Assembly (NCBI GenBank): GCA_026014735.1
Contig: JAOZHT010000001.1
Coordinates: 558,001-622,000 of the forward strand
Origin: Candidatus Bathyarchaeota archaeon
Lineage (GTDB): Archaea > Thermoproteota > Bathyarchaeia > Bathyarchaeales > Bathycorpusculaceae
DNA length: 64,000 nt
Reading direction: 5' to 3'
In this document: piece after piece, positions 1 through 64,000 of the stretch
How the letters are laid out: every line of letters begins with the position of its first letter
Position numbering within the stretch: the stretch's first letter is position 1
Program-made: the position numbers and the translations under genes
Notes under the pieces: model-generated
The model's input: the letters and a program-made list of their open reading frames with translations, nothing else
The model's database searches: none
Told to the model about the DNA's origin: nothing

Positions 1-1477
1 TGCTGGGCATGGCGTCGAAGGCGTTTTTTATGATGTTGGTGAAGCTGCGGCATATTTTCACCCTATCCACTATGATTCTAGGTGTATCTTGGGCTAGGTT
101 CTTGACGGTTATGTGGGGGGGATGCTGTATCAGCGTCAGCGTCTCCACGATTAAGGCATGGGGGTTTGTTGGGTCAAGTTCTAGTCTGATTTCTTTTGAG
201 TAATCCAGCAGGTCGTTGATGATTTTGTTTGAGTAGCTGATGCATTTGTCTATGCTTTCAAACATCGATAGGTCCTCGCTGTCGAGGCGGCTTAGATGTT
301 TACGTTTAAGGTAGTAGGATGCGCCGCTGATGCCTGAGAGGGGATTGCGCAGGTCATGCCCCAGCATTCCCGCTAACTCGCCGATGGATGCTAACCGCTC
401 GGAACGCAGAATCTTCTGTTCCAATTCCAGACGCTCCGTTAAATCATGAAGAATAAAGGCTGCTCCCACATCTTTTCCGTGGCTGTCAACCACAATTGAG
501 CAGGATAGGGCACAGTGTTTCTGCTCTCCTGCTTTGGTTAAAAAGCGGATTTCATAGTTTCTTATCTCTCGGCAGCTTCTTAGTTGATTTAAAATACGCG
601 GTGAAGCATCTGATTTGTCAACAAGCTTGCTTTGCCTCATTATGTCATAGATCGATTTACCTACCATTTCCGATTCAGTGTAGCCTGTTAATTCAGTGAG
701 GGCGCGGTTAACCTTGACTATGTCGCCTTTAAGATTTAGTAGTATAACCGAATCTGGCATGGTTGAGAATATGTTTTCTGCAGCGATTTCGGGTTTAAAA
801 ACGAATAAATCATGCCTTATCATGCCGTAGATAACAAAGAGGCTTGTTATGCTGCCTGATATGCTGCCTAGCCCCGGAAGGCTGATCTGCATTGCTGGAA
901 AAAGCGAGTCCGTTAATACAGCCAGGATGGTGGGTACGCCAAAGCCGATGGCTACAAACTTGGTTTGGTTTTTCCTTGTTTTATCATCTACTCGCCTGTA
1001 ATAGTTGAGGTAGAGCAGAATTGCCATTAGCCCCGATGCGATTGCCCATATGCTGCCCATGGTTAAAGAAATCGAGTTGGTTGACAGCACCGTCACGTAT
1101 CCCCATGGCGTAAGCTCAACGGTGCCCATCCAATCTGTTGTTAAAGTCGCCAGTGAAAACACCAGAGGCGGCAAATATAGCAGCATATAGGTGAGTTTTT
1201 TCTTTATCAAGGTGTTTTCGGTGAATACAAGCGCAAAATGAAGCATTAACGCTGGAAGAAACGGCCAAAACGCCAGCGCCTTTGTCCAAAGCAAGGCATC
1301 CGCCACGGAACCTGCCTGAGCTTTCATGAAGGTACATAACGCCCAGTATCCGTTGGCAAACATCGCCACCATGAATAATCTGTTGACGCCGGATTTGCGG
1401 TTAAGCAAATATACACTTAGCCCTAGCAGAAAGGAGATTTCAGTAGCACATAGGGTTAGCAGTGCATATAGGTTCAT
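1..1477 (-). CDS. Sensor histidine kinase, 7TM-PAS type (cut by left edge)
   Basis: Membrane sensor kinase that phosphorylates itself on histidine and passes the phosphate to a response regulator. Only about 492 residues are inside the window. Residues ~1-215 form about seven hydrophobic helices of the HisKA_7TM sensor type. A PAS domain follows at ~232-345 (begins ENIFSTMPDSV), then the dimerisation helix with the phospho-acceptor His at ~374 (GHDLRNPLSG). The ATPase N box (NIIKNAFDAMP) sits at the very edge, so the G boxes are outside. The ATG at 1477 directly precedes the first helix; an in-frame ATG at 1594 would add 39 residues that do not look coding. It is divergent from pheS. This frame was read by hand from the minus strand and has no stop. 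Confidence 0.9.
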   Translation of the reverse strand, partial: MNLYALLTLCATEISFLLGLSVYLLNRKSGVNRLFMVAMFANGYWALCTFMKAQAGSVADALLWTKALAFWPFLPALMLHFALVFTENTLIKKKLTYMLLYLPPLVFSLATLTTDWMGTVELTPWGYVTVLSTNSISLTMGSIWAIASGLMAILLYLNYYRRVDDKTRKNQTKFVAIGFGVPTILAVLTDSLFPAMQISLPGLGSISGSITSLFVIYGMIRHDLFVFKPEIAAENIFSTMPDSVILLNLKGDIVKVNRALTELTGYTESEMVGKSIYDIMRQSKLVDKSDASPRILNQLRSCREIRNYEIRFLTKAGEQKHCALSCSIVVDSHGKDVGAAFILHDLTERLELEQKILRSERLASIGELAGMLGHDLRNPLSGISGASYYLKRKHLSRLDSEDLSMFESIDKCISYSNKIINDLLDYSKEIRLELDPTNPHALIVETLTLIQHPPHITVKNLAQDTPRIIVDRVKICRSFTNIIKNAFDAMPS

Positions 1478-1659
1478 TAACGGTTGTCTCTGTAATCCAA
1501 AGATGCCTCTAAACGTAAAATAGCTTGTGTGTGAGCCAATAGGACTGACAGTAACTGCCTTGGGAAGTTGCCGCTTGCTGCATCTAATCAGCATGCTTTT
1601 TATTTGAGGCAAAAGAACTACTGTAACGGAATAAAAAACTCATAGTAGGCTGCATCGAT

Positions 1660-3186
1660 ATGGTTGAACTTAGAGCACAGGAACAGCAGTTGCTTGCTGC
1701 CATAGAACAACAGGGCGGAAGCGCCTCGGTGGAAAAACTGGTTGATGCCTGCGGCTTTCCAGATGCAGCCGTGATGCGCTCTGGGTTGACCCTTCAAGAA
1801 GGCGGCTTTTTAACCATACAAGCCACCACGCAGAGCATAATCAAACTTACTGCCGAGGGCAAAACCTACGCCCAAAATGGCTTGCCTGAAAGACGGCTAA
1901 TCCAGAAAGTAGCGGAGATGGGCGGCAGCGGGGATTTGCGGTTGGCGGCGCAGCAGGCAGGGCTGGAGCAGCAGTTTATCCAAATCGCTTTAGGCTGGGT
2001 TATCAAAAAGAAATGGGCCAGCTACAACCCACAGGGTAACATCCTAAGAATCAACGAATCCCTTCTCCATCAACTCTCGGTGCCAATGGGCTGCGACGAA
2101 ACCCTGCTTAAGTACCTCTGCGATAAAGAGCAAGCGGCGCTCGATGATTTAAGCAGCGAGCTCAAAGACGCCTCGGAGCAGCTTAAAAAACGCAAACTCG
2201 CCACCATCGAACCCAAAACCACCCGCATCCTCAAAATCACTGAGGATGGCAAAAAAGCTGCGCAAACCGCCGCAGTTGTCCCTGAAGTCACTAAACTCAC
2301 GGCGGAGCTCCTCGTCACGGGCAAGTGGCGGGAAGCTAAACTGCAGAAATACAACATCCAAGCCCCCGTCGCAAGAACCTGGGGCGGCAAAAAGCATCCT
2401 TACCTAAGCTTCCTCGATGAAGTCCGCGCTAAGCTGGTGCAGCTGGGCTTCCAAGAGATGACAGGCACCGCGGTGGAAACCAGCTTCTTTAACTTCGACG
2501 CCCTCTACGTGCCACAGGACCACCCCGCGCGGGAACCCTCTGACATCTACTACATCAATGAACCCAAGTTCGGCGATGTTGAAAGCCACGCCAAAGCCCT
2601 AAAACGCGTGAAGGCCACCCATGAGAACGGCGATGAAACCGGCAGCACAGGCTGGGGCTACTGCTATTCTCTTGAGGCGGCTCAGCGGCTGATTCTGCGT
2701 GGACACGGCACCTGCCTTAGCGCCCGAACACTGGAAAGCGGCGCCTACTCGGTGCCCAGCCGCCACTTCAGCATCGCCCGAGTTTACCGCCCCGAAATCA
2801 CCGACCGCACGCACCTATCCGAATTCAACCAGGTCGAGGGCATAATCATCGACGAAAACCTAACCCTAAAAGACCTCCTTGGTGTCCTAGGCAAATTCGC
2901 GGTTGAAATCGCCGGCGCCGACAAAGTGCGCTTTAAACCCGACTACTTCCCCTTCACTGAACCCAGCGTGGAACTCTCCGCGTATAAGGAGGGCTACGGC
3001 TGGATTGAATTCGGCGGCTCAGGCATTTTCCGCCCCGAGGTCACAAAGCCGCTGAATGTTAAGGTGCCCGTTATCGCCTGGGGCCTTGGCGTTGACCGCC
3101 TTTTTATGATGCGTAACGGCATCGAAGACATACGGATGATTTTTAGCCAGGACCTTGATTGGCTTCGGAGGACACAGGTGAGATAA
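1660..3186 (+). CDS. pheS: Phenylalanine-tRNA ligase alpha subunit
   Basis: Catalytic subunit of the (alpha-beta)2 enzyme that charges tRNA-Phe in the cytoplasm. At 508 residues it has the length of archaeal/eukaryotic PheS. The N-terminal ~200 residues are helical winged-helix modules. The class II core begins near 225. A motif-2 region is visible at ~373-392 (YRPEITDRTHLSEFNQVEG) and motif 3 at ~474-480 (GLGVDRL). The ATG at 1660 lies about 25 nt after an A/T-rich box (1629-1641), which suggests a nearly leaderless transcript. pheT starts one base after the stop, so the two are co-transcribed. Confidence 0.97.
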   Translation: MVELRAQEQQLLAAIEQQGGSASVEKLVDACGFPDAAVMRSGLTLQEGGFLTIQATTQSIIKLTAEGKTYAQNGLPERRLIQKVAEMGGSGDLRLAAQQAGLEQQFIQIALGWVIKKKWASYNPQGNILRINESLLHQLSVPMGCDETLLKYLCDKEQAALDDLSSELKDASEQLKKRKLATIEPKTTRILKITEDGKKAAQTAAVVPEVTKLTAELLVTGKWREAKLQKYNIQAPVARTWGGKKHPYLSFLDEVRAKLVQLGFQEMTGTAVETSFFNFDALYVPQDHPAREPSDIYYINEPKFGDVESHAKALKRVKATHENGDETGSTGWGYCYSLEAAQRLILRGHGTCLSARTLESGAYSVPSRHFSIARVYRPEITDRTHLSEFNQVEGIIIDENLTLKDLLGVLGKFAVEIAGADKVRFKPDYFPFTEPSVELSAYKEGYGWIEFGGSGIFRPEVTKPLNVKVPVIAWGLGVDRLFMMRNGIEDIRMIFSQDLDWLRRTQVR

Positions 3187-3187
3187 T

Positions 3188-4894
3188 ATGCCCACAATCG
3201 ATGTTGACTACGGTGAACTTGAGCGTTTGCTTAACGTAAAGTTAGGCGGGGACATGGAGAAACTCGACGATATCCTCTCCTACGTCAAGGCTGAAGTGAA
3301 AGGCTACGACCAAAAAGAGGGCTCGGTAAGCATCGAGATGAAGGACACCGCCCGCGCTGACCTCTGGAGCGTAGAGGGCCTATCACGGGCGCTCCGCGGA
3401 TACATCGGGCAAGAAAAAGGCATAAAACCCTACAATCTCCAGAAATCCGACGTTGAAGTCCAAGTTGACCCCCGCCTCTATGGCATCCGCCCCTACATCT
3501 GCTGCGCAACCATCAAAGGCATCCACCTCTCCGACGGCGTCATCAAAGGCATCATGCACCTGCAGGATAAACTAGACCAAACCCACGGGCGCAGCCGACG
3601 CAAAACCAGCATCGGCATCTACAACCTTGACCTCATAGAGCCCCCCATTCAGTATCGGGCAGTGAAGCCTTCTGAGGTGCGGTTTGTGCCCTTGGGTTTT
3701 GAGGAGCCGATGGATCTGGATACGATTTTGGAGGTTCACCCCAAAGGCGTCGAGTACGGCCACATCGTCAAACGCAACCCCCTCTACCCGATGCTCTATG
3801 ACAGCCAAGGCAAGGTCCTCTCGTTCCCCCCCATCATCAACAGCAACGATTTAGGCAAAATCACCCCGGACAGCCGTAACCTCCTTGTTGAAGTCACCGG
3901 CACCAGCCACAGCGCAGTGCTAAACACGCTTAACTTGGTTACTTTAGCGCTTATTGACCGCGGAGGCAGCGCCTACAGCACCACCATCCACTACCCCAAG
4001 GGCGCAGGCTACTGCCAAGACACCGTGGTTACACCTGACTTTAGCAGCCGCGTCTTTGAACTCAGTGTCTTTGAAACCAACAGGCTTTTGGGGCTCAAGC
4101 TTTCCTCTGTGGAGATTGCGGATTTGCTGGCAACCGCGGGGTTAGGCATAGAGTCAATGTCCTCTGAGGCTTTGGCGGTGCTGGTTCCCTGCTACCGCAT
4201 AGACGTTATGCATCAAGTCGACATCATCGAAGACGTCGCCATCGCATATGGCTACAACAACATCGAGCCGCTTTGGCGTGAACTCCCCACCACAGGCAAA
4301 GCCAAAGCCAGCCAACACCAAATAAACCTCGCACGCGAATTGATGGTGGGTCTTGGCTACCAGGAAACCCTAAACACCACCCTCACCAACCAGGAGACCC
4401 TCTTCGGCAAGATGAATACGCCCCGGGCACCCCTCGTTGAACTCACTAACCCCAAAGTCAACACCATGACGTGCCTGCGCAGCCTGCTGCTACCCAGCCT
4501 CATGGAGTTCCTCTCGATGAATCAATCCGTCGAGTTCCCCCAACGCATCTTCGAACTCGGCAAAGTCACCCAGCTTGACCCCACCGCTGAAACCCGAACA
4601 CGCGACGAAGACTGGCTTGCCGCGGCGACGTCGCATCCTAACGCCAACTTCACCGAAATCAAATCTGCCCTGGATTCTCTTCTAAGTAACTTGGGTTTTG
4701 AATGGCAGATAGCCGAAACCGCGCATCCCAGCTTCATCGAGGGCCGAGTGGGCACCGTAACGGTGGGCGGCATCGAGGTGGGTGTGGTGGGCGAAATCCA
4801 TCCGCTGGTGCTGGAGGCCTGGAAGCTTGAGACACCCGTGGCTGCATTTGAGGTTAACTACCTAAAGCTCCTCTCATCTAAGCCCAAAAAGTAA
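3188..4894 (+). CDS. pheT: Phenylalanine-tRNA ligase beta subunit
   Basis: Structural and editing partner of PheS. The 568 residues match the short archaeal/eukaryotic form, which lacks the C-terminal anticodon-binding domain of bacterial PheT. The B3/B4 editing region spans roughly 110-270. The B5 region follows at ~295-365, ending near AYGYNNIEP (~351-359). A catalytic-like core without active-site motifs fills 370-568. The ATG follows the pheS stop by one base. The ~100 bases downstream (4895-4998) hold T-rich tracts and no gene. Confidence 0.96.
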   Translation: MPTIDVDYGELERLLNVKLGGDMEKLDDILSYVKAEVKGYDQKEGSVSIEMKDTARADLWSVEGLSRALRGYIGQEKGIKPYNLQKSDVEVQVDPRLYGIRPYICCATIKGIHLSDGVIKGIMHLQDKLDQTHGRSRRKTSIGIYNLDLIEPPIQYRAVKPSEVRFVPLGFEEPMDLDTILEVHPKGVEYGHIVKRNPLYPMLYDSQGKVLSFPPIINSNDLGKITPDSRNLLVEVTGTSHSAVLNTLNLVTLALIDRGGSAYSTTIHYPKGAGYCQDTVVTPDFSSRVFELSVFETNRLLGLKLSSVEIADLLATAGLGIESMSSEALAVLVPCYRIDVMHQVDIIEDVAIAYGYNNIEPLWRELPTTGKAKASQHQINLARELMVGLGYQETLNTTLTNQETLFGKMNTPRAPLVELTNPKVNTMTCLRSLLLPSLMEFLSMNQSVEFPQRIFELGKVTQLDPTAETRTRDEDWLAAATSHPNANFTEIKSALDSLLSNLGFEWQIAETAHPSFIEGRVGTVTVGGIEVGVVGEIHPLVLEAWKLETPVAAFEVNYLKLLSSKPKK

Positions 4895-4963
4895 CCTCCG
4901 CTTAGTAGAGTGAGCTGCAGCAGCGTTTTCCTTTCGTTGTAAGTAGTCTAAAATATAGCCGCT

Positions 4964-4992
4964 GCCTTTTTTGTTTTAGTTAACTCTTTTTT
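4964..4992 (+). terminator. T-rich terminator after pheST
   Basis: Two T tracts (six T at ~4967-4973 and six T at ~4986-4992) follow the pheT stop. Archaeal transcription commonly ends at such tracts. The second tract is close to the next start at 4999, so it may be shared with that gene's leader. Confidence 0.4.
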
Positions 4993-4998
4993 GACGTA

Positions 4999-6444
4999 AT
5001 GTCAAGGCGAGGTTTTTCCAAAGTGGCTACCTTGAAGGTTGTTAAATTCACTGTTTCTGGTTTGTTTGTAGCTGCCATTTTAAGCTGTTTGGTTGCAGGC
5101 GCATATTTTGCTAACCCCCTCGGAACCGCCGCCGCGGCCTCCGCAAGTAACTTCTACTCCATCTCCGCAGGCGCCCCCGCCGTCGTAGGCAACCCTAACC
5201 AACGCCACGCCTTCCAACCCGTCCACAGCGACGTCATCTTGGAACTTAACAAACCCATAAACGGCCACACCTGGAAGTACCTTGCCTACGACAGTGACGT
5301 AGAGGGCAGCCAGATTCGGCTCTACTACTCCAACGACTCCGCCGCCGGCTGGACCATGTATCCGACGCCGATTCTGGGCCCCAAAGCTAACTATTACCGC
5401 TGGCCCAGCACCACCTACATCAACGGGGTCTTCTACATGTTTCTGACGAATCGGGCAGGGGGAACGCTGGAGCGGTGGAGCAGCACTGATGGCATCCACT
5501 ACAGCTTCCTTGAAAACGTCAAATCTGGCGGCAACGAATACAAGAACCCCTTCATTTGGTATAACTCCAACGATAAATGCTGGTACCTCTACACCCATGA
5601 CGCCCAAGCCCCCGGGGTAAACGAGGCCATAAAGGTTCGCAGTGCAGCTAGCCTAGATGGCTTAAAGGGCGCGTCGGACTCTACCCTTGCCATGCGGAGC
5701 GGGTTCTTTGGCGCTCCAACCATGATTTGCCTTAACGGGGTTTACTGGTTGATTGCTGAGGTGCAGGTTTCTTATAATCGATGGGAGATTGTAGCGTACT
5801 ATTCCTCTTCGCCGTCAGCTGGGTTTGTGGCCGCCGGCAACTCTCCCGTCGTTACAACCGATGAGTCCTGTCCCGTGATTTTGTTGACTCCTGACAGGGC
5901 AAAGGCTTATCTTTATACCATAGCGTCAACCTGGGTTTGGTACATCTACAGCCATGAAGTCATGATTAACTCGGTTCCCCCAACGTCAACACCGACAGCT
6001 GCTCCAACGACTTCTCCCACCTCCACGCCCACTTCGACTCCCACCGCAACTCCAACCTCAACGCCAACCGCAACTCCAAGCCCCACACCCACCGTCACCC
6101 CAACCCAAACGCCCACGCCGACCCCGACAGCAACACCCACACCCCCCCAAACCTCCGAACCCCTGCAGATTCACACACCCCTAACATCCACAGTAACAAC
6201 CCAGAACAACCCAACCGCCACACCCAGCCCTAAACCCACCCCGCAAAACAGCAGCACCCTCCCTTCGCCCACACCGACTGCGATGCCGACAAGCAGCTTG
6301 GTTCCCTCGGAGGAATCCCAGTCCAGTAAGGCCCTGTTTGGTTTGGCGCTGGGAGTAATCGTTGTTGTCATCATCGTGGTTGCGCTGGTCGTATGGATGG
6401 GGCGTGATGGCAATGCAAGGCGGAAACGTGAGGAAGCAGGCTAA
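4999..6444 (+). CDS. Secreted, membrane-anchored beta-propeller protein (GH43/GH32-like fold)
   Basis: Predicted surface protein of 481 residues. A signal or anchor helix lies at ~14-36. The body (~45-325) has the repeated W/Y-rich blade pattern of five-bladed glycosidase-like propellers, for example WKYLAYDSDVEG, RWPSTTYINGVFYMF and WSSTDGIHYSF. A Thr/Pro-rich linker of PTSTPT/TATPTP type runs ~326-435. A C-terminal membrane helix (~442-465) ends in a basic tail (RKREEAG). The linker probably holds the propeller away from the cell and is a likely glycosylation region. A role in binding or cutting polysaccharide is inferred from fold only; I cannot place the catalytic acids. Confidence 0.85.
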   Translation: MSRRGFSKVATLKVVKFTVSGLFVAAILSCLVAGAYFANPLGTAAAASASNFYSISAGAPAVVGNPNQRHAFQPVHSDVILELNKPINGHTWKYLAYDSDVEGSQIRLYYSNDSAAGWTMYPTPILGPKANYYRWPSTTYINGVFYMFLTNRAGGTLERWSSTDGIHYSFLENVKSGGNEYKNPFIWYNSNDKCWYLYTHDAQAPGVNEAIKVRSAASLDGLKGASDSTLAMRSGFFGAPTMICLNGVYWLIAEVQVSYNRWEIVAYYSSSPSAGFVAAGNSPVVTTDESCPVILLTPDRAKAYLYTIASTWVWYIYSHEVMINSVPPTSTPTAAPTTSPTSTPTSTPTATPTSTPTATPSPTPTVTPTQTPTPTPTATPTPPQTSEPLQIHTPLTSTVTTQNNPTATPSPKPTPQNSSTLPSPTPTAMPTSSLVPSEESQSSKALFGLALGVIVVVIIVVALVVWMGRDGNARRKREEAG

Positions 6445-6570
6445 GCTTTTTTGTCTTGATTTTATGCATAGCCCAGTGCATATTACCCGTTGCTCCGTAG
6501 CGGAAAAAGATGTTTTTCGGCTAATCGGTGCCAAAAAAGCCTCAAATACCCAGTGCCCTAACCCCATGGT

Positions 6571-7245
6571 ATGCTGCCGAAAGTAATTGTGTATAACACC
6601 GTCAGCGTTGACGGCGCCATCCGGGGCTTCGACGTAAACGTATCGCTGCACTATCAGGTGCTGGGCCAATTTGGCGCCGACGCTTTGCTTGCGGGGTCAG
6701 CCACCGCCAAATCAGGCATCGAGCTCTTCTACAAAACAGTGCCGCCTGAAGAAATCGGCGACCTCCAAAAACCCCCGCCGCAGCCCAACGACGCCCGCCC
6801 TCTCTGGGTCATCGCTGACAGCCACGGAAACCTAATGGGGCTCTTGCACGTGCACCGTAAATCAGGCTACGCTAAAGACATCGTTGTCTTAGTCTCGAAA
6901 GCAACCCCCCAAAGCTACCTTGACTATCTGGCCCACCGCAACTACGATTTCATCGTTGCAGGCGACGACCACGTCGACTACCACTTGGCACTCGAGGAAC
7001 TCAGCAGGCGCTACCACATCGCCACAGTCGCCACGGATACCGGCGGGGTTTTAGCGGCTTATCTGCTGGAGGCGGAGTTAGTCGATGAGGTGCAATTGCT
7101 GGTTGCGCCCGAAATCGTCGGCGCGAAAGCCACGCATCTTTTCAGGAGCCTCAAACATCGGGTGCAGCTTGAGTTTGCTCAGTGCCGAGAGCTACAGGGC
7201 CATGTGCTCCTGAGTTTTCGGGTTAAAAAGTCCGGTGCACCTTAG
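6571..7245 (+). CDS. RibD C-terminal-type reductase (riboflavin/DHFR-like)
   Basis: A 224-residue protein of the RibD_C/dihydrofolate-reductase-like family. Archaeal members reduce 2,5-diamino-6-ribosylamino-pyrimidinone 5'-phosphate with NAD(P)H in riboflavin synthesis. Family marks are the N-terminal strand VYNTVSVDGAI, the segment GADALLAGSATAKSG, and the C-terminal TDTGGVLAAYLLEAELVDE followed by LLVAPEIVGAKA. The paralogue family is broad, so the exact substrate is uncertain. It stands alone between a propeller gene and a convergent membrane protein. The ECF transporter at 9565 might be linked through vitamin metabolism, but nothing in the sequence proves it. Confidence 0.75.
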   Translation: MLPKVIVYNTVSVDGAIRGFDVNVSLHYQVLGQFGADALLAGSATAKSGIELFYKTVPPEEIGDLQKPPPQPNDARPLWVIADSHGNLMGLLHVHRKSGYAKDIVVLVSKATPQSYLDYLAHRNYDFIVAGDDHVDYHLALEELSRRYHIATVATDTGGVLAAYLLEAELVDEVQLLVAPEIVGAKATHLFRSLKHRVQLEFAQCRELQGHVLLSFRVKKSGAP

Positions 7246-7247
7246 GC

Positions 7248-8123
7248 TTAAGTGTGTGGTAAGCTTGCGGAGTCTATGGTTGCCATGATTTGGGCGCCGC
7301 TCTTTTTCACTAAATGCATCGATGCATAGACGTTGATGCCCAGCGACACCCACAGCGCCATGAGGGCGGGCATTATGATGTTTGGCATTTCCACTCCAAA
7401 AACTGTGCTGTCAAAGCTGCTAAATAAAACCGCGAAAAGCACAGGCGTCAAAATCAGGGTGGCCACAAAATGCGTTAGGGCAATCACGCGGTACTTCTTC
7501 ATGGTTGATAGGAGTTTGAGGAGCGCCTGCTGGGTTTGGCTGTCCCCGATTTGTTTATGCTGCAGTTTCCTGTAGATGCCATGCGAGTAGCCGATGCAGC
7601 TCCACAGCGAAGCCGTGTCTTTTGAGGCGACTGCCGATAAAAAGTAGCCGACGTAATCGTCCACGTTGGAGCTGGGTCCAACCCAGTACTTGAAGCCGTA
7701 AACAAACCCATACACCAAAACATTGTTCTCTCTATCATACTTGTCAAATAAGTATCCGCTTGCCGCTAATTGGGTAATCATGAAGGGAAAGAACGCGAAC
7801 AACCCAAACGGCACATACTCCCGGCCACCTAACGCCCAAACTAAAAGCAAGGGCACCCCAAACAAAACCAGCCCCGCCGCCTCCACTTGCCAAACGATTA
7901 TTTCAGAATTCTTAGATAACTTGGAAAGCACAGTTTTTGTCTCCAACAACGCCAGCAGCAACCCTATACTGACGCCCAACACAACATAGCCCATCCGCAT
8001 CGGGGTTAGCCACTGCATGTTGGTAACGGCTAAATACATGAAAACAGCAACGGGCACCGCTATGCATACGGCGCCGGCAAGGCGGGTTTTACCAATCGGC
8101 ACACCCAACTTTCCCAGTGACAT
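7248..8123 (-). CDS. Multi-pass membrane protein of unknown function
   Basis: I do not recognise the family. The 291 residues hold about seven hydrophobic segments (near 16-35, 43-60, 78-96, 104-120, 216-235, 240-250 and 254-272). A polar stretch of ~90 residues between the fourth and fifth (around YDREN to KKYRV) probably faces the cytoplasm. There is no signal peptide and no visible enzyme motif. The stop lies two bases from the convergent RibD-like gene, and the coiled-coil gene at 8184-9437 ends 60 bases upstream of the start on the same strand, so the two may be one transcript. Confidence 0.75.
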   Translation of the reverse strand: MSLGKLGVPIGKTRLAGAVCIAVPVAVFMYLAVTNMQWLTPMRMGYVVLGVSIGLLLALLETKTVLSKLSKNSEIIVWQVEAAGLVLFGVPLLLVWALGGREYVPFGLFAFFPFMITQLAASGYLFDKYDRENNVLVYGFVYGFKYWVGPSSNVDDYVGYFLSAVASKDTASLWSCIGYSHGIYRKLQHKQIGDSQTQQALLKLLSTMKKYRVIALTHFVATLILTPVLFAVLFSSFDSTVFGVEMPNIIMPALMALWVSLGINVYASMHLVKKSGAQIMATIDSASLPHT

Positions 8124-8183
8124 CTAATGGCAATCACTCAATGGGAGTAAACAGCTTTGCCATAAAAGATTTGCCCGAAAAAA

Positions 8184-9437
8184 TTAGGCAATTTGGATTT
8201 TTTTATCGATTGCCGTAGCGACGTTTCGCTCGATGGTGCGTTTTTGGTTGCTGACTTTATCCTGTATTTCCTGGTAGGCGTTGCGTTTGACGGTTTCATG
8301 GGTTTCCACGCTGGTTTTGCGGGCTTTAAGCTGATCCGCCTGCGCTTGATACTCGGTTAAGTTGCGTTTTATCTCATCCATCTTGGACGATGAAATCAGC
8401 TGCTCCCTTGTAGTCGCCATCTCTTTGCAGCGGAACTGAAGATTATCAAGCGCGTTGCTTTTGATGATGTCGTTGGCTGACTGCTCGGCTTTGCGGGCTT
8501 TATCCGCCTTAAGCTTTAACGTATCCTTCTCGATCATGACAAGCAACTTCTCAAGTATCTCCCGCAGCTCAGGATACCCCGTTGGCTCAGAAACCAACGC
8601 GTCAAAGGGCGCATCCAAATACTGATTAATCTTCTTAAGCTCATCAGGGGTGACTCCGCCTCCGCCGCCTGAAGTTGCCATCGCCTGCATCTTAATGAAG
8701 GGCTTCTGGAGATGCCGCAGAGTGTTCTTAAGTTCGCCGCTTAAATTCTCGATTTCGACATTTACGAGGTTAAGCTTGTCAATGGGGCCCTTGCTCTGCA
8801 ATTCCCCGATTTTCGCTTCGAGCTCCGCGATTTCCTGCTCCAGCGGCACACGCTCATTCTCCACGCTCTTTTTATCCTCTCCTAAACTGGCAAGCTGACG
8901 CTCCAGCCCCTGCAAATCGTTAAGCTGACTTAACGCTTCCTCCAGCGTCTTGGTTTTCACGTAATCTTTGGTGACGAAGTCGTTTAGGGAATTGTAGGAT
9001 TGTTTGGCGCGTTCGTAGATGGCTAAGAATTTTCTGCGGTCCATAATGAAGAAGGGTGAGATGCGGGGGAACCAGTTTTTGATGTCGATTTCTGTAACCA
9101 AGAACACTTTCTGGGTTTCCTGTGTGTACTTGTTTAAGGCGTCATAGGACATCTGCTCGGGAGCCGCCAGTTTCTTGAATCTATCCAGGAATAACCGCGC
9201 GAGTTTGTTGAGGGCGCGTGCGCGGTTGTAGACTTTCATGTTGCGTTTTTCGATTTCTTTGTTGCTGATGTCGAAGAGCATTTTGCTTACGTCTACGACG
9301 GCTTGTATGGAGGCGTCCATGTCGTCTCGGAGTTTTTTGGCTTGGGCATGGACTGGGCTTAGGATGGTGCTGCTCTGTGTTTCAAGCCACTGTTTTGCCT
9401 CGCTTGAGGTTGAGAATTTGGTTGGTGCTTCCGTCAA
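8184..9437 (-). CDS. Coiled-coil protein, unknown function
   Basis: A 417-residue cytoplasmic protein, rich in Lys, Glu, Gln and Leu, with no membrane segment. Helical heptads are strong at ~165-260 and ~300-410. A Gly-rich break (TSGGGGGVTP) near 268 separates them, and a more globular part with many aromatics lies near 110-150. The layout recalls SbcC/SMC-type arms, but no Walker A, Walker B or signature motif is present, so it is not such an ATPase. It probably shares a transcript with the membrane protein downstream. A structural or scaffolding role is inference. Confidence 0.75.
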   Translation of the reverse strand: MTEAPTKFSTSSEAKQWLETQSSTILSPVHAQAKKLRDDMDASIQAVVDVSKMLFDISNKEIEKRNMKVYNRARALNKLARLFLDRFKKLAAPEQMSYDALNKYTQETQKVFLVTEIDIKNWFPRISPFFIMDRRKFLAIYERAKQSYNSLNDFVTKDYVKTKTLEEALSQLNDLQGLERQLASLGEDKKSVENERVPLEQEIAELEAKIGELQSKGPIDKLNLVNVEIENLSGELKNTLRHLQKPFIKMQAMATSGGGGGVTPDELKKINQYLDAPFDALVSEPTGYPELREILEKLLVMIEKDTLKLKADKARKAEQSANDIIKSNALDNLQFRCKEMATTREQLISSSKMDEIKRNLTEYQAQADQLKARKTSVETHETVKRNAYQEIQDKVSNQKRTIERNVATAIDKKIQIA

Positions 9438-9564
9438 GGCGCTTCACTTACCTATCTTTTGGGCGTACTTGTTTATCAATTTTAGCCAGAATTACCCACG
9501 CTTTTTCGGGTAGCTACTCTTAAATAGGTAGCCGCTGCATTTGGAACCAAACAGGTAACCAAAC

Positions 9565-10164
9565 ATGAGCACCTCCAAAAACAAAACCCGCTCACTCGCC
9601 CTAATAATAATCTTTATCGCGCTCGCCATAGCCCTAAACGTTTATGGACCAAAAATCCCCTACCCCTTCGCGCCCTTCCTATTCTTCCAACTCTGGGAAA
9701 TCCCCATAGTAGTCGCTTTTCTGCTCATTGGACCCCGAACAGGCCTAGCCGTCAGCGTAATAAACACCCTGATATTATTCGCTGTTTTCCCCGGTGAACT
9801 CCCCACCGGACCCCTCTACAATCTTATAGCGGTGCTAGCTATGCTGCTGGGCATCTATTTACCCTACCGTTTAGCCACCCGCGGCTGTAAAGGCGAAAAC
9901 ATCGGCGCGTACCTCAAAAAACACGTTCTACTGCTTACTATATCTGCAACGATCCTTGGCGCAACCCTACGCGTGCTGGTAATGACAGTTGTGAACTTTT
10001 TTGCTCTACAGCAAACCTACCCCATCGGTCTTGGCCTCAACGAATCCGCAACCCTCGCTTTCCTGCCCCTAGGCGCAGTCTTCAACGCCATAATCGCAGT
10101 CTACACTATACCAGTATCCATCGCCATAACTGTAGCAATAGCTTCAAGAGCAAAATTCCAATAA
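9565..10164 (+). CDS. ECF transporter substrate-binding (S) component-like membrane protein
   Basis: A 199-residue, very hydrophobic protein with five to six helices and the ECF S-component pattern: N-terminal helix after a short basic stretch, FQLWEIPIVVAFLLIGPRTG, and a Pro/Gly-rich loop (FPGELPTGPLYN). Such proteins capture a vitamin or metal ion and dock onto a shared EcfA/A'/T energising module, which is not in this window. The substrate cannot be told from sequence. A TATA-like box (TTAAATAGG, ~9520-9528) and a short direct repeat (ACCAAACA) lie upstream. No riboswitch fold was recognised. Confidence 0.75.
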   Translation: MSTSKNKTRSLALIIIFIALAIALNVYGPKIPYPFAPFLFFQLWEIPIVVAFLLIGPRTGLAVSVINTLILFAVFPGELPTGPLYNLIAVLAMLLGIYLPYRLATRGCKGENIGAYLKKHVLLLTISATILGATLRVLVMTVVNFFALQQTYPIGLGLNESATLAFLPLGAVFNAIIAVYTIPVSIAITVAIASRAKFQ

Positions 10165-10192
10165 AAAAGATTTTTTAATAAAATAGAAAAAA

Positions 10193-11152
10193 TTAAAAGC
10201 CTAAGGCTTGCGCAAGCACCTTAGGATTAACCTGCCCCGCCTTGAAGGTTCTGCCTGTCTTAGCGTTGTTAATCATCAGCACCGCTGGGGCAAACAGGCC
10301 TGTGTCGATTTTGTAGAAGTCCTTGCCAGCGTTAAGGAAGATATCTATGAAGGGTTTGCCGTAGTCTTTAGAGTTAATCGAGGGCGCATCCTTGACTAGC
10401 TGCTGCAGTTTTGCCTCATCATCATAGTCCACGGTGAGGTAAACGGTGCCGCCGTAGAGGATAACGTCGTTGGTGCGTGCCATCGCTACCTCAAAGTCGG
10501 GTCCAACCGGTGGAATCGGCGCATACCCCATCGCATAGCGGATGCATTTAGGATCCAACCCGAGCGTGTGGAGTTTATGGATGCCTACTTCCACGACGCG
10601 TCCGGCAACTTGGGTGAGACCCGCAACGGAGGCGGTTGGGGCGACCACTGCGATGATGTTTTCCGCCGCCAAGTTAGTGTTTTTGACCACTTTCTCAAAG
10701 AGGGCGTCGGAGGGCAAAAAGTTGCTTTCTAGGCAGATAACTGCTTTGTCGTTTTGGTCGGTGTAGCCGATTTCCTCGTAGGTTTCTTTGGGTTTAAGCG
10801 CTATGGCCCGGATGGGTCCGCTGCCGATGGCTATGTTGTCGCCGTCTTTGATGCGCCAACCCGCAAACTGGCTGCCCAGCATAGCTACGGCAGGGTGGTC
10901 TGAGGTGATGGTTACGGAGGGAAAATCTATGTCGCCGTAGGTTCTGAATCCCAGTTCAGCTTTGCCTGCGCCGCCTAGGCAGAGTTCAGTGAGAATTTTT
11001 CCTGCTGCAAATCCGCCGGGGGCTTTGACGCCTGCATCGATGATGGTGGCGCCCGCCGTGGATTTCGTGATGGCGACGCCGTAGAGCTGGGGGTTATCGA
11101 GTAGTTTTTGGGCTTTTTTGTAAGCCATTTGGTTGACGCTTAACTTATCCAT
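10193..11152 (-). CDS. mch: Methenyl-tetrahydromethanopterin cyclohydrolase
   Basis: Cytoplasmic enzyme of the archaeal C1 (methyl-branch Wood-Ljungdahl/methanogenesis) pathway. It interconverts N5,N10-methenyl-H4MPT and N5-formyl-H4MPT. The 319 residues are the usual Mch length, and family segments such as GGFAAGKILTELCLGG and YGGTVYLTV are clear. The frame is open to 11275, but the start is set at 11152. GGTGA precedes that ATG by seven bases, MDKLSVNQMA is the normal N terminus, and an A/T box (~11190-11203) lies ~45 bases upstream. Its pathway partner fwdB is 15 kb away. Confidence 0.95.
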   Translation of the reverse strand: MDKLSVNQMAYKKAQKLLDNPQLYGVAITKSTAGATIIDAGVKAPGGFAAGKILTELCLGGAGKAELGFRTYGDIDFPSVTITSDHPAVAMLGSQFAGWRIKDGDNIAIGSGPIRAIALKPKETYEEIGYTDQNDKAVICLESNFLPSDALFEKVVKNTNLAAENIIAVVAPTASVAGLTQVAGRVVEVGIHKLHTLGLDPKCIRYAMGYAPIPPVGPDFEVAMARTNDVILYGGTVYLTVDYDDEAKLQQLVKDAPSINSKDYGKPFIDIFLNAGKDFYKIDTGLFAPAVLMINNAKTGRTFKAGQVNPKVLAQALGF

Positions 11153-11471
11153 AACTGATTCACCAAAGATGCTTAGTGGTGAGGGTTTTTGAAATATTAA
11201 AGTTAACGCATCAAATGCAGCCCCTGTAAGGTCAATATAGGGTTTTCCACAGAGGCATCCTGCGCAGAAGACCAATCATCCAAGGTGCCGGTGCCATCGT
11301 CGAAGCAGATGCCTAGGGGGTTTAGTGAAAAAACAGCAGTATATCGCTTGGGGTTGCGGCGTTTAAGTGCTTATATGTTTTTGTTGTTGTACAATGACTG
11401 TCACATTTTTTAATAAACAACTGCCGCCAAATACTAATTTAATTCAGGAGTCAAAGTTTGAGGTGTTTTTG

Positions 11472-11666
11472 ATGGAAGCATTGATGAAACAAATTTCTCT
11501 AAGAGAACATCCAGAACAAATCGTTAACACACACAAATACATGCCAAGGGTACATGAGGTCCGTGCCCCCTGCCAGTGGCTTGAGCACTGCCACGACGGA
11601 AAATGCCCTGCGTTTGTAAGACTCAACGGAAACTTTTACTGCGCAAAAATCCGGGCGCAAACCTAA
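11472..11666 (+). CDS. Small Cys-containing protein, unknown
   Basis: A 64-residue protein. The frame is open from 11367, but the ATG at 11472 is chosen because GAGGTG lies six bases before it. The last third reads CQWLEHCHDGKCPAF...YC, giving four Cys and a His suited to binding one metal ion, probably zinc. I do not recognise a family. It is convergent with mdh (10 bases between the stops). Confidence 0.65.
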   Translation: MEALMKQISLREHPEQIVNTHKYMPRVHEVRAPCQWLEHCHDGKCPAFVRLNGNFYCAKIRAQT

Positions 11667-11676
11667 CCTTCCCCCT

Positions 11677-12594
11677 TTAGGGGTTAATTTTCAGTTCAGC
11701 GATAGCCTGCTTAACCGCGGCAACTGACCGCTCAAACTTCAACCGCGCATCGTTTGAGAGGTCAAGCTCGATAATTTTCTCCACTCCGTCTTTACCCAGA
11801 ACCACCGGCACCCCAATCGAAACACACGACTGAGTATACTCATCCTCCAAGCAAGTTGAGACACTCATCACACGGTTTCTCCCCGTTAAAATCGCATCCG
11901 CCGTCACCGCAATCGCTGCACCCGGCGCATACACAGTTCCGCCTTTAAGCTTAATTACATCCGCACCCGAGGACACTGTGCGTTTAACGATGCCTTCTAT
12001 CTGCGTGGGCGAAAGCAGCTTAGTTATAGGGATGCCTGAAACCGAAGCGTACTCCACCAGCGGCACCATCGAGTCCCCATGTTCCCCAATCACCAGCGCC
12101 CTAGTATCTTCCCGCGAAACCCCCAGTTCCTGGGCGATGTAGGTGCGGAAACGCATGCTATCAAGGATGTTGCCCATGCCGAAGAGGCGGCTGCGTGGAA
12201 AACCCGTTTCTTTAAAGCTAAGATAAGTCATGATGTCCACTGGGTTAGTGACTACCATCACGACCGTTTTAGGCGCATACTTGGCGACTTCATGGACCAC
12301 GCCCCGCACGATTTCTGCATTGACGTTCATGAGGTCAAAACGCGTCATGTCAGGTCGCCTGCCCACCCCCGCCGTCACAATCACAAGCTCAGAATCCTTC
12401 ATGGCGCTAAAATCGCTGGTTCCCCGGATGGTTCCATCGAACTCTATGGCTGGAGCAGCCTGCATCATATCCAGCGCTTCCCCCATCGCCGCCTTCTCGT
12501 TGGTGTCGATGAGGACAACATCGCTGATTCTGTAGCGTAGAATATCAAAAGCCGCTGCGCTGCCCACTTTGCCGGCGCCAATAACAGTAATCAT
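11677..12594 (-). CDS. mdh: Malate dehydrogenase (LDH/MDH family)
   Basis: NAD(P)-dependent oxidation of malate to oxaloacetate. The 305 residues carry the Rossmann start MITVIGAGKVGSA and the Asp after beta-2 (VVLIDTNE), which favours NAD. The mobile-loop segment AGVGRRPDMTR has Arg where lactate dehydrogenases usually have Gln, so malate is favoured. VTNPVD and catalytic GEHGDSMVPL are present. The frame is open to 12618, but the Rossmann strand needs the ATG at 12594. uspA-like gene 12640-13095 lies 45 bases upstream on the same strand, so they may share a transcript. Confidence 0.93.
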   Translation of the reverse strand: MITVIGAGKVGSAAAFDILRYRISDVVLIDTNEKAAMGEALDMMQAAPAIEFDGTIRGTSDFSAMKDSELVIVTAGVGRRPDMTRFDLMNVNAEIVRGVVHEVAKYAPKTVVMVVTNPVDIMTYLSFKETGFPRSRLFGMGNILDSMRFRTYIAQELGVSREDTRALVIGEHGDSMVPLVEYASVSGIPITKLLSPTQIEGIVKRTVSSGADVIKLKGGTVYAPGAAIAVTADAILTGRNRVMSVSTCLEDEYTQSCVSIGVPVVLGKDGVEKIIELDLSNDARLKFERSVAAVKQAIAELKINP

Positions 12595-12639
12595 AAATAA
12601 GGAAAAGCGGAAAACCAAATTTAAGGCTTACCGGAGCAG

Positions 12640-13095
12640 TTACCGAACCACGATTACGGTGCAGTCAAGCGAATGAATAACCTTCTCGCTGATGCTGCCT
12701 AAAAAGAGCTCCCGAACCTTGCTTGCCCCCCGATGCCCAACCACAACCGCGTCAAAGTTGCCTTCTTTGGCGGCTGCGATGATTTCTGTGGCGGGTTCGC
12801 CTTCCCGCAGCAGAGTTGAAACGTCCAAGGCGGGTTTAGCGGTTTTGGCTTTCTGCATTGTTTTCTCCAGCAGGTTCTCGTGGAATCTCCGCAGGTCCCT
12901 GGCTACCACCACCATTGTGCTGTCGCCTGTGTAAGCGGTCATGCCGGTGGGAACCGAAGCCATAGCGGCAGATTCTGTTACGTTAATGATGGTTAATGCT
13001 GCAGCGTATCTTTCCGCGAATTCAGCGGCGAAATCCAGTGCTCTCTCCGAGTTCTCTGAGCCGTCCACGGCTACCAAAACTTTCCCAATCACCAT
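12640..13095 (-). CDS. Universal stress protein (UspA family)
   Basis: A 151-residue nucleotide-binding protein of the ATP-binding Usp branch. It starts with MVIGKVLVAVDGSENSERAL and has the ATP site GHRGASKVRELFLGS (G-2x-G-9x-G-S), ending in a VIVVR strand. Such proteins dimerise and modulate stress or metabolic enzymes. An upstream in-frame ATG (13131) would add a 12-residue tail that Usp proteins lack. The gene precedes mdh in the same direction. Confidence 0.9.
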   Translation of the reverse strand: MVIGKVLVAVDGSENSERALDFAAEFAERYAAALTIINVTESAAMASVPTGMTAYTGDSTMVVVARDLRRFHENLLEKTMQKAKTAKPALDVSTLLREGEPATEIIAAAKEGNFDAVVVGHRGASKVRELFLGSISEKVIHSLDCTVIVVR

Positions 13096-13244
13096 TTTGC
13101 ATCCTGATGAATTATGCGTGGTTAGATGCATTAAACTGTTTCTGCCACCGCTTCTGCAGGCGCTTGGCTGACAGATTCACCGGGGGAATTACCTTTAGGC
13201 ATATAAGCTTAAAGTGACAATTACTTACTAATCAACCAACGTGG

Positions 13245-14861
13245 GTGTCCCAGATAAATAAGCAACTTCAACTATTAGCCTTCACGCTTATTGCATTAAC
13301 CCTTACCTCAACGTTTGCCCTAGCCCTAACCGAATCCACGGCGCAGGCTCAAAGCAGCACACCTGAGCCCGGATGGAGCACCCTGACACCTATGCCCACA
13401 GCACGAGGCAGCTTCGGAGTAGCGGTGGTGAACGCCAAAATCTACGCGGTAGGCGGCATAAACGGCAGCGCCAACCAGCCTCTGAGCGTAAACGAGGAAT
13501 ACAACCCCGCCACCGACACCTGGCGCACCCGGGCAAGCATGCCTACGCCCAGAAGCGGCTTTGCCATCGCGGTTTACAGCAACAGACTCTACGTGTTCGG
13601 CGGAACATTAGGCAACGGCTACGTTGGAAACAGCGAGGTGTATGATCCCCAAGCTAACTCTTGGCAAACCGTGGCTTCGATGCCTACGCCAAGGGCTGAT
13701 TTATGCGCCTGCGTGGTCGGCGACAAAATCTACCTTATCGGCGGCAAATGCTACTCCAGCATCAGCCCCTACTACGTGGAAACCGACCTAATCGAGGTTT
13801 ATGACCCCGCAACCGACACCTGGAGCACCGCCTCATCTATGCCTACGGCAGTTCAAGGATGCGCTTCAGCCGTGGCAGATGGCAGCATCTACGTTTTGGG
13901 TGGTTCCCGGCAGCCCGCAGCCTCATCGGAGGCAGCTGTCGTAAGCAACAATCAAGTCTACGATTCATCACGTGACAAGTGGAGCAGCGCAGCTCCCCTG
14001 AAAGCGGTTTCCAGCTATGGTGCCGCAGCCGCGACTGAAGGCTACATGTCTCCTCAACGGGTTTACTATGTTGGAGGCTACTCCGCCAGCCTCTACAGCA
14101 ACCTAACGCAGGTCTACAACGCTGCCTCTAACTCTTGGAGCTACGCAGATCAGATGCCTACCAGCAGAGCATACCTGGGTTTAGCTGTAGTTAACGATAT
14201 CCTCTATGCCATAGGCGGCTACAACGGCACAAACTGGCTGAGCAGCAACGAGCAGTATACACCGGTGGGTTTTAGCACTGTGGCGCCTAAGGTGCAGATT
14301 ACTTCGCCGCAGAACAAAACCTACCAGCAGGTCACTTTGGATTTCACCGTTAACCGCGCGGTTAACTGGATGGGCTACAGTTTAGATGGACATGCAAACG
14401 TGACTTTGACTTCACCCCTTAAGCTGTATGGTCTTAGCCAGGGAAGCCACTCCGTAGTTATCTATGCTAATGATAGCCAAGCAAACATGGGCTCTTCAAA
14501 CACGGTTTATTTCACGCTGGATACACTGGGGCCAAGCATAACTTTGCTTTCACCGAAAAATACAACCTATGATTCCACCGACATCCAGCTTCAATTCAAA
14601 ACTGACGAAGCCGCCGAATATTTAGCCTACAGCTTAGACTCCCGTGACACAGTCACCATCCTTGGCAACGTAACCTTACCGGCGCTCACCGATGGTTCAC
14701 ATCACTTAACTGTCTACGCCACCGACGAGTTAGGCAACACCTCCGAGGTAAACGTGCACTTCACTGTGGCGCTGTTCCCCACGGTTTTGGTGGCTGCGGT
14801 TGTGGCGATTATAACTATAGCGGTGGCTGCAGCCTACATTTTCTTTAAAACCAAAAAGTAG
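13245..14861 (+). CDS. Secreted Kelch-propeller surface protein
   Basis: Predicted cell-surface protein of 538 residues starting with GTG. A signal peptide covers ~1-36 (ends near STAQA). Six Kelch blades follow at ~50-345, each with a GG pair and spaced W, for example YAVGGINGSAN, YVFGGTLGNGY and YAIGGYNGTNW, with the repeated MPTPRA/MPTSRA link between blades. Two Ig-like domains at ~350-510 contain VQITSPQNKTY and ITLLSPKNTTYDS. A C-terminal helix (~512-532) with FFKTKK anchors it. A ligand-binding or adhesion role is inferred from Kelch families. Confidence 0.88.
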   Translation: MSQINKQLQLLAFTLIALTLTSTFALALTESTAQAQSSTPEPGWSTLTPMPTARGSFGVAVVNAKIYAVGGINGSANQPLSVNEEYNPATDTWRTRASMPTPRSGFAIAVYSNRLYVFGGTLGNGYVGNSEVYDPQANSWQTVASMPTPRADLCACVVGDKIYLIGGKCYSSISPYYVETDLIEVYDPATDTWSTASSMPTAVQGCASAVADGSIYVLGGSRQPAASSEAAVVSNNQVYDSSRDKWSSAAPLKAVSSYGAAAATEGYMSPQRVYYVGGYSASLYSNLTQVYNAASNSWSYADQMPTSRAYLGLAVVNDILYAIGGYNGTNWLSSNEQYTPVGFSTVAPKVQITSPQNKTYQQVTLDFTVNRAVNWMGYSLDGHANVTLTSPLKLYGLSQGSHSVVIYANDSQANMGSSNTVYFTLDTLGPSITLLSPKNTTYDSTDIQLQFKTDEAAEYLAYSLDSRDTVTILGNVTLPALTDGSHHLTVYATDELGNTSEVNVHFTVALFPTVLVAAVVAIITIAVAAAYIFFKTKK

Positions 14862-14915
14862 GTTTACCTGAGAAAATTTAATTAAACAAGCCGCAACTCA
14901 AAAAATGGGAAAGCT

Positions 14916-15167
14916 ATGGGCTACCAAATCAGTTACCCAGCAGGCGAAGAGATGGATTGCTCCTCGCAGATAGTGATTGCTGACAGAATCTTCTACGTCA
15001 AGCTCTTCGAAAAAACAGCCTCACGGTTCTTTTCCGGCGACCAAGAAGGCATCATCCAGAAGGAAATCTCCAAAAACGAATTTGACCTCTGGGTGGACGC
15101 GTTGGCGGACAACCAAGCCGAGGCAGCGGAAATCCAGCGGCAACTCAGGCTGGGCAAAAAGTATTAG
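14916..15167 (+). CDS. Small hypothetical protein
   Basis: An 83-residue acidic/basic mixed protein of unknown family with an N-terminal beta-rich part (GYQISYPAG, QIVIADRIFYVKLFE) and a C-terminal helix (NQAEAAEIQRQLRLGKKY). It follows the Kelch gene by 54 bases in the same direction, so it may be on the same transcript. It ends 17 bases before a convergent gene. Codon use looks like its neighbours. Confidence 0.55.
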   Translation: MGYQISYPAGEEMDCSSQIVIADRIFYVKLFEKTASRFFSGDQEGIIQKEISKNEFDLWVDALADNQAEAAEIQRQLRLGKKY

Positions 15168-15184
15168 CGGCAAACATAGCCGTT

Positions 15185-15466
15185 TCATTTACCTTTTGTT
15201 TTGGTGTTGTGCCGGCGGGGTTCTTGACTTATGTTCTCGTCCCAGTAGCGGTCGAATTCCTTTGGCGCCATCAAATTTGCACTGTGCAGCTGCTGGCTAA
15301 ACAGGTCCAGCGCGCAGGGGTTGCTTAGGTGGGCACGGTAGATTTCGATAAGTAAATCCACCGCCATCGCGGCTGACACAGGCTTCTTCGCCATAAGCGT
15401 AAGTTCCTCAGAGACACGGTTTAGGTCCTCATAGACTCTTAGAGGCAAACTCAGATTCTTCGCCAT
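15185..15466 (-). CDS. Small hypothetical protein
   Basis: A 93-residue protein, mostly helical, beginning MAKNLSLPLRVYEDLNRVSEEL. The first ~45 residues could form a strand-helix-helix unit like ribbon-helix-helix DNA-binding proteins, but that is a guess from pattern alone. It follows the flavodoxin gene by nine bases in the same direction, so the two are probably one operon. Confidence 0.55.
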   Translation of the reverse strand: MAKNLSLPLRVYEDLNRVSEELTLMAKKPVSAAMAVDLLIEIYRAHLSNPCALDLFSQQLHSANLMAPKEFDRYWDENISQEPRRHNTKTKGK

Positions 15467-15475
15467 ACCCCTCGC

Positions 15476-16024
15476 CTACTGCAGCTTCTCCGCTAAGTCT
15501 TTGGCGTCCGAGGATACCTTAGCTAACTCGTTTGCGGTGGGTCTGCCGCGGATGTCGCCGAGCCTGCCTAAAGTACTCATGTCTAACCTTCCATGGAACT
15601 CCCCCACAACATACCACTCGCCCAGCACCGCAAAGCCCCAATGCTCAAAGTACTGCCGCATCACCTTACCCGCTGGGATGGCTTCGTCAATGCCGGTGTG
15701 GGGACCCGAGTAAGTGACGAAGACAAGCGCGTTTTTGCCGGCTACCTTTGGGGCTGAGGGCAAGATTTTTTCTTGGCCACGGTAAAGATTCATTTTTGCG
15801 TTAAGCAAGTCAGAAATGGGTTTTGCGGGTTGCCACTGAATCGAGGGGGAACCAACGCAGACCAAATCGTAGAGGAAAAAGTCTTCTTCGGCGGCATCTT
15901 GGGGCTTTTTGAGGTTCACCTTAAATCCGCCTGTTTCCAATCCTTCTTTTAGGGCTTGGGCGACTTTCTGGGTGTTTCCCGTGCTGGAAGTGTAAACTAT
16001 CAACGCTGACTTCAAAGATATCAC
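15476..16024 (-). CDS. Flavodoxin-like protein
   Basis: FMN-binding electron carrier or flavodoxin-domain protein of about 182 residues. The phosphate-binding loop is YTSSTGNTQKVAQAL near the N terminus. The flavin-flanking loops are GSPSIQW and TYSGPHTGIDEA. No ATG suits the start. GTG at 16024 is used here; TTG at 16015, preceded by GGTGA at five bases, is equally good. The frame is open to 16183, but that would overlap the divergent glycosyltransferase gene. The gene is followed by a small protein in the same operon. Confidence 0.85.
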   Translation of the reverse strand: MISLKSALIVYTSSTGNTQKVAQALKEGLETGGFKVNLKKPQDAAEEDFFLYDLVCVGSPSIQWQPAKPISDLLNAKMNLYRGQEKILPSAPKVAGKNALVFVTYSGPHTGIDEAIPAGKVMRQYFEHWGFAVLGEWYVVGEFHGRLDMSTLGRLGDIRGRPTANELAKVSSDAKDLAEKLQ

Positions 16025-16113
16025 CACAGATACAAAAGGTAAACAACATAAAAGCCTAGCCGCCAGGGCAACAGCGTTAAGGTATAAAAGCGCCCAAACG
16101 CTAGTTACAATAG

Positions 16114-17364
16114 GTGAAGTTGTTGAGGATAGGTTTTTTTGTTTATGAATATCCGCCGCAGCTTGTCGGCGGCTTAGGCACATACGCTGAGTACATGACC
16201 CGAGAATACATCGACCTTGGACACGACGTCACCGTCTTCACCCTTAACAATAACGGATTAAAAACCAACGAGGTGCTCCGCGGAGTCGAAGTCCACCGCC
16301 CCCTGATTGCCGACGCCAGCAACGTTTGGCCCTTCTTCGTTGCAGATGACCTTAAAAAATGGGGAACCAACATCAAATTCTTCAACGACATATTCCTATA
16401 CAACATACTTTCCGCCACCAAATTCATCAACAGCCTCATAAGAAAAGAAGGCTACAAATTCGATGTCGTCTGCGTCCATGACTGGCTCAGCAGCATCGCA
16501 GGGCTAATCGTAAAAAACGAAACAAACATCCCCGTTGTCTTCCACGTCCACAGCACCGAGTGGGGAAGAAGCGGCGGAGCAGGCAGCGAAGTAGTGACGC
16601 ATTTTGAGCGTGCAATGGCGCAGAATAGCGACAAAAACATAACCGTTAGCTACGCCATGCAGGAAGACCTTACTCGCCACGGCTGGACATCGGGCAAAAT
16701 AAGCGTCGTCTGGAACGGCGTTGACGCAGACCGATATGACCCCGCCAAAGTCTCTCAGCCAGAGGCAAAGAAGATAAGAGAACAATACGGCATCCCTGAA
16801 GGCTGGAATATGCTGCTGTTTGTGGGGCGGCTTGTGTGGGTGAAGGGCGTGCGCAATCTGCTACAGGCGTTGCCGCTTGTGCTAAAGGAGTACCCTAACA
16901 CTAAACTGGTTATCCTAGGCAAAGGCGAAGAACAAGCCGACATCGAGGAAACCGCTGAGAGATTAAACATCAAAAACAACGTGGTTTACCGTTTCGACTT
17001 TGTGCCTGAAAGAGAACGGATACTTCACTACGTCGCCGCTGACGTATGCGTTTTTCCCTCCACCTATGAGCCCTTCGGCATAGTAAGCTTGGAAGCGATG
17101 TCGCTGGAGAAGCCCATTGTGGTCGGCGCCAGGGGCGTAGTGGGATTTAAAGAGCAGGTTGTCAACAGCGGACCCGACCAAACAGGCGTACATGTAAACG
17201 GCGAAGACCCCTCTGACATAGCCTGGGGAATCAAGGAAACCCTCAAAGACCCCGAACGAGCGCGGAACTGGGGCATAAACGGCAGAAGACGCGTGCTCGA
17301 ATACTTCACATGGCGTAAAGTTGCGGAGCAGACGCTGAAAATCTACGAATCAGCCAAAAAATAG
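16114..17364 (+). CDS. Family 4 glycosyltransferase (glycogen-synthase-like)
   Basis: A GT-B fold, retaining glycosyltransferase of 416 residues that moves a sugar from a nucleotide-sugar donor. The N-terminal acceptor domain has the glycine loop VGGLGTYAEYM; the donor domain begins near VVWNGVD and LLFVGRLVWVKG. The donor-binding E-x7-E element is EPFGIVSLEAMSLEKP. This subfamily resembles archaeal glycogen/starch synthases, but a surface-glycan role is also possible. The start could be GTG at 16114 or TTG at 16123, the latter with GGTGAAG six bases upstream. It is convergent with pfkA, so glycogen metabolism is plausible. Confidence 0.88.
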   Translation: MKLLRIGFFVYEYPPQLVGGLGTYAEYMTREYIDLGHDVTVFTLNNNGLKTNEVLRGVEVHRPLIADASNVWPFFVADDLKKWGTNIKFFNDIFLYNILSATKFINSLIRKEGYKFDVVCVHDWLSSIAGLIVKNETNIPVVFHVHSTEWGRSGGAGSEVVTHFERAMAQNSDKNITVSYAMQEDLTRHGWTSGKISVVWNGVDADRYDPAKVSQPEAKKIREQYGIPEGWNMLLFVGRLVWVKGVRNLLQALPLVLKEYPNTKLVILGKGEEQADIEETAERLNIKNNVVYRFDFVPERERILHYVAADVCVFPSTYEPFGIVSLEAMSLEKPIVVGARGVVGFKEQVVNSGPDQTGVHVNGEDPSDIAWGIKETLKDPERARNWGINGRRRVLEYFTWRKVAEQTLKIYESAKK

Positions 17365-17376
17365 GCGTATCATGCA

Positions 17377-18342
17377 TTAAATCGAGAGCATCTCGGCAAC
17401 TTTGAGCAGCCGCAAATCCAGCGGTTTACGCTCCTTAGTTACCTTCTCCAACTCCACGGCGCTAACTACCCCATTCTGCAAGCCCACTGCCATGTTGCCT
17501 TTACCCTGGCAAATCAACTCTACTGCCCGCTCTGCGAACAGGCTTGCCAGCAAGCGGCTCCTTGCTGTTGGGCTGCCTCCCCGCTGGGCATAACCCAAAA
17601 TCGAGAGACGCACCTCCGATTCGGTTTGCTGCTGAAGCTCTTTTGCCAGCTTACTTGAGTCACCAAACCCCTCTGCAGCCACGATGATGCCTGCGCGCTT
17701 GCCCTTTTTGGCGTTGTTCTCCATGACTTTCACGACGTCACATGCATTCATCGGGTTTTCTGGGATTAAGATGACTTCGGCGCCGATGCAAATGCCTACC
17801 TGCAACGCAAGAAAGCCCCTTTTGCGTCCCATCACTTCCACGATGAAGATGCGTTCGTGGCTTAGGGCGGTATCTCGGATTTTGTCGATGGCGTCCACGG
17901 CGGTGTTGACGGCGGTGTCAAAGCCGATGGTTTCATCTGTGCCGTATACGTCGTTGTCTATGGTGGCGGGGATGCCGACCATGCGGGTATCGCTGACTCG
18001 GCTAAGGTCCAGCGCGCCCCTAAAGGAGCCGTCGCCGCCGATAACAACTAAGCCATCCACGTTGTTTGTGCTCAGCGTCTCCGAGGCTTTCTCGACGCCG
18101 CCTGGCTGCTCAAAACCGGGGCAACGCAGGGTATGGAGGATGGTGCCGCCGAGCTGGATGATGCCGCCTACGCTTCGGGGAGTAAGCTTCCTAAAGGTGT
18201 TAGTGAGTAAACCGTCCCATCCCCGCTCGAACCCGATGACGTTAAATCCGTTAGAGTGGCCAACTCGGGTGACTGCGCGGATTGCTGCGTTCATGCCAGG
18301 GGCGTCTCCGCCTGAAGTGACGATGCCGATGGTTTTCGCCAT
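17377..18342 (-). CDS. pfkA: ATP-dependent-type 6-phosphofructokinase
   Basis: Phosphorylates fructose 6-phosphate in glycolysis. The 321 residues match bacterial-type PfkA. The ATP loop is IVTSGGDAPGMNAAIRA. GGDGSFRGA has Gly at the site where pyrophosphate-dependent enzymes have Asp, and the catalytic strand is PATIDNDVYGTDETIGFDTA rather than the Lys form of PPi enzymes. The substrate segment is EVMGRKRGFLA. So ATP is the likely donor. Many archaea use ADP-dependent or PfkB-type enzymes instead, which makes this choice notable. It is convergent with the glycosyltransferase gene. Confidence 0.93.
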   Translation of the reverse strand: MAKTIGIVTSGGDAPGMNAAIRAVTRVGHSNGFNVIGFERGWDGLLTNTFRKLTPRSVGGIIQLGGTILHTLRCPGFEQPGGVEKASETLSTNNVDGLVVIGGDGSFRGALDLSRVSDTRMVGIPATIDNDVYGTDETIGFDTAVNTAVDAIDKIRDTALSHERIFIVEVMGRKRGFLALQVGICIGAEVILIPENPMNACDVVKVMENNAKKGKRAGIIVAAEGFGDSSKLAKELQQQTESEVRLSILGYAQRGGSPTARSRLLASLFAERAVELICQGKGNMAVGLQNGVVSAVELEKVTKERKPLDLRLLKVAEMLSI

Positions 18343-18488
18343 AAGTAAATCCTCCCCTAAATCGTTCTTGCTAGCACATTAAAACGTTTAGTATGGTTTC
18401 TGGTGGCTAATAATCCAAAACACATAAATTCTTACTCATTGTCTTTATGGAAACTGTCGGGAGGTAGCTCAGCCTGGCAGAGCTCTCG

Positions 18489-18520
18489 AGCCCCTTGGCA
18501 GTACGCCAATGGACGGAGAA
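18489..18520 (+). other. tRNA-Tyr intron 1, non-canonical site 30/31
   Basis: The 32 bases interrupt the 5' strand of the anticodon stem. They must be removed to give the fifth stem pair G31-C39. The interior folds as TTGGC/GCCAA. CTCT upstream can pair with GGAG near the 3' end, leaving three-base bulges CG|A and AA|G, as in a relaxed bulge-helix-bulge motif. The exact site is set mainly by the need for an intact stem. Confidence 0.75.
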
Positions 18521-18527
18521 GCTGTAG

Positions 18528-18574
18528 AGGTCTACCCATGGTGGGCTTCATTCTAGCCTGTCTAGGCCACAGAT
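18528..18574 (+). other. tRNA-Tyr intron 2, canonical site 37/38
   Basis: The 47 bases follow G37. The bulge-helix-bulge motif is complete: CTGT (32-35) pairs with ACAG, the bulges are AG|A and AT|A, the inner helix is GGTCTA/TAGGCC, and the outer helix is the anticodon stem. This is the standard substrate of the archaeal splicing endonuclease. Confidence 0.9.
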
Positions 18575-18613
18575 ACCGAGCTGTCGCAGGTTCAAATCCT
18601 GCTCTCCCGACCA

Positions 18614-19010
18614 AATTTATCTTTCAAAAGCGTTTGGCTGGTTTAGGGTGTTTTTATTTTTTTAGCGCGGTAACGGTGGCTTGATTTGACTTCTCGGCCT
18701 TTATCGGTGTAGCCGTCTTCAGCATGGTCAGAAGAATTGATTAGTTTTTTTAGTGGTTCAGATAAAAAAGTGCACATACGCCTACCTACGCAAGTCTAAA
18801 AGAGGCTTTTAATAAAAGCCTATGTGACTACCAAGTAGGACAATAAAGCAAGGGTTAATCGGTGGTTTGCTCCCTCTGCGCAAACTCGAATTACTCAACC
18901 GCTTGTTCCACGCGAAAACGCTCCAGTTACCACGCCTTCACACCCCACTGCCACACCCATCAGGCCGATGCAAACTTAAGAACCAGCCCTTTCCAACCGC
19001 CTTTTTTGTT
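18614..19010. other. Intergenic stretch with one hairpin
   Basis: No convincing gene on either strand. A reading frame at 18862-19176 has no ribosome site and runs through the repeat at 19011. The one clear structure is the hairpin AGGCTTTT-AAT-AAAAGCCT at 18803-18821, with no T tract after it. T-rich tracts at 18650-18664 could end the tRNA-Tyr transcript. Confidence 0.4.
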
Positions 19011-19105
19011 TATTTATAAGGGGGATAGGGGTTGGTGGAGCAGCAGTGTCTTGGGCTATGTTGCTATAAATAGAGGGGGGATAGACCTGTGGAAGCAACA
19101 GCAAC
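19011..19105 (+). repeat. Two-unit intergenic repeat, copy 1
   Basis: Unit one (19011-19046) begins TATTTATAAGGGGGATAG and ends GGTGGAGCAGCAG. Unit two (19064-19105) begins CTATAAATAGAGGGGGG and ends GGAAGCAACAGCAAC. The same 95-base pair of units occurs inverted at 21607-21701, with unit two identical over 42 bases. A lone relative is at 59343-59381. Each unit couples a TATA-like box to a run of five or six G. The one-base length difference inside unit one argues against coding. It precedes the membrane protein gene at 19263. Confidence 0.8.
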
Positions 19106-19262
19106 TGCCCTTCACTTTGCGCCACCGGAACCGCCTTATCTACACAAATGGAAAAAGATCCAAAGAGGTGGTTTAAGCTAAATCCTTCCAACGACGCCCT
19201 CAGGATCTTTCGGCTGTTTCTTCCGTAACCCATTTAACCTTCTGAGAGGATTCCTAAACGTC

Positions 19263-20414
19263 ATGTCCGATTCAACTACGCCGCCGCAACCACAAAAAGC
19301 AAAGGGCTCAAAAAAGCAGATTCTACGGTTAACAATTCAAATCGTAGCTATGGTCGCGATTGTGGTGGCTTTGTTTTGGTACATCGGGACAACGGTTCCT
19401 GCTGATTTTAAACCCGGAGAACCAGACATTATAAGAGGTTTAGCGTACCTCGCAATGGAAATACCTAAAATCAACATATGGTATCTGCTCCTTGCTTTTC
19501 TGATGTACTTCGGCATCAACGTATTCTTCACCATCCGGCTAAGACGTGTCCTAGCCAAGGACAAGGTGAAAACCGTGTTTGGAAAAACGCTCCTTGCCCA
19601 ATACGCAGGCATGCTTACAAGCGACGTAACCCCCGGACGCTCAGGCTACATATTAACCCCTGTTTATCTCAGAGACCAAAATGTGCCGGCGTCAAAGGGC
19701 CTTTCTTCTATCTTAGGAATACAAACTATTGAATTTCTGGTCAAAGTAGTCGGCGGATTAGGTGCAGTAATCTTCCTGGTCGAAACCGTGCCTGCTGCCA
19801 CATGGAATGAACTTATTCCCTCGTCAATCATGGGAATAAACGTTGGCATACTTCTTGCGGCGCTAGGCATAGGTCTGATGCTGGTCGGCGCAATCGTGCT
19901 TGCCGCCTTCACGTGGTCACAGAGAGCCATCGGCTTTTTCGACCGCATAGCTAACTCGCGGTACCTTAAAAGATTCACCGGCGGATTAATGGGCAAACTA
20001 GAAGAATACAAAGCAAGCGCACATAGCACTCAACGGGCGATCCCCGAGATTTTGGCTTTAACGATGGTGTGCTGGGTTCTGAAGGGGTTTGAATGGTACT
20101 TTTTAGGCTATGCCTTAGGAATCACATCTGTGCCCTGGGAAGCCTACTTCCTCATTCACCCCCTGGTAACTGCCTTAGCGTTTGTACCCATAACCCCTGG
20201 CGGAATCGGCGTGCAGGAATTCGGAATAATCTGGGTTCTTGGCCTCCTAGGTGTTCCAGGCGGCACCGCAGCCTTATTCGCGTTACTTGCCCGCGGCTTA
20301 CTCATCCTCGAAGACCTCATAGGCGTTCCACAGATCGTCAAAACCACCAGCCTAGTTTTCTCCCGCAAAAAACCCAAAGAAGAACCCGCGACGCCTCCAC
20401 CAGCCCCCCTTTAA
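19263..20414 (+). CDS. Lysylphosphatidylglycerol synthase TM-type (UPF0104) membrane protein
   Basis: Integral membrane protein of 383 residues with about eight helices and the LPG_synthase_TM/flippase-like pattern: QYAGMLTSDVTPGRSGYILTP near 117-137 and FVPITPGGIGVQEFG near 300-314, which are the family's two signature loops. Members move or flip lipid-linked material; archaeal roles are unproven. The tail after the last helix is basic then Pro-rich (RKKPKEEPATPPPAP). The ATG at 19263 starts a soluble Lys-rich N terminus. The GNAT gene follows by 48 bases. Confidence 0.85.
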   Translation: MSDSTTPPQPQKAKGSKKQILRLTIQIVAMVAIVVALFWYIGTTVPADFKPGEPDIIRGLAYLAMEIPKINIWYLLLAFLMYFGINVFFTIRLRRVLAKDKVKTVFGKTLLAQYAGMLTSDVTPGRSGYILTPVYLRDQNVPASKGLSSILGIQTIEFLVKVVGGLGAVIFLVETVPAATWNELIPSSIMGINVGILLAALGIGLMLVGAIVLAAFTWSQRAIGFFDRIANSRYLKRFTGGLMGKLEEYKASAHSTQRAIPEILALTMVCWVLKGFEWYFLGYALGITSVPWEAYFLIHPLVTALAFVPITPGGIGVQEFGIIWVLGLLGVPGGTAALFALLARGLLILEDLIGVPQIVKTTSLVFSRKKPKEEPATPPPAPL

Positions 20415-20462
20415 CATACAGCTATAAACCATCTGCCCCCATCCATTAATGGAGGATTCTGC

Positions 20463-20945
20463 GTGGAAATAAAAAAAGCCACCTCAGCGATGCTGCCGCA
20501 GATCAAGCAAATCATCGATCACTCGTTCCCATGGTATTATCGCTACTTTGCATGGCGCAGCGTATCAGAACCCCAAGCGCCAGTGCTCACCGCCCAGACA
20601 AACGGCGAAACCGCCGGATTCGCCAAACTCACCGCCTTCAAGATCCGCCAAAACAGCTACGGCTGCATCCTATGGATAGCGGTTCACCCCAAACACCGCC
20701 GAAGAGGAGTTGGAGAAAACCTCGCTGAGGCCGCAGCAGAATGGTTTAGGCAACAGGGCGCCGCAGCAATCTTCGCCTCTACACAGCAAGGCAACCACGC
20801 TGCTCAGGCTACTTTGGGAAAAGCGGGGTTTGTGAGGGTGGGGTTTTGGGGGCTTTGGCGTTTGTTTGGGTGGGGGGTTTTTTGGTTTTATGTGGCGATT
20901 TGGTTTGTTCCTGGTGAGGTTGTGTTTTTGCGTTTGTTTGGTTGA
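20463..20945 (+). CDS. GNAT-family N-acetyltransferase
   Basis: A 160-residue acetyl-CoA-dependent acyltransferase domain. Motif A is visible as LWIAVHPKHRRRGVGENLAEAA, containing the Q/RxxGxG/A pyrophosphate loop. Motif B is a helix ending NHAAQATLGKAGFVRVGFW. The last ~35 residues are unusually Trp/Phe-rich and hydrophobic (FGWGVFWFYVAIWFVPGEVVF), so the protein may touch the membrane. GTG is the start, with GGAGG six bases before it. The substrate is unknown. Confidence 0.85.
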   Translation: MEIKKATSAMLPQIKQIIDHSFPWYYRYFAWRSVSEPQAPVLTAQTNGETAGFAKLTAFKIRQNSYGCILWIAVHPKHRRRGVGENLAEAAAEWFRQQGAAAIFASTQQGNHAAQATLGKAGFVRVGFWGLWRLFGWGVFWFYVAIWFVPGEVVFLRLFG

Positions 20946-21038
20946 TGGATTTTGGGTTTTGTTTTTGGGTATTTACCAGAAATATTTATATTATGTAGCG
21001 ATACTTAATACACACTACAGGTTTAAGGTCTGCTAACC

Positions 21039-21533
21039 ATGAAGCCAACTACCCGACCAATACGCTACCTAAGAAAAAACGCAGCCATAAGTACACCTAT
21101 CGGCAACTTGATAATACTGCTGGCAACCGTGGTTCTCTCCACCACCGTGGTGCTATTCGCCATCAACGTCACCTCCAACCAGGTCCAAAAAGAAAGCCTC
21201 TTCATCGCCGACGTCACCTTGACAACCGAGCAGGCGCAAATCACCATCGAAAACACGGGACCCACATCGATCAGGGTTTCCCAGGTTACCATAAAAGGAG
21301 AAAAATTCAGCAACTACACCAGCTCCCCTGAAATCGGCGCCGGCCTAGCCAAAGGCAACTCCACCACATTAACCGTCACCTTGCCCGCCGAACTCATCAC
21401 CATCAACGACGTAGGTCGCCCCATCACCATAGTAATCACCACCACCCAAAACACCTACTTCACCGAAACCCTCGTCCAAGCCTCACTTGCCGACACCATA
21501 CAGGATAACCCGACTCCAACGCCGGCTCCGTAA
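21039..21533 (+). CDS. Type IV pilin/archaellin-like secreted protein
   Basis: A 164-residue protein with a short basic N terminus, then a hydrophobic helix (IGNLIILLATVVLSTTVVLFAI, ~21-43) like the assembly helix of archaeal pilins. A beta-rich domain of alternating Thr/Ile/Val residues follows, ending in a TPTPAP tail. The segment RKNAAISTPIG could be a class III signal, but the cleavage site is not certain. It may be a pseudopilin or a simple anchored Ig-like protein. A TATA-like box (ATATTTATATT, ~20985-20995) lies upstream. Confidence 0.65.
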   Translation: MKPTTRPIRYLRKNAAISTPIGNLIILLATVVLSTTVVLFAINVTSNQVQKESLFIADVTLTTEQAQITIENTGPTSIRVSQVTIKGEKFSNYTSSPEIGAGLAKGNSTTLTVTLPAELITINDVGRPITIVITTTQNTYFTETLVQASLADTIQDNPTPTPAP

Positions 21534-21606
21534 GTCTAACAACCGGCTTCGCTTCCTTTTTCTCAATCATTCGGGCACGGCGTTGTTGGGTGCACACACA
21601 AGCTGC

Positions 21607-21701
21607 GTTGCTGTTGCTTCCACAGGTCTATCCCCCCTCTATTTATAGGAAAAAAGCGTAAGACGTTGCTGCTCCACCCACCTCTATCCCCTTATAAATA
21701 G
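21607..21701 (-). repeat. Two-unit intergenic repeat, copy 2 (inverted)
   Basis: Reverse-strand copy of 19011-19105 with the same two units in the same order and the same total length. Unit two (21607-21648) is identical to 19064-19105 over 42 bases. Unit one (21665-21701) differs by a few substitutions and one deleted G. The spacer between units is not conserved (run of T here). The two copies face each other across ~2.5 kb holding three genes. Confidence 0.8.
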
Positions 21702-21832
21702 ACAAACGGAGTGTGCTATCTGGCGAAGTCTCAACCTGCCTTAAGTAACGTGATGGGCAATTTTTCGTGGGGCACTGCTGGTTTAGGCTTTGAGCATGAC
21801 TTGGGATGGGTTGGTTTGGTTTATCCTTGGTG

Positions 21833-22012
21833 TTAGGGTCGGACGCATTCGGCTTTTGGTCTATATGGCCGTTTGGTGGTTCTTCTGCGGTGATGGTGCT
21901 CACATTCGTTGACGCGTGTAAGCATCCAGCCGTTGTCCTGGTAGATGCAGCCGCAGGGCAACTTGACTTCCTTGCCAGCATCGGGCGCAATAGAGGATTT
22001 TTTTTGGCTCAT
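21833..22012 (-). CDS. Small zinc-binding-type protein
   Basis: A 59-residue reading frame read by hand. It begins MSQKKSSIAPDAGKEVKLPC and has the metal-site pattern CGC near 20-22 and CEHHH at 37-41. The basic tail is RRRTTKRPYRPK. Two Cys followed by Cys and clustered His strongly suggest one zinc ion. No family is recognised. The longer minus-strand frame at 21643-21990 is out of phase with it and looks non-coding. It lies 92 bases downstream of the dockerin gene on the same strand, which could place them on one transcript. Confidence 0.65.
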   Translation of the reverse strand: MSQKKSSIAPDAGKEVKLPCGCIYQDNGWMLTRVNECEHHHRRRTTKRPYRPKAECVRP

Positions 22013-22104
22013 GCATCGCCAGCCTAACAGTGTTCATGCAAGCTTACAGTATTAACTTAACGATAAATTTTAAAATAAAAATAGAGGAAAAAAATGGTGC
22101 GTTT

Positions 22105-22902
22105 TTACACGTTAGCTGCTACTGTTGAGATATCAGCGACGTCCACGCGGTAGTTGTTGTTGAAGTCCATGTCCATGTTGTAGTTGCCCCAGCCGGGCAT
22201 GGCACCATAGCATTTGCCTACTGCTTTGATGTCTGCGGTTGTGACTATGCTGCTGGTCGCGTCGTCAGTTACCTTAAAAGGGTTATGCCATCCTCTTGTT
22301 ATGGTACGATAAACTGAGCCTGTTAGGTCATTCATGCCATCGAGGCTTAGAGTGAATTTGTTGTCTGCGATTGTTAATGTGCCGCTGACTCTTTGGATTT
22401 GGCTGTCCTGGTCTCGGTGGACACGAACAACTGTTCCGTTCTCGTCAGTTACGACGGTGACTTGTGAGGTTATGTTTGCCACAGCCCACGTGCCCTGAAT
22501 GGAGTAGGTTAATGGGTCAGTGTTAACGTCGGTTACCGAAACGTTGGCTAAGCGTGCAACATAGTAGGAGTATGTGAAGTTTTCTTTGCTTCTAACGGAT
22601 TGAATTGGTCTGGAATCGTTTTCTGTCCAGATGGCGGTTGCGGCCGCGAAGTGGTTTGTGTTGTTGCTTTTTAGCGTGGCTGTCCGGGCTTGCGTTTGCA
22701 GGACGCCTCCAACTTGGGTGTCTCCCCATTGGTCAATGACGCCGTTTAGTTTAAGCCAGCTTGCAGAGGCAACTTTGTCGATTATTTTCTGCTTTACTTG
22801 GTCGATTGGTCTGGCTGCTGCGTATTCGACTGTGAGGGCTAGGCTGCTTACGAGGAGGACTGCAATGACTGCGAGTATAAGGGGTTTGGTTTTTTTACTC
22901 AT
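22105..22902 (-). CDS. Secreted protein with C-terminal dockerin-like module
   Basis: A 265-residue exported protein. A signal helix is at ~7-30 (LILAVIAVLLVSSLALTVEYAAA). The middle is beta-rich with several N-x-T/S glycosylation sites and is not recognised. The last ~60 residues fit dockerin type I: a first segment TTADIKAVGKCYG, then a calcium loop DMDFNNNYRVDVADIS with D-x-D/N-x-N-x-x-V-D-x-x-D spacing, then STVAANV. Dockerins bind cohesins through calcium-stabilised helices, and a cohesin gene lies 1.2 kb away at 24114. The upstream 22903-23185 region is the divergent promoter space. Confidence 0.8.
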   Translation of the reverse strand: MSKKTKPLILAVIAVLLVSSLALTVEYAAARPIDQVKQKIIDKVASASWLKLNGVIDQWGDTQVGGVLQTQARTATLKSNNTNHFAAATAIWTENDSRPIQSVRSKENFTYSYYVARLANVSVTDVNTDPLTYSIQGTWAVANITSQVTVVTDENGTVVRVHRDQDSQIQRVSGTLTIADNKFTLSLDGMNDLTGSVYRTITRGWHNPFKVTDDATSSIVTTADIKAVGKCYGAMPGWGNYNMDMDFNNNYRVDVADISTVAANV

Positions 22903-23185
22903 TTTTTCACCTGATTTCTAATCACCCTTAATATGGAGAGAAAATAAAAGTGTTTCTGAGCTTGTTTTTCGAAAATAGCTTTAATTATCGTTCAATTTTG
23001 TTCATAACCGTTCAGTTGCGTCCAAATCAATAAAAGGCCGCGTTAAGTGTCTTTATAATCGACAAGCCGCCAGAAGTCCCGTCCCCACAGTTCCAAAGCC
23101 AAACCCTTATCCTTCAGCCGCGCGAAGGGAAAGCCTTAAAGTAGCATGGGGCAAAATAGAGCAAAGCAGCCAAAGGAGAACCCGC

Positions 23186-24121
23186 ATGAGCAACCATCGC
23201 ATAGCCACCTGCATAATCGCAGCCGCCCTACTGCTAACGCTGGTCCCTCTATATGCAGCCAAAGGCCAAGAGTACTACGAGTACAGCATCCAGTTACAAA
23301 GTGACGGCTCCGCCTACTGGACTATAACCCAGTTCTCCAGCGCCAACGCCACCGTCGAAACCTGGGAAGGCCTGCAGCAGAAAATCTTCACTCTTGTAGA
23401 TGACGCCTCAGCGCTTACCCACCGGGATTTTGATGTAGATGAAAATTCTCTGCAGATAAACACCACCCTCTCGTTTGATTCCAAAACCACCGAGTACTCT
23501 TTTCTGTGGAGGAATTTTAGCGTAAAAGAAGGCGACCGCCTGGTATTCGGTGACGTCTTTGAAGTGCCTAACTTCTTCATTCGCCTCTTCGGAGATGCCT
23601 CCCTGCAAGCCACCTGCCCTGAAGGCTACACTGTGCAATCCGTCTATCCCACGCCCCGCGAGCAAACCGACCGCGCCCTAAAGTGGGCACGAACCCAAGA
23701 CCTCGCAGGCGCCGACACCAAAGTGGTCCTAACCAAAAAAACTGGCGCAGCCGATACGGGCTCATTCGGAGGTGGCTTATTGGCGGTTGGGGCTTTGGCA
23801 GCTGGGTTAGTTGTTGCATTTCTGGTTTTCCGTCGGTACAGGCAACGCCTAAGCAGCGTAACCGCAGCGGCTGTGTCGTCTTCAGAGCCTTCAGCGCCTT
23901 ACCTAATCGAAAGTGAGGCGGATAAGATTCTGCGACTGCTCCGGGGACAGGGCGGCGTGATGCGGCAATCTGATATTGCTGAGAAAACTCGCTTCTCGAA
24001 GGCTAAGACAAGTCAGCTTCTCTCTGAGATGGAGAGCCAGGGTATTCTGGCAAGGTATAAGAAGGGGCGAGATAAGATAGTGACGCTAAGTGAAGGGAGA
24101 AAAGGCGAAAAAAATGACTAG
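23186..24121 (+). CDS. Membrane-anchored regulator: extracellular domain + HTH
   Basis: A 311-residue protein with an unusual order. A signal peptide (~1-25) leads an exported beta-rich domain (~26-190), then one membrane helix (~196-214, GLLAVGALAAGLVVAFLVF). The cytoplasmic part ends in a winged helix (~245-305) of MarR/ArsR type: ADKILRLLRGQGGVMRQSDI, then FSKAKTSQLLSEMESQGIL and the wing ARYKKGRDKIVTL. This resembles archaeal one-component surface sensors (DUF7343-type HTH). A role in sensing outside and binding DNA inside is inference. Its end overlaps the cohesin gene by eight bases, so they form one transcript. Confidence 0.85.
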   Translation: MSNHRIATCIIAAALLLTLVPLYAAKGQEYYEYSIQLQSDGSAYWTITQFSSANATVETWEGLQQKIFTLVDDASALTHRDFDVDENSLQINTTLSFDSKTTEYSFLWRNFSVKEGDRLVFGDVFEVPNFFIRLFGDASLQATCPEGYTVQSVYPTPREQTDRALKWARTQDLAGADTKVVLTKKTGAADTGSFGGGLLAVGALAAGLVVAFLVFRRYRQRLSSVTAAAVSSSEPSAPYLIESEADKILRLLRGQGGVMRQSDIAEKTRFSKAKTSQLLSEMESQGILARYKKGRDKIVTLSEGRKGEKND

Positions 24122-24746
24122 AACGTGTGTTTGTAGGCTTTTACTTTCATTTCTTCTATTATCCCTTATATCGTTATGTTTAGTGCTCTCTGTCTCAGCG
24201 GAGTCGACAGCGGTGAAGGCACAGGCTTCCCAAAGCCAACTCCATGTCGGCGACACTTTAACAGTTACCCTAAAAGTGAACAATGCCCAAGATCTCTACG
24301 GAATAGACGTTACCTTAACCTGGAACCCGCAGGTGCTCCAGATACAAAACGCAACCCCGATGCTGGGCGTTGAATCCAATCCCGACGGTGTCCTCCATGA
24401 ATCAGGCACTTACCCCATCGATGTCGAAGATAACAGTCAATCTGCTGGGCAATATCATCTGCTGGCAACCTCCACAGGCTCAAATACGCCTTCGTTTAGC
24501 GGCAGCGGAACCATAGCCACCGTAACCTTCAACGTTACCAGCGCCGGCGATGCGGGTCTGCAGTTGGATGCGGAGCTTGCCGTACGCGGCTCCGATGGAA
24601 GCGTAAATTTAGCTGAACCCTCAACCTCGGTGGATTCAGTTGCGGTTATGGTGCCCGAGTTCCCCGTGGTTGCTTTAGTTTTAGGTCTGTTGGTTGCAGC
24701 AACAGCCACAGTGGGTCTGGCCACAAGACTTCAAAAGCGCAAATAA
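24114..24746 (+). CDS. Surface-anchored cohesin-domain protein
   Basis: A 210-residue secreted protein. A signal helix (~8-29) precedes a cohesin-like beta sandwich at ~35-170: KAQASQSQLHVGDTLTVTL, then LYGIDVTLTWNPQVLQI, and GSGTIATVTFNVTSAGDAG. The C terminus has VPEFPVVALVLGLLVAATA then RLQKRK, the archaeal PEF-type sorting/anchor pattern. Cohesins hold dockerin proteins, so this could be the cell-surface dock for the 22105 product. The ATG at 24114 is used; GTG at 24090 is an alternative that would add eight residues. It overlaps the end of the regulator gene. Confidence 0.82.
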   Translation: MTRTCVCRLLLSFLLLSLISLCLVLSVSAESTAVKAQASQSQLHVGDTLTVTLKVNNAQDLYGIDVTLTWNPQVLQIQNATPMLGVESNPDGVLHESGTYPIDVEDNSQSAGQYHLLATSTGSNTPSFSGSGTIATVTFNVTSAGDAGLQLDAELAVRGSDGSVNLAEPSTSVDSVAVMVPEFPVVALVLGLLVAATATVGLATRLQKRK

Positions 24747-24859
24747 GCGTTTAATTTATCTAAAAATGGCTTTTAAATCTCGCTTTATTACGTTTTTGAG
24801 GCGATCGGATAATGGTCAAAAGGAATTGGTGGGGCCGACCGGATTTGAACCGATGACCT

Positions 24860-24888
24860 TTACCCAAGACGACGCAATGTCTGTCTTT
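24860..24888 (-). other. tRNA-Trp intron 2, non-canonical site 43/44
   Basis: The 29 bases split the anticodon stem from the variable loop. A clean motif is seen: central helix ACCC/GGGT, bulges GC|A and AA|A, inner helix AAGAC/GTCTT. Splicing yields CCCGC-AGGTC, a normal stem plus variable loop. The central helix uses exon bases 38-41, so intron 1 and intron 2 compete for overlapping bases. Confidence 0.85.
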
Positions 24889-24894
24889 GCGGGT

Positions 24895-24959
24895 TTCTCT
24901 AAGACAGCTCCAGAGATTCGTCATCCTCCACTGGAGTCAGCAAACCCGAGATTTGCTTT
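24895..24959 (-). other. tRNA-Trp intron 1 (37/38), possible C/D-box guide
   Basis: The 65-base intron follows G37. Splice motif: CTCC/AGAG (three of four pairs) with bulges AG|A and AA|A and inner helix AAGCA/TGTCTT. Inside are a box-D match (CTGA), a near box C (ATGACGA) and two antisense segments: CGGGTTT to the precursor around 38-42, and TCTGGAG to the anticodon loop 32-38. The base five from CTGA pairs with C39. Intron-borne guides for Cm34 and position 39 are known in archaeal tRNA-Trp. Confidence 0.7.
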
Positions 24960-25247
24960 CTGGAGCCCGCCGTCTTAGCCTGTCTGGACTACGACCCCAC
25001 CTAAGCCCCAAAAATAAACAAACAGGTATTAAAAGAATATGGCGTCCAAAGCAACATGGCCTTTGTTGGCAAGAAAAAGATGTTGTCTAAGTTGCCGTGC
25101 AGTCCCTCAAATCAGCCGGCTCTGCCGTGTGGTATCATTGAATTTGGGTACAATTCTGTGTATTTCTGGATGCAATGTTGGAAAATCCCTTAATTAGAAT
25201 TCGCCTAAGAAGCAATTAACCCAAACCAATTGATGGGAGATACAACC

Positions 25248-26240
25248 ATGGAACAACAAACACAAACCGAAAACGAGAACTCGCCGATTCAGCCCTTGAC
25301 AAACCTACAGGTGCCCCCACCTCCACCCGAACAGCCCACTTTGCAATCAGCATCCGCTGGTTACCCGCCGCCTCCACCCCATCAAAACCACCCCAAACGA
25401 TCCCGCAGAAATGTCCTGGCAACGGTTCTGATAGTGGCCATGTTAGCAACCAGCCTTGTCAGCGCCGCAGCCATCTACAGTGTAATCAGTTTAAACGTGG
25501 AGGTAACTTCGCTTCAAAACCAGATAAAAACGCTGCAATCCGCCTTGAACTCCGGTGGCACAACCTCCGCCAGCTACGTGGATAGCAGCGCCGATCTCTC
25601 CGCGTTATATGACGCAGTAGAAGACTCGGTTGTCACGATTGATTGCACCATAACCCAATACTACACTAATCCCTTTAGTCGCCAGCAGCAGAGCATAACC
25701 GCGCAAGCGCAAGGCTCAGGTTTCATCTACGACTACAACGGCCAAATGGTCATAATCACCAACAACCACGTAATCGAAGGCGCAACCACAATCGAGGTTA
25801 CATTCGCAGACGGCAACACCTACACCGCAAAAGTCCTCGGCACCGACGCAGCCACTGATCTAGCAGTCCTCTCAACTAACGCCCCAGCAAGCGCATACGA
25901 CCCCCTCGACATCATCAGTTCATCCGCCGTAAGCGTAGGCGACTCAGTCGTAGCCATCGGCAGCCCCTATGGCCTCTCCGGAACCATGACCACAGGCATC
26001 ATCAGCGCACTTAACCGCACCATAACCGTCAGCGAATCCAGCAGCACAGCCACATCCCAAATCACCGGGCTCCTCCAGACCAGCGCGCCCATAAACAGCG
26101 GCAACTCAGGCGGACCACTCATGACCTACAGCGGCAAAGTCATCGGCATAACCACCGCAATCGTCAGCAACTCCGACGGACTCGGATTCGCAGTGCCATC
26201 CGACGCAATCCTATCCTTCCTCGATCAGGTGCTTGCATAA
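25248..26240 (+). CDS. Membrane-anchored trypsin-like serine protease (HtrA/DegP-like, no PDZ)
   Basis: A 330-residue protease. A Pro/Gln-rich cytoplasmic N terminus (~1-50) leads to one membrane helix (~55-78), a short coiled coil (LNVEVTSLQNQIKTLQSAL), then the protease domain outside. The catalytic triad is visible: His in TNNHVIEG, Asp in DAATDLAVL, Ser in INSGNSGGPL. The chain stops after the domain (SFLDQVLA), so the PDZ domain usual in HtrA is missing. Its job is probably surface protein quality control. ATG at 25248 is chosen because GGGAGAT lies about eight bases upstream; ATG 25233 and TTG 25230 are in frame. Confidence 0.92.
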   Translation: MEQQTQTENENSPIQPLTNLQVPPPPPEQPTLQSASAGYPPPPPHQNHPKRSRRNVLATVLIVAMLATSLVSAAAIYSVISLNVEVTSLQNQIKTLQSALNSGGTTSASYVDSSADLSALYDAVEDSVVTIDCTITQYYTNPFSRQQQSITAQAQGSGFIYDYNGQMVIITNNHVIEGATTIEVTFADGNTYTAKVLGTDAATDLAVLSTNAPASAYDPLDIISSSAVSVGDSVVAIGSPYGLSGTMTTGIISALNRTITVSESSSTATSQITGLLQTSAPINSGNSGGPLMTYSGKVIGITTAIVSNSDGLGFAVPSDAILSFLDQVLA

Positions 26241-26270
26241 CACAGAGATTGACGCCCTGCTTTCCCCACT

Positions 26271-26287
26271 TCTTTTTCCATTTTTGT
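26271..26287 (+). terminator. T-rich terminator after the protease gene
   Basis: TTCTTTTTCCATTTTTG follows the stop by ~30 bases, with no gene before the convergent 26357 stop. Consistent with archaeal T-tract termination. Confidence 0.45.
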
Positions 26288-26356
26288 TCAAGGATTTTAT
26301 GATCCCTTAAAACGCCAACCTGCGGCTTTTTGACCAATTGATGCTTATGAGTCTGC

Positions 26357-26626
26357 TTAGAGCAGAAGCCCAGATAAAATCCTGTCCAACTCAGCCCTAT
26401 CTTTGACGCCGCGAAAGATTACTCTGCCACTTACAAAAAGCCGAAACGTCACAGACTCGAACTCGAGCTCAAACATGTAATTAGAAAAGCTCCGCTTCAG
26501 AGTGCATCTCGCCAAAATGGTTGAGGTGGCAAGGTCTTTGGTGTCTTCTCGAAGGATCACAACTAATTCGGTTTCTCCACCGCATACGCCATGTATGACT
26601 TTGATGAATTCCGTAAGGGTGGACAT
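26357..26626 (-). CDS. Small hypothetical protein downstream of fwdB
   Basis: An 89-residue protein with an alternating beta/helix pattern (ETELVVILREDTK, NYMFELEFESVTFRLFVSGR, DRAELDRILSGLL). No family is recognised. It lies 55 bases downstream of fwdB on the same strand, so it may be co-transcribed. The single pair of Cys (CGG and RC) does not suggest a metal site. Confidence 0.6.
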   Translation of the reverse strand: MSTLTEFIKVIHGVCGGETELVVILREDTKDLATSTILARCTLKRSFSNYMFELEFESVTFRLFVSGRVIFRGVKDRAELDRILSGLLL

Positions 26627-26681
26627 TTAGGGTCACTTTAAGAGGCATCAACGGTGATGCGCACGTTATCGGCACGGAAGG

Positions 26682-28277
26682 TTAATTCGGTGTTTTTCGC
26701 TTAACACTTCTTGTGGCGGGCACTTCGAGTAGCTGCTTTTCCTTCGGTTTTTCTGTTTGGGGTTCAGCTTTGGCTGCTTCCGATTTGGCTTTTTCGGCTT
26801 TGATCAAGCGCACCTCAGTGAGAATCCTTGAAAGAATCTGCTCATCGTTAAGTATGCCTTTAGGTGCATCCACGACTTTGCGCAGCATAATAGGCACAGT
26901 ATCCATGCGGTAAACGGTGCCTTCGTATTCGATGCCGCACCACTGCGTTGGAAACAACACATCCCCCACCATAGACGTCGCGTTCATGTCTGGGTTAATG
27001 ACTATGAGGGGATGCTGAAGCATTTTCTGCATCGAAACCTTGGGGAAATGCGCGCCGGGGTCTGAGCCAATCACCAGGGTTGCGTCGTTGTCGCCGTTTT
27101 TGAGTAAATCTATGGTTGTGTATTCGCCGGGGTTGTATTGGGGGTAGCCCTGCGAGAAGTCGATGGCATACGGGTAGCCTGTGCGCCAGGTAAAGGCCAC
27201 GTTGGCGCCGGTGATGTTGAAGTGGCCCCTCATGGGCATGATGACAAATTTGGTTCTCCGATTCAAGTCCCGAACCATCTTGATAGCTAGCTCTATGTTC
27301 CTGAACCTGCCCGCGGATGCTGTTAAACCTAACCCAAAAAAGATTGCGCCGAACTCGCAGTTCACCATCAAATCCGCGATTTCCTTTAGGTAATCCACGG
27401 GGACGCCGCCGACTTTATCCACATCGATTTCTTGGTCGTTGATAAGGCACCGCAGCACCTCCATGATTTCATAGTCCCTGTTAGGTTCAACCGCAACATA
27501 GTAGTCTGCGGCTTCAGCCGTCATGGTTTTAATCGGGTCAAAAACAATCAATTTACGCCCCGCCTTGTTAAGAAGCTGCGGCGGAGCATCAACGGTGCAT
27601 GTTTGTGGCTGCGGTAAAACCTCTTCGCGGATAATTCGTTTAGCGGCCACCTCCATCTTTTTGCGGCTGGCCTTGCCTTTTACTTTTTGCATGTAGCTCT
27701 TCCATCCGCTTCCCTCAAAGCGTCCCTCTGGAAACGCAGTGTAACGTTCCACGTGACGCGGATGGGATGCCCAGGGGTTGCTGCCCCAGTAAACAATCAA
27801 GTCCGCGCGGTGCCTAACCTGCCCCAGTGTGCATCCGGGTATGCCGGCTTCCTGAGTCGCCATCATCGAGGGTCCATGACAGATGCTGCAAACGTTATCT
27901 AGAGTGGACCCTAACTCTTCGGCTAACTCTACGCCGATGCCCTGTGCTTCGCCAGTGCAGCATTCCCAGCCGAACAGCAGCGGGTACTTGGCGTCGGTGA
28001 GGATTTGGGCGGCTTTTTTGACGGCTTCATCCATCGGGACCTCAACCAACCTGCCGTTTTTGCGTATAAGAGGCTTGGTGATGCGTTCGCTTTTGTAGCC
28101 GTGGACCATTTTTGCTTCGCAGACTGCGCATCCGTTTTTCATCTTGACGATTTCGTTGTTTTCCACGGTGACTTCTAAATCGTCGCATACGCAGCCGCAG
28201 ATGGGGCAGACGACTGATTTGATGATTTGTGAGGGGGTTTTTTTGGTGGTTGGGTTGGGTTTGTGGGCGTTAGGCAT
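26682..28277 (-). CDS. fwdB: Formylmethanofuran dehydrogenase subunit B
   Basis: Molybdopterin (Mo or W) catalytic subunit of the enzyme that reduces CO2 to a formyl group in the first step of the archaeal C1 pathway, or runs in reverse. The 531 residues start with a 4Fe-4S site CPICGCVCDD plus CAVCEAK. The likely metal ligand Cys lies in SICHGPSMMATQ, and pterin-site segments include YWGSNPWASHPRH and VIGSDPGAHFP. The C terminus carries an extra Lys/Glu/Ala-rich tail after ~490. The other subunits (A, C, D) are not next to it, which is unusual. Mch is 15 kb away. Confidence 0.93.
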   Translation of the reverse strand: MPNAHKPNPTTKKTPSQIIKSVVCPICGCVCDDLEVTVENNEIVKMKNGCAVCEAKMVHGYKSERITKPLIRKNGRLVEVPMDEAVKKAAQILTDAKYPLLFGWECCTGEAQGIGVELAEELGSTLDNVCSICHGPSMMATQEAGIPGCTLGQVRHRADLIVYWGSNPWASHPRHVERYTAFPEGRFEGSGWKSYMQKVKGKASRKKMEVAAKRIIREEVLPQPQTCTVDAPPQLLNKAGRKLIVFDPIKTMTAEAADYYVAVEPNRDYEIMEVLRCLINDQEIDVDKVGGVPVDYLKEIADLMVNCEFGAIFFGLGLTASAGRFRNIELAIKMVRDLNRRTKFVIMPMRGHFNITGANVAFTWRTGYPYAIDFSQGYPQYNPGEYTTIDLLKNGDNDATLVIGSDPGAHFPKVSMQKMLQHPLIVINPDMNATSMVGDVLFPTQWCGIEYEGTVYRMDTVPIMLRKVVDAPKGILNDEQILSRILTEVRLIKAEKAKSEAAKAEPQTEKPKEKQLLEVPATRSVKRKTPN

Positions 28278-28463
28278 GTTTATCCAATATCAAAAAAATA
28301 AATAGATTGTATTAAATTTTTTGATAAGCTATGCATTTTAACCCCATCAACAACACCGCAAACCGCACTGCCCAAAACCAGTAACCCAAAAAAGGCAAGC
28401 ACAAACATCTAAGCCCCGCCCAAGGCACCATCAAAACAACCGCGCGAGGTAGCGGCCATGTCC

Positions 28464-29249
28464 TTACTGTGGCTTTAGAAACTGCTCACTGACCGTCCGC
28501 ACCACGTACCCGTTGTCTTTTAGGAACTGCATCTGCGCCTCAAACGCAGCCAACGATACCGCGTTGTCTTGGCTGTCGCCGACTTTGTGGTAGAACAGTA
28601 CGGTGACATCGTTGCCGGCTGTACCCTCAAGGTAACCGGCGAACTCTTCCAGGGTGGTGGCTTGGTAGATGCTGTAGGATTCCACATTGTACCTATCCAA
28701 CGTGTAGAGGTCGCATTTGCCCCAATCCGTACCCCTTGCCAGCAAATAATACTGCGCCACCGCCGCCCGAACAGTATCGTTGGTTGCCGCTTCACCATAC
28801 GGATAAATCAGCACATCCGCCGCGTAGCCGTGGCTGCGCAGGGTTTCTTGGCTGCCTGCCAGCTCCGCCTGCAAAGTGGCGCTATCGGTGGCTGAGAGGT
28901 TGCAGTGGGTCTGGGTGTGGCTGACTATGTCGTTGCCTTTGCCTGCGAGCTCTCGAATTTGTGCCCAATCTAGGTAGGCGGGGTACCCCACGTAGGAGGT
29001 GATGATGGCGTAGGTGGCTTTATAGTTGTACTTGTCGAGGATGGCTGCGGCGTCAAGGTGGCTTTTCCAGCCGTCGTCGAAGGCTATGCAGACAACCTTC
29101 TGATCAGCCTCAGGCACTGTGGGCCCGTAGACCTGCGTGGGCGGGGCGGGAGCAAAAAGGGCATCCATATCGGCGGTTATCGTGTATGTCAGCGCCGCAA
29201 AAAAGCAGACCAGTACAATTATCAATATGGCGGTGCCCTTGTTCTTCAC
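28464..29249 (-). CDS. Polysaccharide deacetylase (CE4/NodB family), membrane-anchored
   Basis: A 261-residue metal-dependent deacetylase domain behind an N-terminal anchor helix (~6-26). CE4 motifs are present: the catalytic/metal Asp pair in IAFDDGW, the metal His pair in SHTQTH, and YPYGEA for the RxxPY-type motif. The last region VTVLFYHKVGD gives the final active-site His. It removes N- or O-acetyl groups from surface or extracellular glycans. The gene stands alone; 29250-29578 is the promoter space shared with dedA-like 29579. Confidence 0.9.
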   Translation of the reverse strand: MKNKGTAILIIVLVCFFAALTYTITADMDALFAPAPPTQVYGPTVPEADQKVVCIAFDDGWKSHLDAAAILDKYNYKATYAIITSYVGYPAYLDWAQIRELAGKGNDIVSHTQTHCNLSATDSATLQAELAGSQETLRSHGYAADVLIYPYGEAATNDTVRAAVAQYYLLARGTDWGKCDLYTLDRYNVESYSIYQATTLEEFAGYLEGTAGNDVTVLFYHKVGDSQDNAVSLAAFEAQMQFLKDNGYVVRTVSEQFLKPQ

Positions 29250-29578
29250 TTGTTTCTCTCTCCTCTCTACAGCTTAGTGAGGGTTCTCATGCAAGATATT
29301 GTTTTTTAGCAAATCTGCTTCGCTTGTTTTGAGAGAAAAAATTCGCAGGCTTGCCAAGCCAACTTGGCAGAGCTGTTTTCCCAGCTAAGCTTGGCTCTAT
29401 GTTTCTTAGGTTGGGGTGAGGTTTCTATCGGCTTTATCCACGCGGTGGATACCCTTGATTATTTCCACAGAGTATCTTCAATTCTTTATGCTGCTTTAGG
29501 ATATTTTGAATGTTCTGCGGCGGATTTATCGTTGGAGTTAAATGCCTGTTTATCAATAGCTAAAGCGGTTATGCCTAG
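29250..29578. other. Divergent intergenic region with two palindromes
   Basis: No gene is supported here. TGCCAAG-CCAA-CTTGGCA (29352-29369) and ATCCAC-GCG-GTGGAT (29436-29450) are perfect inverted repeats between divergent genes. They could be operators or small RNA hairpins. A frame at 29364-29621 has no ribosome site. Confidence 0.35.
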
Positions 29579-30319
29579 TTGCTTTCGAGTCCAAACCTCA
29601 AAAGGTACGCTCCAATCCTAATTTGCTTAGCCATTGGCATAATTCTGGTGGCCTACGTGGTCTTGGAGGTTTTGGCGGATTCCTCAAATCACTCCGGCGG
29701 AGTATCACTGACACGTACGGTTGCATCTTGGGGATACAGCGGCGTCTTCTCTTTGATGCTGCTTGAAGCCAGCTCACTGCCCATCCCCAGCGAAATCATC
29801 TTACCCTTCGCAGGTTACCTTGTCTCAAGCGGGCACCTAGACTTCATCCTCACCTTGCTTGTCGCGACAGTAGCTGCCCTAGCCGGCTCATTAATCGATT
29901 ACTACATTGGATTAAAAGGCGTGGAAGCCCTCACCAAGTACCGACTTTTGGGCAGAGCCGTCTTCTCTGAGAGCCAACTCAAAGTAGCCGCCAACTACTT
30001 CTACCGCTATGGCGCAGTTATGGTTTTTGTGGGCAGACTAATCCCCGTGGTACGCACCCTGATTTCTTTCCCCGCGGGCGCCGTGAAAATGCCCCTTGCC
30101 AAGTTTGTCGGCTACACTCTTGCCGGATGCCTCATCTGGAACAGTCTACTCATCTATGTGGGCTTCTATTTGGGGGGTAAATGGCATGAAGTCTCAGATT
30201 TCTCCCACTACATTGTCATAGCTGTTGCGGTGGCTGCGGTAGGGGTGTTTGTGTGGTATCTGCTTTGGAGAAGAAACAAAAGACGAAGGGCTCAAGAAGC
30301 CATAAAATATGTCACTTGA
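29579..30319 (+). CDS. DedA-family membrane protein
   Basis: A 246-residue integral protein of the DedA/SNARE-associated family, thought to scramble or flip polyprenyl-phosphate or phospholipid carriers. Family motifs are EASSLPIPSEIILPFAGYL near 61-79 and GRLIPVVRTLISFPAGAVKM near 151-170, the two re-entrant loops. The N-terminal helix (~10-32) and a basic tail (RRNKRRRAQEA) complete the usual length. The start is TTG; no better start precedes the first helix. The C terminus overlaps the convergent DUF362 gene by eight bases. Confidence 0.88.
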   Translation: MLSSPNLKRYAPILICLAIGIILVAYVVLEVLADSSNHSGGVSLTRTVASWGYSGVFSLMLLEASSLPIPSEIILPFAGYLVSSGHLDFILTLLVATVAALAGSLIDYYIGLKGVEALTKYRLLGRAVFSESQLKVAANYFYRYGAVMVFVGRLIPVVRTLISFPAGAVKMPLAKFVGYTLAGCLIWNSLLIYVGFYLGGKWHEVSDFSHYIVIAVAVAAVGVFVWYLLWRRNKRRRAQEAIKYVT

Positions 30320-31337
30320 GCAAATCGATTCGGGGCGCATCTTCGCCTGATAACCCCAATGCCTTTGCCTCAGAAACCTGCACCATACAATCAACCTGTG
30401 ACGCTTTGTTAAAAACTTCCATGTCTATCGAGTGCAGAAAAGCAGCGTCGATGGAGACCGCTGAATCCGAAGCAAAAACCCCCACGTCATGCTGCACCCT
30501 TGCGCCGGGGTTAGGCAGGCAATCGCAGCCCTCAGAGATGTCCTTGGCGAAGCTCACATAGGAAACCTTTTCCGGATTAAACGTCGAGAGCACACCGTAT
30601 GCGGCTGAAGCGAGTGCCCGGCAGAGGTTTTCTTTATCGGTGAAGCGGATGGCGTTGGTGGGGCAGGCATCTATGCAGACGGGGCAGCGCATGCACTTAC
30701 TGGAGGTGTTATGTGCTTTGCCCTCGATGATTTCTGGGATGCCGAAGGCGCAGGCTTCTCTGCATTTGCCGCAGCCAGTGCATTTGGAGAGGTCGATTTC
30801 CAAGCCGATGGCACGGTGCTGACGCAGCTTCCCTGCATGCGGCGTGCAGCCCATCGCCACGTTTTTTATGGCTCCGCCAAAGCCGCTCAGTTCATGTCCT
30901 TTGCAGTGGGAAACAACAATCATGGCGTCGGCCTCAGCGATGGCCCCTGAAACCTCGATTTCGCCGAGGACCCCTTTGGTTTTTACGGTTCGATAGTTTT
31001 CGCTCCGCAAGCCGTCTGCGACGATGAAGGGCGCGATGTTAAAGCCATTCATCAAGGCTGTATGCATGTGGTCGACGGCGTTGTGGCGCTGCGCTAAATA
31101 GTAGGTGTTAGAATCAGTCAAGAAGGGTTTGCCGCCCTGCTCTTTGATGCGGCGTACGATGTCGTGGATAAAGAAGGGCTGTACATAGTAGGGGTTGCCT
31201 AACTCGCCCACATGCAGCTTAACAGCGACTAAATCACCTTTTTCGATGCCGCTAAACGTCTGTGCTTTGTCATAGAGGCGGCTGGCTTCTTCAAGCAGGT
31301 TACGGCTGGTATCCCACGGTAAAAGATGAACAGTCAT
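30312..31337 (-). CDS. DUF362 iron-sulfur protein
   Basis: A 341-residue cytoplasmic protein with a DUF362 body and a two-cluster ferredoxin insert at ~188-230: CTGCGKCREACAF and CMRCPVCIDACPTNAI bind two 4Fe-4S clusters. The family segment is VVSHCKGHELSGFGGAIKNV just before the insert. The role of the family is not settled; it is common in anaerobes and is thought to handle electrons for an unknown reduction. It stands alone and is convergent with the DedA gene. Confidence 0.88.
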   Translation of the reverse strand: MTVHLLPWDTSRNLLEEASRLYDKAQTFSGIEKGDLVAVKLHVGELGNPYYVQPFFIHDIVRRIKEQGGKPFLTDSNTYYLAQRHNAVDHMHTALMNGFNIAPFIVADGLRSENYRTVKTKGVLGEIEVSGAIAEADAMIVVSHCKGHELSGFGGAIKNVAMGCTPHAGKLRQHRAIGLEIDLSKCTGCGKCREACAFGIPEIIEGKAHNTSSKCMRCPVCIDACPTNAIRFTDKENLCRALASAAYGVLSTFNPEKVSYVSFAKDISEGCDCLPNPGARVQHDVGVFASDSAVSIDAAFLHSIDMEVFNKASQVDCMVQVSEAKALGLSGEDAPRIDLLK

Positions 31338-31466
31338 CGGATTTCCTCTTATTGATATCTAGCAGGCATAAAAACTATAAAAGCAGTGCCCCTGCCCATC
31401 TTTTCAGCCAACAAAACAGAAATAAGCGCCCAAACCCCTCTGATAAGCAGTGAAGGTTTTTCTGTT

Positions 31467-31886
31467 ATGTATGATGGATACGTGTTTTTCTGTACAAAAG
31501 CCAGCCAACAGCAGTGCCTAAGCTCGAAGCATTACAGCTGCGCTGAAGACCAGCCTAAACCCGAGGGGGAAATCAAGGAGGGCTCAGTGATTTTCCTCTA
31601 TAACACCGACGACAGAACCCTGCTTGGGCCATTCACCGCCCTCACCGAGGGCGCAACCGAGCTTGACGCTGGCACCTGGGCTATGGATGTTGATGAGCAT
31701 GTTCCCTCTGAAGACCTCAAAGTCACATGGGAAGAGCTGCATGTAATCAAAAACGCCCCCGCTGAGCTGCCCTTTTTATCTACGCCTAAAACATGCAGGC
31801 TCTCCACCCTGGAGACCCAGCGGGTTTTAGATCTGCTAAAGCAGGGCGAACTCTACTTAACCGCCAAGGAAAAACAAGAGCCTTAG
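31467..31886 (+). CDS. DCD-like domain protein
   Basis: A 139-residue protein that reads as one Development-and-Cell-Death (DCD)-like domain: GYVFFCTKASQQQCL at the N terminus, IKEGSVIFLYNTDDRTLLG and AGTWAMD in the middle, CRLSTLETQRVLDLL at the end. These match the order G-x-I/V-F, PG-x-x-LFLY, G-x-F-x-A, AW, LS-x-x-x-x-x-LL. The domain was first described as plant-specific and its role there is unclear. The frame is open from 31386, but ATG 31467 gives the natural domain start. It overlaps a convergent small Zn-type gene by four bases. Confidence 0.68.
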   Translation: MYDGYVFFCTKASQQQCLSSKHYSCAEDQPKPEGEIKEGSVIFLYNTDDRTLLGPFTALTEGATELDAGTWAMDVDEHVPSEDLKVTWEELHVIKNAPAELPFLSTPKTCRLSTLETQRVLDLLKQGELYLTAKEKQEP

Positions 31887-32056
31887 CCTTGGGTGAACCT
31901 TTTTGCGTCCAACCCCACGATTTTGTGGCAGTTTAGGCACCTGGTGAAAGTAAACTCTAACCCGTTTAAGACATCGAAACGCTTCTCAGTGTACCGTTGG
32001 GTTTTTTCATGTTTACAATTGAGTTGCTTAACGAAGTATACGCTGTCCTCGCTCAT
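31883..32056 (-). CDS. Small zinc-binding-type protein
   Basis: A 57-residue frame read by hand, beginning MSEDSVYFVKQLNCKHEK. Two metal pairs are clear: CKH (14-16) and CLNCH (40-44), so four zinc ligands are available. GGAG lies nine bases before the ATG (AAGGGAAC is closer). No family is recognised. It is the last same-strand gene after the OsmC/MinD/NifX run, 131 bases from the gene before it. Its stop overlaps the convergent DCD gene. Confidence 0.7.
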   Translation of the reverse strand: MSEDSVYFVKQLNCKHEKTQRYTEKRFDVLNGLEFTFTRCLNCHKIVGLDAKRFTQG

Positions 32057-32187
32057 GTTCCCTTCTCCACTCTACCGATGAAGGGATTGGTTAAAAAAAC
32101 TATTGGAAAAAAACAGGTTTACCCCTGCATCAACATAATGAGCAGCAAAAACCAGCTAGCCCTTGATTTTCTCTGGGAAAATGCCTC

Positions 32188-32481
32188 TTACAGCGTCTTG
32201 GCTATTTCGCTGAAAGGCACCACTTCCCGAAGCTCCACCTTCATGGGACCGAAAAAGTCAGATACGGCCTTGGCGCTCTCGCCGTCAACGATAAAGAACC
32301 CCTTATGTTCAACGCTTTCATCTTTAGGGCAGCTAACGTATGCGCCCTCGATTTTCATGCCTGCTTTCCTCACGTTCTCCTCTGAGAATAACTGCTTCAC
32401 CATAGCTTTTCCCTGCTCAGTTTTTAATGGACACTGCGCTGCGGGGTGAGTATGCACTGCTACAAACAACAAAACATTCAC
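32188..32481 (-). CDS. Small protein, possible alpha/beta-barrel (DUF3303-like)
   Basis: A 97-residue protein with strand-helix-strand order: MNVLLFVAVHTH, then a helix around KAMVKQLFSEENV, GMKIEGAYVSC, KGFFIVDGES and AKAVSDFFGPMKVELREVVPF. This pattern fits dimeric ferredoxin-fold proteins of the muconolactone-isomerase/DUF3303 kind; the family call is tentative. It lies 31 bases downstream of osmC on the same strand, so they are co-transcribed. Confidence 0.65.
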   Translation of the reverse strand: MNVLLFVAVHTHPAAQCPLKTEQGKAMVKQLFSEENVRKAGMKIEGAYVSCPKDESVEHKGFFIVDGESAKAVSDFFGPMKVELREVVPFSEIAKTL

Positions 32482-32512
32482 CTCCTACAAAAATAAAAAA
32501 GGATAACACAGC

Positions 32513-32929
32513 TTATTCTGTGATGTCTACTTCTACTTTAACAGGGGTTTGTTCCTGGTAGATAAAGAATACGGGGCAGCTGGCTTCGGTTCGGCGCCAA
32601 GCAGCCTCTACGAGGGCTCTGCGTGCTTTGGCAGCGATTTTTACTTTCATGGTGACGTTTGCGATTTTGGGTGAGTCAGGGACTTTTTCAGCTTCAACCT
32701 TGACTTCGATGTCGCCGGGGTCAATTTTGCTGTTCTTGCACACGTCTGCGTAGATAATGACGCCGCAGCCTGCCAGAGACATCAAGGCAAGCTCCAGCGG
32801 GGTTGGACCCGCGTTTGTTCCACCTGAAGCTTCAGGCAAATCGCAGATTACGTTGTGTCCACGGCCATTCTCTGCTATTAAGCGGGTGTTTTCAAGAAGT
32901 TTTGCTCTTCCCTTGATGATTTTTGCCAA
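32513..32929 (-). CDS. OsmC/Ohr-family protein
   Basis: A 138-residue two-Cys protein. The reactive pair is Cys in LMSLAGCGVIIY and in EASCPVFFIY, as in OsmC and Ohr, which reduce organic hydroperoxides or act on reactive sulfur. GPTPLELALMSLAG is the family signature. It is 67 bases downstream of the MinD-type gene, in the same direction, so it belongs to the NifX/MinD run. Oxidative or sulfur protection of Fe-S proteins is a fair inference. Confidence 0.9.
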   Translation of the reverse strand: MAKIIKGRAKLLENTRLIAENGRGHNVICDLPEASGGTNAGPTPLELALMSLAGCGVIIYADVCKNSKIDPGDIEVKVEAEKVPDSPKIANVTMKVKIAAKARRALVEAAWRRTEASCPVFFIYQEQTPVKVEVDITE

Positions 32930-32996
32930 AATATATTCCTCAATAACTTTTGGTTACTAGATGATTTTAAGGTTGCTTTCGGGGTTTAGACGGGCC

Positions 32997-33875
32997 TTAG
33001 CTGATTTTGGGCAGATAGGGATTGGATGCCATCTTATCCCAGATTGCACGTATTGCTTTGGCCGCCCCGCTGTCGGGTGCATACTCCACGATGGTTTCTC
33101 CGTGGACCATGGCCTCAGTGACTTGTGGGTCAAAGGGGATTCTGCCCACCGCTTCCACGGCATGCCCGCGGCAGAACTGCTCGATTTTCTGGGTGTTCTG
33201 CAGGTTTATGTCGTACATGTTCACGCAGACGTAGGCGGGGACTTTAAAGTGCGCCAGCAGCTGAAGGCCACGGTCGAGGTCATGTATGCCTGATAGCGTG
33301 GGTTCCGTGACGATTAGGGCTGCGTCGACTCCTGAGATGGAGGCGATGACTGGGCAACCGATGCCGGGGGAACCGTCGATTATGACCCTTTCGATGCCTT
33401 CTTTTTGCGCTGTGACTTTAGCGTTTTGCCTCACCAGCGTTACGAGTTTGCCCGAGTTGGCTTCGCCTGGAAAAAGCATGGCATGAGACATGAAGCCCTG
33501 AGCAATCCTTGAGAAGTAAGCGTGACCCGCGATACGGTCTACCAAAGAAATCGCTTTCGAGGGGCAGACAAGGGTGCATACGCCGCATCCTTCACAGGCT
33601 ACCGCATCGATTTCTGAGGCATCGGTTACGGCGTCAAATCGGCATGCTTGCTTGCAGGCGCCGCAGCTGATGCATTTGGCTTTATCGATTAAGGCTACTT
33701 TTGAGCCGCTGAAACTCTGGGTTTCCATGACTTTTGGATGCAACAGCATATGCAGGTCGGGCGCGTCCACATCGCAGTCCGCCACCACCGCCTTCTTTGC
33801 CAGGACCGCAAAGCAGGCTGTCAGCGAGGTTTTTCCTGTGCCGCCCTTGCCGCTTAGAACAGTGAGCTGCTTCAT
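32997..33875 (-). CDS. MinD-type ATPase with ferredoxin insert (second of pair)
   Basis: A 292-residue P-loop ATPase of the MinD/Mrp class. The deviant Walker A is LSGKGGTGKTSL, and VVADCDVDAPDLHM follows. A two-cluster ferredoxin domain is inserted at ~60-110 (CISCGACKQACRF, CEGCGVCTLVCPSKAI). IIDGSPGIGCPVIAS is the Walker B region. The ATG at 33875 overlaps the stop of the upstream paralogue as ATGA, so the pair is translationally coupled. The frame is open to 33929, but MKQLTVLSGKGG is the standard start. Family context links it to iron-sulfur or mixed-metal cofactor handling. Confidence 0.92.
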   Translation of the reverse strand: MKQLTVLSGKGGTGKTSLTACFAVLAKKAVVADCDVDAPDLHMLLHPKVMETQSFSGSKVALIDKAKCISCGACKQACRFDAVTDASEIDAVACEGCGVCTLVCPSKAISLVDRIAGHAYFSRIAQGFMSHAMLFPGEANSGKLVTLVRQNAKVTAQKEGIERVIIDGSPGIGCPVIASISGVDAALIVTEPTLSGIHDLDRGLQLLAHFKVPAYVCVNMYDINLQNTQKIEQFCRGHAVEAVGRIPFDPQVTEAMVHGETIVEYAPDSGAAKAIRAIWDKMASNPYLPKIS

Positions 33876-34708
33876 TGCTGCGTCAGCTCCCGTATCTGGT
33901 TGTAGAGTGCTTGGAACTTGTTTTTCCACTGCGGCATTTCGGCGCTGAAGGGGATCCCATTTGAATATAACTCGGCGATTCTGCGATCATAAGGAATCTC
34001 CAAAAGGATGGGGATATCCTGGTCTTTGCAGTACTGATAAATTTTGGTGTCGCCGATGCCTGCGCGGTTAACCACCACTCCCATGGGTACAGCCATTTTC
34101 CTGAGCACCTCAACCGCGATTGAGAGGTCATGGAGCCCAAACGGCGTAGGCTCCGTAACGAGGAGACAGAAATCGCTGCTCCTGACCGTCTCCACAAAGC
34201 TGCATGAGGTTCCCGGCGGCGAATCCACGATGGCATCCTGGTTCTTGTCGATTTGCCTCTTTACGGCTTTGATGACTGGAACCGCCAAGGGCTTGCCTAC
34301 CTCGAGTTCACCGTAAATTAGCGATAAATCACCAGCCACATCAAAATGCATTGTTCCGATGCGGTGTTGCTCTTCTAGGATGGCTTTCTGGGGGCAGATC
34401 CTGATGCAGCCGCCGCAGCTATGGCAGAGCTCTTGGAAAACTAGGGTTTTTTCTTTGGTTGTAAACAGGGCGTTGTAGCGGCAGAATTTAGAGCAGGCTC
34501 CACAGTGGCTGCATAGCGCTTCGTTTATGATAGGGACTGCTGCGTGGACCGGCTGAGTCCTTATTTGAGTTGAATGTAAAAGTAGGTGCGCGTTTGGTTC
34601 CTCGACGTCGCAATCTAAGAACTGCACGCAGCCCACGCCGAGCGCCATGTTCACCGCTACGGATGTTTTGCCTGTGCCTCCTTTGCCGCTAGCAACTGTT
34701 ACAATCAT
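33872..34708 (-). CDS. MinD-type ATPase with ferredoxin insert (first of pair)
   Basis: A 278-residue paralogue of the next gene. Walker A is VASGKGGTGKTSVA and the DCDVEEPNAH strand follows. The insert holds CSHCGACSKFCRY and CHSCGGCIRICPQKAI for two 4Fe-4S clusters. Walker B is AIVDSPPGTSC. The ATG at 34708 is used because GGTGA lies five bases before it; the ATG at 34720 has only a weak site. In Desulfovibrio, such paired MinD-like ATPases belong to the orange-protein (Mo-Cu cluster) complex. Confidence 0.92.
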   Translation of the reverse strand: MIVTVASGKGGTGKTSVAVNMALGVGCVQFLDCDVEEPNAHLLLHSTQIRTQPVHAAVPIINEALCSHCGACSKFCRYNALFTTKEKTLVFQELCHSCGGCIRICPQKAILEEQHRIGTMHFDVAGDLSLIYGELEVGKPLAVPVIKAVKRQIDKNQDAIVDSPPGTSCSFVETVRSSDFCLLVTEPTPFGLHDLSIAVEVLRKMAVPMGVVVNRAGIGDTKIYQYCKDQDIPILLEIPYDRRIAELYSNGIPFSAEMPQWKNKFQALYNQIRELTQQ

Positions 34709-34791
34709 ACCATTCACCATACCTTATTTTTTTTAAGAAAAGAGGAAGCCCCTGCGGGGTGAGATGCGTTTTTTCATACGTCTGCGTCTCT

Positions 34792-35163
34792 CTAATGGTG
34801 GTGTGCGTCCGGGCAGCCTTCGCTTAGCTCTTCAAGTTTGCCCTGCATGTATGCGTCTACGACTTCTTTGACGGTTGCGCCTACTGCCTTGAGGACCTCG
34901 ATGCCTGAACTCTGGAAAGCCATGATTCCCCGTGGTCCCATGCCATAGACTATAACTGCCTTGGGCTGCAGTCTGGTGAGGGTGTCATGCGGAGAACCTG
35001 TTCCTCCAACGTGTTCGCTGGTGTTGGTGACTGCCATAACCATAGTTACTTTGCCTCCTTCAAGGTCGACGACGGTGAAGTAGGGCGCGCGTCCGAAATG
35101 CTGTGCGAGCGGTGCATTTATGCCATCGTGGGTTTCTGTTGGGATGATTATTTTTTCGGTCAT
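34792..35163 (-). CDS. NifX/dinitrogenase-cofactor-family protein 1
   Basis: A 123-residue single-domain member of the NifX/NifB-C (DiNase) family, which binds Fe-Mo, Mo-Cu or other metal clusters. The fold marks are MTEKIIIPTETHDGIN with LAQHFGRAPYFTVVD, then LQPKAVIVYGMGPRGIM and the C-terminal AYMQGKLEEL. The tail CPDAHHH adds a likely metal site. It lies between a second copy (35211-35588) and the MinD pair on the same strand. Confidence 0.88.
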   Translation of the reverse strand: MTEKIIIPTETHDGINAPLAQHFGRAPYFTVVDLEGGKVTMVMAVTNTSEHVGGTGSPHDTLTRLQPKAVIVYGMGPRGIMAFQSSGIEVLKAVGATVKEVVDAYMQGKLEELSEGCPDAHHH

Positions 35164-35210
35164 TTCTTCACCTCCCAGGGTTCCAAGTCAGTTTGATGAG
35201 CGTTGATATT

Positions 35211-35588
35211 TTATTCCTCCCGTCTGATACCGCCACTGTGTTCGCCGACGGTGGCGGAATTTGCTTTCCTGAGCTGCCCCGCCTTAAATTTGGCAAGTAC
35301 CTCTCCTATGCTGCCGGTAGCTTCGATGTAGATTTCGATGCCTGCGGCGCGTAGCGCTCTAAAAGCGTTGGGTCCAACGTTGCCGGTTATCAGCGCCTTT
35401 GCGCCTCTGTTTGCTATGGTTTGGGCTGCTTGTATTCCTGCTCCGCCGCCTGCCGATGCTGCCATGTTGGGGAGGGCTTCGTATTGATGGGTTTCTGTGT
35501 CGATGATTAGGAGGTAGGGGCATCTGCCGAAGCGGGGGTCAAGTTGGCCTTGTGGGCTGTTTGTTGTTGAGGTTAGACAGATCTTCAT
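35211..35588 (-). CDS. NifX/dinitrogenase-cofactor-family protein 2
   Basis: A 125-residue member of the same family: MKICLTSTTNSPQGQLDPRF, then GRCPYLLIIDTETH, GAGIQAAQTIANRGAKALIT and GNVGPNAFRALRAAGIEIYI. The Cys in FGRCPY is the usual cluster contact. It is the first gene of the minus-strand run and is divergent from the Lrp regulator at 35718, whose promoter carries a palindrome. The two NifX-like proteins could be carrier and scaffold of one cluster; that is inference. Confidence 0.88.
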   Translation of the reverse strand: MKICLTSTTNSPQGQLDPRFGRCPYLLIIDTETHQYEALPNMAASAGGGAGIQAAQTIANRGAKALITGNVGPNAFRALRAAGIEIYIEATGSIGEVLAKFKAGQLRKANSATVGEHSGGIRREE

Positions 35589-35665
35589 GTGCTGGTTTTC
35601 CTGTTACGGTTTGCGCGGTTGCGGGTGTTTTTCTCTACCGCGGAATTATGGAAAGTTTAATAACT

Positions 35666-35700
35666 AAAAAATATTAATATGTTTGGTTTAGAAACTAAAC
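35666..35700 (+). promoter_or_regulatory. TATA box and palindrome before the Lrp/Cys regulator
   Basis: AAAAATATTAAT (35666-35678) is a TATA-like box. GTTTAG-AAA-CTAAAC (35686-35700) is a perfect inverted repeat lying at the expected transcription start. A weaker half-matching site (GTTTAATAACTAAA) lies just upstream of the box. This is the layout of Lrp autoregulation and could also control the divergent NifX/MinD run. Confidence 0.5.
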
Positions 35701-35717
35701 AGCATGCGTGTTTCCCC

Positions 35718-36287
35718 ATGGATGAAACCGACAAGAAAATAATCACCCAGCTCCAAGCCGACGGACGAACAACCCTCCAAGAAATCGCCCAAAACATCGG
35801 ACTCACCAGCATGGGCGCCAAAAAACGCCTCCAAAAACTCCAAAAAAACGGAACCATAAAAGTCACCGCCCTCATCAACCCCAACGCCCTCCAACTTCAC
35901 CCCGCCCTAGTCATGCTGGAAATGGAAAGCGCCGAAGCCATGCAGAACCTGCTTGACCGCTTCAAAGAGTGCCCCCGAGTCGTGCAGATATTCAAAACCA
36001 TCGGCGGCTACAACCTCATCGCGCTGGTCGTGGCTGAAAACAAAGAAACCCTCGAAAGCATCTCGATGGAGAAGTGCTCTCTACGGTGTAGCCAGGGCAT
36101 ACGGCGCTCCGAGTTCTATCCCGTCACTGACACTTTCTTTTCTCCTTTTCTGCAGATCCGTGAGGGGCTCACGCATAAACATAACAAACGTGCCCCCTGC
36201 AACGTTGAATGCGACCCCTGCAGGCGCTTTGAAACCAAGAAATGCGTTGGCTGCCCCACAACTGACCATTACCGCGGTACCCTCTGA
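35718..36287 (+). CDS. Lrp/AsnC-family regulator with Cys-rich tail
   Basis: A 189-residue regulator. The N-terminal HTH is visible (LQEIAQNIGLTSMGAKKRLQ), followed by the ligand/oligomer (RAM) domain (LMLEMESAEAM region, then IGGYNLIALVVAENKE). After the RAM core comes an added segment with CNVECDPC and KKCVGCPTTDH: five Cys in a C-x3-C-x2-C...C-x2-C pattern, able to hold a metal or Fe-S cluster. The ATG at 35718 fits the TATA box ~45 bases upstream better than ATG 35679. It is divergent from the NifX/MinD run and is probably its cluster-sensing regulator. Confidence 0.85.
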   Translation: MDETDKKIITQLQADGRTTLQEIAQNIGLTSMGAKKRLQKLQKNGTIKVTALINPNALQLHPALVMLEMESAEAMQNLLDRFKECPRVVQIFKTIGGYNLIALVVAENKETLESISMEKCSLRCSQGIRRSEFYPVTDTFFSPFLQIREGLTHKHNKRAPCNVECDPCRRFETKKCVGCPTTDHYRGTL

Positions 36288-36296
36288 GGCAGGCAT

Positions 36297-37280
36297 ATGG
36301 CAACAAATCCCCCTTTGAAAGCAGCCCAAAAAATCGAAGTCATCAGCCTAATGGATAACACCATCGATTTCCTATCCAGCAGCAGCAAACCTGAGGTGGT
36401 GCTTCTGTGGCGTTGGACCCAGCGTAGCCAGCCGCAGCTTCCAATCGCCGAGCATGGCTTCTCAGTGCTGGTGCGGGTTCACCTTGACGGGGAAGTTTCC
36501 ACAGTGCTTTTTGATGCGGGCATGAGTGCGGAGGGCGTGGTTTTGAATGCGCAGCGTATGGGCGTAGATTTAACGACGGTGGATTGGGTGGTGCTCTCGC
36601 ATGGGCACTACGATCACTTCGGCGGGTTATCCTCTGCGCTTAACGCCATCGGCAAGCAGAATTTGCCTTTAATCACCCATGACTACATGTTTAGGCCCCG
36701 TGGAACCGCGTCGGCATCGGGCACCGTGCGGGTGAATCTGCCGTTTCCAAGCCCCAGCCAGCTTGCCTCAGCCAAAATCATAAACACTACACAGCCCTAC
36801 CTCATCGCAAATGGCGGCGTCTGCGTTACAGGAGAAATTCCAAGAGTCACCCGCTTTGAGATCGGTTACCCGCCTAATAGGGTGCAAGTACACGGCAAAT
36901 GGATCCCTGACCCCGATATCCTTGATGACCGCGCTTTGGTGCTTCATCTGGCGGGGAAGGGGCTGGTGATTATTTCGGGGTGCGCGCACGCCGGCATCGT
37001 AAACACCGTGCGCTATGCACAGAAAATCAGCGGAGAGTCGAAGGTTTATGGGGTTTTAGGCGGTTTCCATTTAGCTGGAAAAGAGAACGAGCGGCGAATA
37101 GAAGCCACCATCGAGGAGTTCCGATGCTTCAGCCCCGAGTTGATTGCGCCTTGCCACTGCACTGGGTGGCGTGCGGTGCAGGCGTTTGCCCGCGAGTTCC
37201 CCGAGGCGTTTGCCCAAAACAGTGTGGGTCATCTTTATCGAGTAAATGGAGAAAAAACATGTACAAATGTAAAGTGTTAA
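36297..37280 (+). CDS. MBL-fold hydrolase (MJ0301/dihydropterin-type)
   Basis: A 327-residue metallo-beta-lactamase-fold protein. The zinc site is SHGHYDHFGG; later ligands are the Cys/His in IISGCAHAGIVN and the GGFHLAG loop. The family (TM0207/MJ0301-like) is often named 7,8-dihydropterin-6-methyl-ribofuranosylaminobenzene-phosphate synthase, which would suit methanopterin synthesis, but that name is weakly proven. The same family often sits beside NifX/MinD clusters, as here. It follows the Lrp gene by nine bases. Confidence 0.87.
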   Translation: MATNPPLKAAQKIEVISLMDNTIDFLSSSSKPEVVLLWRWTQRSQPQLPIAEHGFSVLVRVHLDGEVSTVLFDAGMSAEGVVLNAQRMGVDLTTVDWVVLSHGHYDHFGGLSSALNAIGKQNLPLITHDYMFRPRGTASASGTVRVNLPFPSPSQLASAKIINTTQPYLIANGGVCVTGEIPRVTRFEIGYPPNRVQVHGKWIPDPDILDDRALVLHLAGKGLVIISGCAHAGIVNTVRYAQKISGESKVYGVLGGFHLAGKENERRIEATIEEFRCFSPELIAPCHCTGWRAVQAFAREFPEAFAQNSVGHLYRVNGEKTCTNVKC

Positions 37281-37332
37281 ATACCGATTCCCCTGCATTC
37301 AGAGGTAGCCAACGGCAACAGGAGACAAACTC

Positions 37333-38394
37333 GTGACAAAGAAAGGTCCCCTACTAATCGTTCCATGGCGCTGCACCTTTGCCTGCGATAGCAACTGTGC
37401 CCACTGCACCTCAGCAAAGAAACAAGCTTTTCCCGATGAAATAAACACCCAGACGGCCAAACAACTCGTCGATCAAGTCAGCGAGTTCGGCGCCAGCTTC
37501 TTTGGCGTCACTGGCGGGCAGCCGTTTCTGCGTAAAGACCTCTTTGAAGTGCTCGACTACGCCACCAGCCTGGGGTTAAACACCAGCATCATAACCGACG
37601 GGCGCATGCTGGATGAGAAAGCAATCAAGAACATCATTAAAAACAAAACTAAAATCTCCGTCAGCATAGACGGCGCCGAGCAAACCAACGATGCCATCCG
37701 TGGTAAAGGCGCCTACGCCGCCGCGATTAAGGCCATTGAAAGTTTTGCAAAGGCAGATTTGCTTAATGTTTTAGTCTATACTTTCGCTAACGCCGGCGAT
37801 GTCACCAACGCCAACGAGGCCGATATGGTGCATGTGATTGAACTCGCCAAGAAATACGGGGCCCGCTGGGTGGTCTTCCATGGCTTTATCCCCTACAGCA
37901 GCGATGCCAGCAGCCTAAAAGCGGACCTTACGCCTGCACAGTATGAGTGGGCATGCAACAAACTCTACGATTTAACCCAGAAATACGATGGCAACCCCGG
38001 CATAAACGTCTACATTCCCTTCTACGCGCGGGTCGTCAAGCAGCGGGGCATGATTGACTTCGAAGGCTGGTACAACAGCTTCTTTTTAGGCCGCTGCTTC
38101 TTTGGCAAATTCATGAGTATAGCCGAAAACGGCGACGTCATCCCCTGCAGCTACAACGACGTCTACCACATCGGCAACATCAAAAACCGCCCCATCAAAC
38201 AGATATGGCAAGACCTGCAGGACAGCGCCTTCTTTAACAAAGTCCAGGACAAAAATAACCTTAAGGGCAAATGCGGCGTCTGCGAATACAACGACATCTG
38301 CGGCGGATGCCGGTCTGCGGCGCTCTTCTACACCGGCGACATCTTCGGCTCGGACCCACGATGCGGCTATGTGCCACAGTCACTGCGGAAATAA
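37333..38394 (+). CDS. Radical SAM/SPASM protein
   Basis: A 353-residue radical SAM enzyme. The cluster motif is CDSNCAHC (C-x3-C-x2-C) near 14-24. GVTGGQPFLRKDLF is the SAM-binding GGEP-like strand. The C terminus has a SPASM/Twitch-type Cys set (CGVCEYNDICGGCR, and Cys in NGDVIPCSYNDV) for one or two extra clusters. Such proteins act in heme (AhbD-like), cofactor or peptide maturation; the substrate is unknown. GTG is the start, with AGGAGAC about seven bases before it. It follows the MBL gene by 52 bases. Confidence 0.9.
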   Translation: MTKKGPLLIVPWRCTFACDSNCAHCTSAKKQAFPDEINTQTAKQLVDQVSEFGASFFGVTGGQPFLRKDLFEVLDYATSLGLNTSIITDGRMLDEKAIKNIIKNKTKISVSIDGAEQTNDAIRGKGAYAAAIKAIESFAKADLLNVLVYTFANAGDVTNANEADMVHVIELAKKYGARWVVFHGFIPYSSDASSLKADLTPAQYEWACNKLYDLTQKYDGNPGINVYIPFYARVVKQRGMIDFEGWYNSFFLGRCFFGKFMSIAENGDVIPCSYNDVYHIGNIKNRPIKQIWQDLQDSAFFNKVQDKNNLKGKCGVCEYNDICGGCRSAALFYTGDIFGSDPRCGYVPQSLRK

Positions 38395-38631
38395 AGCCTC
38401 CCCTCTGCTTTATTTTAGATTCTCTTTTCAATTCCCCCCATCTTCTAGTCAACTCAGAAGGCGATGTTTTCCTATCTGCACCAGAGCACAACCGACTATT
38501 TGGCGATTTGCCGACACATATTTAATAAAAACATGAATTATATTCTTTTTTAACCATGCATCTGTGTGTTGTTTGAATCTTTTTAATTGCCAAAGCGGCA
38601 GCGGCTGATTTTGGCGAAGGCAGCGCGTCTC

Positions 38632-38645
38632 CGAAACCTATAATT
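38632..38645 (+). promoter_or_regulatory. BRE/TATA promoter of the Cys-rich protein and OFOR genes
   Basis: CGAAACC (38632-38638) directly followed by TATAATT (38639-38645) is a textbook archaeal BRE plus TATA box. It lies 40 bases before the ATG at 38685, leaving a leader of about 15-20 bases with GAGGCG as ribosome site. Confidence 0.65.
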
Positions 38646-38684
38646 CCTTTGTTTTCCAAAAGTATCTGTGGCAGAGGCGAGAAT

Positions 38685-38822
38685 ATGAGTGAACAAGATT
38701 TGCCTCGATGCATGTACTGCGGAAACTTTATCGACGACTGCACCTGCGTGTGCCCTTACTGCGGAGAAACCGTTAAGTGCACCTGCTGCGTCGGCGTGGA
38801 TAAGGCAACCGGCGGCGGATAA
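38685..38822 (+). CDS. Tiny Cys-rich protein upstream of OFOR
   Basis: A 45-residue frame read by hand: MSEQDLPRCMYCGNF, then DDCTCVCPYCGE, then KCTCC and a Gly tail. Nine Cys in CxxC and CxC pairs make a metal protein certain in practice; zinc ribbon or a small Fe-S carrier are both possible. GAGGCG lies about seven bases before the ATG. It is 33 bases before the OFOR alpha gene and shares its promoter, so it may serve that enzyme's assembly. No family recognised. Confidence 0.75.
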   Translation: MSEQDLPRCMYCGNFIDDCTCVCPYCGETVKCTCCVGVDKATGGG

Positions 38823-38855
38823 GCCACAACAAGGGTTTTCGAGACGTGACGCGAT

Positions 38856-41739
<2,884 letters not shown>

Positions 41740-41858
41740 AAACAAGAAGAGGGCAAGGTAAGAAGCCTCTCCTTTCTCCTCGACACTCCTTATCTTACTC
41801 CTCAAACACATTATGTTGCTTCTGCCTATTTAATCCCTGTTTCCAAACCCGATATATT

Positions 41859-42227
41859 TCAGGGGCCAGTGGGTTCCTCGTCAACATAGCAGGCCTCCGT
41901 GAAGCGGGGCGTACAGATACAATAGAAAACCAGGTCGCCCCCGCCGATATTGGTTATCTTCTGGGAGGTGTGGGGCGGAATAACTACCACGTCGCCCACG
42001 CTGACCTCGGCGTCTTTTTGGTCTCCGACGCATACTCGTCCTGTTCCTTCGGTGATGAGGTAGATTTCTTGGACGTCTATGAGGTGGTGTGCCTTGGTGG
42101 TTACGCCCGGCTTGACGATGGCTTGGGCGATGGAAACAGCGCAATCACCATAGTTTTCAGCGACGTAACATCGTTCAGGCGTTAAATAGGGTTTTATGCT
42201 GGCGGCTTTTATGATTTTTGGCTGCAT
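41859..42227 (-). CDS. Cupin-fold protein
   Basis: A 122-residue single-domain cupin. Motif 1 is PGVTTKAHHLIDVQEIYLIT (metal His and Glu) and motif 2 is VSVGDVVVIPPHTSQKI. A C-terminal EACYVDEEP tail follows the barrel. Small cupins bind metal and act as isomerases, epimerases or sensors; the job here is unknown. The frame is open to 42788, but this would overlap nrdR. ATG 42227 gives a normal cupin N terminus. Confidence 0.85.
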   Translation of the reverse strand: MQPKIIKAASIKPYLTPERCYVAENYGDCAVSIAQAIVKPGVTTKAHHLIDVQEIYLITEGTGRVCVGDQKDAEVSVGDVVVIPPHTSQKITNIGGGDLVFYCICTPRFTEACYVDEEPTGP

Positions 42228-42462
42228 GTTTCTGACCGCTTTATGATTTCGGTCGATTGCTATAAAAGGTAACTGTGTATTTTGGCTTGTTTTGATTATA
42301 TTGTTTTCGCAAGCCTTAACCGATGTGTGTATTTGTTTGGATAGGGCTGCTTTGGCGGATTGGGGGTTGTTTAGGGTTTTTTCTTGTTGAGGTTTTTGTG
42401 TATTTTTTACGGTGTGGCTTTGGGGGTATATGTGGTTTATTGTTGTTTTGATGTAAAAATAA

Positions 42463-42523
42463 CTTATATAGGCGCTAACTGTAGTGTATCTAATTAGCTT
42501 GTAGGCACTACACATATAATGTG
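42463..42523 (+). promoter_or_regulatory. Promoter and candidate NrdR boxes before nrdR-nrdD-nrdG
   Basis: CTTATATA (42463-42470) is the TATA box. TGTAGTG (42480-42486) and CACTACA (42506-42512) form an inverted repeat across the likely start. CACATATAATGTG (42511-42523) is a near-perfect palindrome resembling bacterial NrdR boxes. Together they suggest NrdR represses its own operon. Confidence 0.5.
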
Positions 42524-42542
42524 GCTTGAGTATGTATAACCT

Positions 42543-42992
42543 ATGAGATGCCCCTACTGCAACTCGGAGAATTCCAAAACACTCGAAACACGAGATTCCC
42601 CAGAGAACACCACACGCCGCCGAAAAGAATGCATCAACTGCGGCAAACGCTACACTACATACGAGTACCTCGAAACCGTCGAACTCATGGTCCGCAAAAA
42701 AGACGGCGAACTCCAACGCTTCGACGTAAACAAAATCATCCGTGGACTCCAAAAAGCCTGCGAGAAGCGCCCCGTAGCCATGGCCCAAATCAACGAGTTA
42801 GCAGACAAAGTACGCCAGGACTTGATGCTGAAAGGCACCGAGGAAGTCGCCTCAGGGGAAATCGGCGATTTAATCATGACGTACCTCAAAAAAGTCGATC
42901 GCATCGCCTACATACGGTTCGCTTCGGTTTACAAGCAGTTTGAAGAGCCTGAAGACTTCAGAAAAGTCCTCTCGGAAGTGAAGAAACAATGA
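42543..42992 (+). CDS. nrdR: Transcriptional repressor NrdR
   Basis: A 149-residue regulator of ribonucleotide reductase genes. The N-terminal zinc ribbon is MRCPYCNSENSK ... CINCGKRY. The ATP-cone, which senses ATP/dATP, spans ~50-140 (VRKKDGELQRFDVNKIIRGL, then RIAYIRFASVYKQF). NrdR is mainly bacterial and is seen in only some archaea, so its presence beside nrdD is notable. The stop overlaps the nrdD start by four bases (ATGA), so the proteins are coupled. Confidence 0.95.
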   Translation: MRCPYCNSENSKTLETRDSPENTTRRRKECINCGKRYTTYEYLETVELMVRKKDGELQRFDVNKIIRGLQKACEKRPVAMAQINELADKVRQDLMLKGTEEVASGEIGDLIMTYLKKVDRIAYIRFASVYKQFEEPEDFRKVLSEVKKQ

Positions 42993-45115
42993 AGTTTGTC
43001 CTTAAACGTGATAGCAAATTAGAACCCTTCGATCAAGAACGGATTACAACCGCTATTTGGAAAGCCGTAAAAGCGGTAGGCGGCAAAGATAGAGAACAAG
43101 CAAAACACATCAGCGACGAAGTCGTTGCTGAACTTCAGCGGATCTACGGCGAAGACGGTGTGCCCACAGTTGAGGAAGTCCAAGACCTCGTCGAAAAACG
43201 CCTCATCGAAAACGGCCACGCTCAAACCGCCAAAGCCTACATCCTCTACCGCAAACAGCACAACGACATGCGTGAACTTGCCGCGCTGTTAAGCAGCTCC
43301 GACATGGTGGATCAGTACCTTGAGGTAGCGGATTGGCGCGTTAAAGAAAACAGCAACATGAGTTACTCGCTTCAGGGCCTCAACAACTACCTCTCATCAG
43401 CGGTCATCGCCAAGTACTGGATAGCCCGCATCTACCCCGAAAACATAGCCGCTGCACACTTCTCAGGTGACATCCATATCCATGACCTCGGCGTTCTTGG
43501 CCCCTACTGTGTCGGCTGGGACCTCAGCGACCTGTTGCTGTCGGGTTTTGGAGGGGTACATGGCAAAATCGAGAGCAAACCCGCCAAGCATCTGCGGACC
43601 GCGCTTGGGCAAATTGTTAACTTCTTCTACACTCTGCAGGGTGAAGCGGCGGGTGCGCAGGCGTTTAGCAACTTTGACACCTACCTTGCCCCATTAATCA
43701 AGTACGATAACCTTTCGCAGAAAGACGTGGAGCAGGCGATGCAGGAATTCTTCTTCAACATGAACGTGCCCACACGCGTTGGCTTCCAGACTCCCTTCAC
43801 CAACCTCACCTTGGACTTGACGGTGCCGGACTTCATGAAGAACGAGGCAGTTATCTTCAACGGCAAAGTCACCCAGGACACCTACGGCGGCTTTACTAAG
43901 GAGATGGAGATGTTCAACCTTGCATTCGCTAAAGTCATGGCGCAGGGCGACGCTAAAGGCCGCGTCTTTACCTTCCCCATACCCACCTACAACGTCACCC
44001 GAGACTTCGACTGGGAATCTCCGGTTTCACAGGCAATCTTTGAAGTCACCGCCAAATATGGTGTACCCTACTTCAGCAACTTCATCAACAGCGACATGAA
44101 ACCCGAAGACGTGCGCAGCATGTGCTGCCGCCTACGCATCGACAACCGTGAACTGCGTAAACGAGGCGGAGGCTTCTTCGGCGCTAACCCCCTCACCGGC
44201 AGCATCGGAGTCGTCACCCTCAACATCCCCCGCATCGGCTACCTCGCCAAGGATGAAGATGACTTCTTTGAGCGGCTGGAAACCCTGATGGAAACCGCCA
44301 AAGCCAGCCTTGAAATGAAGCGTAAAGTGCTGGAATCCTTCACAGAAAACGGCCTCTACCCCTACTCACGCCGCTACCTACGCCACGTTAAGGAGGGCTA
44401 CGGTAAATTCTGGAAGAACCACTTCTCCACCATCGGCATAGTCGGAGTCAACGAGGCCATCCTTAATCTGCTGGGGCAAAACATCGCCTCTAAAGATGGA
44501 CAAGCCTTCGCTGTGAAGATGCTTACGTTCATGCGTAGCCGCTTAGCTGATTATCAGGAGGAAACAAGCAGTATCTACAACCTCGAAGCTACCCCCGCAG
44601 AGGGTACCTCCTATCGGCTTGCACGCCTAGATCGGAAACGCTACCGCGACATCATCTTTGCCAACCAAAAACACATCGCAGCTGAACACGCCGAGCCCTT
44701 CTACACCAACTCATCGCAGTTGCCCGTTGACTTCTCCGGCGACCTCTTCGAAGCCCTTGAACACCAAGAAACATTGCAGTCCCTCTACACCGGCGGCACC
44801 GTCTTCCACATATTCCTAGGTGAGCGCCTCAACTCCTGGAAATCCGCGGCGGAACTCATCAAAAAAGTCAGCTGGAACTCAAAGTTGCCCTACTTCACGT
44901 TGACCCCGACCTTCAGCATCTGCCCAACCCATGGCTACACAAGCGGCGAACACAAGACCTGCCCCACCTGCGGCGGACGATGTGAAGTCTACTCCCGCGT
45001 CGTCGGCTATTTGCGCCCCGTTGACCAGTGGAACGACGGTAAACAAGCTGAATTCACCATACGCAAAACCTTTGACCGCTCAACGGTCATGGCGTCCGCG
45101 CCCCTAACGGCATAG
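42989..45115 (+). CDS. nrdD: Anaerobic (class III) ribonucleoside-triphosphate reductase
   Basis: Makes deoxyribonucleotides without oxygen, using a glycyl radical. At 708 residues it has the normal length. An ATP cone is at ~1-95 (FVLKRDSKLEPFDQERITTA). The catalytic barrel includes GDIHIHDLG and DVRSMCCRLRIDNRELRKRG. The zinc site near the C terminus is CPTHGY...CPTCGGRC, and the radical Gly lies in SRVVGYLRPV. It needs NrdG, encoded 13 bases downstream. Confidence 0.96.
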   Translation: MKFVLKRDSKLEPFDQERITTAIWKAVKAVGGKDREQAKHISDEVVAELQRIYGEDGVPTVEEVQDLVEKRLIENGHAQTAKAYILYRKQHNDMRELAALLSSSDMVDQYLEVADWRVKENSNMSYSLQGLNNYLSSAVIAKYWIARIYPENIAAAHFSGDIHIHDLGVLGPYCVGWDLSDLLLSGFGGVHGKIESKPAKHLRTALGQIVNFFYTLQGEAAGAQAFSNFDTYLAPLIKYDNLSQKDVEQAMQEFFFNMNVPTRVGFQTPFTNLTLDLTVPDFMKNEAVIFNGKVTQDTYGGFTKEMEMFNLAFAKVMAQGDAKGRVFTFPIPTYNVTRDFDWESPVSQAIFEVTAKYGVPYFSNFINSDMKPEDVRSMCCRLRIDNRELRKRGGGFFGANPLTGSIGVVTLNIPRIGYLAKDEDDFFERLETLMETAKASLEMKRKVLESFTENGLYPYSRRYLRHVKEGYGKFWKNHFSTIGIVGVNEAILNLLGQNIASKDGQAFAVKMLTFMRSRLADYQEETSSIYNLEATPAEGTSYRLARLDRKRYRDIIFANQKHIAAEHAEPFYTNSSQLPVDFSGDLFEALEHQETLQSLYTGGTVFHIFLGERLNSWKSAAELIKKVSWNSKLPYFTLTPTFSICPTHGYTSGEHKTCPTCGGRCEVYSRVVGYLRPVDQWNDGKQAEFTIRKTFDRSTVMASAPLTA

Positions 45116-45128
45116 GTGAAATGCAAAA

Positions 45129-45806
45129 GTGAAGTTTAGCGGTTTACAAAAAACTAGTCTAGTCGACTACCCTGACAGAGTCGCCTCTGTGCTGTTCACC
45201 CCCGGCTGCAACCTACGCTGCCCCTACTGCCACAACTGGAAAATCGCCGTCGACCCCCAGCCGCCGTTTCTGCAGGAAGGCGCTGCCCTCTCCATTTTGG
45301 AGAGCCGAAAAAAATACGTTGACTCCGTCGTTATCACGGGGGGCGAACCCTGCATGCATAAGGAGCTGCCGCGTTTCATCGCTAAACTCAAAGAGCGGGG
45401 CTTTATGGTTAAGCTCGACACAAACGGCTTCTCCCCCAGTGTTCTATCTGAATGCCTCGGCATGGTTGATTACGTTGCCATGGACCTCAAGGCCAGTCCC
45501 GAAAAATATGCGCTGCTGGGCGCTGCTGACACCGCCGATTTGAAGCGTTCCATAGAGCTGCTTAAGGCAGGCAGCGTGAACTATGAATTCCGCACCACTG
45601 TTGTCCCCGAAATCGTTACGGAGCAGGATTTAGCGGCTATGGGCGAGTTGATTCGGGGCGCTAAGCTTCTTGTGCTTCAGCAGTTTGTGCCCGACAGTAC
45701 GCTGGATAAGCGGTTCCAGTCTCTGACGCCTTATACGCCTGAGCAGATTGTGGCGTTTGGGAAGGTGCTGGGCGGATTTGTCGAGAAGGTTATGTTTAGG
45801 GTTTAA
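45129..45806 (+). CDS. nrdG: Anaerobic ribonucleotide reductase activating protein
   Basis: A 225-residue radical SAM enzyme that places the glycyl radical on NrdD. The cluster motif is CNLRCPYCHNW, and VITGGEPCMHKELPRF is the GGEP strand. The longer form here, KFSGLQKTSLVDYPDRVASV at the N terminus, is the type common in archaea and clostridia. GTG is the start. It completes the nrdR-nrdD-nrdG operon. Confidence 0.94.
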   Translation: MKFSGLQKTSLVDYPDRVASVLFTPGCNLRCPYCHNWKIAVDPQPPFLQEGAALSILESRKKYVDSVVITGGEPCMHKELPRFIAKLKERGFMVKLDTNGFSPSVLSECLGMVDYVAMDLKASPEKYALLGAADTADLKRSIELLKAGSVNYEFRTTVVPEIVTEQDLAAMGELIRGAKLLVLQQFVPDSTLDKRFQSLTPYTPEQIVAFGKVLGGFVEKVMFRV

Positions 45807-45831
45807 CCCCTTTTTATTTTAGATCATTTTT
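45807..45831 (+). terminator. T-rich terminator after nrdG
   Basis: CCCCTTTTTATTTTAGATC and TTTTTGG directly follow the nrdG stop, with no same-strand gene for 340 bases. Consistent with T-tract termination. Confidence 0.45.
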
Positions 45832-45917
45832 GGTTCTGCTTGTGGCAGCTTGCACAACCAATCTGGAATGTGCCTTAATCCCCGTTGCCAAAACGCGTTG
45901 TTTTCCCAAGTCCGCGG

Positions 45918-45961
45918 GTTGTTGTTGTGTAAAGGGGGGGGGGTTCTCCCGCAACAACAAC
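45918..45961. other. Hairpin with ten-G run
   Basis: GTTGTTGTTG (45918-45927) and CAACAACAAC (45952-45961) are perfect complements around a 24-base loop holding a run of ten G (45934-45943) and CCCG. The rest of 45807-46146 has only A/T-rich promoter-like sequence before the kinase gene. The role is unknown: small RNA, terminator or recombination remnant are possible. Confidence 0.5.
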
Positions 45962-46146
45962 TATAGAAGAAACGGTTAGCGCCAGATTTATTTACTGGTC
46001 AATTTAGCATTTCTTGCGGCGTATGCTCTAAGACATATTTTTAGTATTTACAATAAATGCATAACACATATTAAGTAAATTTCTGCTTTAATGAATGATC
46101 AATCATAAATTTCGAGATTTACAGAACAGAAAATGGAGAATCCGCT

Positions 46147-47229
46147 ATGACTGAGGGTACAGCAATAAAAGAGCAAACAAAAATCAAAGTCCTACATGTA
46201 GATGACGACCCCGCCATCCTGTCCATCGCAAAAGAAATCCTTGAAGCCGAAGACAAATTCCAAGTTGAATCCGCCTCCTCCGTCGAGGAAGCCCAAAGAA
46301 AACTCAAAGAACAACCCTTCGAAGCGATAATCTCCGACTACGAAATGCCCAACAAAACCGGCTTGCAGTTCCTCGAGGAAATCCGTCAGCAAAAAAATGA
46401 AATAGCCTTCGTTATGTTTACGGGGCGAGGACGCGAGGAGGTCGCGGTTAGAGCCCTAAATCTGGGTGCTGACCGCTACATCAACAAAAACGGCGACCCC
46501 GAAGCTGTCTACTGTGAGTTGTCCTTTGCGGTGGCTAAGATTGTGGAGCGCAAGAGGGCACGCCGCATGTTGATTGCTGACGCCAAAAAGATTAATCAGC
46601 TCAACGAGAAGCTGCGGGTAGTAGGAAGCTTAACCCGTCATGACGTACGCAACAAGCTATCCGCCATAAACGCCCATGTTTACTTGCTTAAGAAGAAGCT
46701 AGCCCAAGACCCCGCTGCTATGAATCATTTGCTCGCCATCGATTTATCGTCTAAGCAGATCGTGGAGTTGCTGGAGTTCTCTCATCTCTACGAGAAGCTT
46801 GGCGTCGAAGAGCTTCAGGGTGTAGATGTTGGAAAATGCGTTAACGACGCCTTGGGGTTGTTTGTGGATTTGCGGGGTATACGGGTGGAAAACCAATGCT
46901 GCGGCTTAACGGTTATGGCGGATTCCCTGCTTCGCCAACTATTCTATAACCTCATCGATAACTCTTTAAAGCATGGACAGAAAATCGCCAGCATACGCAT
47001 TTATGCTGAAGAAAACGAAGAAGAAACCTGCATCGTTTACCAGGATGACGGCGTAGGCATTGAGGATTGTAAGCGGGAGCATCTCTTTGAGGAGAAAAGC
47101 AGCCGCGGCATTAATCATGGCCTCTATGTGGTGCGCCGAATATGTGAAGCCTACGATTGGACCATCAGGGAAACGGGGCAGGCTGGGTTAGGCGCCAAAT
47201 TTATTTTTCATGTGCCCAAGAGCATATAG
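46147..47229 (+). CDS. Response regulator-histidine kinase hybrid
   Basis: A 360-residue cytoplasmic two-component protein with no membrane segment. A receiver domain is at ~12-130: acidic pocket HVDDDP, phospho-acceptor Asp in AIISDYEMPNKTG, then FTGRGREE and the Lys in INKNGD. The kinase part has the His in SLTRHDVRNKLSAINA at ~165-180 and the ATPase N box NLIDNSLKHG, then DDGVGIEDCK. The last G box is short. It probably relays a signal from other kinases. It stands alone between two secreted or synthetic operons. Confidence 0.9.
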   Translation: MTEGTAIKEQTKIKVLHVDDDPAILSIAKEILEAEDKFQVESASSVEEAQRKLKEQPFEAIISDYEMPNKTGLQFLEEIRQQKNEIAFVMFTGRGREEVAVRALNLGADRYINKNGDPEAVYCELSFAVAKIVERKRARRMLIADAKKINQLNEKLRVVGSLTRHDVRNKLSAINAHVYLLKKKLAQDPAAMNHLLAIDLSSKQIVELLEFSHLYEKLGVEELQGVDVGKCVNDALGLFVDLRGIRVENQCCGLTVMADSLLRQLFYNLIDNSLKHGQKIASIRIYAEENEEETCIVYQDDGVGIEDCKREHLFEEKSSRGINHGLYVVRRICEAYDWTIRETGQAGLGAKFIFHVPKSI

Positions 47230-47253
47230 TTCTATTCTTCCTTCATTTAGTTG

Positions 47254-47292
47254 CTTTTTTTCTTTTTTTCTAGCACTTTTTTGCTTTTTTCC
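47254..47292 (+). terminator. T-rich terminator after the hybrid kinase gene
   Basis: Several tracts of six to seven T follow the stop at 47229 within 65 bases, ahead of the next promoter. Confidence 0.45.
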
Positions 47293-47403
47293 TTAATTCT
47301 ACTGCAAAAAATATACATCAAAAGGTTGACAAATCTTAAATTGTGATTGATTAATAATGGCGAGTATGCGCTCGGAAAGCGCTATAATTTTAGGAGAAAA
47401 AAC

Positions 47404-49923
47404 ATGCAAAAAATCCACAAAAAAAAGTCAGCGGCAATGGCAACGCTTCTAATAACAGTTTTTGTTGTCTCAATGCTCGCCACTCTACCCAACTCAACTT
47501 CACAAACCTCGAGTAAAACCAAAACAACCTATGCTGTATGCGGACTCATGCCAAATCCTGTAGGCGTTAACCAGGAAGTACTGGTCTGGTTAGGCGTCAC
47601 TGATTATCTTGAGAACGAATCGCAAGGCTGGAAAGGCTTAACCGTGAGCGTAACGCGCCCAGACGGCACCAACGAAACCCTAGGGCCCTTCACTACCGAT
47701 TCAACTGGTTCAACAGGCACCGTTTATATCCCCAACCAGGTAGGCAACTACACCTTCCAAACCCATTTTCCCGCGCAGTGGTTTAACTGGTCAGCAGCTT
47801 CAATGTTTGATCCAGCAATCAGCGGCAGAATATACTATAAAGCAAGTGACAGCGACGTAGTGACACTAGTCGTGCGGGAGGAACCCGTTCCAGACTACCC
47901 CTTCACTGCGCTTCCATCAGAATACTGGACACGCCCCATCGATGCTCAACATTACACTTGGTACACTGTTTCAGGTAACTGGCTAAGCATTCCCCCCAAC
48001 AAAAACGCAGTAAACAACGACCTTGCACCCCAAAGTTCCCACATCCTTTGGACCAAACCGTTAGTTCTCGGCGGACTCTCAGGAGGATTCAACGAAATAC
48101 AGGGACATGAAACAGGCGACGCATATGAAGGCAAATTCGCTAACTCCGTTATCATCGATGGACGACTATACTATAATCGGTATGCATCAGGCTTCGGTGG
48201 CGGATGGGCACAGCAGGGAATATTCTGCGTTGACTTGCGAACAGGCGAAGAAGTCTGGTTCAAGAACAATAGCAGGTTAGCTTTCGGTCAAACTCTCTAC
48301 TGGGACGCTTGGAACATGCACGGCGTCTTCTCATACATATACACAACCACCTCCACCTTCGACATGGCAACCTTCACTTCAACAACTACTTGGAATGCCT
48401 ACGACCCCTTGACAAGCGAGTACCAATTCAGCATAAGCAACATCCCCTCAACTGGCGCAATGTTCGGTGCAAGTACACAACTAACAGGATCCCATGGAGA
48501 ATTCATAATCTACAACATCGACTTGGCACATGGGTGGGTTGCAAAGTGGAACTCAACAACTGCAGTCATCGGTCCCAAACAGGAAGGCGACATGAGCGGC
48601 GGCAGCTGGGGTTCAGCAGCCAACACACAGCAAACCTTCAACGGCAACCAAGGCTATGACTGGAACAAGACGCTTGCGGCAGGTGCAGGCAACTTACCCG
48701 GCTCCATCAGTGCAGTTCTAGAGGACCGCGTGATTGGTTCAACCGCTGGGGCCTGGGCAGGTATGGGTGACAACCCAATCGGCATATGGGCTTTCAGCTT
48801 GGACTCAACGGGCAGTACTCTGCAGACACTCTACAATACAACTTGGGCGCCTCCAAAAGGCGATTTAACCGTTAGCTTCGGTGACTCAAGCTTAGCTGAC
48901 AAGGTCTTCACTTTGGAAATCAAGGAGAAGCGGACAATCTACGGGTTTAACATGGATACTGGCAAACAGATCTGGGGACCAACAGATCCACAGGCTCAGC
49001 TGCAAGTCTACGGCATGTCCGGATGCATCGTTGATGGGCGACTCTTCTCAACAGGCTACGGCGGCGTAGTGTATTGCTATAACGTCAGCAACGGCAACCC
49101 CCTCTGGACATACCAAGCTAGCGACCCCTACAACGAAATCCTCTGGAGCAGCGACTGGCCTTTGCAAGTCTGCTTTGTCGCAGCCGACAAAATTTACCTC
49201 TCCCACAACGAACACAGCCCAGTTAACCCACTGCCACGCGGTGCACCCTTCGTTTGCCTCGACGTAACAAACGGAACCAAACTCTGGGATATTCCGCTTC
49301 GTGGAACCAGCTGGGGCGGAAACGCCATAATCGGCGACAGCATCATCGCAACCTGGGATTCATACGATGGACAAGTATACGCGGTAGGTAAAGGCGAAAG
49401 CGCCATAACCGTCACTGGACCCGACATCGGCATACCCGCAGCTTCCTCGGCGATTATTCGCGGAACAGTCACTGATCAATCGCCAGGCGCGAAAGGAACA
49501 CCCGCAATATCTGACGAATCCATGGATGCATGGATGATGTATCAGTACATGCAGTTTGAGAAACCCGTCAACGCAACAGGCGTTCCAGTCTCCATAGACA
49601 CCATTGACCCCAACGGCAACTTCCTACACCTCGGCGACACAACAAGCGACACCAGCGGCACCTACAGCTTCCGATGGGTACCCCCCTCAGATGTCCCCGG
49701 CAAATACACCATCATCGCCTCCTTCGCAGGCTCCAATTCGTACTGGCCGTCAACGGCGATAACAGCGGTTTCCGTTGATCCAGCCGCGGAACCCACAGCA
49801 GCTCCAACACAGGCATCAGAATCGGTTGCAGACACCTATATCATCCCCATGGGCACCGCCATAATCGTTGTCATCATCATCGTGGGCGCAGTGCTTGCGT
49901 TATTGATGCGAAGACGACCATAA
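47404..49923 (+). CDS. Large secreted PQQ-like beta-propeller protein, membrane-anchored
   Basis: An 839-residue surface protein. Signal helix at ~12-31, an N-terminal Ig-like part with VGVNQEVLVWLGV, then a propeller (~180-690) with PQQ-like blades such as LRTGEEVWFKNN, NMDTGKQIWGP, VSNGNPLWTYQ and VTNGTKLWDIP. A C-terminal beta domain (~700-790) and one helix (IIVVIIIVGAVLALLM) with RRRP anchor it. It has no enzyme site that I can see; such propellers scaffold or bind ligands. ATG 47404 is chosen over 47347 because TAGGAGAA lies about six bases before it and the signal peptide follows. Confidence 0.88.
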   Translation: MQKIHKKKSAAMATLLITVFVVSMLATLPNSTSQTSSKTKTTYAVCGLMPNPVGVNQEVLVWLGVTDYLENESQGWKGLTVSVTRPDGTNETLGPFTTDSTGSTGTVYIPNQVGNYTFQTHFPAQWFNWSAASMFDPAISGRIYYKASDSDVVTLVVREEPVPDYPFTALPSEYWTRPIDAQHYTWYTVSGNWLSIPPNKNAVNNDLAPQSSHILWTKPLVLGGLSGGFNEIQGHETGDAYEGKFANSVIIDGRLYYNRYASGFGGGWAQQGIFCVDLRTGEEVWFKNNSRLAFGQTLYWDAWNMHGVFSYIYTTTSTFDMATFTSTTTWNAYDPLTSEYQFSISNIPSTGAMFGASTQLTGSHGEFIIYNIDLAHGWVAKWNSTTAVIGPKQEGDMSGGSWGSAANTQQTFNGNQGYDWNKTLAAGAGNLPGSISAVLEDRVIGSTAGAWAGMGDNPIGIWAFSLDSTGSTLQTLYNTTWAPPKGDLTVSFGDSSLADKVFTLEIKEKRTIYGFNMDTGKQIWGPTDPQAQLQVYGMSGCIVDGRLFSTGYGGVVYCYNVSNGNPLWTYQASDPYNEILWSSDWPLQVCFVAADKIYLSHNEHSPVNPLPRGAPFVCLDVTNGTKLWDIPLRGTSWGGNAIIGDSIIATWDSYDGQVYAVGKGESAITVTGPDIGIPAASSAIIRGTVTDQSPGAKGTPAISDESMDAWMMYQYMQFEKPVNATGVPVSIDTIDPNGNFLHLGDTTSDTSGTYSFRWVPPSDVPGKYTIIASFAGSNSYWPSTAITAVSVDPAAEPTAAPTQASESVADTYIIPMGTAIIVVIIIVGAVLALLMRRRP

Positions 49924-49927
49924 ACTC

Positions 49928-49953
49928 TCTTTTCCCCTTCTTTTTCTTTTTTT
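49928..49953 (+). terminator. T-rich terminator after the propeller gene
   Basis: A pyrimidine stretch with TTTT, TTTTT and TTTTTTT tracts begins five bases after the stop and lies before a convergent gene. Confidence 0.55.
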
Positions 49954-49999
49954 GCAGTTACAACTAATTATTTGGCTATCAAAACAAGCTAAAGCCATT

Positions 50000-50602
50000 C
50001 TATCCTACCAGGTTGGTGACGCCAGTGAGGATGTATTGAACTGCGATGGCGGCTATGAAGAGAGCCATAACCCGCGCGATAACCAAAGCGCCTGTTTTGC
50101 CCAAAAGCCGATAGAATACACCGATAAACCGCAGAATAACCCATGTAATCGAGAGCACAATCAGCACAGCAAGAATGGTGGTTAAGGTGCCGTAGGCTTG
50201 CAGGTTAAAGATGGTGGTGGTTATTGCTCCGGGACCAACTAGCAGCGGGATAGCTATGGGCACGGCGCCGAGGCTTTCCGGAGGCTCCGTGCTTTCGGTT
50301 TTACTGCCTGAAACCAGGATCCGAATAGAGATAATTAGAAGCAGGATGCCGCCTGCTATGCCGAAACTGTAGATTGATAACCCAAAGATAGCCAGAATCT
50401 CCTGCCCCAAAAAAGAAAAAAATAAAAGCAGCACAAACCCCACAACCATCGCGACGTTTATTATTTTTCTGCGCTGTTTCGCATCGGTTTTCTCAGTTAA
50501 GCCCATGACGATGGGTAGGTTGCCGAGTGGATCAACGATGATGAAAAGCGCAATGGTGGCTCTGATTAAGTCCCCTGCAAAATCAACCGTGCAAAATCCG
50601 CT
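50000..50602 (-). CDS. MarC-family membrane protein, start codon unclear
   Basis: An inner-membrane protein of the MarC/UPF0056 family with about five helices. The first ATG (50506) would drop the family's N-terminal signature, yet the frame upstream reads ATIALFIIVDPLGNLPIV, which is the canonical first helix. That frame is open back to a TAG at 50603-50605 but holds no ATG, GTG or TTG. So either a rare start (ATT at 50554 or ACG at 50590) is used, or the start codon has been lost by mutation or read error. Later conserved parts are PLLVGPGAITTTIF near the middle. The coordinates give the open extent. Confidence 0.7.
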   Translation of the reverse strand, partial: SGFCTVDFAGDLIRATIALFIIVDPLGNLPIVMGLTEKTDAKQRRKIINVAMVVGFVLLLFFSFLGQEILAIFGLSIYSFGIAGGILLLIISIRILVSGSKTESTEPPESLGAVPIAIPLLVGPGAITTTIFNLQAYGTLTTILAVLIVLSITWVILRFIGVFYRLLGKTGALVIARVMALFIAAIAVQYILTGVTNLVG

Positions 50603-50646
50603 CTAAACTAAATGTCTCAGGGAGAAACAAAAACTTAGCGGAAACG

Positions 50647-51561
50647 CTACTGCTTCACCAATGCTTCCCAACCCGCAACCCTATCGAGGAACTCCTGCAC
50701 AGGCTCCCCGCCGAAACTCCGCAGTCTCTGACGCAAATCCGCTTTCTCAACCGCGGCTTTCTGGAAATCAACCATTTGCTTCTCTCCATCGACTAGGTAG
50801 AGAAAACCCTCGACTCCCCCGACGCGTGCACATCGAGTGGTAACCGTGAGTAACTCGGCGGCGGGGGGCACATCTGCTGGTAAGTCGCCTGGACCGTAAA
50901 CGTAGAGGCTGATGTAGAAGGGTTTTTTGAGGAGCCTCTTGAAGCCGCGGGTCAGCATCTCCCAGTACCAGGGGGTGGCATAGTTTTTGCTAAACATCAC
51001 CACGTTGAAGGCGTCAGCGTATTTGGCGGAGTCGTCAAAGTCCACGCCGTAGCGCTCCAGTGAACTGACGGGGTCAGGCTGGAGACTTAGCACCAAATCG
51101 TTTTTTACGATATCGCGGATTTGGGCAATGTAGTCGGTGACTTCTTTTCGTCGCCACTCCACCCAGCCTAAACCGCTTTTCTGGTAGCGTTCCATGCAGC
51201 GCGGGCAGGTGCAGTGGCTATGCTCAGCGAAGTACTGGCTGTTTAACCAAATCCCCCTGGATTGGCGGTCGACTTGGGCGATGTAGCGGAGTTGCTCCTC
51301 GCGGTAATCCGGCTGAGTCGCGCACAGCACGCTCCAGTAAATGTTAAAGTTATTGTTGCCGAATTTTGCTGGTCCAAGAGGCGACTGAGAAATCCAGTCG
51401 GGATGTTCTTGCCCGGTTTGGGTGTCGGCGAATACGGCTATGTTGCTGTGCATGTCTGGTTGGGGTGTTAATCGGATGCCTGTTTCGGGTTTAACGCGGA
51501 AAACGTGGAAGTCTAAGCCCGCGGGTTTTTGAGGTTGGAAGATGAGTGAGCCGAACTTCAT
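50647..51561 (-). CDS. Possible TIM-barrel glycosidase-like protein
   Basis: A 304-residue soluble protein, family not recognised with confidence. The pattern of strands ending in acidic or aromatic residues (RGIWLNSQYF, DLVLSLQPDP, FNVVMFSKNY, FYISLYVYGPG, EGFLYLVDGE) suggests a TIM barrel like those of hypothetical glycosyl hydrolases. A CTCPRC motif near 117-122 could bind metal. A catalytic role is not shown. It begins 300 bases from the divergent Lrp gene at 51862 and ends 44 bases upstream of the MarC gene. Confidence 0.6.
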   Translation of the reverse strand: MKFGSLIFQPQKPAGLDFHVFRVKPETGIRLTPQPDMHSNIAVFADTQTGQEHPDWISQSPLGPAKFGNNNFNIYWSVLCATQPDYREEQLRYIAQVDRQSRGIWLNSQYFAEHSHCTCPRCMERYQKSGLGWVEWRRKEVTDYIAQIRDIVKNDLVLSLQPDPVSSLERYGVDFDDSAKYADAFNVVMFSKNYATPWYWEMLTRGFKRLLKKPFYISLYVYGPGDLPADVPPAAELLTVTTRCARVGGVEGFLYLVDGEKQMVDFQKAAVEKADLRQRLRSFGGEPVQEFLDRVAGWEALVKQ

Positions 51562-51721
51562 TTGGGTCGCCTATGGGGGCAAAGAAGCGTTGTTTCGTTA
51601 TAAGGTTTTTTGCGGCGGAGCCTTTTTTGTGGGTTGCTGGGTTTGAGCTGTTTTCTGATCAGTTTGGATATGTGTTAAACAAGTGAGTAGTTGGTGCAAT
51701 TTTTTCTGTCCACTTGGGTAG

Positions 51722-51772
51722 TTTTAAATAGTGGAATGCTATACCTGTGCAAATAAGACAAGTTTTGTCTTA
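51722..51772 (+). promoter_or_regulatory. TATA box and palindrome before the Lrp gene
   Basis: TTTTAAATA (51722-51730) is a TATA box. TAAGACAA-GTT-TTGTCTTA (51754-51772) is a perfect 19-base palindrome at the expected transcription start, typical of Lrp autoregulation. The TATA region matches that of the second amt gene (56204-56212 and flanks). Confidence 0.6.
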
Positions 51773-51861
51773 CAGTCGTGTAACGCAGAACGCCCCCATG
51801 AAAACTGAAACGTGCGCCACCCCTACCGCACAGTAGGTAACCAAATACAAGAAGGTCTACG

Positions 51862-52329
51862 GTGAGAAAAAAACAAAACCAAACCGAACTCGACAAAATA
51901 GACATTCAAATCCTGCGAGCCCTCCAAGAAGATTGCCATGTAAGCTACCGAAAACTAGCCCACAAAATGGGTGTCTCAGGCGTCATGGCGTCGGCACGCA
52001 TCAAAAGCCTCGAAGAGAAAGGCTTACTTAAAGGGTACTCCACGCTGCTTGACCCCATCAAGTTAGGCTACGAGTTGACTGCGATTATTTTCATCCAAAC
52101 CGAAGGTGACTATCTCGGGGAGCTTTCAACGGAGCTTTCCCAGATGGCTAATGTTATTGCGGTTTATACGATTACGGGGGAGTTTGATGTGGTGGCGGTT
52201 GTGAAGCTTAAGGGTCGGGATAGTTTGAATGCGTTGATTAAGGATTTGTTGGTGACTCCCCATATCAAGAAGACTTTGACTAGCATTGCGTTGAATGTTG
52301 TTAAAGAGGACTTTAGGGTCCAGCTATAA
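51862..52329 (+). CDS. Lrp/AsnC-family transcriptional regulator
   Basis: A 155-residue regulator with an N-terminal HTH (YRKLAHKMGVSGVMASARIK) and a C-terminal RAM ligand domain (ELTAIIFIQTEGDYL, then VYTITGEFDVVAVVKLKGRD). Such proteins sense amino acids or nitrogen compounds as oligomers. GTG is the start, with GAAGGTC about five bases upstream. A palindrome lies at its promoter. The location, just before three amt genes, suggests nitrogen control; this is inference. Confidence 0.92.
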   Translation: MRKKQNQTELDKIDIQILRALQEDCHVSYRKLAHKMGVSGVMASARIKSLEEKGLLKGYSTLLDPIKLGYELTAIIFIQTEGDYLGELSTELSQMANVIAVYTITGEFDVVAVVKLKGRDSLNALIKDLLVTPHIKKTLTSIALNVVKEDFRVQL

Positions 52330-52378
52330 TTTTTTCCTTTTTTAGGCTTGTTTGCTTTTCTCAGTATTTTTTTTATGT
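52329..52378 (+). terminator. T-rich terminator after the Lrp gene
   Basis: Tracts of six to eight T directly follow the stop codon, up to the amt operator region. Confidence 0.5.
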
Positions 52379-52420
52379 TTGTCTAAATATAGTGCAGTTT
52401 ATTGTGCATTTATACACCAC

Positions 52421-52460
52421 TTCATAAAAGTTATGAACAAATCACAACTACCCTTATATC
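52421..52460 (+). promoter_or_regulatory. Palindromic operator and TATA box of amt-1
   Basis: TTCATAA-AAG-TTATGAA (52421-52437) is a perfect palindrome, followed 15 bases later by CTTATATC (TATA). The same palindrome, flanks (ACAAATC, AACTACC) and spacing recur at 54150-54188 before a small membrane protein gene. This is a shared operator. Confidence 0.7.
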
Positions 52461-52497
52461 GGCTACGCCACAAGCGTTTTGTAAAATGGTGAAATAC

Positions 52498-54021
52498 ATG
52501 AAAAACAAACGAATACTTAGCAAAGCATCAACCCTATTACAATCAGCAATAGAAAAGCACTCGACAGTATTCATGACGCGCAAATTCTACGTACTCGCAG
52601 GCATACTCGCAACATGCGTCGCCCTAAGCCTAGGCAGCACCTTTGCCCAAACAACGGAAATCTCCGTCAGCATCACAGCAATCAACATGGCATGGACCCT
52701 CGCTATGGGCGCACTCGTGTGGTTCATGCAGCTCGGCTTCGCCTACTTCGGTGCAGGCTTGCTTCGAACAAAGAACCAAGTGAACTACTGGACCAAAAGC
52801 TATCTTGACTTCAGTGTCGGCGTCGTTGTCTTCGCTTTAATCGGTTTCGGCTTAATGTTCGGCGGTTCAGGCGCTTCCTTCCCCACAGGAATCGACGCTG
52901 CAGGTGAGGTTGTCTGGTCAACCCTTCCAGGTCTTGCAAACGGCAACGCATTCATAGGCTATAGCGGCTTTGGTCTAGCCGGAGAAACCGCCAACCCGTT
53001 AACGTTAACCTTCTTCTTCTGGCAGGCAGTATTTGCGGCAACCACCGTCACAATCGTGGCAGGGATGGTTGCGGAACGCATGAAGATTCAGGCTTATCTC
53101 TTCTACACCGTCCTCATCAACATCCTCATCTACCCAATCTACGGTCACTGGATGTGGGGCGGCGGATGGCTAGCAACCCTTCCCTTCGGTGTCGGCGCAA
53201 GAGACTTTGCAGGTTCCAGTGTCGTCCACGCGGTCGGAGCGTTTACTGGTTTAGCAGGCGCTATGCTGCTGGGCCCAAGAATTGGCAAGTTTGGCAAAGA
53301 TGGCAAACCCCGCACTTTCCCCTATACCAACATACCCTACATCGTTGCAGGCACCATGATTCTGTTCCTCGGCTGGTTCGGCTTCAACCCTGGCAGCACC
53401 TTAGGCACCTCTGACTTCCAAACCGCAACCATCGCAGTCAACACATACCTCGCAGGCGGCATTGCAGCGACTGTAGCGGCATTCATCACGCTCTTTGACA
53501 AGAAGCACTTCAAGGGACTTGACATTGCAGCCGTATGTACAGCCGCGCTCGGTGGCTTGGTAGCAATTACTGCGCCATGCGCTTTCGTTGCACCCTGGGC
53601 CGCCATGATCATCGGCATAATCGCTGCTCCAATCGCAATCTACGGCAACTTCTTCATCGAAAGAGTGCTGAAAGTTGACGACCCAGTCGGCGCATTCGGT
53701 GTTCACGGCTTCAACGGCCTCTTCGGCATGCTGGCAGTCGGTTTGTTTGCAGACGGAAGCTACGGTGGAGTTCAAGGCATACTGGTAAACGGCGCAGCTG
53801 GCGGTGGACAGTTGATTGCGCAGCTAATCGCTATGGGAACGGTGTCAGTCTTTGCTTTCGGTATGGGTCTGCTGGTCTTTGGCCTCATCAAGTACACCAT
53901 CGGTTTGCGTGCACCGCCTAAGGATGAAATTGAAGGTCTTGACCGCAGCGAACACGGTTTCCCCGCCTATCCAGAGTTGCAGACGAAGTCTGAAGCTGAG
54001 ATCGGCGAACCACAACCGTAG
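52498..54021 (+). CDS. amt: Ammonium transporter 1 (Amt family)
   Basis: A 507-residue ammonium channel. After an N-terminal extension (~1-40, mostly polar, then a signal-like helix ending FAQTTE), the eleven-helix Amt body follows. The pore twin His are in FAGSSVVHAVGAF and in FGVHGFNGLFGM. QLGFAYFGAGLLRTKNQVN and GHWMWGGGWLAT are typical. The cytoplasmic tail EGLDRSEHGFPAYPE differs from the GlnK-contact tails of the other two. ATG 52498 is used because GGTGA lies five bases upstream. No glnK gene is in the window. Confidence 0.95.
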   Translation: MKNKRILSKASTLLQSAIEKHSTVFMTRKFYVLAGILATCVALSLGSTFAQTTEISVSITAINMAWTLAMGALVWFMQLGFAYFGAGLLRTKNQVNYWTKSYLDFSVGVVVFALIGFGLMFGGSGASFPTGIDAAGEVVWSTLPGLANGNAFIGYSGFGLAGETANPLTLTFFFWQAVFAATTVTIVAGMVAERMKIQAYLFYTVLINILIYPIYGHWMWGGGWLATLPFGVGARDFAGSSVVHAVGAFTGLAGAMLLGPRIGKFGKDGKPRTFPYTNIPYIVAGTMILFLGWFGFNPGSTLGTSDFQTATIAVNTYLAGGIAATVAAFITLFDKKHFKGLDIAAVCTAALGGLVAITAPCAFVAPWAAMIIGIIAAPIAIYGNFFIERVLKVDDPVGAFGVHGFNGLFGMLAVGLFADGSYGGVQGILVNGAAGGGQLIAQLIAMGTVSVFAFGMGLLVFGLIKYTIGLRAPPKDEIEGLDRSEHGFPAYPELQTKSEAEIGEPQP

Positions 54022-54042
54022 AATCAGTTGGCTAAAATTAGC

Positions 54043-54058
54043 CTTTCCTTCTTTTTTT
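54043..54058 (+). terminator. T-rich terminator after amt-1
   Basis: CTTTCCTTCTTTTTTT follows the stop by ~20 bases, ahead of the operator at 54150. Confidence 0.5.
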
Positions 54059-54149
54059 GAATGTTCATGTTTACAAATTTCCAACTTATGGTTATTTTTA
54101 TTTGCGATTGTTCATCTGACTGACATTTTGTTATCTAAGTCTTTTATTT

Positions 54150-54188
54150 TTCATAACAATTATGAACAAATCTTAACTACCTTTATAT
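54150..54188 (+). promoter_or_regulatory. Palindromic operator and TATA box of the small membrane gene
   Basis: TTCATAA-CAA-TTATGAA (54150-54166) then CTTTATAT (54181-54188). The palindrome and its distance to the TATA box equal those at 52421-52460, so both genes should answer to the same regulator. Confidence 0.7.
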
Positions 54189-54229
54189 CCATTCGCGGAA
54201 TACAGAAAAATAAAAACGAGGTCAAAGAA

Positions 54230-54559
54230 ATGTCTGACGAACTACACAGCAAAACAATTCAAATCACCGACGAAGTCTTCGTAATAGAAAGCGCAACAGA
54301 ACCCTCCGAAAACGAAACCCACATGGGTACAAAATTCTGCGCCATCGCCATGAGCCTAAACATTCTGGGGCTTGCTGCAGTCTCCTTTAGCGGCGCTTCT
54401 TTTTCTGGAAACGTCGTCGTTGCAGATATTGTCCTTGGTAGCTCGCTTGCGTGCTTAGCGGTTTCTCTGGTTCGTTCAACTTTTAAAAACGTAAAGTTAG
54501 GGCCAATTAGCAAACTATTTAGCTTCAGAAGCGCCCCGGCGACACTGTCAAGTGATTAA
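54230..54559 (+). CDS. Small two-helix membrane protein, co-regulated with amt-1
   Basis: A 109-residue protein of unknown family. A soluble acidic N terminus (~1-33, MSDELHSKTIQITDEVFVIE) leads to two hydrophobic segments (~35-55 and ~63-82) and a basic tail. The open frame extends upstream to 53852 inside amt-1 but GAGGTC seven bases before ATG 54230 fixes the start. Its promoter carries the amt-1 operator, so it is likely expressed when ammonium is scarce. It might be an Amt partner or regulator. Confidence 0.75.
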   Translation: MSDELHSKTIQITDEVFVIESATEPSENETHMGTKFCAIAMSLNILGLAAVSFSGASFSGNVVVADIVLGSSLACLAVSLVRSTFKNVKLGPISKLFSFRSAPATLSSD

Positions 54560-54666
54560 ATCACGCTTGGCCTGATTCTGCCGCCGATAAACCCGGGCTG
54601 ATTCAGATAACTTATCCTGCGTAAAAGCATGGTTTTATAGAACGATGAGGAGAGGAGGGGATAGCA

Positions 54667-55896
54667 TTGGATGAAGCCATACGAGCCATAATAACCATCT
54701 GTATCTTGGTATTCTCAGCCAAGGTCCTCGGTGAAGTCTTCGCCAAAATCAAAATCCCCGCTGTCCTAGGCGAACTTACAGCAGGCATGATCCTTGGACC
54801 CTACGCGTTAGGTGCAATCCTCACCGTTAACGGCTCACCGGTAATCGAGATAAACGAGATCGTGAAAGCTTTCGGGGAAATCGGCGGCATACTCATCCTC
54901 TTTGCAGCCGGCTTAGAGATGACCTTCTCAGACTTCCGAAAAGTCGGCGCCACAGGCTTCACCGTGGGCACGATGGGCGTGGTTGTTCCCTTCATTTTAG
55001 GCTATGGTTTATCTTCCCTGCTGGGTTTAGGTATGGAGGCGAGTTTAGTTGTTGGAGCATCGCTTGTCGCCACGAGCATCTCTATTACTGCGGTGGTGCT
55101 CCAGGAGCTTAAAAAAATCCAAACCCCCGAAGCCAAAGTCATCGTTAGCGCCGCCGTAGTCGATGACGTGCTGGGGTTAGCCATTTTAGGCGTCATCGTC
55201 TCATTCATATCGACCGCGGGCAGCATCCTAAACCCCCTCAGCATCGTAATCGTGATAGTCGAATCCCTTGCCATCTGGCTGGCTATGGTCGTTTCAGCCT
55301 CCCTGGTCATTCCAAAACTCATCAACTTAACTGCCTCTAAAGGAAAATCAGAGGAAACCGTCGAAGCCGCCGCGACCGCCTCCTGCTTTGGCGCCGCCGC
55401 CCTAGCAGCCTACATTGGCTTATCGCCCATAGTGGGTGCCTACGCAGCGGGGATGGCTATGGCGAGTTCCAAACGGATAGATAAAATCCGCCACTATAGC
55501 AAAAAAATCACAGTTATCTTCTCGCCTGTATTCTTCGCTTTGGCAGGTGCGGCATTTAACATTCAAAGCTTCCTCACAACGGATGTTTTCTTCTATGTGT
55601 TCTTCATAGCCTTAGTTATAGTGGCTGTCGTGGGTAAAGTTGTTGGCTGTGGGGGTTCAGCGGCGCTTTTTCTGCGGGATAAGGATAAGTCCCTTAAAGT
55701 GGGCATCGGCATGATTTCGCGGGGAGAGGTAGGTTTGATTATTGCAGGCGTTGCGGTTGCTTCGGGTGCGGTTACTCAGAGTATCTATTCAGCTATTATC
55801 GGTATGATTATGATCACGACGGTTATCACGCCGCTTCTGCTAAAAGTGGCATATGATAGATCATCCAGAAAAAAAGACGCGAATTCAGACGTTTGA
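54667..55896 (+). CDS. Na+/H+ antiporter (CPA2/NapA-like)
   Basis: A 409-residue cation:proton antiporter with about twelve helices and no cytoplasmic TrkA-N domain. The ion-binding pair is in VSAAVVDDVLGLAI; a DD pair marks electrogenic Na+/H+ exchangers. LGELTAGMILGPYALG is the family N-terminal helix. The start is TTG with a strong GGAGGGGAT ribosome site. It helps pH and sodium homeostasis. It lies between the nitrogen genes but has no visible tie to them. Confidence 0.9.
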   Translation: MDEAIRAIITICILVFSAKVLGEVFAKIKIPAVLGELTAGMILGPYALGAILTVNGSPVIEINEIVKAFGEIGGILILFAAGLEMTFSDFRKVGATGFTVGTMGVVVPFILGYGLSSLLGLGMEASLVVGASLVATSISITAVVLQELKKIQTPEAKVIVSAAVVDDVLGLAILGVIVSFISTAGSILNPLSIVIVIVESLAIWLAMVVSASLVIPKLINLTASKGKSEETVEAAATASCFGAAALAAYIGLSPIVGAYAAGMAMASSKRIDKIRHYSKKITVIFSPVFFALAGAAFNIQSFLTTDVFFYVFFIALVIVAVVGKVVGCGGSAALFLRDKDKSLKVGIGMISRGEVGLIIAGVAVASGAVTQSIYSAIIGMIMITTVITPLLLKVAYDRSSRKKDANSDV

Positions 55897-56176
55897 TCCC
55901 TACCAAATTTGATGTAGGGATTAGCTTGCGGGTAAGAAAGCTGAGTTTTTAGTTTACATTTGACTATTTAATGAAGAACATGGTGCCTTTTAGAGGCGCC
56001 TGTTCCTTTGGATCCTAGTCTCTTGTCTGTTTGATTTTTTGATTGGTTGGCTTCTGTTTGTTTGTTGGTATTTTTGGCGGTCTTTTGGATGTTTTTTTAG
56101 TTTGTGTTTGTTTGCTTTGCTTCCTTTGAATGAATGCTTTGTTTTCAATCGTTTTTCTGGATATCTATTTAGTAAA
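55897..56176. other. Intergenic stretch before amt-2
   Basis: A T-rich, G/T-rich 280-base stretch with no credible frame on either strand. Tracts of T at 56035-56040 and 56093-56098 could end the antiporter transcript. Nothing else is seen. Confidence 0.4.
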
Positions 56177-56212
56177 TTGATTATAATACAATCAAACGGA
56201 TAGTTTTAAATA
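56177..56212 (+). promoter_or_regulatory. Inverted repeat and TATA box of amt-2
   Basis: TTGATT-ATAATAC-AATCAA (56177-56195) is an inverted repeat ahead of TTTTAAATA (56204-56212). The box and flanks (TAGTTTTAAATAGT) match those before the Lrp gene (51719-51732). The operator differs from that of amt-1. Confidence 0.55.
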
Positions 56213-56278
56213 GTTGTATGTAATACATGCACAGATATTACCAGAAAAAGTAAACAAGTGTCAAGAGGAAAATGAAAA

Positions 56279-57571
56279 ATGGCATCAGGAGATATAGCTT
56301 GGATAATAACTGCAACAGCCTTAGTCATGTTAATGACCCCCGCATTAGGATTCTTCTACGGAGGCCTAGTCCGCAAAAAGAACCTGGTATCGACAATCAT
56401 ACAGTGCTTCGTCATATTCGCAGTCATAAGTCTAGTCTGGGCACTCTGGGGCTACAGCCTAGTCTTCGGAGAATCCATCGGCGGCTTCATCGGCTTCAAC
56501 CCCAGCCTGCTGGGCATGGGAGGCCTGACCATAAGCTACGTGAACCCGGTACTGGCACCTGAAATACCTGAATTGCTCTTCTTTGCTTTCCAACTCAAGT
56601 TCGCCGCCATCACTCCCGCACTCATCATCGGTGCCTGCGCGGAACGCATACGCTTCAAGTCACTACTAGTATTCATGGTCCTTTGGTCAACTCTCATCTA
56701 TGTCCCCATCGCACATTGGGTCTGGAACCCCGACGGCTGGCTAAAAGGCATCGGAGCCATAGACTTCGCCGGCGGCATCGTGGTACACGTCGCCGCAGGC
56801 ATCTCTGCTCTCGCTGCCGCATTGGTCGTGGGTCGACGAAAAGGCGAAGGCTGCCCAACCAACGGAGGCGGAGGCTCGATTCCATGGAAAAGCGCCATGG
56901 CAAAGCTGGATGCGCCACCCCCAACCTTCAAACCCACCAACATCCCCTACGTGCTGCTCGGAGCCGCTCTGCTGTGGTTTGGCTGGTTTGGCTTCAACGC
57001 TGGCAGCTCGCTTGCCGCAAACGATCTAGCTGTCTCAGCTCTGGTCACCACCAACCTTGCAGCTGCAGGAGCCGCTGTAAGCTGGATGTTAACTGACTGG
57101 GTCGTTAAAGGTAAGCCCTCTGCAGTCGGCATCGCCATCGGCGCAGTGGTTGGCTTAGTCGCCATCACTCCGGCAGCTGGATTCGTCAGTGTCCCAGCAG
57201 CGATGATTATCGGCTTATCCGCTGGTGTCATCTCTAACCTGGTGGCTAACTGGCGGGCAGGCAGATCAAGAATCGACGACACCCTCGACGTGTTCGCGTG
57301 CCATGGCGTTGGCGGCCTTTGGGGCTCCATCGCAACAGGCATCTTTGCGTCCGCAGCGATCGGCGGCGTCAACGGCTTGATCTTCGGCAACGTAGGCCAG
57401 TTGGTTGCGCAGCTTGAGGCTCTCGCGGTGGTTGTGCCGTTTGCGTTCTTCGGCTCATATGCCCTGCTTAGGGTCGTGAACGTGTTCTCGCCGCTGCGTG
57501 TGAGTGAGAAGGCTGAGGATGCAGGCTTGGACCTTAGTGAACACGGCGAAGAAGCCTACCAGCTTGATTAG
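56279..57571 (+). CDS. amt: Ammonium transporter 2 (Amt family)
   Basis: A 430-residue Amt channel, closely similar to amt-3. Start MASGDIAWIITATALVMLMT; FYGGLVRKKNLVSTIIQCF and FAFQLKFAAITPALIIGACA are in the usual places. The twin His are in FAGGIVVHVAAGIS and FACHGVGGLWGSI. The C-terminal tail AGLDLSEHGEEAYQLD is the canonical region that meets PII (GlnK) proteins, none of which is encoded here. A loop insert near 190-215 (KGEGCPTNGGGGSIP) is longer than in amt-1. Confidence 0.95.
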   Translation: MASGDIAWIITATALVMLMTPALGFFYGGLVRKKNLVSTIIQCFVIFAVISLVWALWGYSLVFGESIGGFIGFNPSLLGMGGLTISYVNPVLAPEIPELLFFAFQLKFAAITPALIIGACAERIRFKSLLVFMVLWSTLIYVPIAHWVWNPDGWLKGIGAIDFAGGIVVHVAAGISALAAALVVGRRKGEGCPTNGGGGSIPWKSAMAKLDAPPPTFKPTNIPYVLLGAALLWFGWFGFNAGSSLAANDLAVSALVTTNLAAAGAAVSWMLTDWVVKGKPSAVGIAIGAVVGLVAITPAAGFVSVPAAMIIGLSAGVISNLVANWRAGRSRIDDTLDVFACHGVGGLWGSIATGIFASAAIGGVNGLIFGNVGQLVAQLEALAVVVPFAFFGSYALLRVVNVFSPLRVSEKAEDAGLDLSEHGEEAYQLD

Positions 57572-57581
57572 GGCGTTTAGC

Positions 57582-57605
57582 CCTTCTATTTTTCCTTTTT
57601 TATTT
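57582..57605 (+). terminator. T-rich terminator after amt-2
   Basis: CTTCTATTTTTCCTTTTTTATTTT follows the stop closely. Confidence 0.5.
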
Positions 57606-57941
57606 TGCGATTCTTTTTGGCATTTCTTGATGAAGTGTATTTGGGTAATTTTTTGTAGTAGGTTCTTTGTCCGTGTTATCCCAATGAAGTTTAACCTCAG
57701 TCAATTGGTTTTGTAGGCATTTCTCTGTTTTTGCTACTGTTTATTTGGCTGCTTTTGGTGAATTTTTTGGACATTCATGCTGTCGAATGGCTTCAAGCCT
57801 TGATTTATAGTATGTTTGTATTGCTAATTAGTCTATACTTGGACGTTTATCAAAAATTGTGAACATATGCCTTGCGAATGTATAGTTTATATATTAGTTT
57901 GAACAAACCACAGCAATAACAAGCAGTAAACGGGGAAACAG
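57606..57941. other. Intergenic stretch before amt-3
   Basis: No gene is seen. A TATA-like AGTTTATATATTA (57884-57896) lies ~50 bases before the amt-3 ATG. A degenerate relative of the amt-1 palindrome, TTATCAAAAATTGTGAA (57847-57863), lies upstream of it (about 12 of 17 bases match). A short frame at 57504-57716 is not convincing. Confidence 0.45.
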
Positions 57942-59234
57942 ATGGAGAACGCAGCAGACATCGCTTGGCTATTGATGTCCACGGCATTAGTTATGCTCAT
58001 GACCCCCGCCTTGGCCTTCTTCTACGGCGGGTTAGTGCGCAGAAAAAACCTCGTCTCCACCCTAGTGCAATGCATCATAATCTTTGCAGTCGTAAGCCTC
58101 GTTTGGTTTTTCTGGGGATACAGCCTCGTTTTTGGATCCAGCGTCGGCGGCGTCATCGGCAACCTGTCTCTGGTAGGATTAAACGGCTTAACCATAAGCC
58201 ACATAAACTCCCTCTACGCCCCGCAGATCCCCGAAGTGCTCTTCTTTGCTTTCCAACTCAAGTTCGCCGCGATTACCCCAGCACTCATCATCGGCGCTTG
58301 CGCGGAACGCATACGCTTCAAGTCACTGTTAGTCTTTGTTGTTCTCTGGTCAACCTTCATTTACTCACCCATAGCCCACTGGGTCTGGAACGCAGACGGC
58401 TGGCTGCACGTTTTGGGTGCAATGGACTTTGCAGGCGGCATAGTCGTGCATGTCGCGGCTGGGCTATCTGCTTTGGCGGCAGCGCTTATAGTTGGTAGAC
58501 GAACCGGTTGCGTTTACTGGAAAGACCAGCTTAAAGCACTTAACCGTCAAGCCCCCACCCCCTCAGCGCCCGCCTTGGGAACAGAATTTAAACCCACCAA
58601 CATCCCCTACGTTATACTGGGCGCTGGGCTACTGTGGTTTGGCTGGTTTGGCTTTAACGGCGGCAGCGCATTGGCAGCTGATAACATCGCGGTTTCCGCT
58701 GTTATCGCAACTAACTTGGCTGCGGCTGCGGCGGCGGTCAGCTGGATGATTCTGGATTGGGTAATCAAGGGTAAGCCTTCCGCGATCGGCATCTCTGTGG
58801 GTGCTGTCTCCGGTATGGCGGCGGTCACAGCTGCAGCCGGCTACATTAACTTCACCGCGGCAGTCATCATAGGCTTGGCAGCGGGCATAATCTCTAATTT
58901 AGTGGCAAACTGGCGGGCCGGACGCAGCCGCATCGACGACACACTTGACGTGTTTGCATGCCATGGCATCGGCGGCATAATCGGCGCCGTAGCAGTGGGT
59001 CTGTTTGCAACCGCCGCAGTGAACCCTGCGGTCCAGGGATTATTCTACGGTAACCCCGCTCAATTGGGCATTCAGGCACTTGCGGTGGTGGTGGTTGCGG
59101 CATTCGCGTTCTTCGGCTCTTATTTGCTGCTGAAACTAGTTGATTTGTTCTCGCCTCTACGCGTTAGCGCCAAAGAGGAAGACGAAGGCCTAGACCTAAG
59201 CCAACACGGCGAAGAAGCCTACCACCTAAACTAG
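57942..59234 (+). CDS. amt: Ammonium transporter 3 (Amt family)
   Basis: A 430-residue paralogue of amt-2 with the same landmarks: MENAADIAWLLMSTALVMLM, FYGGLVRRKNLVSTLVQCI, twin His in FAGGIVVHVAAGLS and FACHGIGGIIGAV, and the tail EGLDLSQHGEEAYHLN. The conserved 30-residue blocks and equal length show a recent duplication with amt-2. GGGGAAAC before the ATG is the ribosome site. Promoter elements differ, so the two may work at different ammonium levels. Confidence 0.95.
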   Translation: MENAADIAWLLMSTALVMLMTPALAFFYGGLVRRKNLVSTLVQCIIIFAVVSLVWFFWGYSLVFGSSVGGVIGNLSLVGLNGLTISHINSLYAPQIPEVLFFAFQLKFAAITPALIIGACAERIRFKSLLVFVVLWSTFIYSPIAHWVWNADGWLHVLGAMDFAGGIVVHVAAGLSALAAALIVGRRTGCVYWKDQLKALNRQAPTPSAPALGTEFKPTNIPYVILGAGLLWFGWFGFNGGSALAADNIAVSAVIATNLAAAAAAVSWMILDWVIKGKPSAIGISVGAVSGMAAVTAAAGYINFTAAVIIGLAAGIISNLVANWRAGRSRIDDTLDVFACHGIGGIIGAVAVGLFATAAVNPAVQGLFYGNPAQLGIQALAVVVVAAFAFFGSYLLLKLVDLFSPLRVSAKEEDEGLDLSQHGEEAYHLN

Positions 59235-59342
59235 CAGACCCAACTGTTTCTTTGACCTACGCAACAAATTGTAGAATCGGCGAAGAGACTATCCCTAAAA
59301 GACTGAGAGGTGCTTTTTGGGTTGTGTGGCGGCTTATTGCTG

Positions 59343-59381
59343 CTTTATATAGAGGGGGGAGGTAGTGGTTGAGCAGCAGAG
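59343..59381 (+). repeat. Single-unit relative of the intergenic repeat
   Basis: CTTTATATAGAGGGGGGAGG then TTGAGCAGCAGAG matches the box, six-G run and AGCAGCAG end of the units at 19011 and 19064. TAGAGGGGGGA is shared exactly with unit two. It overlaps the 3' end of the convergent DUF72 gene, whose last codons lie inside the G run. Confidence 0.6.
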
Positions 59382-60109
59382 ACATAGCGTTTTAGGGTTT
59401 GGCAATTTGCTGGAGCGTAGGCGTTGATGTCGTTGTTGAAGTAGCACAATACCTTCTGCGGGTTTAGCAGGCGAATTCTATTTGCCCACTTCTGCAACTC
59501 AGCGTCCGGGTAGTTGCCTCCATACCAGCCGTCTACACCGTGAAAACGAACATAGAGCCCTCCGTTGGTCTGCACTATTTCATCAGGCAGATCCGTGACG
59601 GAGACACTGCAGAAGAGAAGTTGGTGCCTATCCAGAAAATCGTAGACTTCCCGGCTCCACCAGCTCCGATGACGAAACTCCAACGCGTTAAGCACCGAAG
59701 TATCCATCTGGTCCGCGATTGTTTCAAGAAGCGCCATGTCTTTTTGGATAGAGGGCGGCAACTGGAAGAGCACGCATAGCAGCTTCTCATCGAGGAGATG
59801 GGCGAGTCTGTAGAAGGTTTCTGTAAGCTGGGGGGTGCCGCGGAATCTGCGGGTGTGGGTGATGGCGCGGTTTGCTTTTAGGGTGAAGCGGAAATCAGCG
59901 GGGGTTCTCTGTTTCCAGGATAGCAGCAGCTTCTCGGTTGGGTAGCGGTAGAAGGTGTTGTTGATTTCCAGCGTGTTAAATTGGTCCGCGTAGAATTCTA
60001 GCCATTTAGCTTTAGCTAATTCGGTGGGGTAGAACCTGCCGCGCCAGTGGTTATAGTAGAAGCCTGAGCAGCCCAGAAAAAAACCAGTAGCCACGCAATG
60101 CCGCTCCAC
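59345..60109 (-). CDS. DUF72-family protein (YecE-like)
   Basis: A 254-residue TIM-barrel protein of the DUF72/YecE family. Start GFFLGCSGFYYNHWRGRFYP, then TLEINNTFYRYPTEK, and the RFHGVDGWYGGNYPD segment are family marks. The catalytic function is not known. The C terminus PLPPPSI is encoded inside the repeat unit at 59343-59381. It is divergent from the small protein at 60261. Confidence 0.9.
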   Translation of the reverse strand: MERHCVATGFFLGCSGFYYNHWRGRFYPTELAKAKWLEFYADQFNTLEINNTFYRYPTEKLLLSWKQRTPADFRFTLKANRAITHTRRFRGTPQLTETFYRLAHLLDEKLLCVLFQLPPSIQKDMALLETIADQMDTSVLNALEFRHRSWWSREVYDFLDRHQLLFCSVSVTDLPDEIVQTNGGLYVRFHGVDGWYGGNYPDAELQKWANRIRLLNPQKVLCYFNNDINAYAPANCQTLKRYVSAAQPLPPPSI

Positions 60110-60260
60110 GGCAGGAGACTGCGCCGAGCTAATAGGAGTTTGTGGTCGCCAAACGCAGCTACAGCAACTTCACTTTCACCGACCCCTCCCCGCCTGCGGC
60201 GTGACGCTTGGGCAGCCCCCTTAAAAGCAGTTCCAGCATAAACGCTGCATGTGAAACAGA

Positions 60261-60467
60261 ATGACTCAGACACAAACCACCGTAGAACAGGAAATGCTCC
60301 TATCGTTAACTCTGCATAATTTCCCAGCGGAGATGCTGCGGGAGTTTGCCAAGAACGTTGTGAAGCCCTACTTTAATGGTAACTTAAACGAAGCCATCCG
60401 CTGCCTAATGCAGAAGGCAGTAGAGGAAGAAACGCTGGTTAATCACGCCATAAGAAAAAACCCATAA
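60261..60467 (+). CDS. Small helical protein, unknown
   Basis: A 68-residue acidic protein with two helices (LSLTLHNFPAEMLREFAKNV and LNEAIRCLMQKAVEEETLVN). A ribbon-helix-helix or antitoxin-like fold is possible but not shown. It lies 68 bases before the old-yellow-enzyme gene in the same direction. Confidence 0.6.
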   Translation: MTQTQTTVEQEMLLSLTLHNFPAEMLREFAKNVVKPYFNGNLNEAIRCLMQKAVEEETLVNHAIRKNP

Positions 60468-60535
60468 ACATTTTTGGGCTGTACAGACCAAGTTCTTATA
60501 TTCTCCAAAGATGCCATATCTGCTTCGGTGTACAT

Positions 60536-61510
60536 TTGCCTGGACTCTTAACGCCGCTAACGGTTAGAGGCATCACGTTGCGTAACCGTATAGTGTATCC
60601 TCCGATGCAGTCGGGCAGAGCCAGCTTTTTAGGCGAAGTCACCAATAGACTCGTCAACTTCTACGTTCGCCGCTCCGCGTACGTGGGCTTGCCGATTGTG
60701 GAGCACGCCTATGTTTCAGCGCTGGGTAAGATTGGGCCCCGGCAGCTAGGCATCTACAGTGACGCACTCATCGGCGGCTACGAAAAGCTTGTAAAGGGCC
60801 TTCACTCAGTGGGCGCCCCCGCGGTAGTGCAGATAAGCCATGCTGGAGCGGTTGCAACCAAAAAAGTCATCGGAGAAAAACCCGTTGGGCCCTCCGAGCG
60901 GGAAAAAAGCCGTATGCTCGAAAAAACCGAGTTGCAGGAGTTAGCAGAGGACTATGGGCTTGCCGCGGACCGCGCTGTTAAAGCTGGTTTTGACGGAGTA
61001 GAGCTTCATGGCGCCCATGCCTATTTGCTCAACCAGTTCTTTACGCCGCTGCTGAATAAGCGCATCGACGAGTTCGGGGGGTCGCTGGAGAATCGGATGC
61101 GGTTTCCTCTGATGGTCGTTGAGAAGGTGCGTAGGCGCATGGGCGGGGGGCTGCTGCTGTATCGTTTAGGAGCAGATGATTTGGCGCCGATGGGGACGCA
61201 TATTGAGGAGGCGGTGGAGTTTGCTAAGTGCCTTGAGGCGGCGGGCGTGGATATTCTTGATGTTTCGGGGGGTATGTGTGGGGCGATGCCTAAGCAGCTT
61301 AAGGATGTGACGGGCTACTTTGTTGGGCAAGCAGCTGCAGTTAAAGCCGCGGTAGGGGTGCCTGTAGTTGGCGTCGGCGGCATATCCGACCCTGTCTATG
61401 CGGATGATTTGGTGCAGGCAGGTAAGGTGGATTTAGTGGCGGTTGGGCGGGCGCTTTGGCATAATCCCCTCTGGGCGCAAAACGCGGCTGAAGCCCTCGC
61501 AATCCGCTAG
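60536..61510 (+). CDS. Old-yellow-enzyme family NAD(P)H:flavin oxidoreductase
   Basis: A 324-residue FMN TIM-barrel enzyme that reduces activated double bonds or other substrates. FMN contacts are in RIVYPPMQSGRAS; the active-site His pair is ELHGAHAYLLNQFFTPLLNK; SLENRMRFPL is the family GGSLENR segment. The C-terminal phosphate loop VPVVGVGGISD and VAVGRALWHNP closes the barrel. The short single-domain form lacks the Fe-S/FAD parts of dienoyl-CoA reductases. The start is TTG. It overlaps the convergent TrmB-PAS gene by four bases. Confidence 0.9.
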   Translation: MPGLLTPLTVRGITLRNRIVYPPMQSGRASFLGEVTNRLVNFYVRRSAYVGLPIVEHAYVSALGKIGPRQLGIYSDALIGGYEKLVKGLHSVGAPAVVQISHAGAVATKKVIGEKPVGPSEREKSRMLEKTELQELAEDYGLAADRAVKAGFDGVELHGAHAYLLNQFFTPLLNKRIDEFGGSLENRMRFPLMVVEKVRRRMGGGLLLYRLGADDLAPMGTHIEEAVEFAKCLEAAGVDILDVSGGMCGAMPKQLKDVTGYFVGQAAAVKAAVGVPVVGVGGISDPVYADDLVQAGKVDLVAVGRALWHNPLWAQNAAEALAIR

Positions 61511-63450
61511 TTGGCGGCTGATTTTTCACAGGCCAGGTCACGTATTATCAGCGCAAAGGTGCCTTTTTCGGGGGAGTAAGCGCAAACCGACAGGTGCATG
61601 TTCAGAGGCTTGAATGTGAACTGCAAATCCTCTGATTTTCCAGTTAACCCGACCCTACCAAGAGTCTCTAAAAGCTCCGGGTGGATTTTGCCGAAATCTG
61701 GAAAAACATCGCTTGCCTTTTTGCCCAGTATGGCTTCCTTGGTTAATTGAGTGCTTTTCTGGAACGCATCGTTGACCTCAAGAAAAACAAAATCTGCAGG
61801 CATTCCCTTATCGTCAACGATTATCCGGCCGTAAATGAAGCCTTCTGAAATGTAGGCGAGCAATGCATGATGGTTTTCTGCGATTTTCTGCAGAGCTAAC
61901 TGCGCACGTTTTCTTTCAGTGATGTCTATGAGGATAACGTAGGCGCGGTCGAGTTCTTGGTTGGTAAAAGTTAGCCTTGCATTAACAGTTACCCATCGTT
62001 TACTTCCCTCTTTGGTTAAGATTCCAAATTCCACTTCTTCGGGTACACGTTCACCAAGCCAGCTTTTCCTAATTATTTCCTGAAACCGCATCTTGCTATC
62101 GTCGTCTAGCAGGTCAAATGGGTTCATGGATAGAAATTCTTCTTTAGAGTAACCAGAGGCTTTACACATGAAATCATTGACACTTAGAAAATGCATTGTT
62201 TTGCAATCTATTTCAAAGAAGCCTATCGGCGATTGCGTGGTGAGGTACTCATATTTTCCTTGTGTTTCCTTTAGGGCTTTTTGCGCCGTTTTTAGCTCCG
62301 TTACATCCTCCAGAATAATTGCAAAATGCCCATGTTCTAGGCTGTAAACAAGTATAGATACAGTTCGACCGGTTGCTAGAAAAAATTGTTCAGCTTTGAA
62401 GGGCTTTCCTGAAAAGACGGCTTCACCGGTTTTTTTTATTATTTCAGGCAGAAATTTCTGGACGGACGCTGGAAGACTCTTAGTGGCTTTTTTACCCATA
62501 ATGGTTTGGGATAGCCCTGTAATTTTTAGGAAGGCAAGGTTCGCGTCAAGGATTATGAAATCTTCAGGTTGGCCATCTTCTCCGAATACCAATCGGTTAT
62601 ATGAGAATCCGACGGTTGTATTTGGAAGAAGACCTTCGATTTGGCGGCTGCTTTGAGGGGGCTGATTTTGTGTGTCGACTGTAGTTAACCATTTTGAATT
62701 GAAATAGTTTTGCCCTAGCTCTGTTACGCTGGGGTTGCTGGAGAGGACCGCGAAGGGATTAGTCATACGGTAAATTTCAGGGTTAGTTATCACTATTTCT
62801 TTTCCATCGTATATTCTAAGCCAAACGTTGGGGGCATCGTCGATGTGTCGGATGTCAAAGTTTGGGTGGTTTTTGATGGCGGTATACTGTTTGGTTGCAT
62901 TTTGATTGTTAGGGTGATTGGTTATTATTCTGATGTGGACGCCTCTGTTTAGGGCTTCTGAAATATCCGAATAAGCAGTTATCCACTGTTGCAGCCTATG
63001 CCAAGAAACCACTATGAATGCGCTGTCTTGGGTATTCTCAAGTAAGCCCCGAATTTTGTTATTGATGGCTTCTTTTCCTCTGATCACAATAAACTGTCCG
63101 GGTCCACCATTTTCATTTGTGACCTTTTTATCGAACAATTTTACAAGCTCAACTGACCGCTCTGACAAGTTAAGTTCTTGTTTTCTGCGGCGGGTTTGCA
63201 GGGTTTCTATGGCGTTTGTTATGTGTACGGGGCGGTATTTCGTTGGGGTGGTTATTATTTTTTCTGCCAGTCCAATTTCGAGTAGTGCCGCTATTGCGCG
63301 GTAGGTGTCTGGGCGCGCTACCTCTGAGGCGCCTGAGATTTCTTTAATGGAGCCGGTGCCTAGGTGTAGGAGGGCAAGGTAGATTTTTGCCTGTGCGTTA
63401 CTTAATCCGTAGTCTATGAGTGTTTGGATGTTTCTTTCTTCGCCGTACAT
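61507..63450 (-). CDS. TrmB-type regulator fused to PAS domains
   Basis: A 647-residue cytoplasmic protein. An N-terminal TrmB winged helix (~8-75, LSNAQAKIYLALLHLGTGSI and VARPDTYRAIAALLEIGLAE) is followed by a TrmB-like effector part (~110-255; HRLQQWITAY, IRIITNHPN). Three PAS units follow at ~270-400, ~410-525 and ~535-640. ITERKRAQ and VTELKTAQKALKE are typical PAS linkers. There is no kinase domain. It probably binds DNA in answer to small ligands, redox or light. It is divergent from the Lrp gene at 63610. Confidence 0.88.
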   Translation of the reverse strand: MYGEERNIQTLIDYGLSNAQAKIYLALLHLGTGSIKEISGASEVARPDTYRAIAALLEIGLAEKIITTPTKYRPVHITNAIETLQTRRRKQELNLSERSVELVKLFDKKVTNENGGPGQFIVIRGKEAINNKIRGLLENTQDSAFIVVSWHRLQQWITAYSDISEALNRGVHIRIITNHPNNQNATKQYTAIKNHPNFDIRHIDDAPNVWLRIYDGKEIVITNPEIYRMTNPFAVLSSNPSVTELGQNYFNSKWLTTVDTQNQPPQSSRQIEGLLPNTTVGFSYNRLVFGEDGQPEDFIILDANLAFLKITGLSQTIMGKKATKSLPASVQKFLPEIIKKTGEAVFSGKPFKAEQFFLATGRTVSILVYSLEHGHFAIILEDVTELKTAQKALKETQGKYEYLTTQSPIGFFEIDCKTMHFLSVNDFMCKASGYSKEEFLSMNPFDLLDDDSKMRFQEIIRKSWLGERVPEEVEFGILTKEGSKRWVTVNARLTFTNQELDRAYVILIDITERKRAQLALQKIAENHHALLAYISEGFIYGRIIVDDKGMPADFVFLEVNDAFQKSTQLTKEAILGKKASDVFPDFGKIHPELLETLGRVGLTGKSEDLQFTFKPLNMHLSVCAYSPEKGTFALIIRDLACEKSAAN

Positions 63451-63544
63451 TGCTGATTAACCCTGTTTTTTTGCTGATAAGCCTTTAGGTGGGGTTAGAA
63501 AAATTTTGTAGGTTGTGCAAAGTTATCATCCATTATTTAACTGC

Positions 63545-63576
63545 TGGTAGAACCGCTACCACCAAAATCTTATAAG
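63545..63576 (+). promoter_or_regulatory. Inverted repeat and TATA box of the edge Lrp gene
   Basis: TGGTAG-AACCG-CTACCA (63545-63561) precedes CTTATAAG (63569-63576). It could control the Lrp gene, the divergent TrmB-PAS gene, or both. Confidence 0.45.
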
Positions 63577-63609
63577 CAATGCAGATCATATTCTGATTCT
63601 GAGGCAGCA

Positions 63610-64000
63610 ATGTTTCTCGATGATTTAGATAAACAAATTATCCAACATTTAAGCATCGGAACAAGCTCCTACGAAGAACTAGCACGCCAATGCAACGTTA
63701 CACGAAACACCATCTACAGAAGAATAGCTGCCCTTGAAAAAAACGGCATAATAAAAAACATCCTTCGCTGCACAGTTGACCTATCAAAAATCAACCTAAC
63801 CGCTATAATGATTGGAATCACAATTCCCCAATTCAACCTTGAGCAAGCCAAAAACCGCCTAGCAGCAAACAGAAACGTAAAGTGGCTATGGAAAACCTAC
63901 GGCACCCACAACTTGACGCTTGTGGCTTTCTGTGATAAAGGCAACGAAGGCGAAACCATCCAAAACATCAAAGGAACCCTGGAGGAACTGAATGCTGAAC
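63610..64000 (+). CDS. Lrp/AsnC-family regulator (cut by right edge)
   Basis: First 130 residues of a regulator, read by hand from ATG 63610. HTH is SYEELARQCNVTRNTIYRRI; the RAM domain starts IMIGITIPQFNLEQAK and continues WLWKTYGTHNLTLVAFC. The end is outside the window. TATA lies ~35 bases before the ATG. Confidence 0.9.
   Translation, partial: MFLDDLDKQIIQHLSIGTSSYEELARQCNVTRNTIYRRIAALEKNGIIKNILRCTVDLSKINLTAIMIGITIPQFNLEQAKNRLAANRNVKWLWKTYGTHNLTLVAFCDKGNEGETIQNIKGTLEELNAE

Follow-up and report, generated by a model that had tools for sequence, protein, structure and literature searches.

The first intron of the tRNA-TrpCCA gene in this Bathyarchaeota genome (2.9 Mb, 99% complete) is, with a probability of roughly three in four, the bathyarchaeal form of an ancient archaeal tRNA-Trp intron guide RNA. 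From its sequence it is predicted to be homologous to the known guide and to work like it, and it would not be a full two-domain member because the defining outer boxes are absent. The initial annotation had taken the intron for a box C/D-type guide that targets its own tRNA at positions 39 and 34, a reading that conservation and covariation support. The Haloferax intron acts in trans as a guide for 2′-O-methylation of C34 and U39, and growth does not require it (PMC7994747, PMC4090602, PMC11408192). In a review, the intron-encoded guide is attributed to Euryarchaeota, Haloferax among them (PMC11408192); beyond these, homologous layouts with compensatory changes in both pairings run through Bathyarchaeia and other Thermoproteota.

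The tRNA-Trp gene and its splice motifs

The gene, with an encoded CCA and two introns, lies on the minus strand at 24827..24998 of the window, by which we mean the whole stretch of 64,000 nucleotides that was analysed. Scanned over the window, the Rfam model RF00005 scores it 31.8 bits at 24830-24998 (minus strand), and removal of both introns leaves a 74-nt cloverleaf with a predicted folding energy of -31.4 kcal/mol. Both introns have the lengths given in the initial annotation, 65 nt between positions 37 and 38 and 29 nt between positions 43 and 44. ARAGORN detected no tRNA anywhere in the window, because the two introns break the gene up. Near-identical introns were found by a pattern scan of named genomes in Candidatus Bathycorpusculum and other Bathyarchaeota records, so that the host is placed in that genus or near it. 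The window also holds a second interrupted tRNA gene with a long insertion (18458-18610, plus strand), which scored 38.1 bits in a whole-genome search with RF00005 and was missed by the window scan with the same model and by ARAGORN. An ORF at 26682-28277 on the minus strand appears, on reading, to resemble formylmethanofuran dehydrogenase subunit B.

Intron 1 occupies 24895..24959 (minus strand), and its position can equally be written as 38/39, since A both precedes and follows it. From 5′ to 3′ it reads AAAGCAAATCT - CGGGTTTG - CTGA - CTCC AGT GGAG G - ATGACGA - ATCTCTGGAGCT - GTCT - TAGAGAA. Its borders form a bulge-helix-bulge motif (BHB 1) with 3-nt bulges, A36-G37|A and A-A|A38, around a 4-bp central helix, of which three of the four pairs form in the window and three or four in all 144 distinct relatives. 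Intron 2 (24860..24888, minus strand) occurs in 16 of the 25 precursors read from the genus. In its motif (BHB 2), A38-C41 form the central helix with GGGU, the bulges are GC|A and AA|A, and the inner helix shows compensatory changes in 42 relatives. A bulge-helix-bulge is present at both introns, as first described, and that of intron 2 is a relaxed one because it has no outer helix. Other interruptions of the gene were seen among relatives. An apparent third intron lies between the D arm and the anticodon stem in several of them (L113, L121, L129, L131 and others), and in other bathyarchaeal families (L145-L157) a different insertion after position 43 replaces intron 2, in some cases with an altered 3′ end.

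Antisense elements to positions 39 and 34

The first antisense element, CGGGUUU (24942..24948, minus strand), pairs with AAACCCG across the 3′ border of intron 1 and places C39 opposite the fifth base before CUGA, exactly as had been claimed for it. In the genus (25 precursors read, 26 aligned), 95.8% pairing is found over this duplex and the kink-turn stem, compensatory changes included, against 36-60% in slid controls. The pairing also covaries where its target lies within the intron. Position -1, the last intron base, forms a standard pair with its guide partner in 131 of 135 introns, while shuffles gave a mean of 99.4 and a maximum of 110; these shuffles, like those for position 34 below, ignore relatedness, so that the figures are not probabilities, and the changed states fall in separate lineages. 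Among 144 distinct introns U-A, A-U, C-G and G-C all occur at this pair: A-U in two lineages of the genus and in another family of the class, C-G in other classes, and G-C in a single locus (L257). Two observations on this element count against the guide reading. The element is lost or mismatched in six loci (L050, L061, L154, L159, L160 and L166), and the predicted methylation of C39 went undetected in Pyrococcus furiosus (PMC7668247).

The second element, UCUGGAGC (24907..24914, minus strand), sits in the 12-nt spacer between AUGACGA and GUCU and pairs with GCUCCAGA across the 5′ border, so that intron 1 contains the reverse complement of its own anticodon loop. C34 is opposite the fifth base before GUCU and is also the endpoint of the 12-nt spacer rule counted from AUGACGA; the two rules thus converge on C34. 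The near box C (ATGACGA) followed by an antisense to the anticodon loop was already part of the initial annotation, and its spacing does put the +5 base on C34. In the genus, 98.1% of the alignment cells of this pairing are paired. Within the exon the target is invariable, because it is the anticodon loop itself. However, the duplex extends into the intron, where i1 is paired in 143, i2 in 130 and i3 in 86 of 144 introns, and it ends at i4. Shuffled means for these three positions are 112, 81 and 58, and all three observed values exceed every shuffle. The intron pairs take such forms as AA/UU, UU/AA, AU/AU, AG/CU and UC/GA.

The position-34 guide had at first been held insecure because its box is degenerate. 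GUCU is degenerate indeed, but the insecurity is contradicted by the better-conserved pairing (98.1%, with i1-i3 covarying across phyla) and by its persistence in L050, L061 and L166, which have no 39 guide. Both guides, that to position 34 included, are supported as candidates by these comparisons. Could only one of them work, with the other a relic? The same three loci, in which the 39 antisense is gone and the 34 antisense retained, would fit this, and so would the decay of the box D for position 34 in the window's family. Moreover, no separate C34 guide sRNA was found in the genome with the pattern TGANGAN{2,8}TGGAGCNNNGA (boxes TGANGA and NNGA), which misses other box variants. On the other side, both antisense elements are intact in the window and both covary across the class, and we regard a single working guide as somewhat unlikely. 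As for position 34 itself, tRNA-Trp of Sulfolobus acidocaldarius carries Cm34 (PMC7668247).

A covariance model of the anticodon arm and intron (R1) finds the element in 49 of the 53 good genomes of the family and in 110 of 120 of the class, and also in the phylum's other classes. The guide-target pairing, for which the initial annotation had pointed to related genomes, is thus conserved class-wide, and both pairings covary.

Box architecture and the known guides

The tRNA-Trp intron guide of Haloferax volcanii and Pyrococcus (sR50) resembles the present intron in the tRNA, the intron position and the targets 34 and 39 (PMC7994747, PMC11408192). It has two box pairs, C/D and C′/D′, whereas only the inner pair is intact in the window, and position 39 is U in Haloferax and C in the window. 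The Rfam family sR40 (RF01297) has the consensus CGGGUUUG-CUGA-...-GUGAUGA-..UUUGGAG, which matches the window in its order and its 39 antisense, but the outer boxes differ and the window scores 19.1 bits, below the gathering score of 50. The sR40 model gave no match above its cut-off over 300 genomes of the phylum, which means that it is too narrow for bathyarchaeal introns. RF01297, listed as a C/D snoRNA, itself appears from its sequence to be the tRNA-Trp intron of Thermococci. The consensus printed for sR40 occurs within one tRNA-Trp intron (L212).

A pattern scan of named genomes recovered tRNA-Trp introns from Thermoplasmata, Methanomassiliicoccales, Thermococci and others. Most introns of other phyla have the order outer box C - guide 39 - CUGA - C′ - guide 34 - outer box D. 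Those of Thermoplasmata and Methanomassiliicoccales (L194, L200 and others) share with the window the order guide 39 - CUGA - C′ - guide 34 and the 12-nt spacer, with GUGA or AUGA at the box D place; they differ in possessing the outer box C, which the window has not.

These introns bear on the order of the boxes. It had been proposed at first that the intron is a circularly permuted box C/D RNA, with D before C, and that only the excised circular form restores the working order. In favour of this, the intron's only good box pair is CUGA followed by AUGACGA, and the closed stem between them resembles that of a terminal kink-turn. A permuted C/D sRNA has been found as a circle in Nanoarchaeum equitans (PMC3491384), and tRNA-Trp introns do circularise, with circles found in each of the re-analysed archaea, among them Sulfolobus (PMC12558985). 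However, introns of other phyla arrange this pair and these guides identically, with an outer C and D in addition, which identifies CUGA and AUGACGA as an ordinary inner D′-C′ pair. Similarly, box D precedes box C in the gene for sRNA24 of N. equitans as it does in the window, but sRNA24 permutes its outer boxes (PMC3491384), while the pair in the window is the inner one in canonical order. With guide 39 before D′ and guide 34 after C′, both guides stand in the canonical places for a linear RNA, and we consider the permuted form very improbable. Singh et al. in 2004 reportedly assigned U39 to C′/D′ and C34 to C/D, in agreement with the order seen here.

By homology, then, CUGA (24937..24940) is D′ and AUGACGA (24918..24924) is C′, and between them lies the kink-turn hairpin stem CUCC AGU GGAG with one bulge base (24925..24936), all on the minus strand. 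The first two stem pairs are standard in 101 of 101 bathyarchaeal introns, and the third is variable and paired in 85 of the 101. The D′-C′ linker accordingly has at least two stem pairs in all 101 introns from Bathyarchaeia, against only 0-1 bp in 13 of 20 introns from other phyla. Judged by its sequence and the covariation of the stem, the inner box pair can probably form a kink-turn or k-loop, and binding of L7Ae is predicted. Over Bathyarchaeia the second base of box D′ (window position 24939) varies widely, giving CUGA, CGGA, CCGA and CAGA, and the fifth base of box C′ (24920) varies as AUGA-C/A/U/G-GA; this variation departs from the usual U.U. Introns of other phyla carry CUGA at D′, but the search pattern demanded CUGA.

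The outer boxes follow a different distribution. An outer box C, read as RUGA upstream of guide 39, occurs in 17 of 20 introns from other phyla and in 3 of 101 from Bathyarchaeia, with 1 of 14 in the phylum's other classes and 0 of 21 in the genus. The place of the outer box D, 12 nt after C′, holds the degenerate GUCU in the window (24902..24905, minus strand). This place ends in GA in none of 23 introns of the genus, none of 21 of the family and 20 of 31 of the order, and at the order level it is often GUGA, as in Thermoplasmata; box D of six other-phylum introns was read by eye as AUGA. In weighing the two sets of counts, it should be kept in mind that the R1 model includes the stem and that the named set was picked by a pattern fixing CUGA, whereas neither choice involved the outer boxes. 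The counts suggest that the outer motif has disappeared and that the inner one has turned into a kink-turn with a stem, or else that the opposite change occurred in the other phyla.

Pairing, splicing and a possible working order

Both duplexes reach intron bases, so that full pairing needs an intron still attached to the target. Since they cover the splice borders, target recognition is, by prediction, tuned to the unspliced precursor. In cis, the 39 and 34 duplexes together would form a pseudoknot, and a precursor acting as target in trans is equally possible. In the minimum free energy fold, the 34 antisense is bound in cis to the anticodon loop. Because guide 34 can pair with its own precursor in this way, its covariation alone is no proof of methylation.

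It may accordingly be asked whether the pairings are a splicing or folding device, a cis pseudoknot that holds both borders around an L7Ae-bound hairpin and delays or shapes cleavage. The position of both duplexes across the splice borders, where they preclude the bulge-helix-bulge, would suit such a device, as would the minimum free energy fold and the degenerate box D of the 34 guide in genus and family. However, a folding device would have no need of such precise distances (+5 and 12 nt) to C34 and C39, relatives carry GUGA or similar exactly at the box D place, and in Haloferax the homologous intron is a methylation guide (PMC11408192). We judge this explanation unlikely, less so than permutation.

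Exon bases 38-43 are common to BHB 1 and BHB 2, which are therefore mutually exclusive, as the initial annotation had noticed; the order of intron removal that it drew from this is unreadable from sequence. Guide 39 draws on the same bases, as do BHB 2 and the combination of anticodon stem and BHB 1, and these states too are mutually exclusive. These states fit an ordered path of methylation followed by splicing, without proving one. The genome encodes fibrillarin, Nop5, L7Ae-family proteins, RtcB and two EndA-type genes, the last of which would be consistent with a heteromeric enzyme of broad specificity.

If intron 1 is a guide RNA, as we favour, L7Ae would bind its single kink-turn (CUGA-CUCC/GGAG-AUGACGA) and recruit Nop5 and fibrillarin. 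The antisense beside CUGA would pair with the 3′ border of the precursor and place C39 for 2′-O-methylation, and that after AUGACGA would pair with the 5′ border and place C34. Methylation would precede splicing, because the exon bases that enter the duplexes are also those of the bulge-helix-bulge. The RNA may act in cis, in trans or as a circle. Compared with other phyla, the outer box C would have been lost, and in the window's family the outer box D as well, while the inner D′/C′ pair, the sole pair kept, would have gained a real stem. A further step, which we take only tentatively and at odds below even, is that the intron is a one-kink-turn, two-guide RNA, in which a single D′/C′ kink-turn directs both sides on the intron-containing precursor, C34 being served without a recognisable box D. 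Against the guide reading as a whole, the intron has no outer box C and a degenerate outer box D, which a standard two-domain archaeal guide is believed to need for efficient methylation of C34. With their stepwise loss of the outer boxes, these introns form a natural series in which to look for the minimal archaeal C/D guide that still functions, and to ask if one kink-turn is enough when box D is missing.

Copies of the gene are clustered in one of the genomes surveyed (G008). Within about 3 kb of its contig C22 (L046, L061) there are a two-intron tRNA-Trp gene, a one-intron tRNA-Trp gene without the 39 guide on the opposite strand, and a 3′ fragment of a third tRNA-Trp. The cluster perhaps marks an integration site.
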